Positions 1-64,000 of a DNA stretch of 64,000 nucleotides are shown in pieces (position 1 is the stretch's first letter; every line of letters starts with the position of its first letter). The notes beneath the pieces were generated by a model that was given only the letters and a program-made list of their open reading frames with translations, was not told the DNA's origin and made no database searches. The DNA lies in assembly GCF_001456955.1 (NCBI RefSeq), contig NZ_KQ758470.1:62001-126000 (forward strand). Reading direction: 5' to 3'. The position numbers were made by a program, and so were the translations under genes. The stretch comes from Microbacterium enclense (GTDB lineage Bacteria > Actinomycetota > Actinomycetes > Actinomycetales > Microbacteriaceae).

Positions 1-315
1 CGGGTGACCGAGACGCTCGATCGGTATGCGATACAGGATGATGCGCTTCTCGTCGCGCAGAACGGTCCACCGCGGGATGCCGTCGTCTGCCGCGGGCGGC
101 ATGATGCCGATCTCGAACGACACCTCGCGCAGCTCCGACCACGCGGAGCGGAGGAACTCCGCGGCGGTGCTCACCGCGACGTCGAAGCGTTCGACACGCG
201 TGTCGATCGGGGGGAGTGGCGGGCGCACCACCGGGCTGCGGTTCTCGCGCCCGTGACGACCGTGTCGCGACGGGCGGGTGACCGGTCGTGCCGCGCGGGA
301 TCGGCGACGCATCAT
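1..315 (-). CDS. Zincin-like metallopeptidase family protein, N-terminal part (runs off left edge)
   Basis: Reading the minus strand from an ATG at 315 gives 105 open codons that continue past the edge. The first 35 or so residues are Arg-rich. They are followed by the segment VERFDVAVSTAAEFLRSAW and then a strand ending RIILYRIPIERL. This arrangement is typical of actinobacterial members of the zincin-like metallopeptidase family (PF06262; Rv3259 in M. tuberculosis). The HExxH zinc site normally lies further downstream and is outside the window, so activity cannot be judged. A second in-frame ATG at 312 is equally possible as the start. The gene is divergent from the DUF3499 gene, the same pairing as Rv3259/Rv3258c, which supports the call. 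Substrate unknown. Confidence 0.7.
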   Translation of the reverse strand, partial: MMRRRSRAARPVTRPSRHGRHGRENRSPVVRPPLPPIDTRVERFDVAVSTAAEFLRSAWSELREVSFEIGIMPPAADDGIPRWTVLRDEKRIILYRIPIERLGHP

Positions 316-516
316 GCGCCCATCCTACGGTCGCCGGTCGAACCCGCTGCCCACGACGGCCATCGCCGGCCGGCCCGGGCACAACGGCGGGGTCCGTGTG
401 GACACGCCGCGGGTTCGGCGCCGGCACCCGGCGTGTCGCCCCGAAGTCCCGCCGTTGTGCTCGAGTCGGCCCGCGGGCAGACGGCGCGGCGTCGCTGCAG
501 CGCGAGGCCTGCTGAT

Positions 517-522
517 TAGGCT
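517..522 (+). promoter_or_regulatory. -10 box (TAGGCT) of the DUF3499 gene
   Basis: TAGGCT lies 8 nt before the ATG at 531, and no ribosome binding site fits in between. A leaderless transcript is inferred. Confidence 0.5.
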
Positions 523-530
523 GGCCCGCG

Positions 531-737
531 ATGCGAGACAGACTCTGCTCGAAGGTCGGGTGCGCCCGCGAGGCGATGAGCACCCTCACCTACGACTACG
601 GCGACCAGATGGCGGCGCTCGGCCCGCTGGGCCGTGCCGGAGATCCGCACGCCCACGACCTCTGCGCCATCCACGCTGACCGGTTGTCGGTTCCGCAGGG
701 CTGGGTCGTCGTGCGCCACGAGACGCTGCGCGCCTGA
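531..737 (+). CDS. DUF3499 family protein
   Basis: A 68-residue protein beginning MRDRLCSKVGC. It has a CxxxxC pair near the N-terminus (SKVGC), a middle TLTYDYGDQMAALGPL, and a C-terminal HDLCAIHADRL followed by GWVVVRHE. This is the standard pattern of the small actinobacterial DUF3499 family (Rv3258c). The conserved Cys and His residues suggest a small metal-binding fold, but function is unknown. The start follows a TAGGCT box directly, indicating a leaderless mRNA. It lies head-to-head with the metallopeptidase gene. Confidence 0.85.
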   Translation: MRDRLCSKVGCAREAMSTLTYDYGDQMAALGPLGRAGDPHAHDLCAIHADRLSVPQGWVVVRHETLRA

Positions 738-808
738 CGCCGCTTCCGCGGCATCCGGGAACGAGTCGCGTGGGGAGCGGGCTCGGACGTTCGGAGCGGG
801 CTCGCCCG

Positions 809-1063
809 TTTGGGGCGGGATAGGCCGACTGGGGCGGTAAATTCCTGCCCCGAACGGCGGAATCCGCCCCAAACCGAGCAGACGGGTGTCTCGTGCGTGG
901 CCCCGCCGCTCCCGCGCTGCCGCGGTGCGGGGCTTGCCAGCGTCGCGGGAGTTCGGGTTGGGATCGGCGATCTGGGGCGGGATCGGCCACTTGGGGCGGT
1001 GGATTTCCGCCCCGAACGGCGGAATCCGCCCCAAACCGAGTACGCGGGTGCCTCCTGCGTCGC
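809..1063. repeat. Two copies of a nested GGGGCGG palindromic element
   Basis: The 407-bp gap between the DUF3499 and RDD genes contains no convincing ORF. It holds two copies, about 160 bp apart, of an element of roughly 95 bp. Each copy has two GGGGCGG boxes followed by two inverted CCGCCCC boxes, so nested hairpins can form. In copy A the outer arms are TTTGGGGCGG (809-818) and CCGCCCCAAA (864-873). In copy B the closing arm is 1026-1035. The copies share a run of about 31 identical bases across the right half. Function unknown; a palindromic intergenic repeat family is likely. Confidence 0.75.
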
Positions 1064-1144
1064 CCGAACGGCAGAACGCGCCCCGAGGCGCACGAGGGCG
1101 TTCGCGGCGCGCTCCGCGCCGGGCCAGCGGTGGGGCCGGGGGCC

Positions 1145-1975
1145 TCAGGGACGCTCGGTGAGCGCCGCGGCGCGCTCGTTCTCGAGCAGCAGCGCGCGGT
1201 ACTCCCGATCGCGTCGCACCGCCGACACGGCGCGCACGAACGTCTCGGCATCCACCGTGGGATGGGGGGACACGAAGGGCGCCACCGCCTCGGCGAGGGA
1301 TGCCGCGACGCGCGCCCGGGCGGCGGGTTCCAGGGCGTCCGCACCGCGCACGAAGCGCGACACGCGGGCGGCGAGGCGATCGGGGAGCCGCGAGACGTCG
1401 GCGACGTCGGCCCAGGCATCGAGCCCGGGCGGGAGGCCGGGTGCGGCGGGCGGGAGGGGGCGTGTGCGGGTGCGTTCGCTGGCGGTTCCCGCGAGCAGGT
1501 CGCCGAGGCGTTGCGCGCGGGGCGTGAACATGCCGACCACCGCCGCGACTGCGCCGAGCGTGAACCAGAGCTCCAGCACACCGATCAGTGCGCGGATCAT
1601 CGCGTGGCGGAAGCCCGCCGCCCCGCCGTCCGCGCGCACGATGCGCGCCCCGACGGCCAGACGCCCGAGACTCCGCCCGCGAGAGAGCGTCTCGATGGTG
1701 GTGGGCACCACGACCATGACCAGCACCAGCAGCGAGATGACGCCGATACCGATGGCCGACTCGGGCAGCGTGCCCTCTCCGACCATGGCGACCAGCAGCA
1801 GCCCACCCCCGATGAGCAGGGCCACGCCGACGAGGAAGTCGATGAGCGCGCCGACGGCCCGCAGGAAGAGGCCGACCGGCTGCACGTCGAGGGCCACCGC
1901 CTCGCCGGTGAGCGTCTCGTCGGCGCTCATGTGGACGAGGGCGGCCGCGGGGGCCGGGGGCGTCGACGAAGCCAT
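1145..1975 (-). CDS. RDD family membrane protein
   Basis: A 276-residue protein. The RDD domain (about residues 25-170) has three hydrophobic segments near 38-64, 73-95 and 128-150. They carry the diagnostic polar residues of the family (FLRAVGALIDF in the first helix, and SRGRSLGRLAVGARIV before the third). A soluble Arg/Ala-rich tail of about 100 residues follows. RDD proteins are often paired with SpoIIM-type proteins in Actinobacteria, and here the SpoIIM gene starts only 16 bp away on the other strand. I chose the ATG at 1975 because upstream codons fall inside the neighbouring gene. An internal ATG (MSADETLTG) is an alternative. A transport or membrane-remodelling role is only inferred. 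Confidence 0.85.
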   Translation of the reverse strand: MASSTPPAPAAALVHMSADETLTGEAVALDVQPVGLFLRAVGALIDFLVGVALLIGGGLLLVAMVGEGTLPESAIGIGVISLLVLVMVVVPTTIETLSRGRSLGRLAVGARIVRADGGAAGFRHAMIRALIGVLELWFTLGAVAAVVGMFTPRAQRLGDLLAGTASERTRTRPLPPAAPGLPPGLDAWADVADVSRLPDRLAARVSRFVRGADALEPAARARVAASLAEAVAPFVSPHPTVDAETFVRAVSAVRRDREYRALLLENERAAALTERP

Positions 1976-1978
1976 GCG

Positions 1979-1984
1979 TACAGT
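1979..1984 (+). promoter_or_regulatory. -10 box (TACAGT) of the SpoIIM gene
   Basis: TACAGT sits 7 nt before the ATG at 1992, in the 16-bp gap between divergent genes. A leaderless start is inferred. Confidence 0.4.
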
Positions 1985-1991
1985 TGACCAC

Positions 1992-2987
1992 ATGGATCTC
2001 GACGCCCTCACGGCCGCCCGCCGCGACGAGTGGGCACGCCTCGACGAGCTCGGGCGCACGCGGCGTCTGAACGGCGCCGAGGTCGATGAGCTCGTCACCC
2101 GCTACCGCGCGGCGTCGGCCGACCTCGCCGACATCAAGAGCTCGGCCGGACGCACGCCCCAGGGCGACTACGTGTCGATCCTGCTCGCGCGGACGCGTCT
2201 GCGCCTCACCGGGGTGCGCGAAAACGTTCTGAAGCAGTTGCCGCGTTTCTTCCTGCTTCAGCTGCCGGCGGCTCTGTACCGGGTGCGGTGGATGACGCTG
2301 GCGGTCACGGTCTTCTTCGTGGCGGTGTCGACGCTGGTGGCCGCGTGGATCTCGAGCGACCCGGCGACCGTCGCCGCGCTCGGCGCGCAGAGCGATCTGC
2401 AGAACTACGCCGACGAGCAGTTCATCGACTATTACCGCGAGAATCCGAATGCGATCTTCGCGGGGACGGTCTGGACGAACAACGCCTGGATCGCGGCGCA
2501 GTGCGTGATGTTCGGGGTGACCGGCATCTGGCCGGTCATGGTCATCATGCAGAACGCCGTGGGCGTGGGCCAGTCGGCCGCCATCATGATCGCCTTCGAC
2601 CGCGCCGATGTGTTCTTCCAGTTCATCCTCCCGCACGGTCTGCTCGAGCTCACGTGCATCTTCGTCGCGGGAGCGGCGGGGCTGCAGATCTTCTGGGCGT
2701 GGGTGGCGCCCGGACGCCGGACGCGCGCGGCGGCGCTCGCCGCGGCCGGACGCTCGCTCGCGACGGTGGCGGTGGGCCTCGTCTTCGCCCTCGCGCTCTC
2801 GGGCGTGGTCGAGGGCTTCGTCACACCGCGCGACTGGCCGTGGCAGATCAAGATCGCCATCGGGGCGGGGGCGCTGGGTGTGTTCCTCTTCTACATGCTG
2901 TGGGTGGGCCGCCGGGCCGCACGCGCCGGCGAGACGGGAGACCTGACGGAGTACGAGGCGGGCACGCCGACGCTGACGGCCGGGTGA
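1992..2987 (+). CDS. Stage II sporulation protein M-like integral membrane protein
   Basis: A 331-residue protein matching the SpoIIM/DUF95 family. The N-terminal cytoplasmic stretch (MDLDALTAARRDEW to about residue 90) is followed by a first membrane helix (WMTLAVTVFFVAVSTL). A conserved loop follows (YYRENPNAIFAGTVWTNN), then further helices including the family-typical FQFILPHGLLELTCIF. This non-sporulating lineage keeps SpoIIM homologues next to RDD, MoxR and DUF58 genes, and their role is unknown. Here the pair is separated from the MoxR/DUF58 cluster (11-16.7 kb) by furA-katG and the ole operon. Confidence 0.85.
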   Translation: MDLDALTAARRDEWARLDELGRTRRLNGAEVDELVTRYRAASADLADIKSSAGRTPQGDYVSILLARTRLRLTGVRENVLKQLPRFFLLQLPAALYRVRWMTLAVTVFFVAVSTLVAAWISSDPATVAALGAQSDLQNYADEQFIDYYRENPNAIFAGTVWTNNAWIAAQCVMFGVTGIWPVMVIMQNAVGVGQSAAIMIAFDRADVFFQFILPHGLLELTCIFVAGAAGLQIFWAWVAPGRRTRAAALAAAGRSLATVAVGLVFALALSGVVEGFVTPRDWPWQIKIAIGAGALGVFLFYMLWVGRRAARAGETGDLTEYEAGTPTLTAG

Positions 2988-3024
2988 ACGGCATCCCGAT
3001 TCCGACCTTTCACCGGCGTGTCAT

Positions 3025-3041
3025 TTTTGATTCATTCAAAA
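3025..3041. promoter_or_regulatory. Putative FurA operator
   Basis: An AT-rich inverted repeat, TTTTGA-N5-TCAAAA, stands out from the GC-rich surroundings and ends 6 bp before the furA -10 box. Its position over the promoter fits autorepression of furA-katG, as established for FurA in other actinobacteria. Binding here is inferred. Confidence 0.6.
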
Positions 3042-3046
3042 GTAGG

Positions 3047-3052
3047 TAGGCT
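3047..3052 (+). promoter_or_regulatory. -10 box (TAGGCT) of furA-katG
   Basis: TAGGCT lies 6 nt before the GTG start of furA, giving a leaderless mRNA by inference. Mycobacterial furA is also transcribed without a leader. Confidence 0.55.
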
Positions 3053-3058
3053 CGTCGT

Positions 3059-5769
<2,711 letters not shown>

Positions 5770-5804
5770 GCCCCGCCCCGGCCGCTCCGCGGCGCGGTGC
5801 ACGC

Positions 5805-5835
5805 AAGGCCCGTCCCCTGATCGGGGGCGGGCCTT
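5805..5835 (+). terminator. Terminator hairpin after katG
   Basis: A 13-bp stem (AAGGCCCGTCCCC with GGGGGCGGGCCTT, one G-U pair) lies 35 bp after the katG stop. Confidence 0.65.
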
Positions 5836-5910
5836 CCGTCGTCCTGCCTGTGCTCGTCGGGTGCCGACCTGCGCGGTGTCAGGGGGCGCCGAGTGCTCGC
5901 CGTCAGCGGA

Positions 5911-6245
5911 TGAGTTGCGGCCTGTGTTCGCGGTGGGCGCGGCGGGGCGGGCAGAGGGCGCAAGTCACCGGGGGTGGGGGGCGGCGGCCCAGCGGGGTCG
6001 GGGCGGCGAGTCACCGGGGTGGGTCGATGCGCCGGGCGTTAGGCGCGGGTTGTCGTGACGTGGGAGGCGTTCGGGGGTGAGTTGCGGCGTGTGTTCGCGG
6101 TGGGTGCGGCGGCGCGGGCGGAGGGCGCAAGTCAGCGGGGGTGGGTGCGGCGGCGCGGGCGGAGGGCGCAAGTCGCCCGAGGTGGGGGCGGCGGGGCGGG
6201 CGGAGGGCGCAAGTCACCGGGGGTGGGGCGGCGGCCCAGCGGGGC
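5911..6245. repeat. GC-rich tandem and dispersed repeats between katG and oleD
   Basis: The 514-bp gap has no credible gene. The GAGGGCGCAAGTC core starts at 5953, 6121, 6162 and 6203; the last three copies are in exact 41-bp register. A larger module beginning GAGTTGCGGC is present at 5912 and again at 6079. Open frames across it are Pro/Arg-rich by-products. The repeats could arise by slippage; function unknown. Confidence 0.8.
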
Positions 6246-6283
6246 AGAGGGCTCCGGGAACGGCGGAGCAGGATGCCGGCGCG

Positions 6284-7243
6284 TCAGGCGAGCGACAGGC
6301 GGTGCAGGCCCTCATCCAGCGTCACGGCGGGCGCCCACCGGAGGTCGCGGCGGATCTCGCTCTGGTCGAACCAGTGCGCCGTCGACAGCTGCTCGGCGAG
6401 GAAGCGGGTCATGGGCGGCTCGTCCTCGCCCGGGCGAACGGCCCAGACACGCTCGACCACAGCGCCCGCCGCGCGCGCCAGCCCCGCCGGCACGCTGAAC
6501 CGCGGCGGCTCGACACCCGAGGCGCGGCAGATCCCCGCGAGCAGATCGCCGACCGGCCGCGGTTCGCCGTTGGTCAGCACGTACGCCCGCCCGCTGACGT
6601 CGTCGACGCGGTCGAGGGCGGCGACGATCCCGGATGCCGCGTTGTCGACGTACGTGGAGTCGATCAGCGCCGTACCGCCGTTGAGCAGCGGCAGGCGGCC
6701 GCGGCGGGCGCGGTCGACGATGCGCGCGACGAGCTGGGTGTCGCCCGGCCCCCACACCAGGTGCGGGCGGATCGCGACGAGCGCCATGTCATCGCCCGCG
6801 CGCGAGAGCGCGAGCAGCTCGGCCTCGGCCTTCGTGCGGGCGTATTCGCCGCGCGCGGCATCCGGATCCGCGGGCTCGGCACCGACGCCCGCGAGGGCGT
6901 GTCCGGCGTGCGCGACCGACGGCGACGACACGTGCACGACGCGCGAGACCCCCGCGGCTCCGGCCGCGTCGAGCAGCGTGCGCGTTCCCTCGACGTTGAC
7001 GGCGCGGAACTGCGCCGGGTCTCCCGCGAGCGAAACCTTCGCGGCCAGGTGAATGACACCGTCGACGCCGTCGAGGGCGGATGCCACGGCATCCGCATCG
7101 GTGACCGAACCGAGGTGGTCGTCGGCGCCGTCGACGCCCGAGGGACGGCGCTGCAGGGTGCGCACATCGTGCCCGGCGTCGTGCAGGGCGCGCACGACGG
7201 CCCGGCCGAGGAAGCCGGACGCGCCGGTCGCGAGAACCTTCAC
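6284..7243 (-). CDS. oleD: NAD-dependent epimerase/dehydratase, likely OleD (2-alkyl-3-ketoalkanoate reductase)
   Basis: A 319-residue extended short-chain dehydrogenase. The N-terminal Rossmann motif is ATGASGFLG. It has VIHLAAKVS, a catalytic Ser in VVHVSSPSV, and the YxxxK pair in GEYARTKAEAE. The C-terminal part matches 3-beta-HSD-like enzymes (RPHLVWGPGDTQLV). As the last gene of oleA-oleBC-oleD it would reduce the beta-keto acid made by OleA to the beta-hydroxy acid used by OleC and OleB for long-chain olefins. The GTG start overlaps the oleBC stop (GTGA), indicating [13 protein letters not shown] coupling. Family membership is clear; the Ole role rests on context. Confidence 0.88.
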   Translation of the reverse strand: MKVLATGASGFLGRAVVRALHDAGHDVRTLQRRPSGVDGADDHLGSVTDADAVASALDGVDGVIHLAAKVSLAGDPAQFRAVNVEGTRTLLDAAGAAGVSRVVHVSSPSVAHAGHALAGVGAEPADPDAARGEYARTKAEAELLALSRAGDDMALVAIRPHLVWGPGDTQLVARIVDRARRGRLPLLNGGTALIDSTYVDNAASGIVAALDRVDDVSGRAYVLTNGEPRPVGDLLAGICRASGVEPPRFSVPAGLARAAGAVVERVWAVRPGEDEPPMTRFLAEQLSTAHWFDQSEIRRDLRWAPAVTLDEGLHRLSLA

Positions 7244-9921
7244 GGCGCCGTCGGCTTCTCGCCCGCGAGGAGGCGCTCGGCCCAGGCGGCCACGCGCGTG
7301 CGGTCGATCTTGGAGTTGTGCCGGATGTCGGTGGGGAGCGTCGGCACCACCAGCACGGCGGCGAGGCGCTGCGAGGTGGACGCGCGCACATCGTCGGCGA
7401 GGGAGGGGGATGCCAGGCCGGGACGCCGCGCACCCGCCTCGACGACCGCGACGACGACCTGGCGGCCGACGGGTCCGACCCCGACCGCGGCGGCGCGGGT
7501 CACGGCGTCGACGGTCTCGGCATCCTGTTCGATGCCGACGGGGGTGACGGGACCCTCGGCGGTGGTGATGACGTGGGGGAGGCGCCCCTCGACCCAGAGG
7601 CGCCCGTCGGCGTCGAGGTGACCGACGTCGCCGGTGCGGTGCCAGCGGTCGGGGAGTCCCCGCCGGGCCTCGCGGTCGGTGACGTAGAGGCGGAAGTAGC
7701 CGCGCTTGAGGTGGGGAGCCGAGATGACGATCTCGCCGGTCACGCCGGCCTCCGTCGTCGGCTCGCCCGTCGCACGTCCGTCTGCGTCGATCGCCGAGAT
7801 GCGCACCTGGCCCGTGCCGAGCGGCCGGCCGACGCAGACGCCGCGGTCGCCGGCCGCCCGTTCGATCTCGGGCAGGGTCACGTCGGCGACGAGCAGGCAC
7901 TCGGTCATGCCGTACGGAGTGTGCGCGACCGCGTGGGGCATGAGCCGTTGAGCGCTGCGCAATAGATCGACGCTCACGGGCGCGCCGGTCGAGAGGAAGG
8001 TCTCGACGCGCTCCAGGGCGGCGCGGTCGTCGGGGGCGAGCGCCGCAGCGGTGGCGACCACGTTGGCCACGGCCGCCGGGGAGAGGAACACCATCCGCGC
8101 GTCGGAGGCGCGCACCGCCGCCGCGACCGCCGCGGCGGTGAGGGTGCGGGGCGCCGAGACGTCCATGTCGGGCGTCGCCGACCGCGTGCCGAGGGCCGGG
8201 CCGAGCAGCGCGAACGGTGCGAACCCGGTGACGAGGCCCGTGTCGGCGGTCACCCCGAAGTGGGCGGCGAGGGTGTCGCGCAGCGCCGTCAACTGCGCGT
8301 GCGTGTACACGACGCCCTTCGCGGGGCCCGTGGAGCCCGAGGTGAACAATACGGCGGCCTCGGCGTCGGGGGCCGGCGGCTCGGGCAGCGCGCGACCGCG
8401 GCCGGCGCGGGCGAGGTCGGACAGGCTCGCCTCGACCCCCAGCGCGCGGCTCGTGGCGGCGGGCAGCGCCGCGGCCGAGATCCGACGACCGGGCCAGCCC
8501 AGGGCGCGTGCGGCGGCGAGCCCCGCGACCTCGCCGATGACGACGTCGGGCACGGCGCCGCGCACGGCGCGCGACAGACCCCGGATGCCGAGCCCCCGGT
8601 CGGCCACGACGACCACCGCGCCGATGCGCAGGCACGCGTACAGCGCGGCGGTGAGGGTGGGACCGGGCTGCACGAGGAGGGAGACACGGTCGCCCGCGCG
8701 CACACCGAAGGCGTCGAGGCCGGCGGCGAGCTCGTCGACGCGTGTCGAGAGCTGACGCCAGCTCACCCGGAGCGGCTCGCCGTCACGGGTGGCGGTCATG
8801 TCGATCACCGCGGTGTCGTCGTCGTCGCGGCGGGCGTCGAGGGCGTCCCAGAGGTGCCCGCGGGAGGGTGTCGCGCCCTCCGCGGGTGTGGTCGGCTTCG
8901 AGCCGCGGCCGGCGGCGGTGCGGCGCGTCGCGGCTGCTGTGGCCGTCATGCCCGCGTCACCGGCATCCACGACCTTCTCGTCGAGCCAGTCGAGCACCAC
9001 GTCGGCGTACGGGCGCTCTTCGGCGATGAGGTGTCCGGCGCCTTCGAAGCGGTGCACGTCGGCGTGGGGGAGGCGCTCGGTGAGGTCGTCGAGGTGTCCC
9101 TCGCCGAACACGGGGTCTTTCGGACCGCGCAGGAACAGCGCCGGCACCGTGAGCTCGCGGAGCCCCGCCGACATCCGGCGCAGCGCGGGCGTGCTCTCAT
9201 CGGCCGCGGTGGCGGGGATGTCGGCGACGAACCCGCCGATGCCGCGGCGGCGCGCCACCGTGGCGTACGGCGCGCGGAAGGCGGCGCGGACGGCCGGGTC
9301 GAGGTCGGCGAGGGCGAGGGTGGTGTCGAGGAACGCCGTGGTGCCGGTCGTGCCGGCGGCGAGCATCCCGCGAGCGGTGGCCACGCGCAGCGCGAACGGC
9401 AGCGGGGCGCCGTCGGGGTGATGCACGGCGGTGTTCAGGGCGATGACGGCTGCGAGGCGGTCACGGTTCTCGACGGCCCACCCCAGCGACACCGGTCCGC
9501 CCCAGTCGTGGCCGATGGTCACGATCGGACCCCGGATGCCGAGCTCGTTCACGAGCGCGTCGAGGTCGGCAATGCGCTGGGCCAGGGTGCGACGAATGTC
9601 GGAGCGCTCCGAGAAGCCCATCTCGAGCTGATCCACGGCGACGACGCGCCACGCGGTGCCGGTATCGGCACGAGCGAGAGAGGCGGCGATGAGCGCCCGC
9701 CACAGGTACGACCACGTGGGGTTGCCGTGGACGGCGACGATGGTGCCGACGGGCTCGATGCCGCGCGCGTCGAGCGCGTCGCCGGTGTCGAGCACGTGCC
9801 AGGTGCGGGTGGAACCGGCGTCGGCGGCGACACCGTCGACGGCGACGAGGCGGGAGAGCGCCGGGTCGAGTCCGGGCAGACCCACGGGGGGAAGGGTGGC
9901 GCCGAGGGCGGTGACCCTCAC
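7240..9921 (-). CDS. oleBC: OleBC fusion: alpha/beta hydrolase (beta-lactone decarboxylase) plus AMP-ligase (beta-lactone synthetase)
   Basis: An 893-residue two-domain protein. Residues 1-330 are a haloalkane-dehalogenase-like alpha/beta hydrolase: the oxyanion motif is VAVHGNPTWSYLW, the nucleophile Asp139 is in TIGHDWGG, and the late His is in FEGAGHLIAEERP. After an Ala/Arg-rich linker, residues from about 345 on form an acyl-adenylate ligase with the P-loop VLFTSGSTGPAKG, TPYGMTE and DRWHRTGDVG. OleC closes beta-hydroxy acids to beta-lactones and OleB decarboxylates these to cis-olefins. Natural OleBC fusions are characteristic of actinobacterial producers such as Micrococcus. The GTG start overlaps the oleA stop by 4 nt. 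Confidence 0.93.
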   Translation of the reverse strand: MRVTALGATLPPVGLPGLDPALSRLVAVDGVAADAGSTRTWHVLDTGDALDARGIEPVGTIVAVHGNPTWSYLWRALIAASLARADTGTAWRVVAVDQLEMGFSERSDIRRTLAQRIADLDALVNELGIRGPIVTIGHDWGGPVSLGWAVENRDRLAAVIALNTAVHHPDGAPLPFALRVATARGMLAAGTTGTTAFLDTTLALADLDPAVRAAFRAPYATVARRRGIGGFVADIPATAADESTPALRRMSAGLRELTVPALFLRGPKDPVFGEGHLDDLTERLPHADVHRFEGAGHLIAEERPYADVVLDWLDEKVVDAGDAGMTATAAATRRTAAGRGSKPTTPAEGATPSRGHLWDALDARRDDDDTAVIDMTATRDGEPLRVSWRQLSTRVDELAAGLDAFGVRAGDRVSLLVQPGPTLTAALYACLRIGAVVVVADRGLGIRGLSRAVRGAVPDVVIGEVAGLAAARALGWPGRRISAAALPAATSRALGVEASLSDLARAGRGRALPEPPAPDAEAAVLFTSGSTGPAKGVVYTHAQLTALRDTLAAHFGVTADTGLVTGFAPFALLGPALGTRSATPDMDVSAPRTLTAAAVAAAVRASDARMVFLSPAAVANVVATAAALAPDDRAALERVETFLSTGAPVSVDLLRSAQRLMPHAVAHTPYGMTECLLVADVTLPEIERAAGDRGVCVGRPLGTGQVRISAIDADGRATGEPTTEAGVTGEIVISAPHLKRGYFRLYVTDREARRGLPDRWHRTGDVGHLDADGRLWVEGRLPHVITTAEGPVTPVGIEQDAETVDAVTRAAAVGVGPVGRQVVVAVVEAGARRPGLASPSLADDVRASTSQRLAAVLVVPTLPTDIRHNSKIDRTRVAAWAERLLAGEKPTAP

Positions 9922-10940
9922 CAGGCCAGCTCCAGCATGCCGGTGTTCAGCCCGGAGCCCACTCCCATCAGCAGGACGCGGTCGCCGCGGCGCAACGTCT
10001 TCTGCTCCGCAGCGAGGGTGATGGGGATGGATGCCGGACCCACGTTGCCCAAGGTCGGGTAGGTGACGGGTACCTTGCTGCGGTCGAGCTTGGCCGCGCG
10101 GACGATGGCGGAGGTGTGGACCGACGAGACCTGATGCGTGACGTAGCGATCCATTCCCGTCCACGAGAACTCGTCCTTCGCCTCCTTCCAGGCCGAGACG
10201 ACGAGGTCGAGACCGCCCTTGAGCAGCGCCTTGGCGTCGGTGAACATGCCGTCGACACTGCCGACGCACAGGTCGTAGAACTGCGTCGCCGCGCGCGTGA
10301 CGCCGCCCACGATGCGGTGGCCCTCGGGGTGGGCGCTCGCGCGGCCGAGCACCGCGGCGGCCGCTCCCGACCCGAGGGTCAGCGAGGCGAACTCCTGCAT
10401 GAACGCATCGCGGTCGAGGTCTTCGCGCACGAGGCGGTTGATGGTGTTGACCTGGATCTCGTCGGCATCCTCGCCGTTGACGATGAGGGCGTAGTCGACC
10501 TGACCCGACTGGATCATGCCGGCGGCGAGGCTCATGCCGTTGATGAACCCGAGGCAGGCGTTGGCCACGTCGAAGTTGATCGCCGAGCTCGGCAGCCCCA
10601 GGCCGTGGTGCAGCCGCACGGCCACCGAGGGCTCGAGGTGCTTGCGCGTCACCGAGGTATTGATGATCAGACCGATCTGGCTGGGGTGCACCCCCGCCTC
10701 GGCCAGAGCCTGCTTGCCCGCGGCGATCGTCGCCTCGTCGGACGACTCGCCCTCGGCCCAGTTGCGGCGCTCGTTCACGCCCGCCACGCGGCGCAGCAGG
10801 CCCGGCTTCAGCTTCAGCCGCTGGAGCGCAGGAGCCAACCTCGCCTCGATGTCGTCGGACGTCGTCACGCGGCTGGGCAGGACGCCCGCCACCGAAACAA
10901 GGGCCACATCATCGAAGCGCGTGGTGGCGTTACCTGGCAA
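9918..10940 (-). CDS. oleA: OleA, thiolase-family long-chain acyl-CoA condensing enzyme
   Basis: A 340-residue ketosynthase III/thiolase-fold enzyme that joins two fatty acyl-CoAs head to head into a 2-alkyl-3-ketoacid. The catalytic Cys is residue 129 (FDVANACLGF), with His269 (YVTHQVSSVH) and Asn299 (TLGNVGPASIP) completing the active site. I chose a TTG start at 10940 because GGGAG precedes it by a good spacing. The resulting N-terminus (PGNATTRFDDVALVSV) also lines up with known actinobacterial OleA proteins. It is the first gene of the ole operon. A long open extension upstream is compositional. Confidence 0.9.
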   Translation of the reverse strand: MPGNATTRFDDVALVSVAGVLPSRVTTSDDIEARLAPALQRLKLKPGLLRRVAGVNERRNWAEGESSDEATIAAGKQALAEAGVHPSQIGLIINTSVTRKHLEPSVAVRLHHGLGLPSSAINFDVANACLGFINGMSLAAGMIQSGQVDYALIVNGEDADEIQVNTINRLVREDLDRDAFMQEFASLTLGSGAAAAVLGRASAHPEGHRIVGGVTRAATQFYDLCVGSVDGMFTDAKALLKGGLDLVVSAWKEAKDEFSWTGMDRYVTHQVSSVHTSAIVRAAKLDRSKVPVTYPTLGNVGPASIPITLAAEQKTLRRGDRVLLMGVGSGLNTGMLELAW

Positions 10941-11065
10941 GAGAGCTCCCGCATCCTGTGCGTAGACGGCGCAGCCGCGCACGGAGGGGACGCGCGTACG
11001 GCTCGAAGGGTACCCCTCAGGATAAGCCGCGACGTATGTCCGGGGCTGCATGGGGGCTGGGTGTG

Positions 11066-12366
11066 CTACAGCCGACCCGCCGCCTTCAATGCGAGATAGC
11101 GGTCGGCGACGAGGGGCGGCAGGTCGTCGGCCGAGGCCGAAACCGCGTCGCCGCCCGCGCGGACGACGGCATCGCGCACGCGCTCGGCGTCGTGGCGCGC
11201 GCGTTCGACCGCGGCCGCCGCGTACACGTCGGCGGCATCGTGATGCGGCATCGTCTCGCCGGGCCCGTCCGTGGCGGTGGCGACCAGCAGGCGCGAGCGT
11301 GCGGCGACGGCGGGGAGCGAGGCGAGGAAGGCGCGCGCGGCCTCGGGGTCGTCGGCGGCGGTGAGCAGCACGACGAGGGCGGGGCGCACCGAGAGCGCGC
11401 GCACCTGGGCGAAGGCGGCATCCCAATCGGTGTCGATGAGTTGCGGGTCGACCGGGCACATGGCATCCACCAGCGCGGGCAGCAGCGGCGTCCCCTCGAT
11501 CCGGGTGACGCGGGCGCGGGTCACGCGGTCGAACATGAGCAGGTGCACGTGGTCGCCGGCGCGGGACGCCAGCACCGCCAGCAGCAGGGCCGCCTCCAGC
11601 GCGGCATCCAGTCGCACGCCGTCTCCCACCCGAGCCGCGGCGGTGCGCCCGGTGTCGATGACGATGACGACGTGGCGGTCGCGCTCGGGCCGCCAGGTGC
11701 GCAGCATGGTCGTCCCGGCGCGGGCGGTGGCCCGCCAGTCGATCGAGCGCACGTCGTCGCCGCGGACGTACTCGCGCAGGCTGTCGAACTCGGTGCCCGG
11801 ACCCCGCACCTGCAGGGTGGTGTTGCCGTCGAGCTCGCGCAGGCGAGCGAGGCGCGAGGGCAGGTGCCGGCGCGAGGTGAACGGCGGCAGCACCCGCAGG
11901 TGCGCGGGGGCGTCGATCACGGCCTGGCGGCCGGCGAGACCCAGCGGTCCGACCGAGCGCACGACGACGAAGGCGCTGCGCAGCTCCCCGCGACGGCGGG
12001 GCTGCAGCCGCAGCGGCGCCCCCCGGCGTTCGCCCGGCGGCACGGTGACGCTCTGACGCTCCGCCGGGGCTCCGGCGGTCGGCTGCCAGGCATCGCGCAC
12101 GCGCGCTCGCAGTAGGCGGGTGCCGAGGTTGCGCACCCGGATCTCGCCCGCGATCGGCTCGTCGCGCAGGGCGCGCTCCGGCAGGACGCGCGTGATCTCC
12201 ACGCGGCGCGGATCGCCCGCCGCCGCGACGTCGACGGCCGCCAGCACCGCGCACAGCATGATCCATCCGCCCGCGGCGACCCACGCCGAGACCCCCGCGC
12301 TGCTGAGCAGTACGAGAGGCACGACGCCGAGGGCGACGAGCAGGGCGAGGCGGCCGGTGACGATCA

Positions 12367-12367
<1 letters not shown>
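11066..12367 (-). CDS. DUF58 domain protein
   Basis: A 433-residue protein. Two N-terminal membrane helices lie within residues 5-45 (GRLALLVALGVVPLVLL and WVAAGGWIMLCAVLAAV), followed by a beta-rich domain. The DUF58 signature is FDSLREYVRGDDVRSIDWRATAR, followed by a von Willebrand A-like segment with HVVIVIDTGRTA. DUF58 proteins are standard partners of MoxR AAA+ ATPases. The ATG shares its first base with the moxR stop (TGATG), so the two are [15 protein letters not shown] coupled. Exact role unknown; cell-envelope or chaperone functions are proposed for the family. Confidence 0.9.
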
Positions 12368-13469
<1,102 letters not shown>

Positions 13470-13473
<4 letters not shown>

Positions 13474-14636
13474 CGGGTGGTCCCTTCGGTTCGGACGGCG
13501 GCGCGCACGCTCGCCTCGAGGTCGCGGAGTCGGTCGGCGGCAGCGACGAGGTCGCGGTCGGTGCGGGGCCGGTCGTCGGCGAGGATGGCGCGCACCCGGG
13601 CGCGATCCGCCCCCAGTCGTTCGGCGACCGCGTCGACCACCTGGTCGGGCGCACTCCGCGTCGGCAATCCCAGCAGCCGCTGCAGGCGCGAGCGCGCTGC
13701 CCGTCGCAGTTCGTCGAGGGCGTGCGGCGCGTCTCGCGCGGTGGCGTACAGGCGCGCGCGGCCCTCGGTCGTCTCGTTCGCCCGCACGGTGACCGGCAGG
13801 CGTTCGGTCACGAGGGGGCCGAACCGGCGCCCGCGCCAGAGGGCGGAGACCAGGGCGGCGACGAGCAGCATCAGGATGCCGGGGGTGACCCACGGCGGGG
13901 TCAGCTCGCCGAGCGTCGGGGCGTCGGCGGCGCGGTCGGCGTCGGCGGGGGAGGGCACGTACCAGACGAGGGTGTCGGTCTGGCCGAGGACGGCCAGGGC
14001 CAGGGCGGCGTTGCCGTCGAGCGGGAGGGTGGCGTTCGTCGCCGTCGCCAGGGCGTCGAGCGCGGTGACCGTGCGGCCGTTCGCCTCGCTGAAGAGGAGG
14101 CCGACCTCTCCGTCGACGGGGAAACACCCCCGCACCCCGTCGCCGGGCGTCATCAGCTCGCCGACCCGTGCTGTCGCGGCGTTCGCGGCCGCGGGCACGC
14201 GGCAGTCGGCGGCGACCGCCCGATCGTCGGCGAAACCGCCCGTACGAGAGCCGTTCAGCAGCACGTCGAGCGTGCGCGAACGGGGTTCGAGCAGGATGAC
14301 GTGTCTCGCGCGACCGGTCACGTCGCGCAGCGCGTCGTCGGACAGCATCGGGGCGTCGCGCATCGCGAGCGAGGCCTCGCCGCCCTCCAGCGCGCGCTCG
14401 GCGGCGCGGCGATCGCGGGCGATGACCACACGCACGCCCTGCTGCTCGAGCACGCGGACGACGGCCCGCGTACCGTCGGCCCCCGCGGACTCCGGGTCGA
14501 GGGCGTCGCGCTGCGAGTATCCGCCGAAGACGAGGGTGCCGCCGACGAGGGCGACCACGAGCACCGCCACGACCAGTGCCGCCCATCCGAGCGCGCCCCG
14601 ACGTCGTGACCGGGGCGGCGCCTCCGCGACGCTCAC
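13470..14636 (-). CDS. DUF4350 domain membrane protein
   Basis: A 388-residue protein. It has one N-terminal membrane helix (ALGWAALVVAVLVVALVGG), a large extracytoplasmic domain, and a second helix near residue 255 (PGILMLLVAALVSALWRG). A cytoplasmic tail rich in Arg and Asp follows. This matches DUF4350 proteins of actinobacterial MoxR clusters, which resemble the GATase-like domains of gliding-associated proteins. The GTG start overlaps the stop of the DUF4129 gene (GTGA), placing it third in a five-gene coupled operon. Function unknown. Confidence 0.85.
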
Positions 14637-15286
14637 GCGGTGACCGCCGGCGTCGGGCGCGTGCGCACGGCCTGATCGTCGAGGTCGGCGACCGACCGAT
14701 AGTGCTCGGCGGTGCCGGGCCGGCGGAGGTAGCGCACGTCGTCGAAGATCTCCGCGGCGGCCTCCAGCGACAGGGCGAGAGGGGGGAGGGATGCCGCCGC
14801 ATCACGGCAGAAGGCGCGAACGGTCGCGCCCGGCGGAGGGTCGACGAGCCCGCGCTCGGTGAGACCGCGCGCGACGGCGCGGAAGCGCAGCACGATGGCC
14901 TCGTCCCAATCCGCGCGGGCGGCGGCGCGGGCGGCGTCGGCGCGCAACTCATCCGCGGAGCGGGCGTCGTCGTCGTCGAAGAGGGCGTGGGCGGCCGGCG
15001 CGGCGCGCCGCGCGAGCCGGGGGCGCCCCCAGATGAGGAGGCCAACGACGATCAGCGCGGCGACGACGATCGCGAGGACGATGAGCGCCGACGGGCCCCA
15101 TCCCGCTGTGTCGGGCACGCGCAGCAGGTCGCCGAGGAACCGGCCCACCGCCTGGGCGATGCGGTCGATGATCGTCGGTTCAGCCGCCTCGTAAGCCGGG
15201 TCGGCGAGTTCGCGCTCGGCCCACTCCCGCGCCTGGTCGGGATCGGGGAGGAGCGGGAGCGCTGTCGCGAGCGTCGGAAGGGTCAC
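14633..15286 (-). CDS. DUF4129 domain membrane protein
   Basis: A 217-residue protein with a single membrane helix near residues 65-88 (PSALIVLAIVVAALIVVGLLIW). The C-terminal DUF4129 domain contains DWDEAIVLRFRAVARGLTERG and a conserved LRRPGTAEHYRSVADLD region. In related actinobacteria DUF4129 genes sit beside DUF4350, MoxR and DUF58 genes. I chose the GTG at 15286 because it overlaps the upstream stop (GTGA) like the other junctions in this operon. An ATG at 15316 would add ten residues. Function unknown. Confidence 0.85.
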   Translation of the reverse strand: MTLPTLATALPLLPDPDQAREWAERELADPAYEAAEPTIIDRIAQAVGRFLGDLLRVPDTAGWGPSALIVLAIVVAALIVVGLLIWGRPRLARRAAPAAHALFDDDDARSADELRADAARAAARADWDEAIVLRFRAVARGLTERGLVDPPPGATVRAFCRDAAASLPPLALSLEAAAEIFDDVRYLRRPGTAEHYRSVADLDDQAVRTRPTPAVTA

Positions 15287-16692
15287 GCGTCGCCGTTCGA
15301 GCCGGGGGCGGCCCAAGTGGTCGGGCTCTGCGGGTGCGGCGTGGGCGGGGCGTTCGGCGCGGGGACGGGCGGCGGTGGCGGGGCGTCACCGGCGGGAGCG
15401 CCGTAGCCCGGGGTCCCGGCGGGAGCGCCGTAGCCCGGTGACCCGGCGGGAGCGCCGTAGACCGGTGACCCGGCGGGAGCGCCGTAGACCGGAGAAGCGG
15501 CGGAAGCGCCGTAGCCCGGGGACCCGGCGGGGGCGCCGTAGACCGGTGACCCGGCGGGAGCGCCGTAGACCGGAGAAGCGGCGGGAGCGCCGTAGCCCGA
15601 CACCCCGCCGTACCCGGACTGTTCCTGCGCGCCGAAGGGTGCCGGCCGCGCGACGACCCGCCCGACGCCGACCAGGTAGGGGTCGTCGAGATCGGTCGCG
15701 CCGGCGTCACGCGCCTCGACGTAGGTCTGCAGGTCGTGATCGAGCGCCTCGACGCGCATGCGGGCGTCGACGTACACCAGCACCGCCGAGGTGGACTGCA
15801 CGACGAGCGCGATGCACTGCACCAGGAGGATGCCGAACTGGCCGAGGATCTGCACGCCGATGACGCCGATCAGCGCGCCGCTCTCGGTTTCGCCGGTCGG
15901 AGCGAGGATGGCCGGGACGAGGCTGCCGATGAGGCTGAACGGGATCGAGATGATCTGGGCGATGATGCTGAACGCGACCGAGATGACGACGACCACGCCG
16001 AGGGTCGACCAGAACCGCCCGCGCGTGAGCCGCCACGACCGGCCGATGGCCCGGAACACGGGTGAGCGCTCGAGGATGATGACCGACGGCACCAGGAACA
16101 GCTTGGCGGCGAGCCAGAGGGCCACCACGATGAGGCCCAGCACCGCGAGGATGCCGACGAGGATGCCGAGCCACAGCACCGACATCACCAGCAGGGCGAC
16201 GATGCCGGCAAGGACGCCGAGCGCGACAACCGTGGCGAGCAGGGTCAGGGCGCTGTAGCCGATCAGGCGCCAGACCACCGGTTTCACCCGCCCCCAAACG
16301 ACCTTCAACGTGGGCTTCTCGGAGACGACCGCGTGCGCGACCTCGGCCACGACGACGCCCTGCACGATGACGCTCAACGCGCCGGTGGCCACGCCGAGCA
16401 CGAGGGCGGTGGCCGCGGTGAGCACGATCGAACCCGCCAGGATGGCGTCGTAGTCGTCGCTGCCGGGGGCCACGGTGTCGAGTCGCGTGAAGCTGGCGAC
16501 CGCCGCGCCGGCGACGGCCGCCGTGAGGATCAGGTAGGCCGCGGTCTGGGCGATCAGCGCGAAGCCCAGGAGCACCTTCGGGTTGTGGCGCAGCGCGACG
16601 AACGAACGGCCCAGGATCGTGCCGAACCCGTAGGGATGCAGCGGAACGATCCCCGGGCGGGATGCCGGAGTCCAGGCCGGATACGCGGTCAC
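15283..16692 (-). CDS. Polytopic membrane protein (glycerophosphodiester phosphodiesterase membrane-domain type) with repetitive tail
   Basis: A 469-residue protein. The N-terminus (PLHPYGFGTILGRSFVALRHNPKVLLG) introduces about six hydrophobic segments. It matches the membrane domain found in actinobacterial relatives of glycerophosphoryl diester phosphodiesterases, but there is no catalytic phosphodiesterase domain. The C-terminal 130 residues are low complexity: eight 9-residue units based on YGAPAGSPV, then a Pro run. It is the first gene of the operon leading to DUF4129, DUF4350, MoxR and DUF58. The GTG start at 16692 precedes PAWTPASRPG. The tail may be a flexible cytoplasmic interaction region. 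Function unknown. Confidence 0.8.
   Translation of the reverse strand: MTAYPAWTPASRPGIVPLHPYGFGTILGRSFVALRHNPKVLLGFALIAQTAAYLILTAAVAGAAVASFTRLDTVAPGSDDYDAILAGSIVLTAATALVLGVATGALSVIVQGVVVAEVAHAVVSEKPTLKVVWGRVKPVVWRLIGYSALTLLATVVALGVLAGIVALLVMSVLWLGILVGILAVLGLIVVALWLAAKLFLVPSVIILERSPVFRAIGRSWRLTRGRFWSTLGVVVVISVAFSIIAQIISIPFSLIGSLVPAILAPTGETESGALIGVIGVQILGQFGILLVQCIALVVQSTSAVLVYVDARMRVEALDHDLQTYVEARDAGATDLDDPYLVGVGRVVARPAPFGAQEQSGYGGVSGYGAPAASPVYGAPAGSPVYGAPAGSPGYGASAASPVYGAPAGSPVYGAPAGSPGYGAPAGTPGYGAPAGDAPPPPPVPAPNAPPTPHPQSPTTWAAPGSNGDA
15388..15603. repeat. 27-bp minisatellite, eight units, coding
   Basis: Eight in-frame 27-bp units encode 9-residue repeats of YGAPA(G/A)SP(V/G). The Tyr codons recur exactly every 27 bp, at 15403, 15430, 15457 and on to 15592. 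Near-identical units suggest recent slippage. Confidence 0.9.
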
Positions 16693-16853
16693 GGTGGCGC
16701 CTCCTCGTCACATGGCGGTCCGTTCATCGTGTCACACACCCCCGATACGCTCGCCTCGCGTGCAGGGAGGTCGACTACTCTCGATGAGACGTGCCCCCAC
16801 CGGGGCGACATGCCCGTTTCCGAGCGGGTCCGAGCTGGAAGACGCACACCCGA

Positions 16854-17534
16854 ATGACTTCACGGATCCTGGTTGTCGACGACGACACCGCGCTTGCCGA
16901 GATGATCGGCATCGTGCTGCGCACCGAGGGATTCGACACCGTGTTCTGCGCCGACGGCGCGCAGGCCGTGGACGCATGGCGCAGCGAGCGCCCCGACCTC
17001 ATCCTCCTCGACCTAATGCTGCCCGGCGTCGACGGCATCGAGATCTGCACGCGCGTGCGCGCGGAGTCGGGGGTGCCCATCATCATGCTCACCGCGCGCA
17101 CCGACACCGCCGACGTGGTGAAGGGCCTCGAGTCGGGCGCCGATGACTACATCATGAAGCCTTTCAACCCGAAGGAGCTCGTGGCCCGCATCCGCACGCG
17201 CCTGCGTCCGGTTCAGGCTCCGGTCGATGAGACCCTGCGTATCGGCGACCTGGTCGTCGACGTCGCCGCGCACGAGGTGCGCCGGGGCGATGTCCCGATC
17301 GCGCTCACCCCGTTGGAGTTCGAGCTGCTCGTCGCTCTCGCCGAGAAGCCCCAGCAGGTGTTCTCGCGCGAGATGCTCCTCGAGCAGGTGTGGGGCTACC
17401 ACTACAAGGCCGACACGCGTCTGGTGAACGTGCACGTGCAGCGCCTGCGCGCCAAGATCGAGGCCGACCCCGACAACCCGCGGATCGTGACCACCGTGCG
17501 CGGTGTCGGCTACCGCGCCGGCGCGGTGGCCTGA
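16854..17534 (+). CDS. mtrA: Two-component response regulator MtrA
   Basis: A 226-residue OmpR/PhoB-type regulator. The receiver domain has the acidic pair in VVDDDTALAE, phospho-acceptor Asp53 (ILLDLMLPGVDG) and Lys in IMKPFNPKEL. The C-terminal winged helix has LTPLEFELLVALAEKP and WGYHYKADTRLVNVHVQRLR. It is nearly collinear with mycobacterial MtrA, which controls cell division, wall and osmotic responses. The order mtrA-mtrB-lpqB confirms the assignment. The ribosome site is weak. An in-frame GTG at 16791, 9 nt after a TACTCT box, could give a 21-residue extension, but homology favours the ATG. Confidence 0.96.
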   Translation: MTSRILVVDDDTALAEMIGIVLRTEGFDTVFCADGAQAVDAWRSERPDLILLDLMLPGVDGIEICTRVRAESGVPIIMLTARTDTADVVKGLESGADDYIMKPFNPKELVARIRTRLRPVQAPVDETLRIGDLVVDVAAHEVRRGDVPIALTPLEFELLVALAEKPQQVFSREMLLEQVWGYHYKADTRLVNVHVQRLRAKIEADPDNPRIVTTVRGVGYRAGAVA

Positions 17535-17541
17535 GCGAGTC

Positions 17542-19224
17542 ATGACGGGGGCGGTGCGCACCCTCCCGCCCCGGGCGCGCGGACTGCGCGACTGGCGGCG
17601 GATGCGCGATCGGCTCCGCACGCTCTGGCGTCGTTCGCTGCGTTTCCGCACGATCCTCATCACGGTCACGCTGACGGCGGCGACGATCCTCGCGACCTGC
17701 CTCGCGATGGCGCTCGTGATCCAGAACGAGCTCTTCACCGCGCGGAAAGACCAGGTGCTGCTGGAAGCGCAGCGGGCCACCGCGGCCGCGCAGGCGACGC
17801 TTGACGCCGCGGTCGACTCCACCGACCCGGCCGCCGCGCAGACCCTGATGAACGGCATCGCGACGCGGCTGTCGCAGCAGTCCTCCAGCGATCTGATCGC
17901 GCTGTACCGCATCGGTCCGCCGTCGAACCTCGCTCCCCAGCCCTTCATCTCACCCGCCTTCGATTCGGACCTGGTCACCGATGCCCTCCGCACGCAGGTG
18001 CAGTCGAGCCCCGACCTGCAGTGGTGGCAATCGGTGGCGCTGCCCTCCGACGGCGGCCGCGAGGTCCCCGGCATCCTGGTCGGACACCAGCTCCGCTTCC
18101 CCGCATCCGACGGAGTCGATTCGTACGAGCTGTACATGGGGTACGACCTCGTCAGCGCGTCGCAGACCCTTTCGTTCGTGCAGGTGCTGCTGTGGGTGGT
18201 GGGGCTTGTGCTCGTCGTGCTCATCGGGGCCATCGCGTGGTTCGTCCTGCGGTCGGTGACCACCCCGATCGCGGACGCCGCCGAGACCAGCGCGAAGCTC
18301 GCCGCGGGCGACCTGGGGGTGCGGTTGCCGGTGCGCGGCGAAGACGAACTCGCGACCCTGAACCGCTCGTTCAACGCCATGGCCGACAGCATCGAGTCGC
18401 AGATCAAGGAGCTGGCCGACCTCTCGCTCGTGCAGCAGAGGTTCGTCTCCGACGTCTCGCACGAGCTGCGCACGCCCCTGACGACCATCAAGCTCGCCGC
18501 CGACATGATCAACGACCAGCGCGAGGAGTTCGATCCGGTGACCGGCCGCGCCGCCGAGCTGCTGCACGCGCAGGTGCAGCGCTTCGAGGTGCTCTTGACC
18601 GACCTGCTCGAGATCAGCCGCTACGACGCCGGCTCCGTGCAGCTCGAACTCGAGCCCACCAGCCTCGCCCATCTCGCCGAAGACGTCATCCTCTCGATGG
18701 AGCAGCTGGCCGAGGGGCACGGCTCCGACGTGCGCCTGGTCGCCCCGGGCGGATACACCCCCGTCGACATGGACGCCCGCCGCATCCGCCGCATCGTGCG
18801 GAACCTCCTCGGCAACGCCATCGAGCACGGCGAGGGCCGACCGATCGTCGTGTCGGTCGACAGCGATCGGGATGCCATCGCTCTGGGCGTCCGCGACTTC
18901 GGTCTCGGCATGCGCGGTGAAGACGTCGAGCGGGTGTTCGACCGGTTCTGGCGCGCCGATCCCTCGCGGGTTCGCACGATCGGCGGCACGGGTCTCGGGC
19001 TGTCGATCGCCCTCGGAGACGCCCGCCTGCACGGTGGCACGCTCGCGGTGTGGTCGGAGCTGGGCCGGGGGTCGAACTTCGTGCTCACCCTCCCTCGCAA
19101 CGGCGATCCGGTGACCGGTTCGCCCCTGCCGCTCGTGCCCGATGACGAGCAGGGCGGAGCCCTCGAGGCACTCGGTCTCACGCAGCCCATCGCCACCCGG
19201 CCCGGCGTCCGGAGGTCGTCATGA
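17542..19224 (+). CDS. mtrB: Sensor histidine kinase MtrB
   Basis: A 560-residue sensor kinase. A first membrane helix near residues 37-62 and a second near 213-237 bracket an extracellular sensor domain of about 150 residues. A HAMP domain follows, then the HisKA box FVSDVSHELRTPLTTI with His307, and the ATPase motifs NLLGNAIEHGEG, DFGLGM and GGTGLGLSIA. MtrB phosphorylates MtrA. It follows mtrA after 7 bp, and its stop overlaps the lpqB start (ATGA). The partner lipoprotein LpqB is known to modulate MtrB in actinobacteria. Confidence 0.95.
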   Translation: MTGAVRTLPPRARGLRDWRRMRDRLRTLWRRSLRFRTILITVTLTAATILATCLAMALVIQNELFTARKDQVLLEAQRATAAAQATLDAAVDSTDPAAAQTLMNGIATRLSQQSSSDLIALYRIGPPSNLAPQPFISPAFDSDLVTDALRTQVQSSPDLQWWQSVALPSDGGREVPGILVGHQLRFPASDGVDSYELYMGYDLVSASQTLSFVQVLLWVVGLVLVVLIGAIAWFVLRSVTTPIADAAETSAKLAAGDLGVRLPVRGEDELATLNRSFNAMADSIESQIKELADLSLVQQRFVSDVSHELRTPLTTIKLAADMINDQREEFDPVTGRAAELLHAQVQRFEVLLTDLLEISRYDAGSVQLELEPTSLAHLAEDVILSMEQLAEGHGSDVRLVAPGGYTPVDMDARRIRRIVRNLLGNAIEHGEGRPIVVSVDSDRDAIALGVRDFGLGMRGEDVERVFDRFWRADPSRVRTIGGTGLGLSIALGDARLHGGTLAVWSELGRGSNFVLTLPRNGDPVTGSPLPLVPDDEQGGALEALGLTQPIATRPGVRRSS

Positions 19225-20879
19225 GACGCGTGCTCGCCGCCGTCAGCCTCGCCCTCGTGCTCGCGCTCGCCGCGTGCACGGGTCTGCCGACCACCGGCTA
19301 CGTCAACCCGGGTCGCGGTCCGCAGTCCGACGACACCCAGGCGTTCGCGTTCGTGCCCGACGGGCCGCAGGACGACGCCACGCCCACCGAGATCGTGGAG
19401 GGGTTCCTCCGCGCCGGCTCCGGCCCCGCCGACGACTGGGCGACGGCGAAGCTCTTCCTCGCCCCGGGGACGCAATGGGATCCTCGAGCGCGCGTGACGA
19501 TCGACCGTCTGGTCGACAGGCGCTCTTCGGCCGCCGGCGACGGCACCTCGGTGTCGGTGTCGTTGACCGCGACGGCCGAGGTGGATGCCAACGGCGCCTA
19601 CGCCCCCGCGGCCTCCGGCACGGCCGAGACGCTGTCGTTCTCGCTGGCGCGGGTTGACGATCAGTGGCGGATTACCTCGGCACCCGACGGCGTCGTGCTG
19701 TACGAGGAGGTCTTCCCGACCGTCTATCAGACGGCATCCATCGCGTACTTCGACCCGAACTTCGACTTCATCGTCCCCGACGTGCGCTGGTTCCCCCGCG
19801 CGCTGGTGGCCAGCCGGGTGGCGACCGCCCTGGTCGACGGGCAGCCCAGTGCCTGGCTGGCGGGTGCGGTGGCGTCCGCCTTCCCCGACGAGCTCTCGCT
19901 CGTGGGCCGCTCGGTCACGCTGTCGCAGAACGGCGTCGCCCAGGTACAGCTGCCGCAGGCGGCGCTGAGTCTGGACCGTACGCGGCTCGACCGCATGCAG
20001 ACCCAGCTCGCGCGGAGCCTCGCCACCGCCGGGATCAGCGAGGTGCAGATGACCGTCGACGGCACCCCCATCGCCGCCACCGAGGTGCAGGTCCGCGTGA
20101 CGCGCGTCGACCCCTCGCCGGCCGTGCTCACGGCGGCGGGCGCGTTCGGGTCGCTCGCGGGCGACACGGTCGAGCCGATCGCGGGGCTCTCCGACGCGGT
20201 CGAATCGCTCGAGCCGGCGGCCGTCGAACTGGAGGCCGATCGCAGCCTCGCGGCCGTCCGGACGCGGCAGGGTGCGGTCGCCAGCGCCCTGTCCGACGGC
20301 CGTACCTTCCTGCTCGACGACCGCCCCGGTCTCATCACCCCCTCGATCGACGCCGAGGGCGCGATCTGGAGCGTCCCGGCGACGACACCCACGCAGGTGC
20401 GTGCCATCAGTCCCGAGGGCGTCCCGCGTGATGTCGGCAACGCGTGGCCGGATGCCGGCGAGATCACGGCCATGCAGATCTCGCGGGACGGCACGCGCAT
20501 CGCGGCCATCGTCACGGTCTCCGGGGCGCGGGAGGTCTGGGTGGCCGGCATCCAGCGGGTGAGCGGCGACATCGATCTCGGCCCGCCCCATGTGCTGTCG
20601 TTCTCGCAGCCGGGCTCGTTCGACCTCGCCTGGCTCGACGACACCACGGTGGGCGTGCTGTCGAGCGCCGACGGCGTGAGCACCCTGCACGAACTCGGTG
20701 TGGGCGGTCGCGGCACCGACTCGGTCGCGCCGGAGGGAACCCGGTCGCTGGCGGCGGGCAGCACGAGCGTGCGGGTGCTCGACGACCAGGGCCGGTTGTT
20801 CAGCCGTCGCGGCAGCTCGTGGACGCTGGTCGCTTCCGGCATCCGCGTTCTGGCCGCGCAGCAGGGCACCACCTCCTGA
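19221..20879 (+). CDS. lpqB: Lipoprotein LpqB, MtrAB accessory protein
   Basis: A 552-residue exported lipoprotein. The signal peptide ends in a lipobox (LALAAC, with Cys19 as the lipidated residue). The N-terminal half contains the GerMN-like region and the C-terminal half the LpqB beta-propeller domain (MQISRDGTRIAAIVTVSG, RVLDDQGRLFSR). In mycobacteria LpqB binds the MtrB sensor domain. Overlap with mtrB and conserved order make the assignment secure. Confidence 0.93.
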   Translation: MRRVLAAVSLALVLALAACTGLPTTGYVNPGRGPQSDDTQAFAFVPDGPQDDATPTEIVEGFLRAGSGPADDWATAKLFLAPGTQWDPRARVTIDRLVDRRSSAAGDGTSVSVSLTATAEVDANGAYAPAASGTAETLSFSLARVDDQWRITSAPDGVVLYEEVFPTVYQTASIAYFDPNFDFIVPDVRWFPRALVASRVATALVDGQPSAWLAGAVASAFPDELSLVGRSVTLSQNGVAQVQLPQAALSLDRTRLDRMQTQLARSLATAGISEVQMTVDGTPIAATEVQVRVTRVDPSPAVLTAAGAFGSLAGDTVEPIAGLSDAVESLEPAAVELEADRSLAAVRTRQGAVASALSDGRTFLLDDRPGLITPSIDAEGAIWSVPATTPTQVRAISPEGVPRDVGNAWPDAGEITAMQISRDGTRIAAIVTVSGAREVWVAGIQRVSGDIDLGPPHVLSFSQPGSFDLAWLDDTTVGVLSSADGVSTLHELGVGGRGTDSVAPEGTRSLAAGSTSVRVLDDQGRLFSRRGSSWTLVASGIRVLAAQQGTTS

Positions 20880-20959
20880 CCCTCCTCCCCAGGCGGAGCG
20901 GCGTCCACAGACCTGATACACACCGGTGCGACGGTGCGGTCGGGGACGAGGCTGGCGGG

Positions 20960-21628
20960 ATGACGCTCCTCGCCCTCATCGCCTCCGGGTTGCGCGACGC
21001 GCTGACGTTCTGGTTGCCCCTGGCGTGCGCGGGCTGCGACGCGCCCGACGTCTCGCTCTGCGACGGATGCCGCGCCGCTCTGGTGCCGCGCCCCTCGAGG
21101 CGTCACGCCGGGCCGTCCCTCCCGATCGTCTGCGGGCTGCGCTTCGAGGGCATTGCGGCGCGAGTCATCCGTGCGTTCAAAGAGGAGGGTCGCACAGCCC
21201 TCGCGCGCGACCTCGCCCCCGCGCTGGCGGCCGCCCTCGCGGCATCCGTCCCTCCCGGGGCGCGGGTCACGACCGTCCCGTCCTCGTCCGCGGCGTTCCG
21301 CCGCCGCGGGTACCGTCCGGTCGACCTGCTCGTGCGACGCGCCGGGCGCCGGCCCGAGCGGCTGCTGCGCCTGCGACGCTCACCCGAGGATCAGCGGGGC
21401 CTGGGCGACCGTGCGCGTCGAGAGAACGTGCGGGGCGCGTTCGCGGCCCGCCGCCCGCTCGACGGTGCGGTCGTGGTGGTCGACGATGTCGTGACGACGG
21501 GTGCGACCCTCGCCGAGGCCGTTCGCGCCCTGCGCGCGGCGGGTGCTACCGATGTGCGAGCCGTCGCGCTCGCGCACACGCCGCGTCGCAGCGGATCCCG
21601 AGATGAATCGGAGGTGATTATGACGTGA
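20960..21628 (+). CDS. ComF family phosphoribosyltransferase-like protein
   Basis: A 222-residue protein. Near the N-terminus is the zinc-ribbon half-pair CAGCDAPDVSLCDGC. The C-terminal type I phosphoribosyltransferase fold has the PRPP loop AVVVVDDVVTTGATLAEA. Family members are linked to DNA uptake in Bacillus and Haemophilus, but in actinobacteria they occupy a conserved place between lpqB and hpf (Rv3242c) and their role is unresolved. The ATG at 20960 is chosen by family length; the ribosome site is poor. Confidence 0.88.
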   Translation: MTLLALIASGLRDALTFWLPLACAGCDAPDVSLCDGCRAALVPRPSRRHAGPSLPIVCGLRFEGIAARVIRAFKEEGRTALARDLAPALAAALAASVPPGARVTTVPSSSAAFRRRGYRPVDLLVRRAGRRPERLLRLRRSPEDQRGLGDRARRENVRGAFAARRPLDGAVVVVDDVVTTGATLAEAVRALRAAGATDVRAVALAHTPRRSGSRDESEVIMT

Positions 21629-21653
21629 CACGGCGGTGGCCTCCCACTAGCGT
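21625..21653 (+). promoter_or_regulatory. Promoter of hpf
   Basis: The -35-like GTGACA (21625-21630) and the -10 TAGCGT (21648-21653) are separated by exactly 17 nt. Together they give a leader of about 60 nt. The -35 overlaps the comF stop. Confidence 0.5.
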
Positions 21654-21676
21654 GGGGATGACTGAAGGCGACGGAT

Positions 21677-21701
21677 GTTCCGCCCTTAGACCGGGCGGAA
21701 C
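21677..21701 (+). promoter_or_regulatory. 5'-UTR hairpin of hpf
   Basis: A perfect 9-bp stem, GTTCCGCCC with GGGCGGAAC around a 7-nt loop, ends 7 nt before the AAGGAGGTC ribosome site. It could terminate comF read-through or stabilise and regulate hpf mRNA. Confidence 0.5.
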
Positions 21702-21721
21702 CCGGAACAAGGAGGTCACGG

Positions 21722-22387
21722 ATGGACATCAACATCGTCGGCGTGGGAGTCGGTATCACCGATCGTTTCCGCTCGGTGGTTGAAGAGAAGGTCAGCCGCA
21801 TCGAGCACCTGGCGCCTCGCGCACAGGCTCTCGAGGTCAAGGTCACGCATCGCTCGTATCGCAACGGACGCATGGAAGACGACACCGTCGAGCTCACCCT
21901 CGACGGCAAGGGCCCCGTCGTTCGCGCCGAGGCCACCGACGCCGACAAGTTCGCCGCCCTCGACCTCGCGGTCGACAAGATCTCCGAGCAGGTGCGCCGC
22001 GCGAAGGACAAGCGGGTCGACGCTCGCAACCACCCCCGCGGCGCTCGCTTCGAGAAGGGCACCGGTGAGCTCTCGGGCATCGACGTCGAGCCGGCGTCGG
22101 TCGAGGTGCTGCGTGCCGTCGCCACGGGATCCATCCCCGTGCAGAACGAGGGCGCTGGCGACGACGAGGACTACTCGCCCGTCGTCATCCGACAGAAGGA
22201 GTTCGGCGCCGAGTGGATGACGGTCGAAGACGCCGTCGACCGCATGGAGCTCGTCGGTCACGACTTCTTCCTCTTCATCGACGCCCGCACCGATCACCCG
22301 AGCGTCGTGTACCGCCGCAAGGGCTGGGACTACGGCGTGATCGCCCTCGCGACACAGGCCGCTCCCGCGGCCCAGGTCGCGTCCTGA
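21722..22387 (+). CDS. hpf: Ribosome hibernation-promoting factor, long form
   Basis: A 221-residue long-form HPF. The N-terminal domain (INIVGVGVGITDRFRSVVEEKVSRIE to about residue 100) is the ribosome-binding fold. A flexible linker follows. The C-terminal dimerisation domain (about 160-221) has IVRQKEF-like VIRQKEFGAEWMTVEDAV and HDFFLFIDARTDHPSVVYRR. Long HPF drives 100S ribosome dimer formation in stationary phase or stress. It has a strong ribosome site, its own promoter and a strong terminator, so it is likely regulated independently of comF. Position between comF and secA is conserved. Confidence 0.96.
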   Translation: MDINIVGVGVGITDRFRSVVEEKVSRIEHLAPRAQALEVKVTHRSYRNGRMEDDTVELTLDGKGPVVRAEATDADKFAALDLAVDKISEQVRRAKDKRVDARNHPRGARFEKGTGELSGIDVEPASVEVLRAVATGSIPVQNEGAGDDEDYSPVVIRQKEFGAEWMTVEDAVDRMELVGHDFFLFIDARTDHPSVVYRRKGWDYGVIALATQAAPAAQVAS

Positions 22388-22401
22388 TCCGATTCGCGTG
22401 C

Positions 22402-22433
22402 GATGCCCCCGGCCGGAAACGGTCGGGGGCATC
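22402..22433 (+). terminator. Terminator of hpf
   Basis: A GATGCCCCCG and CGGGGGCATC stem with extra pairing around a GAAA loop starts 14 bp after the stop. Confidence 0.8.
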
Positions 22434-22582
22434 GTCGTCTCGGTGCGCCGAGGGTACGGCGCAGCCGTGACTTCCCGATGTTTCGCGCTGCCGTCGGTCG
22501 GGACGCCGATGCCGCGCGAGTGAAGATGCACCGCGCAGCCTGCACCACTCGGTGTGCGCGTCCTGAGTGCCGCGCGAGCCGG

Positions 22583-23899
22583 TCAGCCGTCGAAGATGTC
22601 GCCCAGCAGCGAGCCGATGACGAGACCGCCGAGCATGCCGCCCACCATGTTGCCGCCGCCCATGCCGCCGCCGCGACCGTATCCGCCGCCGCGTCCGTAG
22701 CCGTCGCCGCCGCCCCAGTCGTTCGGTCGGGACTGCTCGATGTCGCGCTGGGCGATCTGCAGCGCCTCGGAGGCAAGCGAGCCCGCGCGACGAGCGGTCG
22801 CGAGCACCGTCTCGCGCTGGTCTTCGGCCACCGGTCCGAGCGGGAGCCCGGCGCGCAGGCGCTCGGCCTCGACGAAGCGGGTGCGCGCGTCGGCACCGAT
22901 CCAGCCGCGGTGGCCGGTGATGAGGCCGCGGGCGACCGCGAGCTGACGGTCGGCGTCGTCGATGGCGTGCTCGACCTGCTCTTGCGAGGGCACGGGGCGA
23001 GCGGCGCGCTCGCGCGCGAGATCGAGGTCGGCGTTCGCCTGCCGCAGCGACGACAGCGCGGCGAAGGGGTCGCTTCGGGTGCCCGATGCCGGCAGCGCGG
23101 CGAGCGCGCTCTGCAGCGTCGCCATCGCCTGCGTCACGGCCGGCGTCTGCGCACCGCGTCGTGCCTCGACGAGATCGTTGCGGGAGTCGTCGATGACGGC
23201 CGCGAGGGTCGACTCGGCCCGCAGCGCCTCGATCTCGAAGGTGTCCACGGCGTCCAGGAGCGATTCGGCCCGCCGCACGGCTTCGGTGGCGGCCTCCAGG
23301 GCGACGGAGGCCTGCTCGCGCTGGCCCGCGTCGCGGCGGCGTTCCGAGACGGATGCCGTGTGCACGGCGAAGTCGAGCAGCTGTTCGATCTCGTCGGGGT
23401 TGCCGCCGATCTGGGCCAGGGCGGAGTCGCTGTAACGCCGTGACAGGCGCGCGACGACGTCGCGGGCGTTCGGGATGCGCTCGGCCAGACGGTCGCGGTC
23501 GGCTCGCACGCGCGCCAGGGTCTCGGGCGCCCGGCGGACGGCGTCGATCTTGGGCTGCAGCACCTGCGTGCGCTCCTCGAGCAGGTCTTCCGCCCACTCG
23601 GAGAGCTGGATGATGCGCGCGTTCCGCGTGCGCAGCTCTTCCTTGGTGTCGGGGATCTCGTCGTGGTTGAGCTGATGCAGCTGGAAAGCCTCGGCCAGGT
23701 GGGTGCGCACGGAGTCGAGGGCTGCGCCGAGGTCTTCGGTGGCCTTGTCGCCGAGCTCCGCCCGGGCGAAGTCGAGTTCGTCCGAAGTGAGTCGCACCCG
23801 CTCGTCGGCAGCGACGATCGCCAGCTCCGCCCGGCGCGCCAGATCGGCGTCCGCGGCATCCTGCTCTTCGCGCTTCCTCTTACCCCAGAAACCCGCCAT
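22583..23899 (-). CDS. Coiled-coil protein with glycine-rich C-terminus, function unknown
   Basis: A 438-residue protein. A short basic start ([13 protein letters not shown]) is followed by roughly 350 residues of nearly uninterrupted helix with heptad-like Leu/Ala spacing and many Glu/Arg. It ends in a Gly/Tyr/Arg-rich stretch ([17 protein letters not shown]) and a small hydrophobic end ([19 protein letters not shown]). The Gly-rich end with GGxVxGxLLG resembles the tails of TPM-domain and similar envelope proteins, but no TPM domain is present. It is divergent from secA. Possible roles are membrane-associated scaffold or stress protein. I do not recognise a named family. Confidence 0.75.
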
Positions 23900-24082
23900 G
23901 GCTCGATCCTAGGCGGCGGCTCGGTGCGCGTCGCCGTGTGTTCGCTGCGGGCGCGCAACCCGGCCGAGGGATTGCGGCTCACTCGCAGGTCACGAACCGG
24001 TAACACCGATAACATGGCGATGTATGCCTGTTCGCAGGCCGGCGTCCGCACGGACGCTGCACCCGACAGATGGAGATTCTTC

Positions 24083-26884
<2,802 letters not shown>

Positions 26885-26897
26885 CACCCGTCATCGG

Positions 26898-26927
26898 ATG
26901 CCGCGTCACTTCCCCGGGGCGCGGCAT
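26898..26927 (+). terminator. Terminator of secA
   Basis: An 8-bp stem (ATGCCGCG and CGCGGCAT) with a 14-nt loop lies 13 bp past the stop. Confidence 0.65.
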
Positions 26928-26990
26928 TCGTCGTTCCCGGTGGCGCAGGCGTGGTCCACTCGGTGTCGATTGGCCCGATCACGGCGGGGA

Positions 26991-26996
26991 TATCCT
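26991..26996 (+). promoter_or_regulatory. -10 box (TATCCT) of the aminotransferase gene
   Basis: It lies 6 nt before the ATG at 27003, implying a leaderless mRNA. Confidence 0.5.
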
Positions 26997-27002
26997 GATC
27001 CG

Positions 27003-28229
27003 ATGAGCCCGCTACGCCCCCTCGATCAGTCGTCGAAGCTGAAAGACGTCCTCTACGAGATCCGGGGGGAGGCCCTGGTCGAGGCCGACCGTCTCGAGGC
27101 CGAGGGGCACGCGATCCTCAAGCTCAACACCGGCAACCCGGCGATCTTCGGCTTCGAAGCCCCCCATCAGATCGTGCGCGACATGATCGCCTCGGTGCCG
27201 AACGCGCACGGGTACAGCGACAGCCGCGGCATCCTGTCGGCCCGCCGCGCGGTGGTGTCGCGTTACGAGCAGGTGCCGGGTTTCCCCGCGGTCGATCCCG
27301 ACCACGTGTTCCTCGGCAACGGCGTGTCCGAGCTCATCACGATGACGATGCAGGCGCTCCTCGACGAGGGCGACGAGGTGCTCATCCCCGCTCCCGACTA
27401 CCCGCTGTGGACGGCGATGACCAGCCTCGGCGGCGGAACGCCGGTGCACTACCTGTGCGACGAGTCGCGCGAGTGGCAGCCCGACCTCGACGACATCCGG
27501 TCGAAGGTCACGCCCCGCACCAAGGCGATCGTCGTCATCAACCCGAACAACCCGACCGGTGCGGTCTATTCGCGGGAGGTGCTCGAGGGCATCGCCGACA
27601 TCGCCCGCGAGCACTCGCTGCTGCTGCTGGCCGACGAGATCTACGACCGCATCCTGTTCGACGACGCCGTGCACATCCCCATGGCGACCGTCGCGCCCGA
27701 TCTGCTCTGCCTGACCTTCAACGGCCTGTCGAAGACCTACCGCGTGGCGGGTTATCGCTCCGGCTGGTTGGCGATCACCGGCCCCAAAGACCACGCGCAG
27801 GGCTTCCTGCACGGCATCAACCTGCTGGCATCCACGCGCCTCTGCCCGAACGTGCCGGCGCAGTTCGCGGTGCAGGCGGCACTCTCGGGCGTGCAGTCCA
27901 TCGACGCGCTCATCGCCCCGACGGGCCGTCTCCACGAGCAGAGGGATGCCGCCTGGCAGGGCCTCGAGGCCATCCCGGGCGTCTCGTGCGTGCTCCCGCG
28001 CGGTGCGCTCTACGCCTTCCCGCGCTTCGATCCCGAGGTGTACGAGATCCCCGACGACGGGCAGTTCGTTCGCGACTTCCTGCTCGCCGAGCACGTGCTG
28101 CTCGTGCAGGGTTCGGGCTTCAACTGGCCGGCCACCGATCACGTGCGGATCGTGACGCTCCCCGAGGCCCGCGTGATCTCGGATGCGATCGAGCGGTTGG
28201 GGAACTTCCTGGCGTCCTGGAGGCCCTGA
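27003..28229 (+). CDS. PLP-dependent class I/II aminotransferase (alanine/aspartate type)
   Basis: A 408-residue fold-type I aminotransferase. It has the N-terminal substrate segment LKLNTGNPAIFGFEAP and HGYSDSRG. The cofactor motifs are NPNNPTGAVYS, ADEIYDRILFDD, and the Schiff-base Lys in TFNGLSKTYRVAGYRSGW. The later Arg-bearing segment is NWPATDHVRIVTLP. Closest in pattern to the E. coli AlaA/YfbQ-type pyruvate-glutamate transaminases that make alanine; substrate is inferred from family. It is transcribed on its own, with a -10 box directly upstream and the secA terminator between. Confidence 0.88.
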   Translation: MSPLRPLDQSSKLKDVLYEIRGEALVEADRLEAEGHAILKLNTGNPAIFGFEAPHQIVRDMIASVPNAHGYSDSRGILSARRAVVSRYEQVPGFPAVDPDHVFLGNGVSELITMTMQALLDEGDEVLIPAPDYPLWTAMTSLGGGTPVHYLCDESREWQPDLDDIRSKVTPRTKAIVVINPNNPTGAVYSREVLEGIADIAREHSLLLLADEIYDRILFDDAVHIPMATVAPDLLCLTFNGLSKTYRVAGYRSGWLAITGPKDHAQGFLHGINLLASTRLCPNVPAQFAVQAALSGVQSIDALIAPTGRLHEQRDAAWQGLEAIPGVSCVLPRGALYAFPRFDPEVYEIPDDGQFVRDFLLAEHVLLVQGSGFNWPATDHVRIVTLPEARVISDAIERLGNFLASWRP

Positions 28230-28264
28230 CCGGCAGGCCGGTTCCGTCTGCCACGTCCGTCGAC

Positions 28265-28338
28265 GGGGCGGGCCCCAGCGGGGATTCCGCGCCCGTTGTG
28301 GGCGAGGGGGCGGCCCCGAGCGTGGAGTCCGCCCCCCC
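28265..28338. repeat. Two-unit imperfect palindromic repeat
   Basis: Two units of about 41 bp run GGGGCGGGCCCC to ATTCCGCGCCC, then GGGGGCGGCCCC to AGTCCGCCCCC. Each can fold on itself. It lies between two convergent genes and may act as a bidirectional terminator. It resembles the element at 809-1063. Confidence 0.5.
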
Positions 28339-28404
28339 GTCATATCGGAGGTGCCCTTCGTCACGCGCGCGATCGGTCCGTGCGCCCTTCGCGGCGTCGC
28401 CCGT

Positions 28405-28848
28405 TCACAGGAGGCCGAGCGAGGTCACACGCCAGCGACCGTCGAGACCCTCGAGGCGGAGGGCGACCGCTCGTGTCCGGAGGCGGGTCGCAGCGGTGAC
28501 CGTGGCCTCGACGACGTGGTCGGCGGGGGAGGAGAGGTGGACGCTCTGGATGATGTGCGTCGCTCGTGGCGCCGGCATGCCGCGGGCGCTGCGCGCGCGA
28601 GCCGCGAGATTCGCCCGCACGACCACGGTGCGGTAGACGTCTTCCGAGAGCCATCGCGCGAGCTGGTCGACCTCGCGGACGCCGGCGAGCACCTCCAGCA
28701 CGCCGCGCACGATGTTGAGGGTGAACGTCTCGGCGGACGGCAGCTGATGGGCCGAGGTCTTCTGCCGGTCGAAGTATCCCTCCGATCGGGCTGCGGCGAG
28801 CGACCGGCGCGTCGGACTCGTGGCGGTGTGGGCGTTCTGCTGTGACAT
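28405..28848 (-). CDS. Rv3235-family protein
   Basis: A 147-residue soluble alpha/beta protein. It contains FTLNIVRGVLEVLAGVREVDQLARWLSEDVY, then HIIQSVHLSSPADHVVEATVTAATRLRTRAVALRLEGLDGRWRVTSL. This matches the small actinobacterial Rv3235-like family, whose gene sits near secA in many genomes. The fold looks SnoaL/NTF2-like at the C-terminus but function is unknown. The ATG at 28848 has a GGAGGG ribosome site. Confidence 0.8.
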   Translation of the reverse strand: MSQQNAHTATSPTRRSLAAARSEGYFDRQKTSAHQLPSAETFTLNIVRGVLEVLAGVREVDQLARWLSEDVYRTVVVRANLAARARSARGMPAPRATHIIQSVHLSSPADHVVEATVTAATRLRTRAVALRLEGLDGRWRVTSLGLL

Positions 28849-29469
28849 GGGTCCCTCCGTGGATGTGGTGCGGCGAGTGGGCGGGGGGTGACGCCGACAG
28901 TAGGGCAGGTCGCGCCCGCGCGGACGTGCAGCGGCCGCGCCTGTGGAAGGGGCGCACGGAGGTGACGGTGAGCTTCCCGGTGTCGTCGGGAAGGCGATCG
29001 GCGCGGCGTCTCGGCCCGTGCGATCAAGGCCCCCGGCCCGTGCGCCCTACGTTCGAAGGCTCCGCGATCCGCGTGTTGACGCGCCTCCCGCCGTCCTCGG
29101 TGGCACCGCAGTCGGGGTGCGCGACGCCGAGGAGTACCGAGGCGACGTCACCGACCGGTGACCGCGGGATGTGTTCCCGGTGATCCGATGTCCGGGTGGG
29201 CCGGGTCGTGCCACCCGATGAGGAAACAGGCGCAAGATCAGCATTCGGGGAACCGTCGCTCACGATGTCCCCCTTTCGGGGGAGGACGACGACTCACCCG
29301 ATGACGGGCAGAGCGGGTGAATGATCCCGTCGGAGGTTCGGGCCCGCGCATCCGCCCGGTCGCCTCGCCGCTGGCCGCGGGCGGGACTCGATCACCTGGT
29401 GGCTCACCTGCTCACCTCGCGTCGCGCGCGTCAGCGGGCGGTGTCCGACCCCTCCTCTAGGGTGGAGTG
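28849..29469. other. 620-bp gap between the divergent Rv3235-like and pdtaS genes
   Basis: No convincing gene. A minus-strand frame at 29024-29263 (79 codons, GTG start after GGGGGA) has weak third-position GC bias and no recognisable motif. A short CCCCC-TTT-GGGGG-type hairpin lies near 29266-29281. Regulatory content probably lies next to each divergent start. Confidence 0.4.
29458..29463 (+). promoter_or_regulatory. -10 box (TAGGGT) of pdtaS
   Basis: It lies 6 nt before the GTG at 29470. This spacing decides between two adjacent GTG codons (29467 and 29470). Confidence 0.5.
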
Positions 29470-30966
29470 GTGTCGACACTCAGTGAACTCGTCTACGCCC
29501 AGGGCCGCTCCAGCGAGGCCGACGTCGAGTGGCTGCACCGGCTCGCCGGCGACGGGCAATTGCTTGCCGACCTGGCCTTCGCCGACATCGTGATCTGGGT
29601 TCCGACGCAAGACGACTCCTTCGTCGCCGTCGCGCACACGCGGCCCGGGGGAGCGGCGACCCTGTTCTACCGCGACATCGTCGGAGACCGGGTGCGACCC
29701 CAGTGGCGCACGCAGGTGCGCGAGGCGTTCCAGAGCGGACGCATCGTCGATTCGGCATCCCCCGACTGGTTCGAAGAGACCCCGACGCGCGTGCGCGCGG
29801 TGCCCATCGTGCGCGAGCTCTCGCGTGAGGGTGACGCCGTGACCACCGTCGGCGTGCTCACCCGTCACACCAACCTCGGCGAGACGCGCACTCCTTCGCG
29901 TCAGCAGATCACCTTCAACGACTGCGCCGACGACCTCTTCGGAATGATCGCCTCTGCCGAGTTCCCCGACCTCGCGGCCCCCACCGCCCCGCGACGCGGC
30001 GCTCCGCGCGCCTCCGACGGCCTCATCCGCCTCGATGTCGACGGCATCACCACCTTCGCCAGCCCCAACGCGCTGTCGGCGTTCAACCGCATGGGCTTCG
30101 ACGACGAGCTCGAGGGGGAGTCCCTCGCCGACGTGACCGCGCGCATCCTCCCCGCCAAACGCCAGGACGTCGACGAGTCGCTCCCGGTCGTCGTCAGCGG
30201 TCGGGCGCCGTGGCGCGCCGACATGGAGGCGCGGGGCGTGCAGGTGTCGTTGCGCACCATCCCGCTGCGCGATCGTGGCAACCGCATCGGCGCGATCGTG
30301 CTGAGCCGTGACGTGACCGAGATCCGTCACCAGGAGCAGGAGCTCATCACCAAAGACGCGACGATCCGCGAGATCCACCACCGCGTCAAGAACAATCTGC
30401 AGACGGTCGCCTCGCTGCTGCGCATCCAGGCGCGCCGCACGCACTCCGACGAGGCCCGCGACGCCCTCACCCAGGCCATGCGGCGCGTGTCGGCGATCGC
30501 CGTGGTCCACGACACCCTCTCGGAAGGGCTCGCCCAGAACGTCGACTTCGACGACGTGTTCGCCCGCGTGCTCAAGCTCGTCGCCGAAGTGGCCGCGGCG
30601 CCCAACACGCGCGCGCGGACGCGCTCGACGGGTCGGTTCGGCACCCTGCCGAGCCAGTTCGCGACGCCGCTCGCCCTCGCCCTGACCGAGCTGGTCACCA
30701 ACGCGGTCGAGCACGGTCTCGCGGGTCAAGAGGGTGACGTCGAGATCGCGGCGGAGCGCACCGGCGAGATGCTCGAGGTCAGCGTTCGCGACACCGGCGT
30801 GGGCCTGCCCGAGGGGCAGGTGGGCCGCGGGCTCGGCACGCAGATCGTCCGCACCCTGATCCAGGGCGAACTCGGCGGCACCATCGACTGGCACACGCTG
30901 ATGGGCAGCGGCACCGAGGTCACGATCGAGATCCCGTTGCGCTATATCGGCGGCGCCTCCGCCTGA
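29470..30966 (+). CDS. pdtaS: Cytosolic sensor histidine kinase PdtaS
   Basis: A 498-residue soluble kinase without membrane helices. A GAF-like N-terminal domain (about 1-165) is followed by a PAS-like domain (about 183-285), then a HisKA_2-type dimerisation box EIHHRVKNNLQTVASLLRIQARR with phospho-accepting His303. The HATPase domain has ALTELVTNAVEHG and DTGVGLPEGQVGRGLGTQIV. PdtaS phosphorylates the antiterminator-type regulator PdtaR in M. tuberculosis; that partner is not in this window. The neighbour whiB1 is conserved (Rv3220c/Rv3219). Start set at the second GTG because of the leaderless-type spacing. Confidence 0.93.
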   Translation: MSTLSELVYAQGRSSEADVEWLHRLAGDGQLLADLAFADIVIWVPTQDDSFVAVAHTRPGGAATLFYRDIVGDRVRPQWRTQVREAFQSGRIVDSASPDWFEETPTRVRAVPIVRELSREGDAVTTVGVLTRHTNLGETRTPSRQQITFNDCADDLFGMIASAEFPDLAAPTAPRRGAPRASDGLIRLDVDGITTFASPNALSAFNRMGFDDELEGESLADVTARILPAKRQDVDESLPVVVSGRAPWRADMEARGVQVSLRTIPLRDRGNRIGAIVLSRDVTEIRHQEQELITKDATIREIHHRVKNNLQTVASLLRIQARRTHSDEARDALTQAMRRVSAIAVVHDTLSEGLAQNVDFDDVFARVLKLVAEVAAAPNTRARTRSTGRFGTLPSQFATPLALALTELVTNAVEHGLAGQEGDVEIAAERTGEMLEVSVRDTGVGLPEGQVGRGLGTQIVRTLIQGELGGTIDWHTLMGSGTEVTIEIPLRYIGGASA

Positions 30967-31010
30967 GGCGCGCCGCACGGCATCCGCTTTCCTCTTCTAT
31001 GCCACGGCGC

Positions 31011-31028
31011 CCGCCGTCACGACGGCGG
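31011..31028 (+). terminator. Terminator of pdtaS
   Basis: A 7-bp stem (CCGCCGT with ACGGCGG), 4-nt loop, followed by CTTTC. Confidence 0.5.
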
Positions 31029-31213
31029 CTTTCGTGGGGGAGGCGGCGTCGTGACGCGCGTATCAGCCCGAATACATGGGCCGTCGACGAACGCTCGTCC
31101 TTCCCGACGTCGGTTCGGCCCGCATCTCGCAGAACCGCGTGTTCTCGCGAACGTCGGATGCGGTGCGGCGAGCAACGTGCGACGGCGTCTCGCAGAGGCG
31201 GGCCCCCGCTCAC

Positions 31214-31250
31214 GCGAAGACGCCCGCCCCGAGAGGGCGGGCGTCTTCGC
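31214..31250 (-). terminator. Terminator of whiB1
   Basis: A perfect 16-bp stem (GCGAAGACGCCCGCCC and its complement) around a 5-nt loop lies 11 bp beyond the whiB1 stop. It can also stop transcripts from the pdtaS side. Confidence 0.8.
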
Positions 31251-31261
31251 GGATGCTGTCG

Positions 31262-31510
31262 TCAGGAGGCGCGGCGCGCGCGAGCGGCGCGGCGCTTGAG
31301 CGCGCGACGCTCGTCCTCGCTCAGACCGCCCCAGACGCCCGAATCCTGACCGGACTCGAGGGCGTACTGCAGGCAGACCTCGGTGACGGTGCAGCGTGCG
31401 CAGACCGACTTGGCCTTCTCGATCTGGTCCACCGCGGGGCCGGTGTTGCCGACGGGGAAGAACAGCTCGGGGTCGACGGTCAGGCAGGCTGCTTTGTCGC
31501 GCCAGTCCAT
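31262..31510 (-). CDS. whiB1: WhiB-family iron-sulfur regulator WhiB1
   Basis: An 82-residue Wbl protein. The four iron-sulfur ligands are Cys9, Cys37, Cys40 and Cys46 (VCARCTVTEVC). The helix-turn motif GVWGG is followed by the basic tail ERRALKRRAARARRAS. Sequence and the neighbouring pdtaS gene identify WhiB1 rather than other Wbl proteins. WhiB1 carries a 4Fe-4S cluster that reacts with nitric oxide and is essential in mycobacteria. The ATG has an AAGGAG site. The upstream region contains two inverted repeats. Confidence 0.96.
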   Translation of the reverse strand: MDWRDKAACLTVDPELFFPVGNTGPAVDQIEKAKSVCARCTVTEVCLQYALESGQDSGVWGGLSEDERRALKRRAARARRAS

Positions 31511-31581
31511 AGGGTGCTCCTTGTTACAGAAATGTTGGTCGATTCGGCACCGGCTATCGGGTCCGGTACCCTGGTGGGAAC

Positions 31582-31639
31582 GCGAGCGATTGCTCGCCCC
31601 ACTTCGCTGTGGGAGCACACGGCTTGTTCCATGCTCCCA
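31582..31639. promoter_or_regulatory. Two adjacent inverted repeats upstream of whiB1
   Basis: GCGAGC-N4-GCTCGC (31582-31597) and TGGGAGCA-N14-TGCTCCCA (31610-31617 with 31632-31639) lie 72-130 bp before the whiB1 start. They could be operators or leader RNA hairpins. Confidence 0.45.
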
Positions 31640-31670
31640 TAGGGTTTCCCCCTGATCAAGAGGTAACCGG

Positions 31671-31676
31671 TAGGTT
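31671..31676 (+). promoter_or_regulatory. Possible -10 box (TAGGTT) for the 31719 gene
   Basis: Gives a leader of about 36 nt carrying the GGAGGG site at 31707-31712. No clear -35. Confidence 0.35.
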
Positions 31677-31718
31677 TCCAAATTATGACGGCGCTGCCGC
31701 GCCTTCGGAGGGACTCGG

Positions 31719-32099
31719 ATGCCGGTACGTTTCGCGGCCGCCGCGCTTCTGGGCCTCGAGGCTCTCGGCATCCTGGCTCTTGCCGGGTGGCAGATCGTCG
31801 CGCTCATCGGCGGCGACACCGACTCCGTGGTGAGCTCGATCGCACTCATCGTGCTGACCGTCATCGGTGCGGCGATCGTCGGCGCGTTCGGCGTGGCGAC
31901 GGCGCGAGACGTGTCGGCGGGCCGTTCGGGCGGCATCGTCACGCAGCTATTGATCCTCTCGGTCGCCATCGGTGCGATCACGGGGGAGTGGGCCGCCCCG
32001 GCCGCCGCGGCGCTCATCGCCGCGCCCGCTGTGCTCGGGCTCGTGCTCCTGGTGGGCGCCGTGCGCCGGGCCGCGCCGCGGCGCCGCGACGACGACTGA
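31719..32099 (+). CDS. Small membrane protein, four predicted helices, unknown function
   Basis: A 126-residue hydrophobic protein with four likely helices (about 6-29, 38-63, 73-91 and 95-116). A short charged loop near residue 66 (ATARDVSAGRSGG) is followed by a basic/acidic tail (RRAAPRRRDDD). The second half resembles small actinobacterial integral membrane proteins found beside whiB1. No functional motif. The ATG is preceded by GGAGGG with 6-nt spacing. It converges on bcp with a shared terminator. Confidence 0.75.
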   Translation: MPVRFAAAALLGLEALGILALAGWQIVALIGGDTDSVVSSIALIVLTVIGAAIVGAFGVATARDVSAGRSGGIVTQLLILSVAIGAITGEWAAPAAAALIAAPAVLGLVLLVGAVRRAAPRRRDDD

Positions 32100-32145
32100 C
32101 GCTTCCGCGCGTATCCCGCCGTCGGTCCGCGCGGCGAACGACGAA

Positions 32146-32175
32146 CCCCGCCGACCGCGCGAGCGGAGGGCGGGG
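32146..32175. terminator. Bidirectional terminator between the 31719 gene and bcp
   Basis: Nested stem CCCCGCC/GGCGGGG enclosing CCGC-GCGA-GCGG, between convergent genes. Confidence 0.65.
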
Positions 32176-32189
32176 CCGGGAAGGGTGGG

Positions 32190-32663
32190 TCAGGCGGCGG
32201 CGAGACCGAGCGTCTTGCGCAGGCGCGCGACGTGCCCGGTGGCCTTGACGTTGTAGAGCGCCTCGACGATCTTGCCGTCTTCGTCGACGACGAAAGTCGA
32301 GCGCAGCACGCCGGTCACGGTCTTGCCGTAGTTCTGCTTCTCGCCCCAGGCGCCGTACGCCTCGTGCACGGCGTGGTCGGGGTCGCTCAGCAGCGGGAAC
32401 GTCAGCCCGTCGCTGTCGCGGAACGCCCGCAGCTTCTCGGGGGTGTCGCGCGAGATGCCCAGCACCGTGTAGCCGGCGCCCTGCAGCGACGCGAGGCTGT
32501 CGCGGAAGTCGCAGGCCTGCGTCGTGCACCCGGGCGTCTGCGCGGCCGGGTAGAAGTAGAGGATCACGCGGCGACCGCGGAAGTCGCCGAGCGAAACGGG
32601 GTGCTCGTCCTGGTCGAGCAGGGTGAAGTCGGGCGCGGCGGTGCCGGGTTCGAGGTTCGTCAC
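32190..32663 (-). CDS. bcp: Thioredoxin-dependent thiol peroxidase Bcp/PrxQ
   Basis: A 157-residue peroxiredoxin that reduces hydroperoxides with thioredoxin. The active-site segment is YFYPAAQTPGCTTQACDFRD: the first Cys is the peroxidatic residue and the second, five residues on, the resolving Cys of PrxQ enzymes. LGISRDTPEKLRAFRDSDGLTFPLLSDPD is the usual core. The GTG start overlaps the rsgA stop by 4 nt, giving an aroA-rsgA-bcp minus-strand operon. The nearby SigR locus makes redox regulation plausible, but no SigR site is visible in front of it. Confidence 0.93.
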   Translation of the reverse strand: MTNLEPGTAAPDFTLLDQDEHPVSLGDFRGRRVILYFYPAAQTPGCTTQACDFRDSLASLQGAGYTVLGISRDTPEKLRAFRDSDGLTFPLLSDPDHAVHEAYGAWGEKQNYGKTVTGVLRSTFVVDEDGKIVEALYNVKATGHVARLRKTLGLAAA

Positions 32664-33727
32664 CCCTCCAGCCTAGAACGCTCGATCGCCTGGAACGTGG
32701 TCAGCAGTCGATGCAGCGAGTCCAGGCGCGCCTCGGCGCCCGGCCCGAGGCGCCCGGATGCCACGGCCTCGGCGATCGCGCAATCCGGCGCGTCGGGGAG
32801 GTGCGTGCATCCGCGCGGGCAGTCCTCGGCGACTTCGGCGAGATCGGTGAACGCACCGAGCACGTGCGCCGGATCGACGTGGCCCAGACCGAAGGAGCGG
32901 ACGCCGGGGGTGTCGATGACCCAGCCCGAGCCCGCGGGTCCGCGGTAGCGCAGCGAGACAGCCGACGACGAGGTGTGTCGCCCGCGTCCGGTGACGACGT
33001 TGACGTGACCGATCGCACGCTCCGACCCCGTCAGAGCGTTCACCAGCGTCGACTTCCCGACGCCGGAATGCCCGACGAAGACGGTGGAGTGCCCGGCGAT
33101 CGCCGCGCCGATCTCGTCGAGCGGCATGGCGCCCTGCGCACTGGTGAAGACCCGCAGGTCGATCCCCGCGAAGTGCGACAGGAACTCGGTGGGGTCGGCC
33201 AGGTCGGTCTTGGTGACCACCAGAAGCGGGCGGATGCCGGCGTCGAGGGCGGCGACGAGGTATCGGTCGACGAGCCGCTCGCGCGGCTCGGGGTCGGCCG
33301 CTGCGACGACGATCAGCATCTGGTCGGCGTTGGCGACGATCACCCGCTCCACCTGATCGGTGTCGTCGGCGCTGCGCCGCAGCAGTGAGGTGCGTTCCTC
33401 GATGCCGACGATGCGGCCCAGGGTTCCCTCGTCGCCCGACAGATCTCCGACCACGCGGGCCCGGTCGCCGTTGACGATGGGCTGCTTGCGGAGCTCGCGG
33501 GCGCGCGTGGCGAGCACGCGTCGTTCGTCGGGACCGTCTTCGTCGACGAGCACGGTGTAGCGGCCGCGGTCGACGCCGAGCACCCGCGCCACCTGCGCGT
33601 CGGCGTGAGCCGGACGCCGTTTGGTGCGGGGGCGGTTCGCTTTGGGATTCGGGCGGGACCGGATCGACGACTCGTCGTAGGCGAGATCGTCGTCGTCGTC
33701 GTCCGCGTCGAGCCAGCTCACGCGCAT
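32660..33727 (-). CDS. rsgA: Ribosome small-subunit GTPase RsgA
   Basis: A 355-residue circularly permuted GTPase assisting late 30S maturation. An acidic N-terminus (DADDDDDDLAYDES) precedes an OB fold. The GTPase motifs appear in permuted order: G4 TKTDLAD, then G1 VGHSGVGKSTLVN, then G3 DTPGVRSFG. The C-terminal zinc site has Cys and His ligands in CPRGCTHLPDAPDC. The ATG at 33727 is 14 bp from the aroA stop. A longer upstream frame is not supported. The aroA-rsgA pair is conserved (Rv3227/Rv3228). Confidence 0.95.
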   Translation of the reverse strand: MRVSWLDADDDDDDLAYDESSIRSRPNPKANRPRTKRRPAHADAQVARVLGVDRGRYTVLVDEDGPDERRVLATRARELRKQPIVNGDRARVVGDLSGDEGTLGRIVGIEERTSLLRRSADDTDQVERVIVANADQMLIVVAAADPEPRERLVDRYLVAALDAGIRPLLVVTKTDLADPTEFLSHFAGIDLRVFTSAQGAMPLDEIGAAIAGHSTVFVGHSGVGKSTLVNALTGSERAIGHVNVVTGRGRHTSSSAVSLRYRGPAGSGWVIDTPGVRSFGLGHVDPAHVLGAFTDLAEVAEDCPRGCTHLPDAPDCAIAEAVASGRLGPGAEARLDSLHRLLTTFQAIERSRLEG

Positions 33728-33741
33728 CCGCCGATCATGCG

Positions 33742-35082
33742 TCAGACCGCGGCATCCGTGCCCAGCATCTCGTGCCACAGGGCGGCGAACTGCGGGAGGG
33801 TCTTGGCCGTCGTGCCGATGTCGTCGATCTGCACGCCGGGCACCCGCAACCCGATGAGGGCCCCGGTCGTCGCCAGACGGTGGTCGTGATGGGCCTTCCA
33901 CTCGCCGCCGCGGAGGGCGCGAGGGACGATGCGGATGCCGTCGTCGAGCTCGTGGGCCTCGCCGCCGAGCGAGCGGAGGTTGCCGACCAGGGCGGCGATA
34001 CGGTCGGTTTCGTGTCCGCGGATGTGCCCGATTCCGTGGAGCGTCGTCGGCCCGTCGGCGAAGGCGGCCAGGCCGAAGAGCGTGGGGGCGAGCTCGCCTG
34101 CGGCCGACAGGTCGAGCTCCACACCCAGGATGCCGTCATCGCCCGCGGCGACGGTGAGTGCGCCGCCGCGGCGGCTGACCCGTGCCCCCATCTCGGTGAG
34201 GATGTCGACGAGGAGGGCGCCGGGTTGCGTGCTGTGCAGCGGCCAGCCCGTGACGGTGACCGAGCCGCCCGTGACCATCGCCGCCGCCAGGAACGGCGAG
34301 GCGTTGGAGAGGTCGGGCTCGATCGCCACGTCTTTGGCGCGCACAGGACCCGCGGGGACGATCCATTCACCGGGGGCCGGGCGCTCGACGTGTACCGCGC
34401 GGTGCGCGAGTGCCTCGACGGTCATGTCGATGTGCGGCACGCTCGGCAGGCGGGAGCCGACGTGTCGCAGCCGCAGGCCGACGTCGAAGCGGGGGGCCGC
34501 CAGGAGCAGGCCCGAGACGAACTGGCTGGACTGACTGGCGTCGATGTCGACCTCGCCGCCGCGCACGTGACCGTGCCCGCGCACCGAGAACGGCAACGAC
34601 CAGTGGCCGCCGTCGTCGATGTCGACGCCCACGTCGCGCAGAGCACGGATCATCGCGCCCATGGGGCGATGCAGGGCGCTCTCGTGCGCGGTGACGTGCA
34701 CGTCGCCCCGGGCGAAGCCCGCGAGCGGCGCGACGAAACGCATGACGGTGCCCGCCTGACCGCAGTCGACCGTGCCGCCGCCCGCGAACGACGACGGCGG
34801 GGTGACCAAGAGGTCGGGGCCGAAGGGCGAGTCGGTGTCGACCTCGTCGATGCGGACACCGAGCGCGCGCAGCGAGTCGATCATGCGCGCCGAGTCATCG
34901 GAGTGGAGCGGGGCGTGCAGCGTGCCCGGACCGTCGGCGATCGCGGCGAGCACCAGTTCGCGGTTGGTGAGCGACTTCGAGCCCGGCACGGTGACCGTGG
35001 CATCCACGGGACCGGCGGCGACGGGCGCGTCCCACGCGCCGCGGGGAGTGGCGGCGGAAGGGGAATACCCGAGCGGAGTCAT
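33742..35082 (-). CDS. aroA: 3-phosphoshikimate 1-carboxyvinyltransferase (EPSP synthase)
   Basis: A 446-residue EPSP synthase of the shikimate pathway. It has the phosphate-binding [14 protein letters not shown] near the N-terminus, [11 protein letters not shown] (the LxxGNAGTAMR region, Gly-rich), and [14 protein letters not shown]. The second signature is [23 protein letters not shown], and the end has [15 protein letters not shown]. The first region reads [12 protein letters not shown], with Gln where plant-type class I enzymes have Asn. The ATG lies within the sigR promoter region, so aroA and sigR promoters overlap. Confidence 0.95.
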
Positions 35083-35087
35083 CGGTT
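35061..35087 (+). promoter_or_regulatory. SigR-type promoter of sigR (GGGAAT-N18-GTT)
   Basis: GGGAAT at 35061-35066 and GTT at 35085-35087 are separated by exactly 18 nt, the consensus spacing of actinobacterial SigR/SigH promoters. It lies 26 bp before the sigR GTG, so autoregulation is the natural reading. A TACCCT box at 35090-35095 is also present. Confidence 0.8.
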
Positions 35088-35113
35088 CCTACCCTACTGA
35101 AAGGGGACGACAC

Positions 35114-35797
35114 GTGACCGCACTTCTCGAGCGCGAACGCCCGCAGCAGACCCGCCTGCCGGCGTCGGACATGCCCGACGTAGACTGGCGCGCGATGGAC
35201 GACACCGCAGAAGCGGGCTCGCAGGTCGAGCCGCGCGCACAGTTCGAAGAGCAGGCTCTGCCCTTCATGGACCAGCTCTACGCCGCGGCGATGCGCATGA
35301 CGCGCAATCCCGCTGATGCGGCCGACCTCGTGCAGGAGACCTTCGTGAAGGCTTTCGGCTCGTGGGCGACGTTCACGCAGGGCACCAACCTGAAGGCGTG
35401 GCTGTACCGCATCCTGACGAATACGTACATCAACACCTATCGCAAGAAGCAGCGCGAGCCCTATCAGAGCGCCATCGACGACCTCGAGGACTGGCAGCTC
35501 GGCGGGGCCGAGTCGACCACCGCGAGCAGCGCGCGTTCGGCCGAGGCCGAAGCGATCGACCACATGCCGGCATCCGTCGTCAAAGACGCGCTGCAGTCGA
35601 TCCCCGAGGATTTCCGGATGGCGGTGTACCTCGCCGACGTCGAGGGCTTCGCCTACCAGGAGATCGCCGACATCATGAAAACCCCGATCGGCACGGTCAT
35701 GAGCCGTCTGCACCGCGGCCGGCGGCTGCTGCGCGACCTGCTGTCGGACTACGCCAAGGAGCGCGGCATCACGGCCGCGACGGGAGAGAAGAAATGA
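35114..35797 (+). CDS. sigR: RNA polymerase sigma factor SigR/SigH (thiol-oxidative stress)
   Basis: A 227-residue group 4 sigma factor. Region 2 is [33 protein letters not shown], then [24 protein letters not shown]. Region 4 is [47 protein letters not shown]. The match to mycobacterial SigH and streptomycete SigR is close, and the downstream overlapping gene is the redox-sensing anti-sigma factor. The GTG at 35114 has an AAGGGGA site. An ATG at 35195, directly after a TAGACT box, would give a 200-residue short form. Confidence 0.94.
35181..35186 (+). promoter_or_regulatory. Internal -10 box (TAGACT) for a short SigR form
   Basis: It lies 8 nt before the in-frame ATG at 35195, inside the sigR reading frame. 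It fits the leaderless pattern seen elsewhere in the window. Confidence 0.45.
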
Positions 35798-36036
35798 GCG
35801 ACTGCGGCTGCGACAAGGCACGGCGCGATCTGGAGGAGTACCTCCGCAACGAGGTCTGCAAGACCGAGGCGAAGGACATCCGCGAGCACCTCGAGAACTG
35901 CCCCGGATGCCAGGATGAGGCGCTGGTTGCGCGGACCCTGACCGAGGTGGTCGCCCGGGCCTGCAAGGAGAGCGCCCCGGACGAGCTGCGCGACCAGGTG
36001 CTCGCGCGCCTGCGTGCGGTGCAAGCCACCCACTGA
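35794..36036 (+). CDS. rsrA: Redox-sensing anti-sigma factor RsrA
   Basis: An 80-residue zinc-binding anti-sigma (ZAS) protein. The metal site is Cys6, His32, Cys36 and Cys39 (HLENCPGC), with the same Cys-to-His spacing as streptomycete RsrA. Extra Cys4 and Cys22 are present. Disulfide formation releases zinc and frees SigR. It overlaps the sigR stop (ATGA), ensuring coupled synthesis of sigma and anti-sigma factors. Confidence 0.95.
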
Positions 36037-36069
36037 TCCCGCCCCGGTTCGGGTGTCGGTGGGCATCCG

Positions 36070-36075
36070 TAGGCT
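36070..36075 (+). promoter_or_regulatory. -10 box (TAGGCT) of the Eis-like gene
   Basis: It lies 6 nt before the ATG at 36082; leaderless by inference. Confidence 0.5.
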
Positions 36076-36081
36076 GAGGTC

Positions 36082-37386
36082 ATGGCATCCCTCGACACCC
36101 TGACGCTGCCCCTCGATCAGATCTCCGCCGACGAGCTCGCGGCCTCGGGCCTCGAATACGCCCGGGTGGATGCCGACGGTGACGGGTACCGTCCTTTCCA
36201 GCGTGCCGTGGCACGCGGTTTCCTCGGCGGGGAGTCCACCGACGACGAGGCCGAGAACGCCCGGCGCACCCTGCGCACACGCCGGCTCACGGGCGTGTAC
36301 GACCGCGGGGCGATGGAACCCGACGTGCCCGTCGGCACGGTCGATTCCTGGGCCACCGAGCTCACCACCTCGCCCGGACGACAGGCTGCGCTGTGGGCGA
36401 TCAGCGCGGTGACGGTAGCGCCGACCCACCGACGGCGGGGAATCGCCCGTGCCATGCTCGGCGGTGAGCTGCGAAGCGCCGCGGCTGCAGGCTTCGCGCT
36501 CGCGGGCCTCACCGTCACCGAGGCGACGATCTACGGCAGGTGGGGTTTCTCGCCCGCGACGTGGGCCTCCGACGTCGAGGTCGACACCGCCCGCGCCCGG
36601 TGGACGGGACCCCTCGCTCCCGGACGCCTCGATTTCGTGCCCCGAGAGGGTCTCGCTGCGCGCATCGGCGAGGTGCACGAGAGGGTGCGGCGTCAACGGC
36701 CCGGGTCTGTGCCGGGCTGGGACGGGCGGTGGCGCGGGATCGCGGGCGTCGCCCCCGGCGACAAGGACGGCGAGAAGGTGCGCGGCGTGGTCTACCGCGA
36801 CACGGAGGGCGTCGAACGGGGCATCGTCGTCTACACCATCGCCGAGCGCGACGACTTCGCGGCGCACGATCTCGACGTCCGCACGCTCTTCGCCGAGACG
36901 CCCGACGCGTACGCGGCGCTGTGGCGGTTCCTCCTCGAACACGACCTGGTCGGGAAGGTGAAGGCCTGGCTCCAGGCGCCCGTCCCGCCCGTGCAGTGGA
37001 TGGTCGCCGATCGGCGCGCGGTGACGGCGACGCTGACCGACCATCATTGGCTGCGAATCCTCGACGTGCCGCGCGCGCTGACGACCCGCACGTACAGCGC
37101 GCCGCTCAGCGTGGTCCTGCGGGTGAGCGACCCCCTCGGGTTCGCCGACGGTGCATGGAGCGTGCGGATCGGCGACGACGGCGAGGCGGTCGTCGAGGCA
37201 TCGGCCCCCGACCGCGAGGTCGAGGTCGAGCTGACCGTCAACGCCCTCGGGTCGCTGCTGCTGGGCGGTGTGCGCATCGCCGATCTGGCGGCGGCGGGGC
37301 TCGCGTCCGGACAACCTGCGGCGCTCGGGGCGATCGATCGGTCCTTTGCGCCGGCTATGACTCCGCTGCTCGACATCTGGTACTGA
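36082..37386 (+). CDS. Eis-like multi-site N-acetyltransferase (GNAT)
   Basis: A 434-residue protein of the Eis family. The first GNAT domain has the acetyl-CoA loop [17 protein letters not shown], followed by TIYGRWGFSPAT. A second, degenerate GNAT domain and a C-terminal SCP-like domain (VELTVNALGSLLLGGVRIADLAAAG) follow. The protein ends LLDIWY; in Eis the C-terminal carboxylate takes part in catalysis, so the intact end fits activity. Homologues acetylate aminoglycosides or protein lysines. Substrate here unknown. Confidence 0.87.
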   Translation: MASLDTLTLPLDQISADELAASGLEYARVDADGDGYRPFQRAVARGFLGGESTDDEAENARRTLRTRRLTGVYDRGAMEPDVPVGTVDSWATELTTSPGRQAALWAISAVTVAPTHRRRGIARAMLGGELRSAAAAGFALAGLTVTEATIYGRWGFSPATWASDVEVDTARARWTGPLAPGRLDFVPREGLAARIGEVHERVRRQRPGSVPGWDGRWRGIAGVAPGDKDGEKVRGVVYRDTEGVERGIVVYTIAERDDFAAHDLDVRTLFAETPDAYAALWRFLLEHDLVGKVKAWLQAPVPPVQWMVADRRAVTATLTDHHWLRILDVPRALTTRTYSAPLSVVLRVSDPLGFADGAWSVRIGDDGEAVVEASAPDREVEVELTVNALGSLLLGGVRIADLAAAGLASGQPAALGAIDRSFAPAMTPLLDIWY

Positions 37387-37410
37387 TCTCGTCGAGGCGG
37401 CATTTGCTCG

Positions 37411-37416
37411 TAGGCT
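37411..37416 (+). promoter_or_regulatory. -10 box (TAGGCT) of the aminoacyl-PG synthase gene
   Basis: It lies 7 nt before the ATG at 37424. Confidence 0.5.
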
Positions 37417-37423
37417 TTCGCCG

Positions 37424-39937
37424 ATGTCCCAAACAGCACCACCCGAGTCCGGCGCGACGGCGCCCTCGCGCCTGCGCGCGGCCGGTGCGTTCCTGCGCCG
37501 CTACGTGGCCCTCCACCCCGTCTCGGTCGGCACGGCGGTGGCCGTGCTCTCCGCCGCCGCGGCGACCGGGGCGCTGTTCAACAGCGACGCGGCCTTCGTG
37601 TGGGGAGCCGGGCCCCTGGCGACGTTCGCGAGCGGTCGGTGGTGGACGGTGTTCACCGCCCTGGTCGTGCCGGACTCGGCCGTGGATGCCGTCTCTTCGG
37701 TGCTGCTCGCTCTCACGGTGCTGGCATACAGCGAGCGTCTGCTGGGGTCGCGTCGCACCGCGGCCCTGCTCGCCGTCACGGGCGTGGCGGGGCTCCTCGT
37801 CGGGATCGGCCTCCACGCCGCTGCCTGGACGCTGACGGATCTGCGCCCCGTCGTCGCAGCCGAGGTGCCCGTCCTCGATCCGACCACGCCGATCGCCGGT
37901 GCCGTCATGGCGGCGTCGGCCTTCGCGACCACGCTGTGGCGGCGCCGGCTCAGACTCGTCGGGTTCGCTCTGCTCGCCCTCTTCGCTCTGTACGCCGGTG
38001 ACGCCGACTCCTGGTACCGCCTCACCGCCGCGGCGATCGGACTCGTCGTGGGCGCGGTCCTCGCGCGCGGTCGCGAGCGTCGCTCGTGGCATCGCAGCTC
38101 GACGAGGGAGATCCGCACGCTTCTGGCGCTGCTGGCGGCCGTGGTCGCGAGCGGACCGATCGTCGCGCTGGTCAGCGGCGGCGGACGCGGTCCGCTCTCG
38201 CTCGTTGTCGACGCCTACACCCAGTACGACGACGAATTGCTCGCGCAATGCGGGTCGGTCGCGGCGTCCGTCTGCGACGAGCAGGTGGCGCTGCTGATGA
38301 CGCGCGGTGCGGGACCGGCGCTGCTGGCGATCACCCCGCTGGTGCTGCTGCTGGTGGCGGCGTGGGGTCTGCGGCAAGGACGCCGCGCCGCCTGGATCGT
38401 CGCGGTGTTCGTGCTGGTGGCATCCGCGGTCCTTCCCGTCGTCTCGCTCGCCGACGGGCGCCTGCGCATCGACCCGTGGGTCGACGGCAGCGGGGCGGAG
38501 TACGTGCTCTGGGCCATCGCGAGCATCGTCATCCCCCTTGCGCTCGCCGCGGCGCTGATCGTCGCTCGACGCCGGTTCTCGGTGCGCGCGACGCGGCAGG
38601 CGGCGCGCAGCGTCGCGGTGGTGGTGACGCTGGCGTTCCTCGCGTGCGCCACGACCCTCTTCACCATCGAGGCCGTGGGCAGACGCGCGTTCGACCGCGA
38701 CGTCTCAGCGCTGGAGCTCATCGAGCTGACGCTGCGCCGTTTCCTCCCGCCGGCGTTCACCCATCCGGGCGGGGCGACGGCGTTCCCGCACAGCGGACCG
38801 GCGCTGTTCGCCTACCAGTGGGTCGGCGTGTTGTTCTGGGCGATCGTGGTGGCATCCATCCTGTGGCTCTACCGGCGCGTGCAACGCCCCGAGGGCGACG
38901 GCGACGCGCGGTATCGCCACCTGCTGCGGCGGGGGAGCGACACCCTCGGATTCCTCGGTACCTGGGACGGCAACCGCCACTGGTACTCCGACGACGCCGA
39001 GTGCGCCGTCGCCTATCGCCTCGTCGGCGACGTCGCCCTGGCCGTGGCGGATCCCCTCGCGCCCGCCGGCCGGCGTCCCGAGGCCCTGCGCGGCTTCACC
39101 GACTTCTGCGTCGAACACGGCTGGACGCCCGCGTTCTACAGCATCCACGCCGACACGCTCGACGATCTCGTCGATCTGGGCTGGCGGCACGTGCCGGTGG
39201 GGGTCGAGACCGTCATGGACCTGCCGGGGCTCACGTTCGCGGGCAAGACGTGGCAGAAGGTGCGTCAGCCCCTCACCCGGGCCGAGCGCGAGGGATACAC
39301 CGCGGTGTGGTCGCGCTGGCACGAGCTCAGCGTCGCCCAGGCGTCGCAGGTGGTCGCCATCGACGAGGAGTGGGTCGCCGACCGCGCACTTCCGGAGATG
39401 GGCTTCACGCTCGGCTCCCTCGACGAGCTGAAGGACCGCGACGTGCGGCTGCTGCTCGCCGTCGGACCCGACCAGCGGATCGAGGCGGTCACGAGCTGGA
39501 TGCCCAGCTGGACCGACGGCGAGATCACCGGCTGGACGCTCGACTTCATGCGACGCCGTACCGACGGGCCCAACGGCATGATGGAGTTCCTCATCGCCAA
39601 GGCCGCCCTGCAGCTGCAGGACGAGGGTGCCGTCGTCCTGAGCCTCTCGGGCGCGCCTCTGGCCGATGACCCCGACGAACCCGCCGACGGCGACCCGGCT
39701 CCCCTCCGAGCCCTGCTGCGCCGCCTCGCCGAGGTGCTGGAGCCGGCTTACGGCTTCGCGTCGCTGTTCCGCTTCAAGGGCAAGTTCCGTCCGCGGTACC
39801 GCCCGCTCGCGCTGGCCTATCGGGATCCGCTCGAACTGCCCGCCATCGGCGCCGCCGTCGGACGCGCCTACCTTCCCGACGCGTCGCGACATGAGATGGT
39901 CGCTCTGGCGAGGACCGCCTGGGAGGGGCGTCGGTGA
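37424..39937 (+). CDS. Aminoacyl-phosphatidylglycerol synthase (MprF-like, DUF2156) with rhomboid-like membrane region
   Basis: An 837-residue membrane enzyme. Residues 1-480 hold about a dozen hydrophobic segments. The first block (FASGRWWTVFTALVVPDSAVDAVSSVLLALTVL) resembles the rhomboid-like module of small membrane proteins. The C-terminal part, from about residue 488 (LGFLGTWDGNRHWYSDDAECAVAYRLVGDVALAV), is the DUF2156 domain that transfers an amino acid from aminoacyl-tRNA to phosphatidylglycerol. MMEFLIAKAALQLQDEG and FRFKGKFRPRYRPLAL are conserved. This lowers surface charge and can raise resistance to cationic peptides. The downstream gene overlaps by 4 nt (GTGA). Whether Lys or Ala is transferred cannot be read from sequence. 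Confidence 0.87.
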   Translation: MSQTAPPESGATAPSRLRAAGAFLRRYVALHPVSVGTAVAVLSAAAATGALFNSDAAFVWGAGPLATFASGRWWTVFTALVVPDSAVDAVSSVLLALTVLAYSERLLGSRRTAALLAVTGVAGLLVGIGLHAAAWTLTDLRPVVAAEVPVLDPTTPIAGAVMAASAFATTLWRRRLRLVGFALLALFALYAGDADSWYRLTAAAIGLVVGAVLARGRERRSWHRSSTREIRTLLALLAAVVASGPIVALVSGGGRGPLSLVVDAYTQYDDELLAQCGSVAASVCDEQVALLMTRGAGPALLAITPLVLLLVAAWGLRQGRRAAWIVAVFVLVASAVLPVVSLADGRLRIDPWVDGSGAEYVLWAIASIVIPLALAAALIVARRRFSVRATRQAARSVAVVVTLAFLACATTLFTIEAVGRRAFDRDVSALELIELTLRRFLPPAFTHPGGATAFPHSGPALFAYQWVGVLFWAIVVASILWLYRRVQRPEGDGDARYRHLLRRGSDTLGFLGTWDGNRHWYSDDAECAVAYRLVGDVALAVADPLAPAGRRPEALRGFTDFCVEHGWTPAFYSIHADTLDDLVDLGWRHVPVGVETVMDLPGLTFAGKTWQKVRQPLTRAEREGYTAVWSRWHELSVAQASQVVAIDEEWVADRALPEMGFTLGSLDELKDRDVRLLLAVGPDQRIEAVTSWMPSWTDGEITGWTLDFMRRRTDGPNGMMEFLIAKAALQLQDEGAVVLSLSGAPLADDPDEPADGDPAPLRALLRRLAEVLEPAYGFASLFRFKGKFRPRYRPLALAYRDPLELPAIGAAVGRAYLPDASRHEMVALARTAWEGRR

Positions 39938-41235
39938 ACAAGTTCGTTCTGTCTTTCGAGTTGATCGACAGCCCCCTGCTGACCATCGCCGCGATCGTCG
40001 CGGCCGTCGGGGTGGCCGTGGTCATCGTGTGGTCCCCCCGTCGCATCGTGCGCACCCTCATCGTGGGTGCGGTGGCCGGCGTGGTCATGTTCCTCGTCGC
40101 GAAGATCCTCGAGGCGATGGGCACCTTCCAGGGGCCGCTGCCGGGGGCGGCGGTGTGGTGGGGCTCCGGGGCGGTGGCCGCCGTCGCGATCGGCGTCGTC
40201 GGGATCTGCCGGCGCCCCTGGGTCCGGCGGGCGTCCGGCGTCGTCACGGTCATCGCCGCGCTTCTGGCGGGCGCGCTCGGCGTCAACGCCAGCTACGGCG
40301 TCACCCATAACCTCGCCGCCATTCTCGGGGTGCAGGCGCTCGACCCCGCCTCGCTTCCGCAGGGTGGGGCCAGCTCCGGTGACCCCGCGACGCTGTACCA
40401 GCGGTGGGAGCCCCCGGCAGGAATGCCCGCGCAGGGATCGGTGAGCGCCCTGACCGGGAACACCAAGATCCCCACGGGACAGTACGCCGCGCGCGACGCC
40501 TCGCTGTACCTGCCGCCGGCCGCACAGGTTCCGAACCCGCCCGTCCTGCCGCTGCTGGTCTTCATGATGGGCCAACCGGGCTCGCCCGACCCCACCGCGC
40601 TGGCGAAGGCACTCGACGCGTTCGCCGCGAAGAACAAGGGTCTCGCGCCCATCGCGATCGTCGTCGATCAGTTGACGGCGCCCGATCGCGACCCCGCGTG
40701 CGTCGACTCCGCTAAGTTCGGTGCCGTCTCGACGTACATCAATCAACTCGTGCCGGAGTGGGCCGAGAAGAACCTCAACATCATCAAGGACTCGAAGTAC
40801 TGGGTGATCGGCGGCTTCTCCAACGGGGGATCGTGCGCGGTCACGTACGGGGCGAAGTATCCGACGACGTGGGGACAGATCCTCGACGTGATGGGCAACG
40901 AGTTCCCGGGTTCCGAGCACGTGTCCCAGACCGTCGCCGATGTCTTCGGGGGCGATGCGAACGCGTTCCAGGCCAACAAGCCGTCGTCGCTGATGGCGGC
41001 TGCTCCCGCGGGGTCCTACGCCGGACACACGGCCGTCTTCACGTGGGGCAGCGAGGACACGACCTACGGTCCGGGGCAGAAGGCCAACTCCGAAGCGGCG
41101 CAGGCCGCCGGGTTCACCGTGCTGACGTACATCGTGCAGGGAGCCGGACACACCGGCGAGGCGCTGGACGGCAGTCTCGCCTATGCCATTCCGGCGCTGG
41201 CGCCCGCTCTGGGCCTGGCGGCGCCCCCGTCGTGA
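39934..41235 (+). CDS. Membrane-anchored alpha/beta hydrolase, candidate aminoacyl-phosphatidylglycerol hydrolase
   Basis: A 433-residue protein. Four N-terminal membrane helices (about 13-33, 40-60, 73-92, 100-118) precede an extracytoplasmic esterase-D-like domain. The nucleophile is Ser296 in GGFSNGGSC. A late Asp region (WGSEDTTYGPGQ) and the His in GAGHTGEALDG complete the triad. It is [15 protein letters not shown] coupled to the aminoacyl-PG synthase gene. Lipid hydrolases removing alanine from alanyl-PG are known beside such synthases in Corynebacterium and Enterococcus, so a turnover role is a reasonable inference. A general esterase is the alternative. Confidence 0.8.
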   Translation: MNKFVLSFELIDSPLLTIAAIVAAVGVAVVIVWSPRRIVRTLIVGAVAGVVMFLVAKILEAMGTFQGPLPGAAVWWGSGAVAAVAIGVVGICRRPWVRRASGVVTVIAALLAGALGVNASYGVTHNLAAILGVQALDPASLPQGGASSGDPATLYQRWEPPAGMPAQGSVSALTGNTKIPTGQYAARDASLYLPPAAQVPNPPVLPLLVFMMGQPGSPDPTALAKALDAFAAKNKGLAPIAIVVDQLTAPDRDPACVDSAKFGAVSTYINQLVPEWAEKNLNIIKDSKYWVIGGFSNGGSCAVTYGAKYPTTWGQILDVMGNEFPGSEHVSQTVADVFGGDANAFQANKPSSLMAAAPAGSYAGHTAVFTWGSEDTTYGPGQKANSEAAQAAGFTVLTYIVQGAGHTGEALDGSLAYAIPALAPALGLAAPPS

Positions 41236-41274
41236 GCTGAGCGGATGCCCGCGGGCACAGCCGGCGCACACGGA

Positions 41275-41312
41275 GAAAGGGCCCGGTCGACCGAAGTCGT
41301 CCGGGCCCTTTC
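41275..41312. terminator. Bidirectional terminator between the esterase gene and kgd
   Basis: A perfect 12-bp stem, GAAAGGGCCCGG with CCGGGCCCTTTC, with A and T tracts at the outer ends, between convergent genes. Confidence 0.85.
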
Positions 41313-41321
41313 CCGATGGCG

Positions 41322-44300
41322 TCAGCGCGCGAGCGCTTCCTTCATGATCGCGGCGTGCTCGTTCGCGTGCACCTTCGGCGAGCCGGTCGCCGTCGATGCG
41401 GCAGCCGCACGCGAGATGCGGCGCACCGGGCGACCTCCGAGCCGATCGGCGACCTCGAGGGCGATGAACGGCCACGCACCCTGGTTCTCGGGCTCGTCCT
41501 GCACCCAGACCAGTTCGGCGTTCGGGTACTCCGCGAGCACCCGGGTGAGCTCCTCGATCGGTGCCGGGTAGTACTGCTCGAGGCGCACGAGGGCGATCTC
41601 GGGGTTGGGGTTCTTGTCGAGCTCCGCGCGCAGATCCCAGTGGATCTTGCCGGCGTGCAGCAGCACGCGCGTGACGGCGCCGCGGTCGATGCCCCGGTCG
41701 TCATCGAGCACCGGCTCGAACCGGCCCGAGAGGAAGTCCTCGACGGGGCTCGTCGCGCCGCGCAGGCGCAACATGGCCTTGGGAGTGAAGACCACGAGCG
41801 GGCGACGGGGGCGCTGGTACGCCTGTCGACGCAGCAGGTGGAAGTACGACGCGGGGGTCGAGGGACGCGCCACGATCATGTTGTCTTGCGCGCACATCTG
41901 CAGGTAGCGCTCGATACGGGCCGACGAGTGGTCGGGGCCCTGACCCTCGTAACCGTGGGGGAGGAGCAGCACGACGCTCGACTGCTGCGCCCACTTCTGG
42001 TCGGCCGACGAGATGAACTCGTCGATGACCGACTGCGCACCGTTGGCGAAGTCGCCGAACTGCGCTTCCCACAGCACGAGGGCGTCGGAGCGTTCCACCG
42101 AGTAGCCGTACTCGAACGCCATGGCCGCGTACTCGCTGAGCAACGAGTCGTAGACCCAGAAGCGGCCCTGGTTCTCGCTGAGGTTGGCCAGTGGCAACCA
42201 TTCCTGACCGTTGCTGCGGTCGTGCAGCACGGAGTGGCGCTGCACGAAGGTGCCGCGGCGCGAGTCCTGACCCGCGAGGCGTACCGGCGTGCCTTCCATC
42301 AGCACGGAGCCGAAGGCGAGGAGCTCGCCGAAGGCCCAGTCGATGTTGCCGTTGCGGCTCATGTCGAGGCGCTTGTCGAGCAGCTGCTGGAGCTTGGCGT
42401 GCACCGTGAAGCCGTCGGGCTTGTTCACGAACGCGTCGCCGATGTGCTGCACGACCTCGCGCGCGACGCCCGTCGTCTCGGGCTCGCCGACAGCCGGCTC
42501 GTCGGCGGCATCCGTGGTCACGACCGGGTTGGTCCCGGTCTCGGCCTCGTGCGTGTCGGCGAAGGCGACCTCGAGACGGTTCTGGAAGTCCTGCTTCGCC
42601 TGCTCGTACTCGTCTTCGGTGATGTCGCCGCGACCGACGAGCGACTCGGTGTAGAGCCGTCGCACGGACCGCTTCGCCTCGATGAGGTTGGTCATCAGGG
42701 GCTGGGTCATCGAGGGGTCGTCGCCCTCGTTGTGACCGCGACGGCGGTAGCAGACGAGGTCGATGACGATGTCGCGATGGAATTCTTCGCGGTACAGGAA
42801 CGCGAGCTCCGCCGCGCGGACGACCGCCTCGGGGTCGTCGCCGTTCACGTGCAGGATCGGCGCCTGGATGGTCTTCGCCACGTCCGTGGCGTAGACGGAG
42901 GTGCGCGCGTCGGTCGGAGTGGTGGTGAAGCCGACCTGGTTGTTCACCACGACGTGGATCGTGCCGCCGGTGCGGTAACCGCGCAGCTGCGACATCTGCA
43001 GCGTCTCGACCACGACGCCCTGGCCCGCGAACGCGGCGTCGCCGTGCACGAGGATGGGCAGCCACGAGAACGTGCCGATGGGCTTGCGGTCCTGCTTGGC
43101 ACGCACGATGCCTTCGAGCACGCCGTCGACGGTCTCGAGGTGAGACGGGTTGGCGGCCAGGTAGACGGGCAGTTCGTCGCCGTTGTCGCCGACGAAGGTC
43201 CCCTCGGTGCCGAGGTGGTACTTCACGTCGCCCGAGCCGCGCTTGCTGCCGATGGCGACCGCGCCCTCGAACTCGCGGAACACGTGGCCGTAGGTCTTGC
43301 CCGCGATGTTGGTGAGGACGTTGAGGCGACCGCGGTGGGCCATGCCGATCGCGGCACCGTCGAGGCCGACGGAGGCCGCGCCCTGCAGGATCTGGTCGAG
43401 CAGCGGGATGAGCGACTCGCCGCCCTCGAGGCTGAAGCGCTTCTGGCCGACGTACTTCGTCTGCAGGAAGGTCTCGAAGGCCTCGGCCTGGTTGAGCTTC
43501 GACAGGATGCGCAGCTGCTCGTCGTGACCCGGCTTGGTGTACTTGACCTCGACGTTGCGCTGGAACCACTGGCGCTGCGCGGGGTCTTGGATGTGCATGT
43601 ACTCGACGCCGATGGTGCGGCAGTAGGAATCGCGCAGGACGCCGAGGATGTCGCGCAGCTTGGCGACGCGCTTTCCGCCGAGGCCGCCGGTGACGAACTC
43701 GCGGTCGAGGTCCCAGAAGGTCAGACCGTGCGACTCGATCTCGAGGTCGGGGTGCGTGCGCTGGACGTATTCGAGCGGATCGATGTCGGCCATGAGGTGG
43801 CCGCGCACGCGGAACGAGTTGATGAGCTCCTGGACGCGGGCGCTCTTGTCGATGCGCTCGGAGATGTCGACGCTGATGTCGGCCGCCCAATGGATGGGGG
43901 CGTAGGGGATGCGCAGCGCGGCGAAGATGTCGTCGTAGAAGCCGCGCTGGCCGATGAGCAGCTCGTGCACCTTCTTGAGGAACTCGCCGGAGCCGGCGCC
44001 CTGGATGACGCGGTGGTCGTAGGTGCTGGTGAGGGTGATCGTCTTGCCGATCGCCAACTCGTTGAGCGTCTTCTCGCTCGCACCCATGAACTCGGCGGGG
44101 TAGTCGAGGGCGCCCGCGCCGATGATCGCACCCTGGCCGCGCATGAGGCGCGGGACCGAATGCACGGTGCCGATGCCGCCGGGGTTGGTGAGCGAGACCG
44201 TGGTGCCCTGGAAGTCGCCCGGGGTGAGCTTGTTGCCGCGGGCGCGCCGCACGAGGTCTTCGTAGGAGGCGAGGAACTCGCCGAACGTGAGCGTGTCGGC

Positions 44301-45014
44301 CCGCTTGATGCTCGGCACGAGCAGGGCGCGCGAGCCGTCGGGCTTGGGCATGTCGATCGCGATACCGAGGTTGACGTGCGCGGGGGCGACGACCGAAGGC
44401 TTGCCGTCGACCTCGGCGTAGTACACGTTCTGGCTCGGGAACTCCTTGAGCGCCTGGATCAGCGCCCAGCCGATCAGGTGGGTGAAGCTCACCTTGCCGC
44501 CGCGCGTGCGCGACATGTGGTTGTTGATGACGATGCGGTTGTCGATCATCAACTTCGCCGGGATCGTGCGGACGCTGGTGGCGGTGGGCACCGTCAGGGA
44601 GTCGTCCATGTTGGATGCCAGGGCCTTCGGCATCCCCTTGAGAACCGTCACGCGGTCTTCTTCGGTGCTCTCGGCACCCGTCGACGGCAGGGCGTTCGGG
44701 GCCTGCGCCGGGATCGGCTGCGGGGCCGCCGGCTTCGTCGTGGTGCGAGCGACCGGCGCCTGACCGACCACGGGGATCGGGGCGGTCACCGGCTTGGGCT
44801 CCGAGCCCGTCGGCGCCGGCGGCGCGGCAGGCGGGGGAGCGGCGGCGGAGGACCCGTCGACGACCGGGTGGTACGCCTCCAGGATCGGCCACCAGGCCTT
44901 GTCTACGGAGTGCTTGTCGACTTTGAACTGTTCGTAGAGTTCGTCTACGAGCCACTCGTTCGCGCCGAACTCGCCCTCGCTCGAAGTACCGACGCCCGTC
45001 ACCTGGCTCGACAC
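41322..45014 (-). CDS. kgd: Multifunctional 2-oxoglutarate dehydrogenase E1/succinyltransferase (Kgd/OdhA)
   Basis: A 1230-residue actinobacterial fusion enzyme of the TCA cycle. A short N-terminal E1-type segment (FGANEWLVDELYEQFKVD) and a Pro/Ala linker precede the acyltransferase domain, with catalytic STYDHRVIQGAGSGEFL near residues 320-340. The ThDP-dependent E1 domain follows, with GMAHRGRLNVL and DLVCYRRRGHNEGDDPS. There is no lipoyl domain, as expected for this class, which works with the pyruvate dehydrogenase complex. The GTG at 45014 fits family length. The gene is divergent from guaB1. The very long opposite-strand frames are shadows of its codon bias. Confidence 0.97.
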   Translation of the reverse strand: MSSQVTGVGTSSEGEFGANEWLVDELYEQFKVDKHSVDKAWWPILEAYHPVVDGSSAAAPPPAAPPAPTGSEPKPVTAPIPVVGQAPVARTTTKPAAPQPIPAQAPNALPSTGAESTEEDRVTVLKGMPKALASNMDDSLTVPTATSVRTIPAKLMIDNRIVINNHMSRTRGGKVSFTHLIGWALIQALKEFPSQNVYYAEVDGKPSVVAPAHVNLGIAIDMPKPDGSRALLVPSIKRADTLTFGEFLASYEDLVRRARGNKLTPGDFQGTTVSLTNPGGIGTVHSVPRLMRGQGAIIGAGALDYPAEFMGASEKTLNELAIGKTITLTSTYDHRVIQGAGSGEFLKKVHELLIGQRGFYDDIFAALRIPYAPIHWAADISVDISERIDKSARVQELINSFRVRGHLMADIDPLEYVQRTHPDLEIESHGLTFWDLDREFVTGGLGGKRVAKLRDILGVLRDSYCRTIGVEYMHIQDPAQRQWFQRNVEVKYTKPGHDEQLRILSKLNQAEAFETFLQTKYVGQKRFSLEGGESLIPLLDQILQGAASVGLDGAAIGMAHRGRLNVLTNIAGKTYGHVFREFEGAVAIGSKRGSGDVKYHLGTEGTFVGDNGDELPVYLAANPSHLETVDGVLEGIVRAKQDRKPIGTFSWLPILVHGDAAFAGQGVVVETLQMSQLRGYRTGGTIHVVVNNQVGFTTTPTDARTSVYATDVAKTIQAPILHVNGDDPEAVVRAAELAFLYREEFHRDIVIDLVCYRRRGHNEGDDPSMTQPLMTNLIEAKRSVRRLYTESLVGRGDITEDEYEQAKQDFQNRLEVAFADTHEAETGTNPVVTTDAADEPAVGEPETTGVAREVVQHIGDAFVNKPDGFTVHAKLQQLLDKRLDMSRNGNIDWAFGELLAFGSVLMEGTPVRLAGQDSRRGTFVQRHSVLHDRSNGQEWLPLANLSENQGRFWVYDSLLSEYAAMAFEYGYSVERSDALVLWEAQFGDFANGAQSVIDEFISSADQKWAQQSSVVLLLPHGYEGQGPDHSSARIERYLQMCAQDNMIVARPSTPASYFHLLRRQAYQRPRRPLVVFTPKAMLRLRGATSPVEDFLSGRFEPVLDDDRGIDRGAVTRVLLHAGKIHWDLRAELDKNPNPEIALVRLEQYYPAPIEELTRVLAEYPNAELVWVQDEPENQGAWPFIALEVADRLGGRPVRRISRAAAASTATGSPKVHANEHAAIMKEALAR

Positions 45015-45121
45015 AGTCGATCGCCTGCTTTCCTCGATGAAGATTCCTGTGGATGCGCCGACGTCGCCGTCACGCGCGCCCTCAACCCTAGCCGAGGATT
45101 TCTCCCGCGAACGGGGGCCTT

Positions 45122-45127
45122 TACATT
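45122..45127 (+). promoter_or_regulatory. Possible -10 box (TACATT) of guaB1
   Basis: It lies 25 nt before the ATG at 45153, leaving room for the GAGGTGG site at 45141-45147. Confidence 0.4.
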
Positions 45128-45152
45128 CCCGTGATGTGGTGAGGTGGATGCC

Positions 45153-46613
45153 ATGGAGTTCTCCGGCGCGCAGCCCGAAGTCGACCTCACCTACTCGGAC
45201 GTGTTCCTCGTCCCGCGTCATTCCGAGGTGCGCAGCCGCCTCGACGTGGACCTCGCGCCGGCCGACGGCAGCGGGGCCACCTTGCCCTTGGTCTCGGCGA
45301 ACATGAACTCGGTGACGGGCACGCGATTGGCCGCCGCTCTGGCGCGTCGCGGCGGTCTCGGGGTGCTTCCGCAAGACCTCCCCCTGCCCGAGCTGCTCGA
45401 GGCGGTCGAGTGGGTGAAGTCGCAGCCCGTCGCCTGGGATGCGCCGCTGGTGTTGCCGCCGGGGGCCACGGTCGCCGACGCGCGCCTGCTGCTGCCGCCG
45501 GTGAGCGGGCGGGGCATCGTCGTCGCCGACGCACGCGACGACGGATCGATCGACCTGGCCGGCTTCCGCGGCATCGTGCCGGCCACGCGCCTGGCCACCG
45601 CCCTGCTCGACGCCACCCTCGGCGACATCACCCGAGGCGAGACCCCGGTCATCGAGGCGTCGCGGATCGGCGACCCCCGGGCTGTGTTCACGCTGATCGA
45701 AGAGACCGGGGCCGACGTGGTCGCGGTCGTCGATGACGACCGCGTGGTCGGCACCCTGTCGCTGCGCAGCGCGCTGCGCGATTCGGTCTACCGCCCCGGC
45801 GTCGACGCGGACGGGCGCCTCATCGTCGCCGCGGCGGTGGGCATCAACGGCGACGTCGCCGGCAAGGCGCGCGCTCTCGCGGCCGCCGGTGTGGATGTGC
45901 TGGTGGTCGACACCGCGCACGGGCACCAGGCGCAGATGCTCCGGGCGCTGCGCGAGGTCGCGGCTCTGGATCTCGGCATCCCGATCGCCGCCGGCAATGT
46001 GGTCACCGCCGAGGGCGTGCGCGACCTGACCGATGCCGGCGCGACCATCCTCAAGGTCGGGGTGGGACCGGGGGCCATGTGCACGACGCGCATGATGACC
46101 GCGGTCGGCCGCCCGCAGTTCTCGGCCGTGCTCGAGACCGCCGAGGCGGCGCGCAGCGTCGGCGCGCACGTATGGGCCGACGGCGGCGTGCGCTACCCGC
46201 GCGACGTCGCTCTCGCGCTCGCCGCGGGCGCGGCATCCGTCATGATCGGCTCGTGGTTCGCGGGCACGATCGAATCGCCGGGGCGGCTGCTCACCGACGA
46301 CACCGGGCTGCTCTACAAGGAGTCGTGGGGCATGGCCTCGACCAAGGCGGTGCAGGGGCGGTTCGGTCGACTGGATCCGTTCGAGCGTGCCCGCAAGGAG
46401 CTGTTCGCCGAGGGGATCTCGTCGTCGCGCATCTACCTCGACCCGCAGCGGCCGGGTCTGGAGGACCTTCTCGACATGATCACGTCGGGCGTGCGCTCGT
46501 CGTTCACCTACGCCGGCGCGTCCACGGTGGCCCAGTTCCACGAGCGGGCTCGCGTCGGGCTGCAGTCCGCGGCCGGCTACGAGGAGGGCAAGGCGCTCCC
46601 CGTCAGCTGGTGA
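45153..46613 (+). CDS. guaB1: GuaB1-family IMP dehydrogenase-related protein (probable GMP reductase)
   Basis: A 486-residue TIM-barrel enzyme with a central CBS-pair insertion (about residues 95-215). The N-terminus is LTYSDVFLVPRHSEV. The catalytic loop is KVGVGPGAMCTTRMM with Cys310, and WADGGVRYPRDVALALAAGA is the phosphate-binding end. Sequence features (NMNSVTG, GGLGVLPQDLP) place it in the actinobacterial GuaB1 group, shown in mycobacteria to be a GMP reductase rather than an IMP dehydrogenase. The ATG at 45153 is preferred over a GTG three codons upstream because of the GAGGTGG site. Its 3' end overlaps the convergent GH76 gene by 11 bp. Confidence 0.92.
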   Translation: MEFSGAQPEVDLTYSDVFLVPRHSEVRSRLDVDLAPADGSGATLPLVSANMNSVTGTRLAAALARRGGLGVLPQDLPLPELLEAVEWVKSQPVAWDAPLVLPPGATVADARLLLPPVSGRGIVVADARDDGSIDLAGFRGIVPATRLATALLDATLGDITRGETPVIEASRIGDPRAVFTLIEETGADVVAVVDDDRVVGTLSLRSALRDSVYRPGVDADGRLIVAAAVGINGDVAGKARALAAAGVDVLVVDTAHGHQAQMLRALREVAALDLGIPIAAGNVVTAEGVRDLTDAGATILKVGVGPGAMCTTRMMTAVGRPQFSAVLETAEAARSVGAHVWADGGVRYPRDVALALAAGAASVMIGSWFAGTIESPGRLLTDDTGLLYKESWGMASTKAVQGRFGRLDPFERARKELFAEGISSSRIYLDPQRPGLEDLLDMITSGVRSSFTYAGASTVAQFHERARVGLQSAAGYEEGKALPVSW

Positions 46614-47634
46614 GACCCGACACCTGCACGTCGGCCTCGAGAGTGATCCACGCGCCGAGCTGCACCGAGAGGTCGAGGTCGTCGCCCTCCGCGCGGGCGG
46701 GTCGGCGCGGGTCGGCGGAGAACAGGCCGTCGCGGCGCCCGTTCCACAGCGCCTCGGCGTTGCGGTGCACGAGATCATGGGCGGCGCGGGATACCTCGCG
46801 ATGCTCGTCGTTCGCGACGTCGCGGGCGAACCACTCCGCGGCTTCCGCCAGATAACGGGCGAGGATGCCGGAGAACAAGCCGCCGTCGCCACCACCGGCG
46901 GCGGGGAAGAGCCCCCCGTCCGCCTCGCACCAGCGCTCGACCGCGCGCACGAGCGAGATCGCCCGCGCCTCGTGGGCTTCGCGGGCGTCGGCATCGGGCG
47001 CCCCCTCGGCCAGGGCGAGGGCCGAGCCGATCGCGACGCCCTGGTTGTACGTCCACAGCTCGCTGCGGACGGTGCCGTGCTCGACGCCGTCGCGCACCAG
47101 GCCCGTCGCCGGGTCGTCGAGGGTCGCCGCGACCCAGGCGTCGAGATCGACGGCCGATCCCCGTCGCGCCGACCACGCCAGGGCGATCGCCGCCGGCCCG
47201 TTGGCGGGCGCGTTGTAGAGCGCACTGCCGACCGCCCACGGCAGAGCCCCGACGGTCGGGTCGACGGCGTCGCCGAGCCGCCGCGTCAGGCGGTCGACCC
47301 GGCGGTCGTGCAGGTCGTAGCGCTGCAGGGCGAGGGTCATCCACGCCACGTCGTCGTAGAACGGCGTCGTCCAGCGCCCGAGCGTGCGCAGCGTGACACC
47401 GCGGTGGATCGCCCGCAGGAGGCGACCGCGGCGCGGATCGGGGCGGTGCTCCTGCGCATCGCGCAGCACGTGCAACAGGTGGGCGTGCCACCAGTAATGC
47501 CAGGTCGTCGCGCCCGGGACGCCCGTCGGCCCGGCGTGCGCCCACGCGACCGGCCCGTAGCGGTGGACGTAGCGGCGGACGACGGCCGACTCTGCGGCCA
47601 TGGCACGCGCCTGCGCGGGGGATTCGGCATCCAT
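46603..47634 (-). CDS. Glycoside hydrolase family 76 (alpha-1,6-mannanase-like) protein
   Basis: A 343-residue (alpha/alpha)6-barrel type protein with no signal peptide, so probably cytoplasmic. The GH76 Asp-Asp signature is in PFYDDVAWMTLALQRYD. Further conserved pieces are NAPANGPAAIALAW, ELWTYNQGVAIGSALALAEG and GGDGGLFSGILARYLAEAAEW. The family cleaves alpha-1,6-mannan; cytoplasmic actinobacterial members may act on internal mannosides, but substrate is unknown. The ATG at 47634 has an upstream GGAGG. Confidence 0.85.
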   Translation of the reverse strand: MDAESPAQARAMAAESAVVRRYVHRYGPVAWAHAGPTGVPGATTWHYWWHAHLLHVLRDAQEHRPDPRRGRLLRAIHRGVTLRTLGRWTTPFYDDVAWMTLALQRYDLHDRRVDRLTRRLGDAVDPTVGALPWAVGSALYNAPANGPAAIALAWSARRGSAVDLDAWVAATLDDPATGLVRDGVEHGTVRSELWTYNQGVAIGSALALAEGAPDADAREAHEARAISLVRAVERWCEADGGLFPAAGGGDGGLFSGILARYLAEAAEWFARDVANDEHREVSRAAHDLVHRNAEALWNGRRDGLFSADPRRPARAEGDDLDLSVQLGAWITLEADVQVSGLTS

Positions 47635-47696
47635 CCCCCTATCCTCCACAGGTGCGGGGTGGGGACGATCCGGATGCCGCGGGGTCGGGACTGCCA

Positions 47697-47702
47697 TAGA
47701 AT
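47697..47702 (+). promoter_or_regulatory. -10 box (TAGAAT) before the leader ORF
   Basis: It lies 10 nt before the ATG at 47713. Transcription would begin within a few bases of that codon. Confidence 0.5.
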
Positions 47703-47712
47703 CATCGGCACG

Positions 47713-47790
47713 ATGGACGACCCTCCCAGTTGTAGACCCACGCCCCACCGACCCTCTTCCGCCGAACGCTCGAGCGGGGGTGATGCCTGA
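47713..47790 (+). CDS. Asp/Pro-rich leader peptide ORF (25 aa) upstream of a Mg2+-transporter-family gene
   Basis: A 25-codon ORF beginning MDDPPSCRPTPHRP. Its UGA overlaps the AUG of the next gene by one base (TGATG). It is the first start codon after a TAGAAT box, so it would be read as a nearly leaderless ORF. The opening Asp-Asp-Pro-Pro and five Pro in the first 14 codons recall the E. coli/Salmonella MgtL leader (Glu-Pro-Asp-Pro start), in which acidic/Pro codons destabilise ribosomes at low Mg2+ and so switch on a Mg2+ transporter gene. The downstream gene is a CNNM/CorC-type transporter. The mpfA-type gene's GGGGG ribosome site lies inside this ORF. Coding and regulation are inferred. 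Confidence 0.5.
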   Translation: MDDPPSCRPTPHRPSSAERSSGGDA

Positions 47791-49130
47791 TGGATTACGT
47801 CATGCTGGGCGTGGGGCTGCTTCTCACCGTGGGAACCGGACTGTTCGTCGCGAGCGAGTTCGCCCTCGTCAACCTCGACCGCGCCGATCTCGAGGCCCGC
47901 CGCGACGCCGGCGAGTCACGACTGTCGCTGACCATCGACGCCCTGCGCATCACCTCGACGCACCTGTCGAGCGCGCAGCTCGGGATCACGCTGACCACGC
48001 TGCTCACCGGTTACACGATGGAGCCGGCCATCTCGAATCTCCTGCGCCCGGTGTTCGAGGCATGGGGCCTGCCGGAGGCGCTGATCGTCTCGCTCGCCGC
48101 CGTGATCGGCGTCGGCTTCGCGACCGTCCTGTCGATGATCCTGGGTGAGCTCGTGCCGAAGAACTTCGCGCTCGCGATCCCGCGGCAGACGGCGAAGCTC
48201 GTCATCCCGTTCCAGGTGGCCTTCACCGCGGTGTTCAAACCCGCGATCCTCGTGCTCAACGGCAGCGCGAACGGCGTGCTGCGCGCCATGGGCGTCGAAC
48301 CGAAAGAAGAGCTGTCGGGCGCCCGGTCGGCCGAGGAGCTGTCGAGCCTGGTCAAGCGCTCGGCCAGCGCCGGCATGCTCGAGAAAGACACGGCCTCGCT
48401 GCTGGATCGCAGCCTCACGTTCGCGCGCCTGAGCGCCGCCGACGTCATGACCCCGCGCCCCAGCGTGCACGCACTCGCCGCCGGTGACCCGGCCGACGAC
48501 GTCGTCCAGCTCGCGCGGCGTACCGGCCACAGCCGCTTCCCGGTCTACGGCGAATCGATGGACGACATCGTCGGGGTCGTGCACCTGAAGGCGGCCATCG
48601 GGGTGCCGCGCGAGAAGCGCGGCGAGGTGCCGGTCGCGGCCCTCTCGACCGAGCCGCTGCGCGTTCCCGAGACCGTCCACCTCGACACGCTCGTCTCCGA
48701 GCTGCGGTCACGGGGCTATCAGATGGCCATCGTCGTCGACGAGTACGGCGGCACCGCCGGCGTCGTGACCCTCGAGGACCTCGTGGAAGAGATCGTCGGA
48801 GAGGTGCTCGACGAGCACGACCGCTCGCGCGCCGGAGTCGTGAGGTCTGCGGCATCCATCACGTTCCCCGGTGACCTGCGACCCGACGAGGTGCTCGATC
48901 GCGCCGGTGTGCGCGTGCCCGAGGGCGAGGTCTACGACACCGTGGGCGGTTTCATCATGGCGGCGCTGGAGCGCATCCCGGTCGTCGGCGACACCGTCGA
49001 CATCGACGACGGCGTGCTCGCGGTGCAGCGCATGGACGGCCGTCGCGTCGACCGCGTGCAGTTCACGCCCGCCCCGCAGGAGCAGAACGTCGACGACCTC
49101 GTCCGTGCGGCGAAGGGCGGTGATCAGTGA
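47790..49130 (+). CDS. CNNM/CorC-family (hemolysin-type) membrane protein with CBS domains, putative Mg2+ exporter
   Basis: A 446-residue protein. The DUF21/CNNM membrane domain (about 1-190) has [37 protein letters not shown] and [19 protein letters not shown] pair (about 215-335, [15 protein letters not shown] to [23 protein letters not shown]) and a C-terminal CorC_HlyC domain (about 355-430) follow. Members such as MpfA protect against Mg2+ excess. The start overlaps a short leader ORF, and the stop overlaps the next, paralogous gene. Confidence 0.92.
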
Positions 49131-50185
49131 TGAGCGATTGGGCGGGAATCGCGTGGCTGGTCGTGCTGCTGGTCGCGAATGCCTTCTTCGTCGGCGCGGA
49201 GTTCGCCGTCATCTCGGCGCGTCGGTCGCAGATCGAACCGCACGCCGACCGCGGCTCGCGGGCCGCGAAGACGGCGCTGTACGCGATGGAGCACGCCACG
49301 CTCATGCTGGCGACGTGTCAGCTCGGCATCACGATCTGCTCGCTGCTGATCCTGAACGTCTCGGAGCCGGCCATCCACCACCTGCTGGCGGGGCCGCTCG
49401 GTCTCACCGGCATTCCCGAGGCGGCGGTCGACATCGCCTCGTTCGTCGTCGCGCTGCTGATCGTGTCGTATCTGCACGTCGTCTTCGGTGAGATGGTGCC
49501 CAAGAACCTCGCGTTCTCGCTGCCCGATCGCGCGGTGCTCATGCTCGCGCCGCCCCTGGTGGCGGTGTCGAAGGCGTTCCACCCGGTCATCGTGGCGCTG
49601 AACTGGACGGCGAACCACGTGCTGCGTCTCTTCCGCGTCGAGCCGAAAGACGAGGCCGCCTCGACGTACACGCTCGACGAGGTCGCGACGATCGTGACGC
49701 AGTCGCGGCGCGAGGGTGTGCTCGACGACGCCGCAGGCACCGTCACGGCGGTGGTGGAGTTCACCGAGAAGAAGGCCGCCGACATCGCGGTGCCGATGGG
49801 TCAGCTGGTCACACTCCCCGAGACGACGACTCCGGCCGAGATCGAGCGGGCGGTCGCGCAGCACGGCTATTCGCGCTACGTGATCGTCGACCCCGCAGGC
49901 AACCCGACGGGCTACGTGCACTTGAAAGACGTGCTGCGTGCGGCGGAGGGAGCGGATGCCGACATGCTGCGGCCCATCCCGAGCAAACGCGTGCACCACA
50001 TGGTGTCGGTGCTGGAGACGACCGACCTCGAAGATGCTCTCGCGCTCATGCGCCGCTCCGGCCGCCACCTCGCGCAGGTGCGCGACGAGCGCGGCGACGT
50101 GCAGGCCGTGCTGTTCCTCGAGGACGTCATCGAAGAACTGGTCGGCGAGGTGCAGGACGCCACCGAGCGCCGCCGCTTCGTCTGA
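49130..50185 (+). CDS. Second CNNM/CorC-family membrane protein with CBS domains
   Basis: A 351-residue paralogue of the preceding protein. The CNNM domain has FFVGAEFAVISARRSQIEPHAD, ATCQLGITICSLLILN and VFGEMVPKNLAFSLP. The CBS region ends AVLFLEDVIEELVGEVQDATERRRFV. It lacks the C-terminal CorC_HlyC domain of its neighbour. The tandem pair suggests a heteromeric transporter. A GTG at 49127 precedes the chosen ATG by one codon. AAGGGCGG is the likely ribosome site. Confidence 0.9.
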   Translation: MSDWAGIAWLVVLLVANAFFVGAEFAVISARRSQIEPHADRGSRAAKTALYAMEHATLMLATCQLGITICSLLILNVSEPAIHHLLAGPLGLTGIPEAAVDIASFVVALLIVSYLHVVFGEMVPKNLAFSLPDRAVLMLAPPLVAVSKAFHPVIVALNWTANHVLRLFRVEPKDEAASTYTLDEVATIVTQSRREGVLDDAAGTVTAVVEFTEKKAADIAVPMGQLVTLPETTTPAEIERAVAQHGYSRYVIVDPAGNPTGYVHLKDVLRAAEGADADMLRPIPSKRVHHMVSVLETTDLEDALALMRRSGRHLAQVRDERGDVQAVLFLEDVIEELVGEVQDATERRRFV

Positions 50186-50192
50186 CCGCAGA

Positions 50193-50234
50193 ACACCGGA
50201 TGCCACGGGGCCGCGGCCTCGTGGCATCCGGTGT
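50193..50234. terminator. Strong terminator after the CNNM pair
   Basis: A perfect 15-bp stem (ACACCGGATGCCACG and complement) with a 12-nt loop. Convergent gene beyond. Confidence 0.85.
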
Positions 50235-50352
50235 CTTCGTGCCGGCGGCGGGCGACGACATGACCGAGTTCCACCGACCCGACACGGGATGAACATGAAA
50301 CGCGGGTGATCTCGGGAAGCGCGAGTGATCTCGCCGCGGGCCGGCGCGGCGG

Positions 50353-51411
50353 TCAGTACGCGCGGAGGTACTGCGCGGGAGCGGGATTGTCCGCCCCGAG
50401 GGCCGCGGCGGCGCGGAGGGCGTAGTGCGGGTCGCGCAACCACTCGCGGCCCGACATGATCGCGTCGGCGCGACCGTCGGCGAGGATCTGCTCGCCGAAC
50501 GTCGGGTCGTCGATCATGCCCACGGCACTGACGAGCAGACCGGTCTCGCGGCGGACGATGGCGGCGTGGTCCACCTGATATCCGGGGCCCGGGACGATGC
50601 GCTGCTCGGGCACGAGTCCACCGCTCGAAACGTCGATCAGATCGGCCCCGGCATCGGCGACGAGGCGTGCGGCCGCGACCGTGTCGGCGACGTCCCACCC
50701 GCCCTCGGCCGCGTCGGTGGCCGAGAAGCGCACGAAGACGGCCGCGTCACCCACAGCCTCGCGGACGGCCTCGGTCACGCGGACGAGGAGTCGCACACGG
50801 TTGTCGAACGACCCGCCGTACTCGTCGTCACGGTGATTGGTCAGCGGCGAGAGGAACTGGTGCAGCAGATAGCCGTGGGCGGCGTGCACCTCGATGACCT
50901 CGAAGCCGGCGGAGACGGCCCGCCGGGCGGCATCGGCGAAGTCGGACACCACCTTCTCGATGCCCTGCGCGTCGAGCGCGATCGGCTCGGCGAAGGCGTC
51001 GTAGGCGAGAGCCGAGGGCGCCACGGTGGTCCACCCGCCTGCGTCGCGCGGAACGGTGCCCCGCCCGCCGGTGAGCGGCGACGTGGTCGAGGCCTTGCGG
51101 CCTGCGTGGCTCAGCTGGACGCCCGCGACGGCGCCGCGCGAGCGGATCGCCGCGACGATCGGCGTCCACGCCTCGGCCTGCGCCTCGTTCCACAGCCCGG
51201 CGTCGTCGGGCGAGATGCGACCCTCGGGCGAGACGGCGCTCGCTTCGGCGATGACCAGGCCCGCCCCGCCGGCGGCGAACTGGGCGAGGTGCACGTGATG
51301 CCAGTCGTTCGGCACCCCGTCGACCGCGCTGTACTGACACATCGGCGACACCCAGAGTCGGTTGCGCAGCTCGATACCGCGGATGGAGAGGGGTGTGAAG
51401 AGGGCGCGCAT
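50353..51411 (-). CDS. Old-yellow-enzyme family NADH:flavin oxidoreductase (YqjM-like)
   Basis: A 352-residue FMN-binding TIM barrel. The N-terminus is LFTPLSIRGIELRNRLWVSPMCQYSA, where the Cys in SPMCQYSA is the thermophilic-like/YqjM class marker. QLSHAGRKAS, VIEVHAAHGYLLHQFLSP and DEYGGSFDNRVR are the conserved core. Such enzymes reduce activated alkenes with NADPH. The ATG at 51411 is 30 bp from the divergent nnrD start, and the two promoters overlap. Physiological substrate unknown. Confidence 0.92.
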   Translation of the reverse strand: MRALFTPLSIRGIELRNRLWVSPMCQYSAVDGVPNDWHHVHLAQFAAGGAGLVIAEASAVSPEGRISPDDAGLWNEAQAEAWTPIVAAIRSRGAVAGVQLSHAGRKASTTSPLTGGRGTVPRDAGGWTTVAPSALAYDAFAEPIALDAQGIEKVVSDFADAARRAVSAGFEVIEVHAAHGYLLHQFLSPLTNHRDDEYGGSFDNRVRLLVRVTEAVREAVGDAAVFVRFSATDAAEGGWDVADTVAAARLVADAGADLIDVSSGGLVPEQRIVPGPGYQVDHAAIVRRETGLLVSAVGMIDDPTFGEQILADGRADAIMSGREWLRDPHYALRAAAALGADNPAPAQYLRAY

Positions 51412-51428
51412 GGGGGACCTTTGCGTTC

Positions 51429-51434
51429 TAGGGT
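51429..51434 (+). promoter_or_regulatory. -10 box (TAGGGT) of nnrD
   Basis: It lies 6 nt before the ATG at 51441, overlapping a TAGAAC on the other strand that may serve the divergent oxidoreductase gene. Confidence 0.5.
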
Positions 51435-51440
51435 GTCGCC

Positions 51441-52295
51441 ATGACGGCGAAGGACTGGAGCGGGCTCGACGCCGCCCGCGTACTGCGGAGGCCAACGGCC
51501 GACGACGACAAGTATTCCCGCGGGGTCGTAGGGCTCCGCACCGGGTCGTCCCGCTACCCTGGCGCCGCTGTGCTCGGGGTCGAGGCCGCGTGGCGGACCG
51601 GCACGGGTATGGTGCGCTACCTCGGGCCCGAGCGCGCACAGGACCTCGTGCTGCAGCGCCGCCCCGAGACGGTGACCGCCGACGGACGCGTGCAGGCGTG
51701 GGTGATCGGATCGGGAACGGATGCCGCCGAGCGCGGTTCATCCGAGACGGCCGCGTTGCGCGGCATCCTGAATGCCGACGTGCCGGTCGTCGTCGACGCC
51801 GGGGCGCTGGATCTGGTGCCGGGGGCGTCGGCGCCGGTCATCGTGACCCCGCACGCGCGGGAGCTCACCCGGTTGCGCGAAGCGCTCGGCCTGAAGTCTG
51901 ACGATGCGCGCGACGACGACGCGAGGGAGGCCGTCGCTCGCGAGACGGCGGAGGCGTTCGGCGGGGTGGTGCTGTCGAAGGGGGCGGTGACCATCGTGGC
52001 GGCGCCGGGCGGGTGGAGTCGTCGCGTGTCGGCGGGGACGCCGTGGCTGGCCACGGCGGGGACGGGTGACGTGCTGGGCGGTGTGCTCGGGGCGATCACC
52101 GCCGGCGCGGTCGCGGCCGGGCGTACCGGGATGGACGACCTGGCGGCGTGCGCGGCGACCGCGGCGTGGGTGCATGGACGCGCCGGTTCGGTGGCATCCC
52201 TCTCTCGGGGCGGCGGCGGGCCGGTCGCCGCGCTCGACGTCGCGGAGGCGCTGCCGGGGGTGGTCGCCGCGCTTCTCGAGGACTCGATCGCGTAA
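51441..52295 (+). CDS. nnrD: ADP/ATP-dependent NAD(P)H-hydrate dehydratase
   Basis: A 284-residue ribokinase-like repair enzyme that returns hydrated NAD(P)H to its normal form. It has KYSRGVVGLRTGSSRYPGAAVLG at the N-terminus and VVVDAGALDLV, then TPHAREL. The signature is WLATAGTGDVLGGVLGAITAG, with the catalytic Asp in GTGD. There is no fused epimerase (NnrE) domain, so the partner activity must be elsewhere. It starts without a leader behind TAGGGT. Confidence 0.93.
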   Translation: MTAKDWSGLDAARVLRRPTADDDKYSRGVVGLRTGSSRYPGAAVLGVEAAWRTGTGMVRYLGPERAQDLVLQRRPETVTADGRVQAWVIGSGTDAAERGSSETAALRGILNADVPVVVDAGALDLVPGASAPVIVTPHARELTRLREALGLKSDDARDDDAREAVARETAEAFGGVVLSKGAVTIVAAPGGWSRRVSAGTPWLATAGTGDVLGGVLGAITAGAVAAGRTGMDDLAACAATAAWVHGRAGSVASLSRGGGGPVAALDVAEALPGVVAALLEDSIA

Positions 52296-52310
52296 CTTTC
52301 GGTCCCCGTC

Positions 52311-52339
52311 CGCCCGCCCTGGCGGGGGCGGGGCGGGCG
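52311..52339 (+). terminator. Possible terminator of nnrD
   Basis: Stem CGCCCGCC with GGCGGGCG, 13-nt loop, GC-only. Confidence 0.4.
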
Positions 52340-52368
52340 CTCGTCAGGGGCGCTCAGGGAGCGCCGCT

Positions 52369-52374
52369 TAGGAT
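52369..52374 (+). promoter_or_regulatory. -10 box (TAGGAT) of the GT87 gene
   Basis: It lies 6 nt before the GTG at 52381. Confidence 0.5.
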
Positions 52375-52380
52375 TGGCCG

Positions 52381-53688
52381 GTGCTGAGGCGTGTCATTCC
52401 CCTGTTGGTCGCGTTCGTCGCCGTGCACGTCGTCGTGGCCGTCCTGGGCTATCAACAGCCCAACGAGCCGATGGGCGATGTGTACCTGGTATACGAGCCG
52501 TGGTCGCGTTGCGCCCTCTTCGGCGGCGTCGATGTGACCTCGTGCACGCGCAGCGACACCTGGCAATGGCCCGGGATCACCGAGAAGTGGATCTACCCGC
52601 AGCTCGCGTTCCTGCCGATGACCTTCGCCTGGGTGTTCGCGTGGGCGATCAGCTACACGCCCGCGTGGGCGCTGACGGTGTCGCTGTTCAACCTCGTCGC
52701 CTTCCTCGTGCTGGTGGGCGACGCGCGTTCGCGGGGTCGTGTGATCGCGGCGTGGTTCTGGCTCGCGGCGATCCTGCTCATCGGCCCGGTCGGGATCTAC
52801 CGCATCGACGGCATCACCGTCCCCCTCGCGCTGCTCGGCGGAATCTGGATGCTGCGTCGCCCGTTCGTGGCATCCCTTCTCCTGTCGATCGCGGTGTGGA
52901 TGAAGGTGTGGCCCGCGGCCATCCTCGCTGCCGGTCTCGTGATCATCCGACGCCGGCTCGCGCTGGTCTGGGGCGCGGTGGCCGTCTCGCTCGCCACGAT
53001 CATCCCCGTCGTGGCGCTCGGCGGCGCCCCCTACGTCTTCGGCTTCGTCGGGGATCAGACCACGCGTGGCATCCAGATGGAGGCGCCGGTCGGCGGCCTC
53101 TACATGTTCCTCGCCGCCTTCTACGTGCCGGGCAGCGAGGTCTACTACGACGGTGACGTGCTGACCTTCCAGGTGACCGGACCGGGCGCCGAGCCGCTCA
53201 TCGCCGCGATGACGCCGATCATGCTTCTGGTCATGGCCGGCGTGGCCGCCGTCGGCGTATGGAAGCTCCGTCATGGCGCGACCTTCCTCGCCCTCTTCCC
53301 GCCGCTCTCGCTCGCGCTCGTGACGGCGTTCATCGCGCTGAACAAGGTGGGATCGCCGCAGTACTACGTCTGGCTGTTCGCCCCCGTCGCCCTGGGCCTG
53401 ATGCTCGATCGTCGGCGTTGGTACTCCTTCGCAGCCATGACGCTGGTGATCGCCGGGCTCACGCAGTGGATGTACCCGATGCTCTACGACGGTCTGATGG
53501 CGACGCATCCGAACCCGTTCCCGGTGGTCGTGCTCGAGCTGCGCAATCTTCTCGCCCTCGTGCTGCTGGTCTGGGCGATCGTGCGCGTCGTGAAGGCTCC
53601 GACCGGTCGCGTGCGTCCGCCCGCGGGCCTGCGCGAGATCGTGACGGGCCGACGCCCTGTCCCGCCGCGGGTTCCCGCGGGGCGCTGA
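52381..53688 (+). CDS. GT87-type polyprenol-phosphate-dependent glycosyltransferase
   Basis: A 435-residue protein with about ten membrane helices. Early in the chain, MGDVYLVYEPWSR carries the acidic pair expected at the catalytic loop after the first helix. EKWIYPQLAFLPM and GGIWMLRRPFVASLLLSIAVWMKVWPA match DUF2029/GT87 enzymes, which use lipid-linked mannose or arabinose in the actinobacterial envelope. Acceptor and donor are unknown. It stands alone between nnrD and the thiamine-binding-like gene. Confidence 0.82.
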   Translation: MLRRVIPLLVAFVAVHVVVAVLGYQQPNEPMGDVYLVYEPWSRCALFGGVDVTSCTRSDTWQWPGITEKWIYPQLAFLPMTFAWVFAWAISYTPAWALTVSLFNLVAFLVLVGDARSRGRVIAAWFWLAAILLIGPVGIYRIDGITVPLALLGGIWMLRRPFVASLLLSIAVWMKVWPAAILAAGLVIIRRRLALVWGAVAVSLATIIPVVALGGAPYVFGFVGDQTTRGIQMEAPVGGLYMFLAAFYVPGSEVYYDGDVLTFQVTGPGAEPLIAAMTPIMLLVMAGVAAVGVWKLRHGATFLALFPPLSLALVTAFIALNKVGSPQYYVWLFAPVALGLMLDRRRWYSFAAMTLVIAGLTQWMYPMLYDGLMATHPNPFPVVVLELRNLLALVLLVWAIVRVVKAPTGRVRPPAGLREIVTGRRPVPPRVPAGR

Positions 53689-53878
53689 CCTCGCGGGCGT
53701 GTCTCGCACACCCCGGTAGACGGGACGTTCCCGCGCCGCCGCGAGATCTCGGCGCGCGGCGGACCGGGTGTTCGCCGTCCGCCATGGGTTCAGGAGATCG
53801 CGGAGCGCGGGATCGTGCCCCCATGCTGCTGGCGAGACACGGATACCGACCGCGCTCGGCGCGGCGACGCGCGACACG

Positions 53879-53884
53879 TAGTCT
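53879..53884 (+). promoter_or_regulatory. -10 box (TAGTCT) of the MTH1187-family gene
   Basis: It lies 6 nt before the ATG at 53891. Confidence 0.5.
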
Positions 53885-53890
53885 CGGAAC

Positions 53891-54217
53891 ATGCTCATCG
53901 CTTTCTCGGTCGCTCCCTCCGGCATCGGTTCCGCCGCGGCGGAGAACCCCGACGGGTCGGTCCATGACGCGGTCGCGGCGGCGGTCGCCGTCGTGCGCGC
54001 ATCGGGCTTGCCGCACCGGACCACCTCGATGTTCACCGAGATCGAGGGGGAGTGGGACGAGGTGTTCGCCGTCGTCAAGGCGGCGACGGATGCCGTTCTG
54101 CCCTACGGATCGCGTGTGTCGCTGGTGCTCAAAGCCGACATCCGTCCGGGCCGCACGGGCGAGATGGACGGCAAAGTCGACCGGCTGGAACAGGCGCTGG
54201 AGCGCCGGACCGACTGA
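53891..54217 (+). CDS. MTH1187/YqgV-type thiamine-binding-like protein (DUF77)
   Basis: A 108-residue ferredoxin-like fold protein. FSVAPSGIGSAAAENPDGSVHDAVAAAV, HRTTSMFTEIEGEWDEVFAVVKAATDAV and VSLVLKADIRPG correspond to the three conserved blocks of the DUF77 family. Relatives bind thiamine or its precursor HMP. No thiamine genes are nearby, so the role is open. Confidence 0.85.
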   Translation: MLIAFSVAPSGIGSAAAENPDGSVHDAVAAAVAVVRASGLPHRTTSMFTEIEGEWDEVFAVVKAATDAVLPYGSRVSLVLKADIRPGRTGEMDGKVDRLEQALERRTD

Positions 54218-54322
54218 GCCCCGTTCAACCTCCGCCTCACGCCGTACGAGGGCGCTTCGCCTGTCGGTTTTCGACGATCGGTCGAGCGGCCCTCCGCCGA
54301 CGACGTGACCGGCACCGCATCG

Positions 54323-54748
54323 TCACGTGGCGGGCGGTTCGGTCCAGGCGCGCTTCGCTATGGCCGTGACGTCGGCGTCGATGCGGGCCATATCGCCGCG
54401 CAGCCGACTCTCGACGCTCTCCATATCGCCGCGCAGCCGACTCTCGACGCTCTCCATCTGCGCGGTGAGGCGCGCTTCGACGCTGTCGATCTTGGCGTTG
54501 AGTCCGGCTTCGACGCTTTCGATCCTGGCGTTGAGCGCCGTTCCGAGGCTATCGATGCGGTACCCCGTCGCCTGGAGCTCCGACATCGTCTCGAAGCGCA
54601 GCGCGTCTATCCGCGACTCCAGGCGGTCGGTGTTGGCCGTGATGACCTTCGAGAGCGAGCTCATGATGAGGTTCGTGCTGAACGTCATGCCGCCGAGCAC
54701 GGCGGCGGCGAAGGTGCCGATCAGCACCCAGACCTGTGGTTCCGTCAT
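54323..54748 (-). CDS. Membrane-anchored coiled-coil protein with internal repeats
   Basis: A 141-residue protein. One N-terminal membrane helix (VWVLIGTFAAAVLGGMTFSTNLIM) is followed by a coiled coil made of 11-residue repeats, for example ARIESVEAGLN, AKIDSVEARLT, AQMESVESRLR and two copies of GDMESVESRLR-type. It resembles small bacterial hemolysin-XhlA or apolipoprotein-like coiled coils. The ATG at 54748 is preferred because AAGGGA precedes it by 9 nt; ATG 54757 is possible. Function unknown. Confidence 0.75.
   Translation of the reverse strand: MTEPQVWVLIGTFAAAVLGGMTFSTNLIMSSLSKVITANTDRLESRIDALRFETMSELQATGYRIDSLGTALNARIESVEAGLNAKIDSVEARLTAQMESVESRLRGDMESVESRLRGDMARIDADVTAIAKRAWTEPPAT
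54388..54453. repeat. Exact 33-bp tandem duplication within the coiled-coil gene
   Basis: Two identical 33-bp units (54388-54420 and 54421-54453) encode one 11-residue coiled-coil repeat each. Confidence 0.9.
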
Positions 54749-54941
54749 CTCCGGCATCCCTTCATTGTGTGACGAGGAGTTCGAGAGTGCCACGCTCGGA
54801 GCGGGTGAAATCCGCCGATGTATCGGATCGGGGGAGAAGTCGTCGAGGTTGGTGGTGGGGAGGAACCGCGACACTCGGACGACGCCGACGTCTCCGGGCT
54901 GAGCGACGTCGAAACGATTCGGCCTCGACGGGCGTCCCCGC

Positions 54942-54947
54942 TACGAT
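54942..54947 (+). promoter_or_regulatory. -10 box (TACGAT) of the MFS gene
   Basis: It lies 6 nt before the GTG at 54954. Confidence 0.45.
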
Positions 54948-54953
54948 CGATGT

Positions 54954-56234
54954 GTGACCTCTTCGACGACCTCGAGAGGTGCGGCGATGCGGGCGCTCCT
55001 TTCTCTCGCCATCGGCAGTTTCGGCATCGGCATGACCGAGTTCGTGGTGATGGGCCTGCTGCCCAACATCGCCCGTGAACTCGTTCCGGGAGTCTGGGCC
55101 GCGTCTCCCGACGACGCCATCGCCCAGGCGGGCTGGCTCATCTCGCTCTACGCTCTCGGCGTCGTCGTGGGGGCGCCCACGATCGCCGGCTCCGTGGCGC
55201 GTTTCCCGCGCCACCGCGTGATGATCGTGCTGGCCGCCGCGCTGGCGTTCTTCACCCTCTTGACGGTCATCGCTCCGACGTTCGAGCTCGTCGCGGCATC
55301 CCGCTTCCTCGCCGGGCTCCCGCACGGTGCGTACTTCGGCATCGGTGCGCTCGTCGCCGCCGATGCCCTCGGACCCGGCAACCGCGCGAAGGGCGTCGCG
55401 TTCGTGCTCACGGGTCTGACCATCGCCAACGTCGTGGGCGTGCCGCTCGGCACCCTGCTCGGGCAGCAGGTCGGCTGGCGTGCGGCGTTCGCCGTCGTGA
55501 CCGGCATCTTCGTGCTCGCCACGATCTGCATCGCCCTGTTCGTGGCGAAGCACCCCGGCTCGCCCGGTCGACGGTTGCGCGACGAGCTGCGGGTGTTCCG
55601 CATCGCGCAGGTGTGGTTCGCGCTGGGGATCGGCGCCATCGGGTTCGGGGGCTTGTTCGCGATGTACAGCTACATCGCGCCCATGGTCACCGACATCGCC
55701 GGGCAGCCGGAATGGGCCGTCTCCGTCGTGCTCGTGATCATGGGCGTCGGAATGACGGTCGGCAACGTCGTGGGCGGCACCCTGGCCGACAAGAACCTGC
55801 GTTTCTGGCTGTACGTCGGGCTCATCGCGCTCGCGGCGGCATCGGTCGGCGCCGCCGCGACTTCGGGGTGGATCGTGAGCCTCGTGCTGTTCGCCTTCCT
55901 CGTCGCGTTCTGCGGCGCGGCGCTGAGTCCGGCGATCCAGACCCGTCTGATGGACGTCGCCGAAGACAACCAGTCGATCGCCGCGGCGCTGAATCACTCC
56001 GCGCTGAACATCGGCAACAGTCTCGGTGCGTTCCTCGGCGGCGTGGGAATCGCGGTGGGACTCGGGCTCGCAGCTCCCGCCTGGGTCGGCGCGGTGCTGG
56101 CCCTCGGCGGACTCGTCGTGGCCATCGTGTCGTATCGCAGCGAGTACCGCACCGGTCGGCACCCCGCGCACCGGATGCCGGCGGCCGAGGCCGCGCAGAC
56201 CGCGATCACCGGCTCGATCCCCACGCAGGGCTGA
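54954..56234 (+). CDS. Major facilitator superfamily exporter (DHA1/AraJ type)
   Basis: A 426-residue transporter with 12 predicted helices. It begins ALLSLAIGSFGIGMTEFVVMGLLPNIA, the typical first helix of AraJ/YdhP-type drug:H+ antiporters. The loop 2-3 pattern APTIAGSVARFPRHRVMI and RFLAGLPHGAYFGIGALVAADA are conserved. The cytoplasmic tail is Ala/Thr-rich. Substrate unknown; efflux of small metabolites or drugs is likely. No regulator gene is adjacent. Confidence 0.88.
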   Translation: MTSSTTSRGAAMRALLSLAIGSFGIGMTEFVVMGLLPNIARELVPGVWAASPDDAIAQAGWLISLYALGVVVGAPTIAGSVARFPRHRVMIVLAAALAFFTLLTVIAPTFELVAASRFLAGLPHGAYFGIGALVAADALGPGNRAKGVAFVLTGLTIANVVGVPLGTLLGQQVGWRAAFAVVTGIFVLATICIALFVAKHPGSPGRRLRDELRVFRIAQVWFALGIGAIGFGGLFAMYSYIAPMVTDIAGQPEWAVSVVLVIMGVGMTVGNVVGGTLADKNLRFWLYVGLIALAAASVGAAATSGWIVSLVLFAFLVAFCGAALSPAIQTRLMDVAEDNQSIAAALNHSALNIGNSLGAFLGGVGIAVGLGLAAPAWVGAVLALGGLVVAIVSYRSEYRTGRHPAHRMPAAEAAQTAITGSIPTQG

Positions 56235-56326
56235 CCGTCCGGTTCGGGGCGCCGGCTCACGCACCGTCGTGAGTCCGTGCCGCTCCGCCCGTCCGGCATG
56301 CGCCGCTCGTCGCGAGAGGGATGGGA

Positions 56327-56351
56327 GGGATGCCGCGGCGCCCGGCATCCC
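56327..56351. terminator. Bidirectional terminator between the MFS gene and metX
   Basis: A 9-bp stem GGGATGCCG with CGGCATCCC, 7-nt loop, between convergent genes. Confidence 0.75.
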
Positions 56352-56357
56352 GATCCG

Positions 56358-57563
56358 TCAGGCCGCGAACAGTCGGCGAAGATGCGCGGCGACGGCGGCG
56401 GTCTCGATGAGGAAGCCGTCGTGCCCGAAGTCGCTGGCGAGGACGACCGCCTCGTCGCCGTCGAGAGTCTGCGGGATGCCGCGCGCGATGCGGTGCTGCC
56501 CGTCGATCGGGAAGAGCCGGTCGCTGTCGATGCCGAGCACGAGCGTGGTGGCCGTGACGCGGGCGAGCGCGTCGTCGACGCCCTCCCGATCGCGGCCGAC
56601 GTCGTGCGAGTTCATCGCCTCGACGAGGGTGAGGTAGCTGTTGGCGTCGAAGCGACGGGTGAACTTGTTGCCGTGGAAGTCGAGGTAGCTCTCGACGGCG
56701 AACCGCCCGCCGCGGCCCAGGGGGCTCACGCCCGACTGCCAGGACCGCTGGAACCGCTGATTCAGCTCGGTGGGACTGCGGTAGTTGAGCAGCGCCATGC
56801 GGCGCGCGAGGGCGAGGCCGCGGTGCGGACCGTCGCCGTCACCGGCGTCGTAGTACTCGCCTCCCGCGAAGCGCGGGTCGACGCGAACGGTGTCGAGCTG
56901 CACCGAGTTCAGCGCGATCTGATCGGCGGTCGTGATCGGCGGAGCCGAGAGGGTCGCCGCTCGCGCGACGCGGTCGGGCAGCCCCACGGCCCACTCCAGA
57001 GCGTGCATTCCGCCCATCGATCCACCGACGACGGCGTACCACTGCGCGACACCGAGCGCATCGGCCAGCAGCGCCTGCGCCGCGACCTGGTCGCGAATCG
57101 TGAGGTACGGGAAACGCGATGCCCACTCGTACCCGTCGGGGGCGATGCTCGCCGGTCCGGTCGAGCCCTGGCATCCGCCGAGCATGTTGGGGGCGACCAC
57201 GAACCAGCGATCGGTGTCGATGGCTGCCCCCGGACCCACGAGGTCGCTCCACCATCCGGCCGTCGGGTGCCCCGGACCCGCAGCACCGCGCACGTGGCTG
57301 TCGCCGGTGAGGGCGTGCAGGATCAGCACCGCATTGTCGCGGGCGGGCGAGAGCTCGCCCCACGTCTCGTACGCGAGACGCACGTGCGGAAGGGACTCGC
57401 CGTTCTCGGTCGCGAACGAGCCGAAGGATGCGAACCGCCGGTCGCCCACGGGGTCGCCGTCGCGCCAGGCGCCGGTCGCGGGTGGGCGGCCGAGGAGGGA
57501 GCGGGCGTCGGCCTCCGTCACCGGGGCCGAGGGCACCGTGTCTTCGGAGATCTGCCAGTCCAT
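56358..57563 (-). CDS. metX: Homoserine O-acetyltransferase
   Basis: A 401-residue alpha/beta hydrolase-fold acyltransferase that activates homoserine for methionine synthesis. It has LAYETWGELSPARDNAVLILHALTGDSH, PNMLGGCQGSTGPAS (the GGCxGSTGP block), and the nucleophile Ser182 in VVGGSMGGMHALEW. Asp and His appear in VLGIDSDRLFPIDGQ and DFGHDGFLIE. The ATG at 57563 has GGGAG 10 nt upstream; another ATG three codons earlier is possible. The partner metY lies 1.2 kb away, with an SDR gene and repeats between. Confidence 0.95.
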   Translation of the reverse strand: MDWQISEDTVPSAPVTEADARSLLGRPPATGAWRDGDPVGDRRFASFGSFATENGESLPHVRLAYETWGELSPARDNAVLILHALTGDSHVRGAAGPGHPTAGWWSDLVGPGAAIDTDRWFVVAPNMLGGCQGSTGPASIAPDGYEWASRFPYLTIRDQVAAQALLADALGVAQWYAVVGGSMGGMHALEWAVGLPDRVARAATLSAPPITTADQIALNSVQLDTVRVDPRFAGGEYYDAGDGDGPHRGLALARRMALLNYRSPTELNQRFQRSWQSGVSPLGRGGRFAVESYLDFHGNKFTRRFDANSYLTLVEAMNSHDVGRDREGVDDALARVTATTLVLGIDSDRLFPIDGQHRIARGIPQTLDGDEAVVLASDFGHDGFLIETAAVAAHLRRLFAA

Positions 57564-57647
57564 GGCATCCATTCTCCCGGGTGCGGCGGGGGCGCTTCGG
57601 ACTGTTACGCCGATGTCCAGCCCCCAGGGGCCGATGGGTCGGGCGAT

Positions 57648-57653
57648 CAGAAT
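57648..57653 (+). promoter_or_regulatory. Possible -10 box (CAGAAT) of the SDR gene
   Basis: It lies 6 nt before the ATG at 57660; weaker match than the TANNNT boxes. Confidence 0.3.
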
Positions 57654-57659
57654 CGCGGC

Positions 57660-58358
57660 ATGGCGAACTTCCTCCTCATCGCGGCCTCGAGCGACATCGG
57701 CGGGGCGACGGCGACACGACTGCGCGACGCGGGGCATCGCGTCATCACCACGGCCCGCGACTCCTCCGTCATCGAGCCGGATTTCACCCTGGATGCCACC
57801 GACTTCGACGCCGTGGACCGCGTGGTTGGCGAGGCGGGAGAGCTCGACGGCATCGCGGTGTTCGCGGGCTCGATGCTGCTGAAGCCCGCGCACCTGACCT
57901 CGCGCGAGCAGTACGACGGTCTGATCGCTGCGTCGCTGACCACGGCGTTCGCCGCGGTGCGGGCGGCGGGATCGCACATGCGCGGCGGCGGTTCGGTGGT
58001 GCTGGTGTCGTCGGCGGCGGCGCTGGCGGGCCTGCCGAACCACGATGGCATCGCCGCGGCGAAGGCCGGTGTGATCGGATTGACGCTGTCGGCCGCGGCG
58101 AGCTATGCGGCGCACGGTCTGCGTGTGAACGCGGTGGCGCCCGGTCTCGTGCAGACACGGCTGACCGAGAAGCTGACGTCGACGGACATGTCGCGCAAGG
58201 TGTCGGAGGCGATGCATCCGCTCGGCCGGCTCGGAGAGCCCGACGATGTGGCGCGGGCGGTGGAGTTCCTGCTCGCGCCCGAGAATGCCTGGATGACCGG
58301 GCAGGTGATCGGCGTCGACGGCGGATTGGGGAGCCTCCGGCCGCGACAGAAGGTGTGA
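57660..58358 (+). CDS. Short-chain dehydrogenase/reductase-like protein lacking the catalytic Tyr
   Basis: A 232-residue Rossmann-fold SDR. The cofactor loop reads LLIAASSDIGGATATRL, a variant of TGxxxGIG. The Ser is kept in VVLVSSAAALAG. Where the YxxxK pair should be, the protein has NHDGIAAAKAGVIG: Lys is present, but Ile replaces Tyr. Other SDR features are normal (VNAVAPGLVQTRLTEKL, ENAWMTGQVIGVDGGLGSL). The gene lies between metX and metY on the opposite strand. It may be a non-catalytic or altered-mechanism SDR. Confidence 0.85.
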   Translation: MANFLLIAASSDIGGATATRLRDAGHRVITTARDSSVIEPDFTLDATDFDAVDRVVGEAGELDGIAVFAGSMLLKPAHLTSREQYDGLIAASLTTAFAAVRAAGSHMRGGGSVVLVSSAAALAGLPNHDGIAAAKAGVIGLTLSAAASYAAHGLRVNAVAPGLVQTRLTEKLTSTDMSRKVSEAMHPLGRLGEPDDVARAVEFLLAPENAWMTGQVIGVDGGLGSLRPRQKV

Positions 58359-58396
58359 CGCGCACGGAACGGGGGCGCACCCCGGGCGGCGGCGCG

Positions 58397-58722
58397 GGCA
58401 TGCCTGTGGGGAGGGCGATCAGCGGGGGGAGGATGCTGCAGTGCTGTTCGGTCCTCCCGCGTGAGGATCTCCTCCCGTCCCTGGTCTGCGGCGCGCGGGG
58501 CATGCCCGTGGGCACGTCCGCGGGGGAGGACTTTCGCGGAGGGGAGGATGCTGCGGTGCTGTTCGGTCCTCCCGTGTGAAGATCTCCTCCGGTACCAGGT
58601 CGGCGCCGGGCACGCCCGGGGGATATGGCCGCGGGGGAGGACTTTCAGGGGAGGGGAGGATGCTGCAGCGCTATTCGGTCCTCCCGCGTGAGGACTTCCT
58701 CCCGTCCGCGCGCATGCCTCGC
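58397..58722. repeat. Three direct repeats of about 113 bp with internal inverted repeats
   Basis: The 420-bp gap before metY contains no gene. GGGGAGGATGCTGC starts at 58426, 58541 and 58653, i.e. at 115- and 112-bp intervals. Each copy continues with a GTCCTCCC arm that pairs with GGGAGGA, and then GAGGA-CTCCTCC-type pairing. A partial fourth left half precedes the first copy. Confidence 0.85.
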
Positions 58723-58769
58723 CATGCGAGACGCCCCGATCCGGAAGAACCGGACCGGGGCGTCGCATG
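58723..58769. terminator. Terminator of metY
   Basis: Long stem from CATGCGAGACGCCCCG to CGGGGCGTCGCATG with inner CCGG pairs around AAGAA, 10 bp beyond the metY stop. Confidence 0.85.
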
Positions 58770-58778
58770 TGCGGCTGA

Positions 58779-60101
58779 TCAGACGCGTGAGGCCTCCGAC
58801 AGACGGCGCGCGGCGGCGAGGGCCTGGTCGAGGTCGGCCTTGAGGTCGTCGATGTTCTCGAGGCCCACCGACAGGCGCACGAGACCCGGGGTCACGCCGG
58901 CGGTCAGCTGCTGCTCCGGCGTGAGCTGCGAGTGCGTGGTGGATGCCGGGTGGATGACGAGCGAGCGCACGTCACCGATGTTGGCGAGGTGGCTGAACAG
59001 GCTGAGTGCGTTGACGAACTCCCGACCCGCCTCGACACCGCCCTTGAGCTCGAACGACAGCACCGCGCCGACGCCCTTGGGCGCGTAGTTGTTGGCGGCG
59101 GCGTACCAGGGCGAGGTCGGCAGACCCGAGTAGTTGACGCTGGCGACGTCGGGGTGCGACTCGAGCCACTCCGCGATCTCCTGCGCGTTCTGCACGTGGC
59201 GCTCGATGCGCAGCGAGAGGGTCTCGATGCCCTGGATGAGCTGCCAGGCGCTCTGCGGCGCGATCGAGGCGCCCAGGTCGCGGAGCAGCTGCACGCGGGC
59301 CTTGATGATGTAGGCGAGACCGTCGCCGACCGCCTGCGTGTAGACGGCGCCGTGGTACGAGGGGTCGGGCGTGGTCAGGCCCGGGAAGCGGTCGGAGTGC
59401 TCCGACCACGGGAAGCGGCCGCCGTCGACGATGACACCGCCGATGGTGGTGCCGTGGCCGCCGAGGAACTTCGTCGCCGAGTGCACGATGATGTCGGCGC
59501 CGTGCTCGAAGGGACGGATCAGGTAGGGGGTCGCGATCGTGTTGTCGACGATGAGCGGCACGCCCGCCTCGTGGGCCACGTCGGCGACCGAGCGGATGTC
59601 GAGGACGTTGATCTTGGGGTTGCCGATGGTCTCGGCGAAGAACAGCTTGGTGTTCGGACGGACCGCCGCACGCCACTCCGCGGGGTCGTCCTGGTTCTCG
59701 ACGAAGGTCGTCTCGATGCCGAGCTTGGCCAGGGTGTACTTGAAGAGGTTGTACGTGCCGCCGTAGATCGAGCTCGACGACACGATGTGGTCGCCCGCCT
59801 GCGCGATATTCAGCACCGCGAACGTCTCGGCCGCCTGGCCGCTGGCGACGAGGAGGGCGCCGGTGCCGCCCTCGAGGCCCGCGACGCGCTGCTCGACGAC
59901 GTCTTGCGTGGGGTTCTGGATGCGCGTGTAGATGTTGCCGAACTCGGCCAGCGCGAACAGGTTCGCGGCGTGGTCGGCGTTGTCGAACACGTACGAGGTG
60001 GTCTGGTAGATCGGTGTGGCACGAGCCTTGGTCACCGGGTCGGGCTGCGCACCCGTGTGGATCTGCTTGGTCTCGAAACGCCAGTTCTCGGGTGCCGACA
60101 T
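58779..60101 (-). CDS. metY: O-acetylhomoserine aminocarboxypropyltransferase (sulfhydrylase)
   Basis: A 440-residue PLP enzyme of the Cys/Met metabolism family that makes homocysteine from O-acetylhomoserine and sulfide. It has TPIYQTTSYVF, EFGNIYTRIQNPTQDVVEQRVAGLEGG and ALLVASGQAAE. The PLP Lys211 is in VHSATKFLGGHGT. Length and the loop DPSYHGAVYTQAVGDGLAYIIKARVQLLRDLG fit MetY rather than MetB. The ATG has a GAGGAGC ribosome site. metX nearby supports the pathway. Confidence 0.95.
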   Translation of the reverse strand: MSAPENWRFETKQIHTGAQPDPVTKARATPIYQTTSYVFDNADHAANLFALAEFGNIYTRIQNPTQDVVEQRVAGLEGGTGALLVASGQAAETFAVLNIAQAGDHIVSSSSIYGGTYNLFKYTLAKLGIETTFVENQDDPAEWRAAVRPNTKLFFAETIGNPKINVLDIRSVADVAHEAGVPLIVDNTIATPYLIRPFEHGADIIVHSATKFLGGHGTTIGGVIVDGGRFPWSEHSDRFPGLTTPDPSYHGAVYTQAVGDGLAYIIKARVQLLRDLGASIAPQSAWQLIQGIETLSLRIERHVQNAQEIAEWLESHPDVASVNYSGLPTSPWYAAANNYAPKGVGAVLSFELKGGVEAGREFVNALSLFSHLANIGDVRSLVIHPASTTHSQLTPEQQLTAGVTPGLVRLSVGLENIDDLKADLDQALAAARRLSEASRV

Positions 60102-60264
60102 GGCTGCTCCTCAGGTCGTGTGGCCGGGCGGTCGCCGTGGCCTGTTGCGAGCGTAGACACCCCCTCTGACAGCGACAAGGGCCGCGGACACGGGCCGTAA
60201 TACCTCAGGAGGGCTCGGCGGGGCCGTCGCGCACCGCGGCCCGACCGATGTCGGGGGTGCGCAG

Positions 60265-60270
60265 TACCGT
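60265..60270 (+). promoter_or_regulatory. -10 box (TACCGT) of the second SDR gene
   Basis: It lies 7 nt before the ATG at 60278. Confidence 0.4.
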
Positions 60271-60277
60271 GGATGCC

Positions 60278-61048
60278 ATGACGCGACGCGCAGTGGTGAC
60301 CGGGGCCAGTTCGGGTATCGGAGAGGCGACGGCGCGCGCGCTGCGCGCCCGCGGGTGGGACGTGGTGGGCGTCGCCCGACGCGCTGACCGCCTCGCCGCG
60401 CTGGAGGCGGAGACGGGCGTGGTCGCCCACGCCGCCGACCTGACCGACGGCGACGCCGTCGCCGCCCTCGCCGGCTGGCTCGACGAGACGGGCGGCGTCG
60501 ACGCGCTCGTGCACGTCGCGGGTGGTGCGCGCGGCAGCGACCGCGTCGAGGCCGGCGACCCCGAAGACTGGCGCTGGATGTTCGAGGCCAATGTGCTCTC
60601 GGGTCAGCGGCTGGTGGCATCCCTCCTTCCGGGACTGCGTCGAGCGGCGGATGCCGCGGGACACGCCGATCTGTTGTTCGTCACCTCGACCGCCGCGCAG
60701 ACGGCGTATCCCGGCGGCGGCGGCTACAACGCGGCCAAGGCGGGCGAGGCCATGCTCGTGCACGCGCTCCGGCAGGAGCTGAACGGTGAGCCCCTGCGGG
60801 TGATCGAGATCGCCCCGGGCATGGTGCGCACCGAGGAGTTCACGCTCAACCGACTGGGCGGAGATCAGGATGCCGCCGACAAGCTCTACGAGGGCGTCGA
60901 GGCGCCGCTCGTCGCCGACGACGTGGCCGATGTCATCGCCTACGCGCTCGACGCCCCCGGGCACGTCAACCTCGACCTCGTGACGATGCGCCCGGTGGCG
61001 CAGTCGGCGCAGCACCTGCTGGCCCGGGGTCCGTTGACGACGCGCTGA
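60278..61048 (+). CDS. Short-chain dehydrogenase/reductase (YdfG-like)
   Basis: A 256-residue classical SDR. The cofactor motif is VVTGASSGIGEATARAL, followed by HVAGGARG. The catalytic Ser is in LLFVTSTAAQTAYPGGGGYNAAKAGEA, with the intact Tyr and Lys of YxxxK. EIAPGMVRTEEFTLNR and the end TMRPVAQSAQ resemble YdfG/serine-3-dehydrogenase-like enzymes. Substrate unknown. Transcribed alone; a repeat-rich gap follows. Confidence 0.9.
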   Translation: MTRRAVVTGASSGIGEATARALRARGWDVVGVARRADRLAALEAETGVVAHAADLTDGDAVAALAGWLDETGGVDALVHVAGGARGSDRVEAGDPEDWRWMFEANVLSGQRLVASLLPGLRRAADAAGHADLLFVTSTAAQTAYPGGGGYNAAKAGEAMLVHALRQELNGEPLRVIEIAPGMVRTEEFTLNRLGGDQDAADKLYEGVEAPLVADDVADVIAYALDAPGHVNLDLVTMRPVAQSAQHLLARGPLTTR

Positions 61049-61160
61049 ATCGCACGGCGGGGGCGGCGGGCGCCGACCCGGTGTGTCGCTCACGGCAGAG
61101 GCAGTGGCGGTCATCGGGCCGGCGTGGCGCGCCCAACCGGGGTGCCGCGGTCGCCGGGTC

Positions 61161-61310
61161 GCCGCGACGCGCACGCACCCGGCGGCGGCGATCGCCGGGT
61201 GCTCGTGACGCGCGCCGCGGCGGCTGGGCGCCGAGCTCGCTCTGCCGCCGCGACGCGCACGCATCCGGCGGGGGCGATCGCCGGGTGCTCGTGACCCGCA
61301 TCGCGGCGGC
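61161..61310. repeat. Two 64-bp direct repeats each with a 10-bp palindrome
   Basis: The 340-bp gap has no gene. Copies at 61161-61224 and 61247-61310 are nearly identical and 86 bp apart. In copy 1 the hairpin arms are GCACCCGGCG (61175-61184) and CGCCGGGTGC (61193-61202). It may terminate the SDR transcript. Confidence 0.8.
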
Positions 61311-61388
61311 GGCGTGCCGCGTTCGGGACCGGCACGAAGGCATCCGCCGGACCGCCTAGGGTGAGAGCAGTCGACGAGAGGATCCGGT

Positions 61389-61874
61389 GTGACGGACGAG
61401 CGCGAACGGTTGAGCTGGGACGATTTCGGAGTCGCCACCCGCGACATCTCGCGCGCGATCCTCGCCGACGGGTTCCACCCCGAGGTGGTCGTGGCCATCG
61501 CCCGCGGCGGACTGCTGCCGGGCGGGGCCATCGCCTACGGCCTCGGCGTCAAGAACTGCGGCGCGCTGAACGTCGAGTTCTACACAGGTGTCGGCACCGT
61601 GCTCGACGCGCCGGAGGTCCTGCCGCCCGCGCTCGATCTGTCGTACCTCGAGGGTCGCCGCGTGCTGCTCGTCGACGATGTCGCCGACAGCGGTCGCACG
61701 CTCGACCTGGCCGTGAAGCTGCTCGACCGGCACGGTGCCGAGGCTCGATCCGCGGTGATCTACACGAAGCCGACCACCGTCGTGACGCCCGACTACTCGT
61801 GGAAAGACACCACGCTCTGGATCGAGTTCCCGTGGTCGCACCTGGGGTCGGTCGCCGAAGAAGACGCGGCGTGA
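61389..61874 (+). CDS. Phosphoribosyltransferase family protein
   Basis: A 161-residue type I phosphoribosyltransferase. It has [20 protein letters not shown] and the PRPP loop [43 protein letters not shown] resembles GPT/xanthine-type enzymes. The base is not predictable. The GTG at 61389 has GAGAGGAT, and a TAGGGT box lies at 61357-61362. The stop overlaps the ung start (GTGA), so the two are cotranscribed. Confidence 0.85.
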
Positions 61875-62557
61875 CGGCGAAGTCGCTCGCCGAGCTCGCG
61901 GATGCCGGGCTCATCGACCCCACGTGGGTGACGCCGCTGGCGCCCGTCGCCGACGACATCGCCGCGATCGGCGAGCGTCTGCGGCAGGAGGGGAAGCCGT
62001 ACCTGCCGGCCGGCGACCTGGTGTTGCGCGCGTTCCGCACACCACTCGATGCGGTGCGCGTGCTGATCGTCGGACAGGATCCGTATCCGACCCCCGGTCA
62101 CCCGATCGGGCTGTCGTTCGCGGTCGATCCGCACGTGCGGCCCGTGCCGCGCAGTCTCGCGAACATCTACCGCGAGCTGTCCGACGATCTCGGGATCCCG
62201 CCCACGGCACACGGCGACCTGTCCGCCTGGGCCGCCCAGGGCGTCATGCTGTTGAACAGGGTGCTCACGGTCGCCCCGGGGGCGCCGGCATCCCACCGCG
62301 GCTGGGGCTGGGAACGCGTCACCGAGCACGCCATCCGGTGCCTCGTGGCCCGCGATGCGCCGCTGGTGGCCGTGCTCTGGGGACGGGACGCCATGAACCT
62401 CGCTGCGTTGCTGGGCGAGACGGCGATCGTCTCGTCGCCGCATCCGTCACCGCTTTCGGCGAGCCGCGGCTTCTTCGGGTCGAAGCCGTTCTCGCGCGTC
62501 AACGCCCTGCTCGCGCAGCAGGGTGCGGATGCCGTGGACTGGCGCCTCCCGGCCTGA
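61871..62557 (+). CDS. ung: Uracil-DNA glycosylase
   Basis: A 228-residue family 1 UDG that removes uracil from DNA. The water-activating loop is [19 protein letters not shown] with catalytic Asp70. [12 protein letters not shown] and the Leu-intercalation loop [21 protein letters not shown] are intact. The GTG start overlaps the phosphoribosyltransferase stop. Base repair joined to nucleotide salvage is a sensible pairing but is only inferred. Confidence 0.96.
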
Positions 62558-62617
62558 TCCCGCGCGATCCGGCCACGTGTCGACCGCACCGACATACGCC
62601 GGAAACCGCCACGCCCG

Positions 62618-62623
62618 TAGGCT
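62618..62623 (+). promoter_or_regulatory. -10 box (TAGGCT) of the GNAT gene
   Basis: It lies 6 nt before the GTG at 62630. Confidence 0.5.
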
Positions 62624-62629
62624 GGCGAT

Positions 62630-63241
62630 GTGCTGGAAGAGGAGTACGAGAAGAGTCGGCGGCGGCTGCCCGCGCATCTGCGTCGCACGCCTGAGCCGGA
62701 GCGGCCGTTCTCGTACGACATCCGCCCGGCCACCGCAGCGGACATCCCCGATATTCGGGAGATCTACAACTACTACGTCCGCAACTCGGTCGTGACGTTC
62801 GACGAGAAGGCGTGGACGCTCGCCAAATGGCGCGACAAATTCGCCACGCTCGAGAAGCTCAAGCTGCCGTTCCTCGTGGCGCAGTCCCCGAGCGGGCAGA
62901 TCCTGGGGTACGCCCTCGTGCAGCCGTGGCAGTCGAAGTCGGCGTACCGCTACACCGTCGAGAACTCCATCTACCTCGGCCAGGCCGCCGCGGGGAAAGG
63001 CCTCGGGCGCGCGCTGCTCGAGGCCCTCATCGAGGCGTGCCAGGAACTGGGGATCCGCGAGATGGTCGCCGCCATCAGCGACAAGGGCGCCGACGCCTCC
63101 ATCGCCCTGCACGAGAAGCTCGGCTTCACCGAGGTCGGGCGCATGGGGCGTGTCGGTTTCAAGTTCGGCCGCTGGCTCGGCGTGGTGTACCTGCAGAAGA
63201 GCATCCCGTCGAAGAAGAAGCGGCGGAAGCTCTTCGGCTGA
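62630..63241 (+). CDS. GNAT acetyltransferase, PAT (phosphinothricin-type) family
   Basis: A 203-residue GNAT. Residues 28-58 (YDIRPATAADIPDIREIYNYYVRNS) and the acetyl-CoA segment SIYLGQAAAGKGLGRALLEALIEACQELGIREMVAAIS match the phosphinothricin/methionine-sulfone acetyltransferase family. ALHEKLGFTEVGRMGRVGFKFGRWLGVVYLQK is conserved. The C-terminus is basic (SKKKRRKLFG). The N-terminal 27 residues are an Arg/Glu-rich extension. Substrate unknown. Confidence 0.88.
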   Translation: MLEEEYEKSRRRLPAHLRRTPEPERPFSYDIRPATAADIPDIREIYNYYVRNSVVTFDEKAWTLAKWRDKFATLEKLKLPFLVAQSPSGQILGYALVQPWQSKSAYRYTVENSIYLGQAAAGKGLGRALLEALIEACQELGIREMVAAISDKGADASIALHEKLGFTEVGRMGRVGFKFGRWLGVVYLQKSIPSKKKRRKLFG

Positions 63242-63244
63242 CGC

Positions 63245-63268
63245 CCGACGCAAGAAAGAACCCGTCGG
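63245..63268 (+). terminator. Possible terminator of the GNAT gene
   Basis: CCGACG-N12-CGTCGG stem just past the stop; weak. Confidence 0.35.
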
Positions 63269-63499
63269 TCTCGGGCCGGGCGGTCGCCTCGTGCGTTCAC
63301 GGCCGGACGGCCGCCCGCGTAGCTCGGCGTGCCGGACTCCGGAGTCCTCCGACCTGGAACGGCGGATACGCGTCTCGCGGGGGATGCCGCCGCGCCGTTC
63401 TCCGGAGGCCGGCACGCCGCGCCACGTGCGTCCGTCTCGGCGCCGCCGCCGGGATCACGTCTGCGACGGGCGCCGGTCTCGGCGCGACGTGCGCGAGTG

Positions 63500-63826
63500 T
63501 CAGCGCGCGGCGCGCGCCGGGGGAGCCGCCTGGCGGACCTCGTCGACGAGCGTGCGCCACGGCCCTTGCACCTGCCCGTCGCCCAACCGCGCCTGGTGCA
63601 CGGGTGCGCCGCCGTGGTGCACCTCGATGCGCCACTGGTAGCGGTCGGCCCCGCTGGGCGGCGCGGACGCGGCATCCCACGGGCAGCTCTCGACGAGTTC
63701 CCGCCAGCGCGGGGCATGGTCGGCGTCGGCCTCGGCCCGCCACTGCTTCGACAAGCCGGCGATGCCGCCGGAACGGACCACGATGATGGTGAGACGCTCG
63801 GCGCTCTCGGCGTCAGGCTGCGGCAT
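63500..63826 (-). CDS. Emfourin-like protealysin inhibitor
   Basis: A 108-residue protein. LTIIVVRSGGIAGLSKQWRAEAD and DRYQWRIEVHHGGAPVHQARLGDGQVQGPWRTLVDEV match the two blocks of emfourin, the small inhibitor coded with protealysin-like M4 peptidases. The ATG at 63826 lies inside the 3' end of the peptidase gene; its ribosome site is too close, so the exact start is uncertain. The tight overlap suggests toxin-inhibitor-like stoichiometric co-expression. Confidence 0.8.
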   Translation of the reverse strand: MPQPDAESAERLTIIVVRSGGIAGLSKQWRAEADADHAPRWRELVESCPWDAASAPPSGADRYQWRIEVHHGGAPVHQARLGDGQVQGPWRTLVDEVRQAAPPARAAR

Positions 63827-64000
63827 CCTCCACGACGCCGACTCCGGCCCACGCGGCGCGGACGGCGGCGACCTCCTCCGACTCCTCACCGTACTCCGCC
63901 GCGGCGGCCGTCAGGGTAGCGGCGGCGAACGCCGTGAAGTCGGCGGTGGGGGAGAGAGTGCCGGCGGTGAGCGTGCGATACCAGACGAGCCCCGCGCGTT
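63813..64000 (-). CDS. M4 family metallopeptidase (protealysin-like), C-terminal part (runs off right edge)
   Basis: The visible 62 codons end the gene. AGLVWYRTLTAGTLSP followed by FTAFAAATLTAAAAEYG and VAAVRAAWAGVGV is the characteristic thermolysin-family C-terminus. The HExxH zinc site is outside the window. The stop at 63813 lies within the emfourin-like gene, giving a 14-bp overlap. Protealysin-type enzymes are usually made without a signal peptide. Whether this one is intact cannot be seen. Confidence 0.8.
   Translation of the reverse strand, partial: RAGLVWYRTLTAGTLSPTADFTAFAAATLTAAAAEYGEESEEVAAVRAAWAGVGVVEDAAA

Follow-up and report, generated by a model that had tools for sequence, protein, structure and literature searches.

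Word-matched 66-bp palindromes beside AbiEi/DUF559 genes in Microbacterium suggest a REPIN/RAYT-like system built on a different nuclease

Introduction

REPIN/RAYT systems are one point of reference for dispersed palindromic repeats. In the portions of two reports on which we draw (PMC8049555, PMC3733652), REPINs consist of two inverted units around a variable spacer, are dispersed between genes and go with a dedicated, repeat-flanked gene that stays at one place over long times. The RAYT enzyme is an HUH tyrosine transposase, and the units end in a GTAG tag (PMC3733652, in part). A second point of reference is the EDxHD homing endonuclease I-Bth0305I which, according to an excerpt of PMC3943268, dimerises on a target of nearly 60 bp. 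A Vsr-type restriction endonuclease, MTES_1575, is described within a Microbacterium testaceum protein in the available part of PMC3710099. The DUF559 domain is still listed by Pfam as of unknown function; it is mentioned in, among others, PMC12308824 and PMC11079077. In the open-access library searched, which leaves subscription journals mostly uncovered, we found no paper treating DUF559 and AbiEi together, and no title or abstract opening among those listed reports an association between palindromes and such a nuclease.

Here we analyse a palindromic array between an SDR-family gene and metY in a window of Microbacterium DNA (the window being the whole stretch analysed, 64,000 nucleotides long). 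Our preferred reading of the array is a single palindrome, a dispersed copy of a genome-wide repeat, that was tripled where it stands, and the association of such repeats with genes for predicted nucleases suggests an undescribed system of repeats and cognate enzyme. The metY gene of the window is 99% identical to that of G464, a genome placed in the same genus.

Results

Three copies of a 66–67-bp site lie in the window (Table 1), each built as W-N13-W-N20-W′-N13-W′ with W = GGAGG. They start 115 and 112 bp apart, giving an array period of about 113, and the GGAGG/CCTCC words are intact twice per arm in all three, so that the triplication and the retained pairing arms described in a first-pass annotation of this DNA both stand. 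Its remark that the interval is non-coding also held: there is no credible protein gene between the end of the SDR gene at 58358 and the metY stop at 58779. Compensated divergence between the copies, which in its view would point to RNA or cruciform structure, did not emerge, one of the nine pairs that differ between copies 1 and 2 being compensated. The interval, which it saw as splitting the metX/metY neighbourhood, does not do so by itself: metX (minus strand) lies on the far side of the SDR gene, which likewise stands between metX and metY, and among relatives the metY–SDR pair lacks GGAGG sites at 10 of the 19 loci with an SDR gene in reach.

Table 1. Features of the array and its surroundings (window coordinates), with the nuclease gene of the same genome
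Feature	Coordinates	Strand	Description
Palindrome copy 1	58410..58475	none	GGAGG-N13-GGAGG-N20-CCTCC-N13-CCTCC
Palindrome copy 2	58525..58590	none	Layout as copy 1
Palindrome copy 3	58636..58702	none	67 bp, the 5′ spacer being longer by one base
Local tandem triplication	58408..58705	none	Encloses all three copies; TRF period 115, score 403
Hairpin past the metY 3′ end	58730..58764		Inverted repeat, distinct from the palindromes; putatively terminator-like
SDR-family oxidoreductase gene	57660..58358	+	Convergent neighbour
metY	58779..60101	-	O-acetylhomoserine/O-acetylserine sulfhydrylase; convergent neighbour
AbiEi/DUF559 nuclease gene	G000:C1:158754-159602 (L008:3752-4606)		This genome; 284 codons; upstream of purM

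The remaining nine metY–SDR loci, from 8 of 17 distinct genomes, do have a GGAGG site, mostly at differing distances, and several of the loci without an exact site hold a GGAGG variant whose centre is 19 bases long. At this slot G622 has one copy, as far from metY as copy 3 is in the window. Copy positions turn over between close relatives. A sister GGAGG palindrome with a 19-base centre and a GGGATG-like spacer occupies the metY–SDR slot of G624, G462, G636 and G403 (L217, L216, L218 and L207) and is also found beside the purM-linked gene of G404; in G406 (L220) the place that GGAGG sites take elsewhere is filled by a long inverted repeat, GTGAGGGGTCA...TGACCCCTC, unrelated to them. The window contains other tandem repeats, unrelated to the palindromes, at 54388-54556, 15389-15599 and 61107-61300 (33-, 27/81- and 41-base periods).

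The exact 66-bp pattern occurs 35 times in the 3.67-Mb genome as against none for the reverse-read control, which excludes chance and shows that the element is not unique to this locus. The pattern is present in 73 of 295 genomes of the genus and in 6 of 398 genomes drawn across the family, belonging to 2 of 85 genera. Just one exact match among the 398 falls outside the genus: a single GGAGG site in G323 (L033), from another genus of the family, with arms that are almost perfectly self-complementary. Over 119 distinct sites the spacings are near-fixed and the central bases vary in sequence, hardly in length; a centre of free sequence and nearly constant length fits a DNA site read by protein better than an RNA loop. 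With gene calls taken from a simple composition score, 34 copies of the window's genome divide into 13 between tandem genes, 9 between convergent and 8 between divergent genes and 4 overlapping a called ORF, and promoters are not preferred. A role as terminators of convergent genes was rejected, placement showing no such preference (9/34 convergent). Elsewhere in this genome (L010:4486-5041; G000:C8, ~163 kb) an 18-base half-site of CTCAG type, CTCAGCGATGTGCACAAC, is arrayed head to tail within tandem repeats of 159 bases, and the genome seems to hold a second, CTCAG-type set.

Pairing between the arms was analysed at two levels. Across species, columns 10, 13 and 16 of the arms vary jointly, pairing at frequencies of 0.63, 0.67 and 0.61 against 0.31, 0.39 and 0.38 expected from column make-up in the 119 distinct sites, whose orientation was set alphabetically, which skews single-column counts. 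Within a genome, the left arm of a copy pairs with the right arms of other copies as well as with its own, and four small sets (28 of the 36 exact copies in G684, 12 of 12 in G685, 8 of 12 in G692 and 11 of 17 in G693) gave no copy-level covariation in the 13-column outer spacer (z = −0.02, 0.08, 0.45 and −0.39, respectively); centre z values were 0.36, 0.32, 1.47 and −1.23. Since they pair across copies, the best reading of the arms is a pair of inverted half-sites that both conform to a single consensus across the genome, as would be expected for the site of a symmetric protein. Folding is predicted for every copy (MFE −20.7 to −35.7 kcal/mol), only mildly better than for shuffled sequence (z −2.66 to −1.08, six folds), and Rfam returned nothing relevant at gathering or loose thresholds. 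What holds of the first-pass interpretation is that the element is repeated, has palindromic arms and recurs elsewhere in the genome and among relatives; an RNA or cruciform kept by compensation is not supported.

The AbiEi/DUF559 nuclease gene of this genome is flanked by two palindromes on each side. Its neighbours are purM and a gene for a 203-residue protein without family match, and neither AbiEii nor another partner toxin was recognised beside it. Palindromes also adjoin the genes of relatives in G476, G443, G164 and G634, and in G528 a fragment of the gene lies between two of them. Relatives of the protein are encoded in 282 of the 295 genomes of the genus (E ≤ 1e-20), so that bare presence of a DUF559 relative is useless as a discriminator; word and position discriminate.

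Among 45 aligned relatives Pfam recognised DUF559 in all, MTES_1575 in 33 and AbiEi_4 in 25; matches were limited to DUF559, MTES_1575 and AbiEi families, with no HUH/Y1 tyrosine transposase. An AlphaFold2 model of the L126 protein (Microbacterium sp. Leaf151, genome G684; pLDDT 92.4) has a nuclease part of predicted Vsr fold, matching I-Bth0305I (3r3p) with Z 12.1 over 95 residues, 3hrl with Z 11.7 and Vsr (1vsr) with Z 9.5; Vsr was not among the best 50 Foldseek matches listed and was found in a further structure comparison. The N-terminal part of the model resembles AbiEi (6y8q; Foldseek E 9.6e-6, Z 8.6 over residues 7–181). The protein is predicted to combine a winged helix of AbiEi type with a DUF559 nuclease of Vsr fold that is related in fold to the homing endonuclease I-Bth0305I. 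Glu189, Gln225, Asp227 and His231 are invariant in the 45 relatives and Asp215 nearly so; the conserved acidic and histidine residues are probably catalytic.

To relate palindromes to nuclease genes we scanned 400 bp up- and downstream of each gene for the W/W/W′/W′ layout, irrespective of the word. The 80 genes examined had been found by similarity to five palindrome-flanked proteins, and the rates apply to such relatives: palindromes were present upstream of 61, downstream of 62, on either side of 73 and on both sides of 50. Control stretches 1.2–2.6 kb away gave 2/157 and 0/158 (2/315 in total), and shuffled flanks 0/80 and 1/80 (1/160). We kept the threshold and scanned 20 more loci, taken from lower down the same similarity-search list; 19 had palindromes on either side and 14 on both (controls 1/39 over all 20); two of these loci, L312 and L331, repeat L183 and L177, and without them the figures are 17/18 and 12/18. 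Strict geometry labels 67 of 110 loci. Ten unlabelled loci, on inspection, proved to have differing spacer and centre lengths, and hence the scan was widened to spacers of 12–14 and centres of 16–24 bases.

The words found at nuclease genes include GGAGG, CGAGG, TGAGG, GTCGG, CTCAG, ACAGG, GCGGA and TCGGA. A core word is common to both sides in 46 of 50 two-sided loci (chance fraction 0.53); under strict geometry the word is identical on both sides in 34 of 35 loci, some genomes of the 110-locus set being counted twice. Mapped onto the nuclease tree, the word core requires 18 changes as against 25.2 ± 0.9 in 1000 shuffles (minimum 22). Dispersed copies follow the same word. Five words were searched in 12 genomes chosen for their words, gene-flanking copies were excluded as judged from coordinates, and a word–genome cell was scored positive with at least two dispersed copies: 13 of 16 resident-word cells were positive versus 3 of 44 others (p = 5e-8). 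GGAGG in G693 was counted as resident, G693 sharing coordinates with G406, which has a purM-linked gene. The three exceptions are GGAGG in G694, whose coordinates match those of G447, a genome in which the contig stops 155 bp from purM; two one-mismatch GTCGG matches in G694, which resemble coding sequence; and two CTCAG copies in G684. Many genomes with a nuclease gene carry few dispersed copies. As judged from the sequences, then, the word differs between nuclease clades, mostly agrees across the gene and recurs in the dispersed copies of the genome.

Twenty-two of the 110 nuclease loci adjoin purM, and all 22 (16 distinct) carry GGAGG, which suggests that the nuclease gene has long resided at this intergenic slot upstream of purM. 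In G421, G465 and G456 nothing occupies the slot (95–96 bp). A GGAGG palindrome stands there alone in G439, as does a variant palindrome in G651 (about 220 bp), and other genomes have gene plus palindromes (1.3–1.9 kb). Comparison covered 76 of 80 places (without G449, G495, G557 and G426), five of the stretches being cut by contig ends. Of 51 genomes that carry two or more exact copies, 18 have the gene at purM, versus 2 of 25 with none (p = 0.013); among the 15 genomes with at least 14 copies it is there in 10. The two without the exact pattern, G404 and G543, have GGAGG-type sites of other spacing beside the gene, and of the 33 palindrome-bearing genomes (of 51) without a gene at purM some have one elsewhere. 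Contigs G475:C33 and G447:C95 break off 144 and 155 bp from the start of purM, at the point where palindromes and gene would be expected; draft assemblies may be interrupted by the repeats.

Discussion

We put the probability at roughly 0.6 that a dedicated AbiEi-winged-helix/Vsr-DUF559 enzyme recognises the 66-bp palindromes on DNA and that they are its non-autonomous repeat units. Our best reading of the whole is a REPIN/RAYT-like repeat-plus-enzyme system with an unrelated nuclease. A dimer would read the two half-sites, each presenting the word twice, 18 bp apart; the nuclease would cleave within the free centre or close to it; and palindromes would be copied from site to site by repair. 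Binding, cutting and mobility are all putative steps, the outcome of which would resemble that of REPIN/RAYT by different chemistry. The odds seem to us even for the wider proposition that repeats of ~62–69 bp in Microbacterium, Agromyces and Leucobacter are spread by word-specific AbiEi–Vsr/DUF559 nucleases, an independent REPIN/RAYT-like strategy relying on break-or-nick homing rather than HUH chemistry, with fast coevolution of enzyme and word.

Three observations count against the enzyme-dependent reading. Dispersed copies revealed neither a target-site duplication nor a clean insertion. The gene is missing from the purM slot in 33 of 51 palindrome-bearing genomes, although some have it elsewhere. 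Moreover, with eight candidates scored per genome, several genomes with palindromes yielded no close nuclease: G651 (14 copies, best match 2e-22), G587 (8, 1.5e-25), G615 (3, 4e-25) and G503 (2, 3e-26); G591 has 66 copies and no gene at purM, its best match elsewhere reaching 1e-99. REPINs are likewise reported without their enzyme, in E. coli genomes lacking RAYT (PMC8049555, in the part available).

The protein could instead be a DNA-binding regulator or nucleoid organiser with an idle or conditional nuclease, the palindromes beside its gene serving as autoregulatory operators and the dispersed ones as a regulon or chromosome anchors. The AbiEi-like winged helix at the N terminus, the sites on both sides of the gene and half-sites that follow a genome-wide consensus would all suit such a protein. 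An idle nuclease sits poorly with acidic and histidine residues that are invariant or nearly so in 45 relatives, and a regulon with copies that show no promoter preference (13 tandem, 9 convergent, 8 divergent and 4 ORF-overlapping among 34) and turn over in position among close relatives; we consider this explanation unlikely.

Protection or titration strikes us as quite improbable. Here chromosomal sites would act as a sink or self-mark while the nuclease targets foreign DNA or serves as an addiction factor. Some colour is lent to such a role by weak matches to AbiEi in PADLOC (L153 having the best, E 4.2e-6) and by two plasmid relatives annotated as AbiEi family antitoxin; against it, no partner toxin was recognised beside the gene of this genome, whose neighbours are purM and the 203-residue protein, and in many genomes the gene comes with few dispersed copies. 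Still less probable is that an unrelated transposase moves the palindromes, which would then be common REP- or MITE-like repeats with DUF559 genes as hitch-hikers. REP-like dispersal, tandem duplication and the many intergenic positions are what such repeats would show, but a word that follows the nuclease clade and matches both across the gene and in dispersed copies is not explained by hitch-hiking. The least credible proposal, a structured RNA or cruciform whose hairpin is itself the functional unit, maintained by compensatory change, can draw on the predicted folding of every copy and the joint changes of columns 10, 13 and 16, but the centre is variable and unpaired and copies have no orientation preference towards gene ends, and with Rfam empty and the within-genome covariation test negative in four small sets we rejected an RNA element.

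If the palindromes are the targets of the enzyme, each nuclease gene comes with its predicted DNA target beside it, which makes recognition by this widespread DUF559 family directly testable. The natural nuclease–word pairs across species would offer a ready code for changes in winged-helix specificity. Should the enzyme spread the repeats, it would constitute a second route to REPIN-like elements.

The system shares features with four described groups. Like MITEs and REP/BIME elements, the palindromes are short, non-coding, mostly intergenic and often in tandem; unlike them, they have a W-N13-W-N20-W′-N13-W′ layout and match a nuclease gene word by word. With the AbiE type IV toxin–antitoxin system the protein has in common an N-terminal part resembling the AbiEi antitoxin fold, to which a C-terminal nuclease is added here, and an AbiEii partner was not recognised beside the gene of this genome. 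With I-Bth0305I it shares a predicted nuclease fold, and the target of nearly 60 bp reported for that enzyme (PMC3943268, in excerpt) is close in length to the 66-bp two-fold site. The gene, unlike those of EDxHD homing endonucleases, does not lie in an intron or inside a split target and has whole sites on both sides, and its predicted DNA-binding part is AbiEi-like. The likeness to REPIN/RAYT lies in the two inverted units, dispersed between genes and set around a spacer that varies in sequence, and in the dedicated, repeat-flanked gene that keeps its place. Here, in contrast, spacings are near-fixed, the word is doubled in each arm, units end in GGAGG or another word in place of GTAG, and the enzyme is a predicted winged-helix Vsr-fold nuclease. 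The palindrome system would thus work like REPIN/RAYT without belonging to it, its predicted enzyme not being an HUH transposase and its units lacking the GTAG tag.
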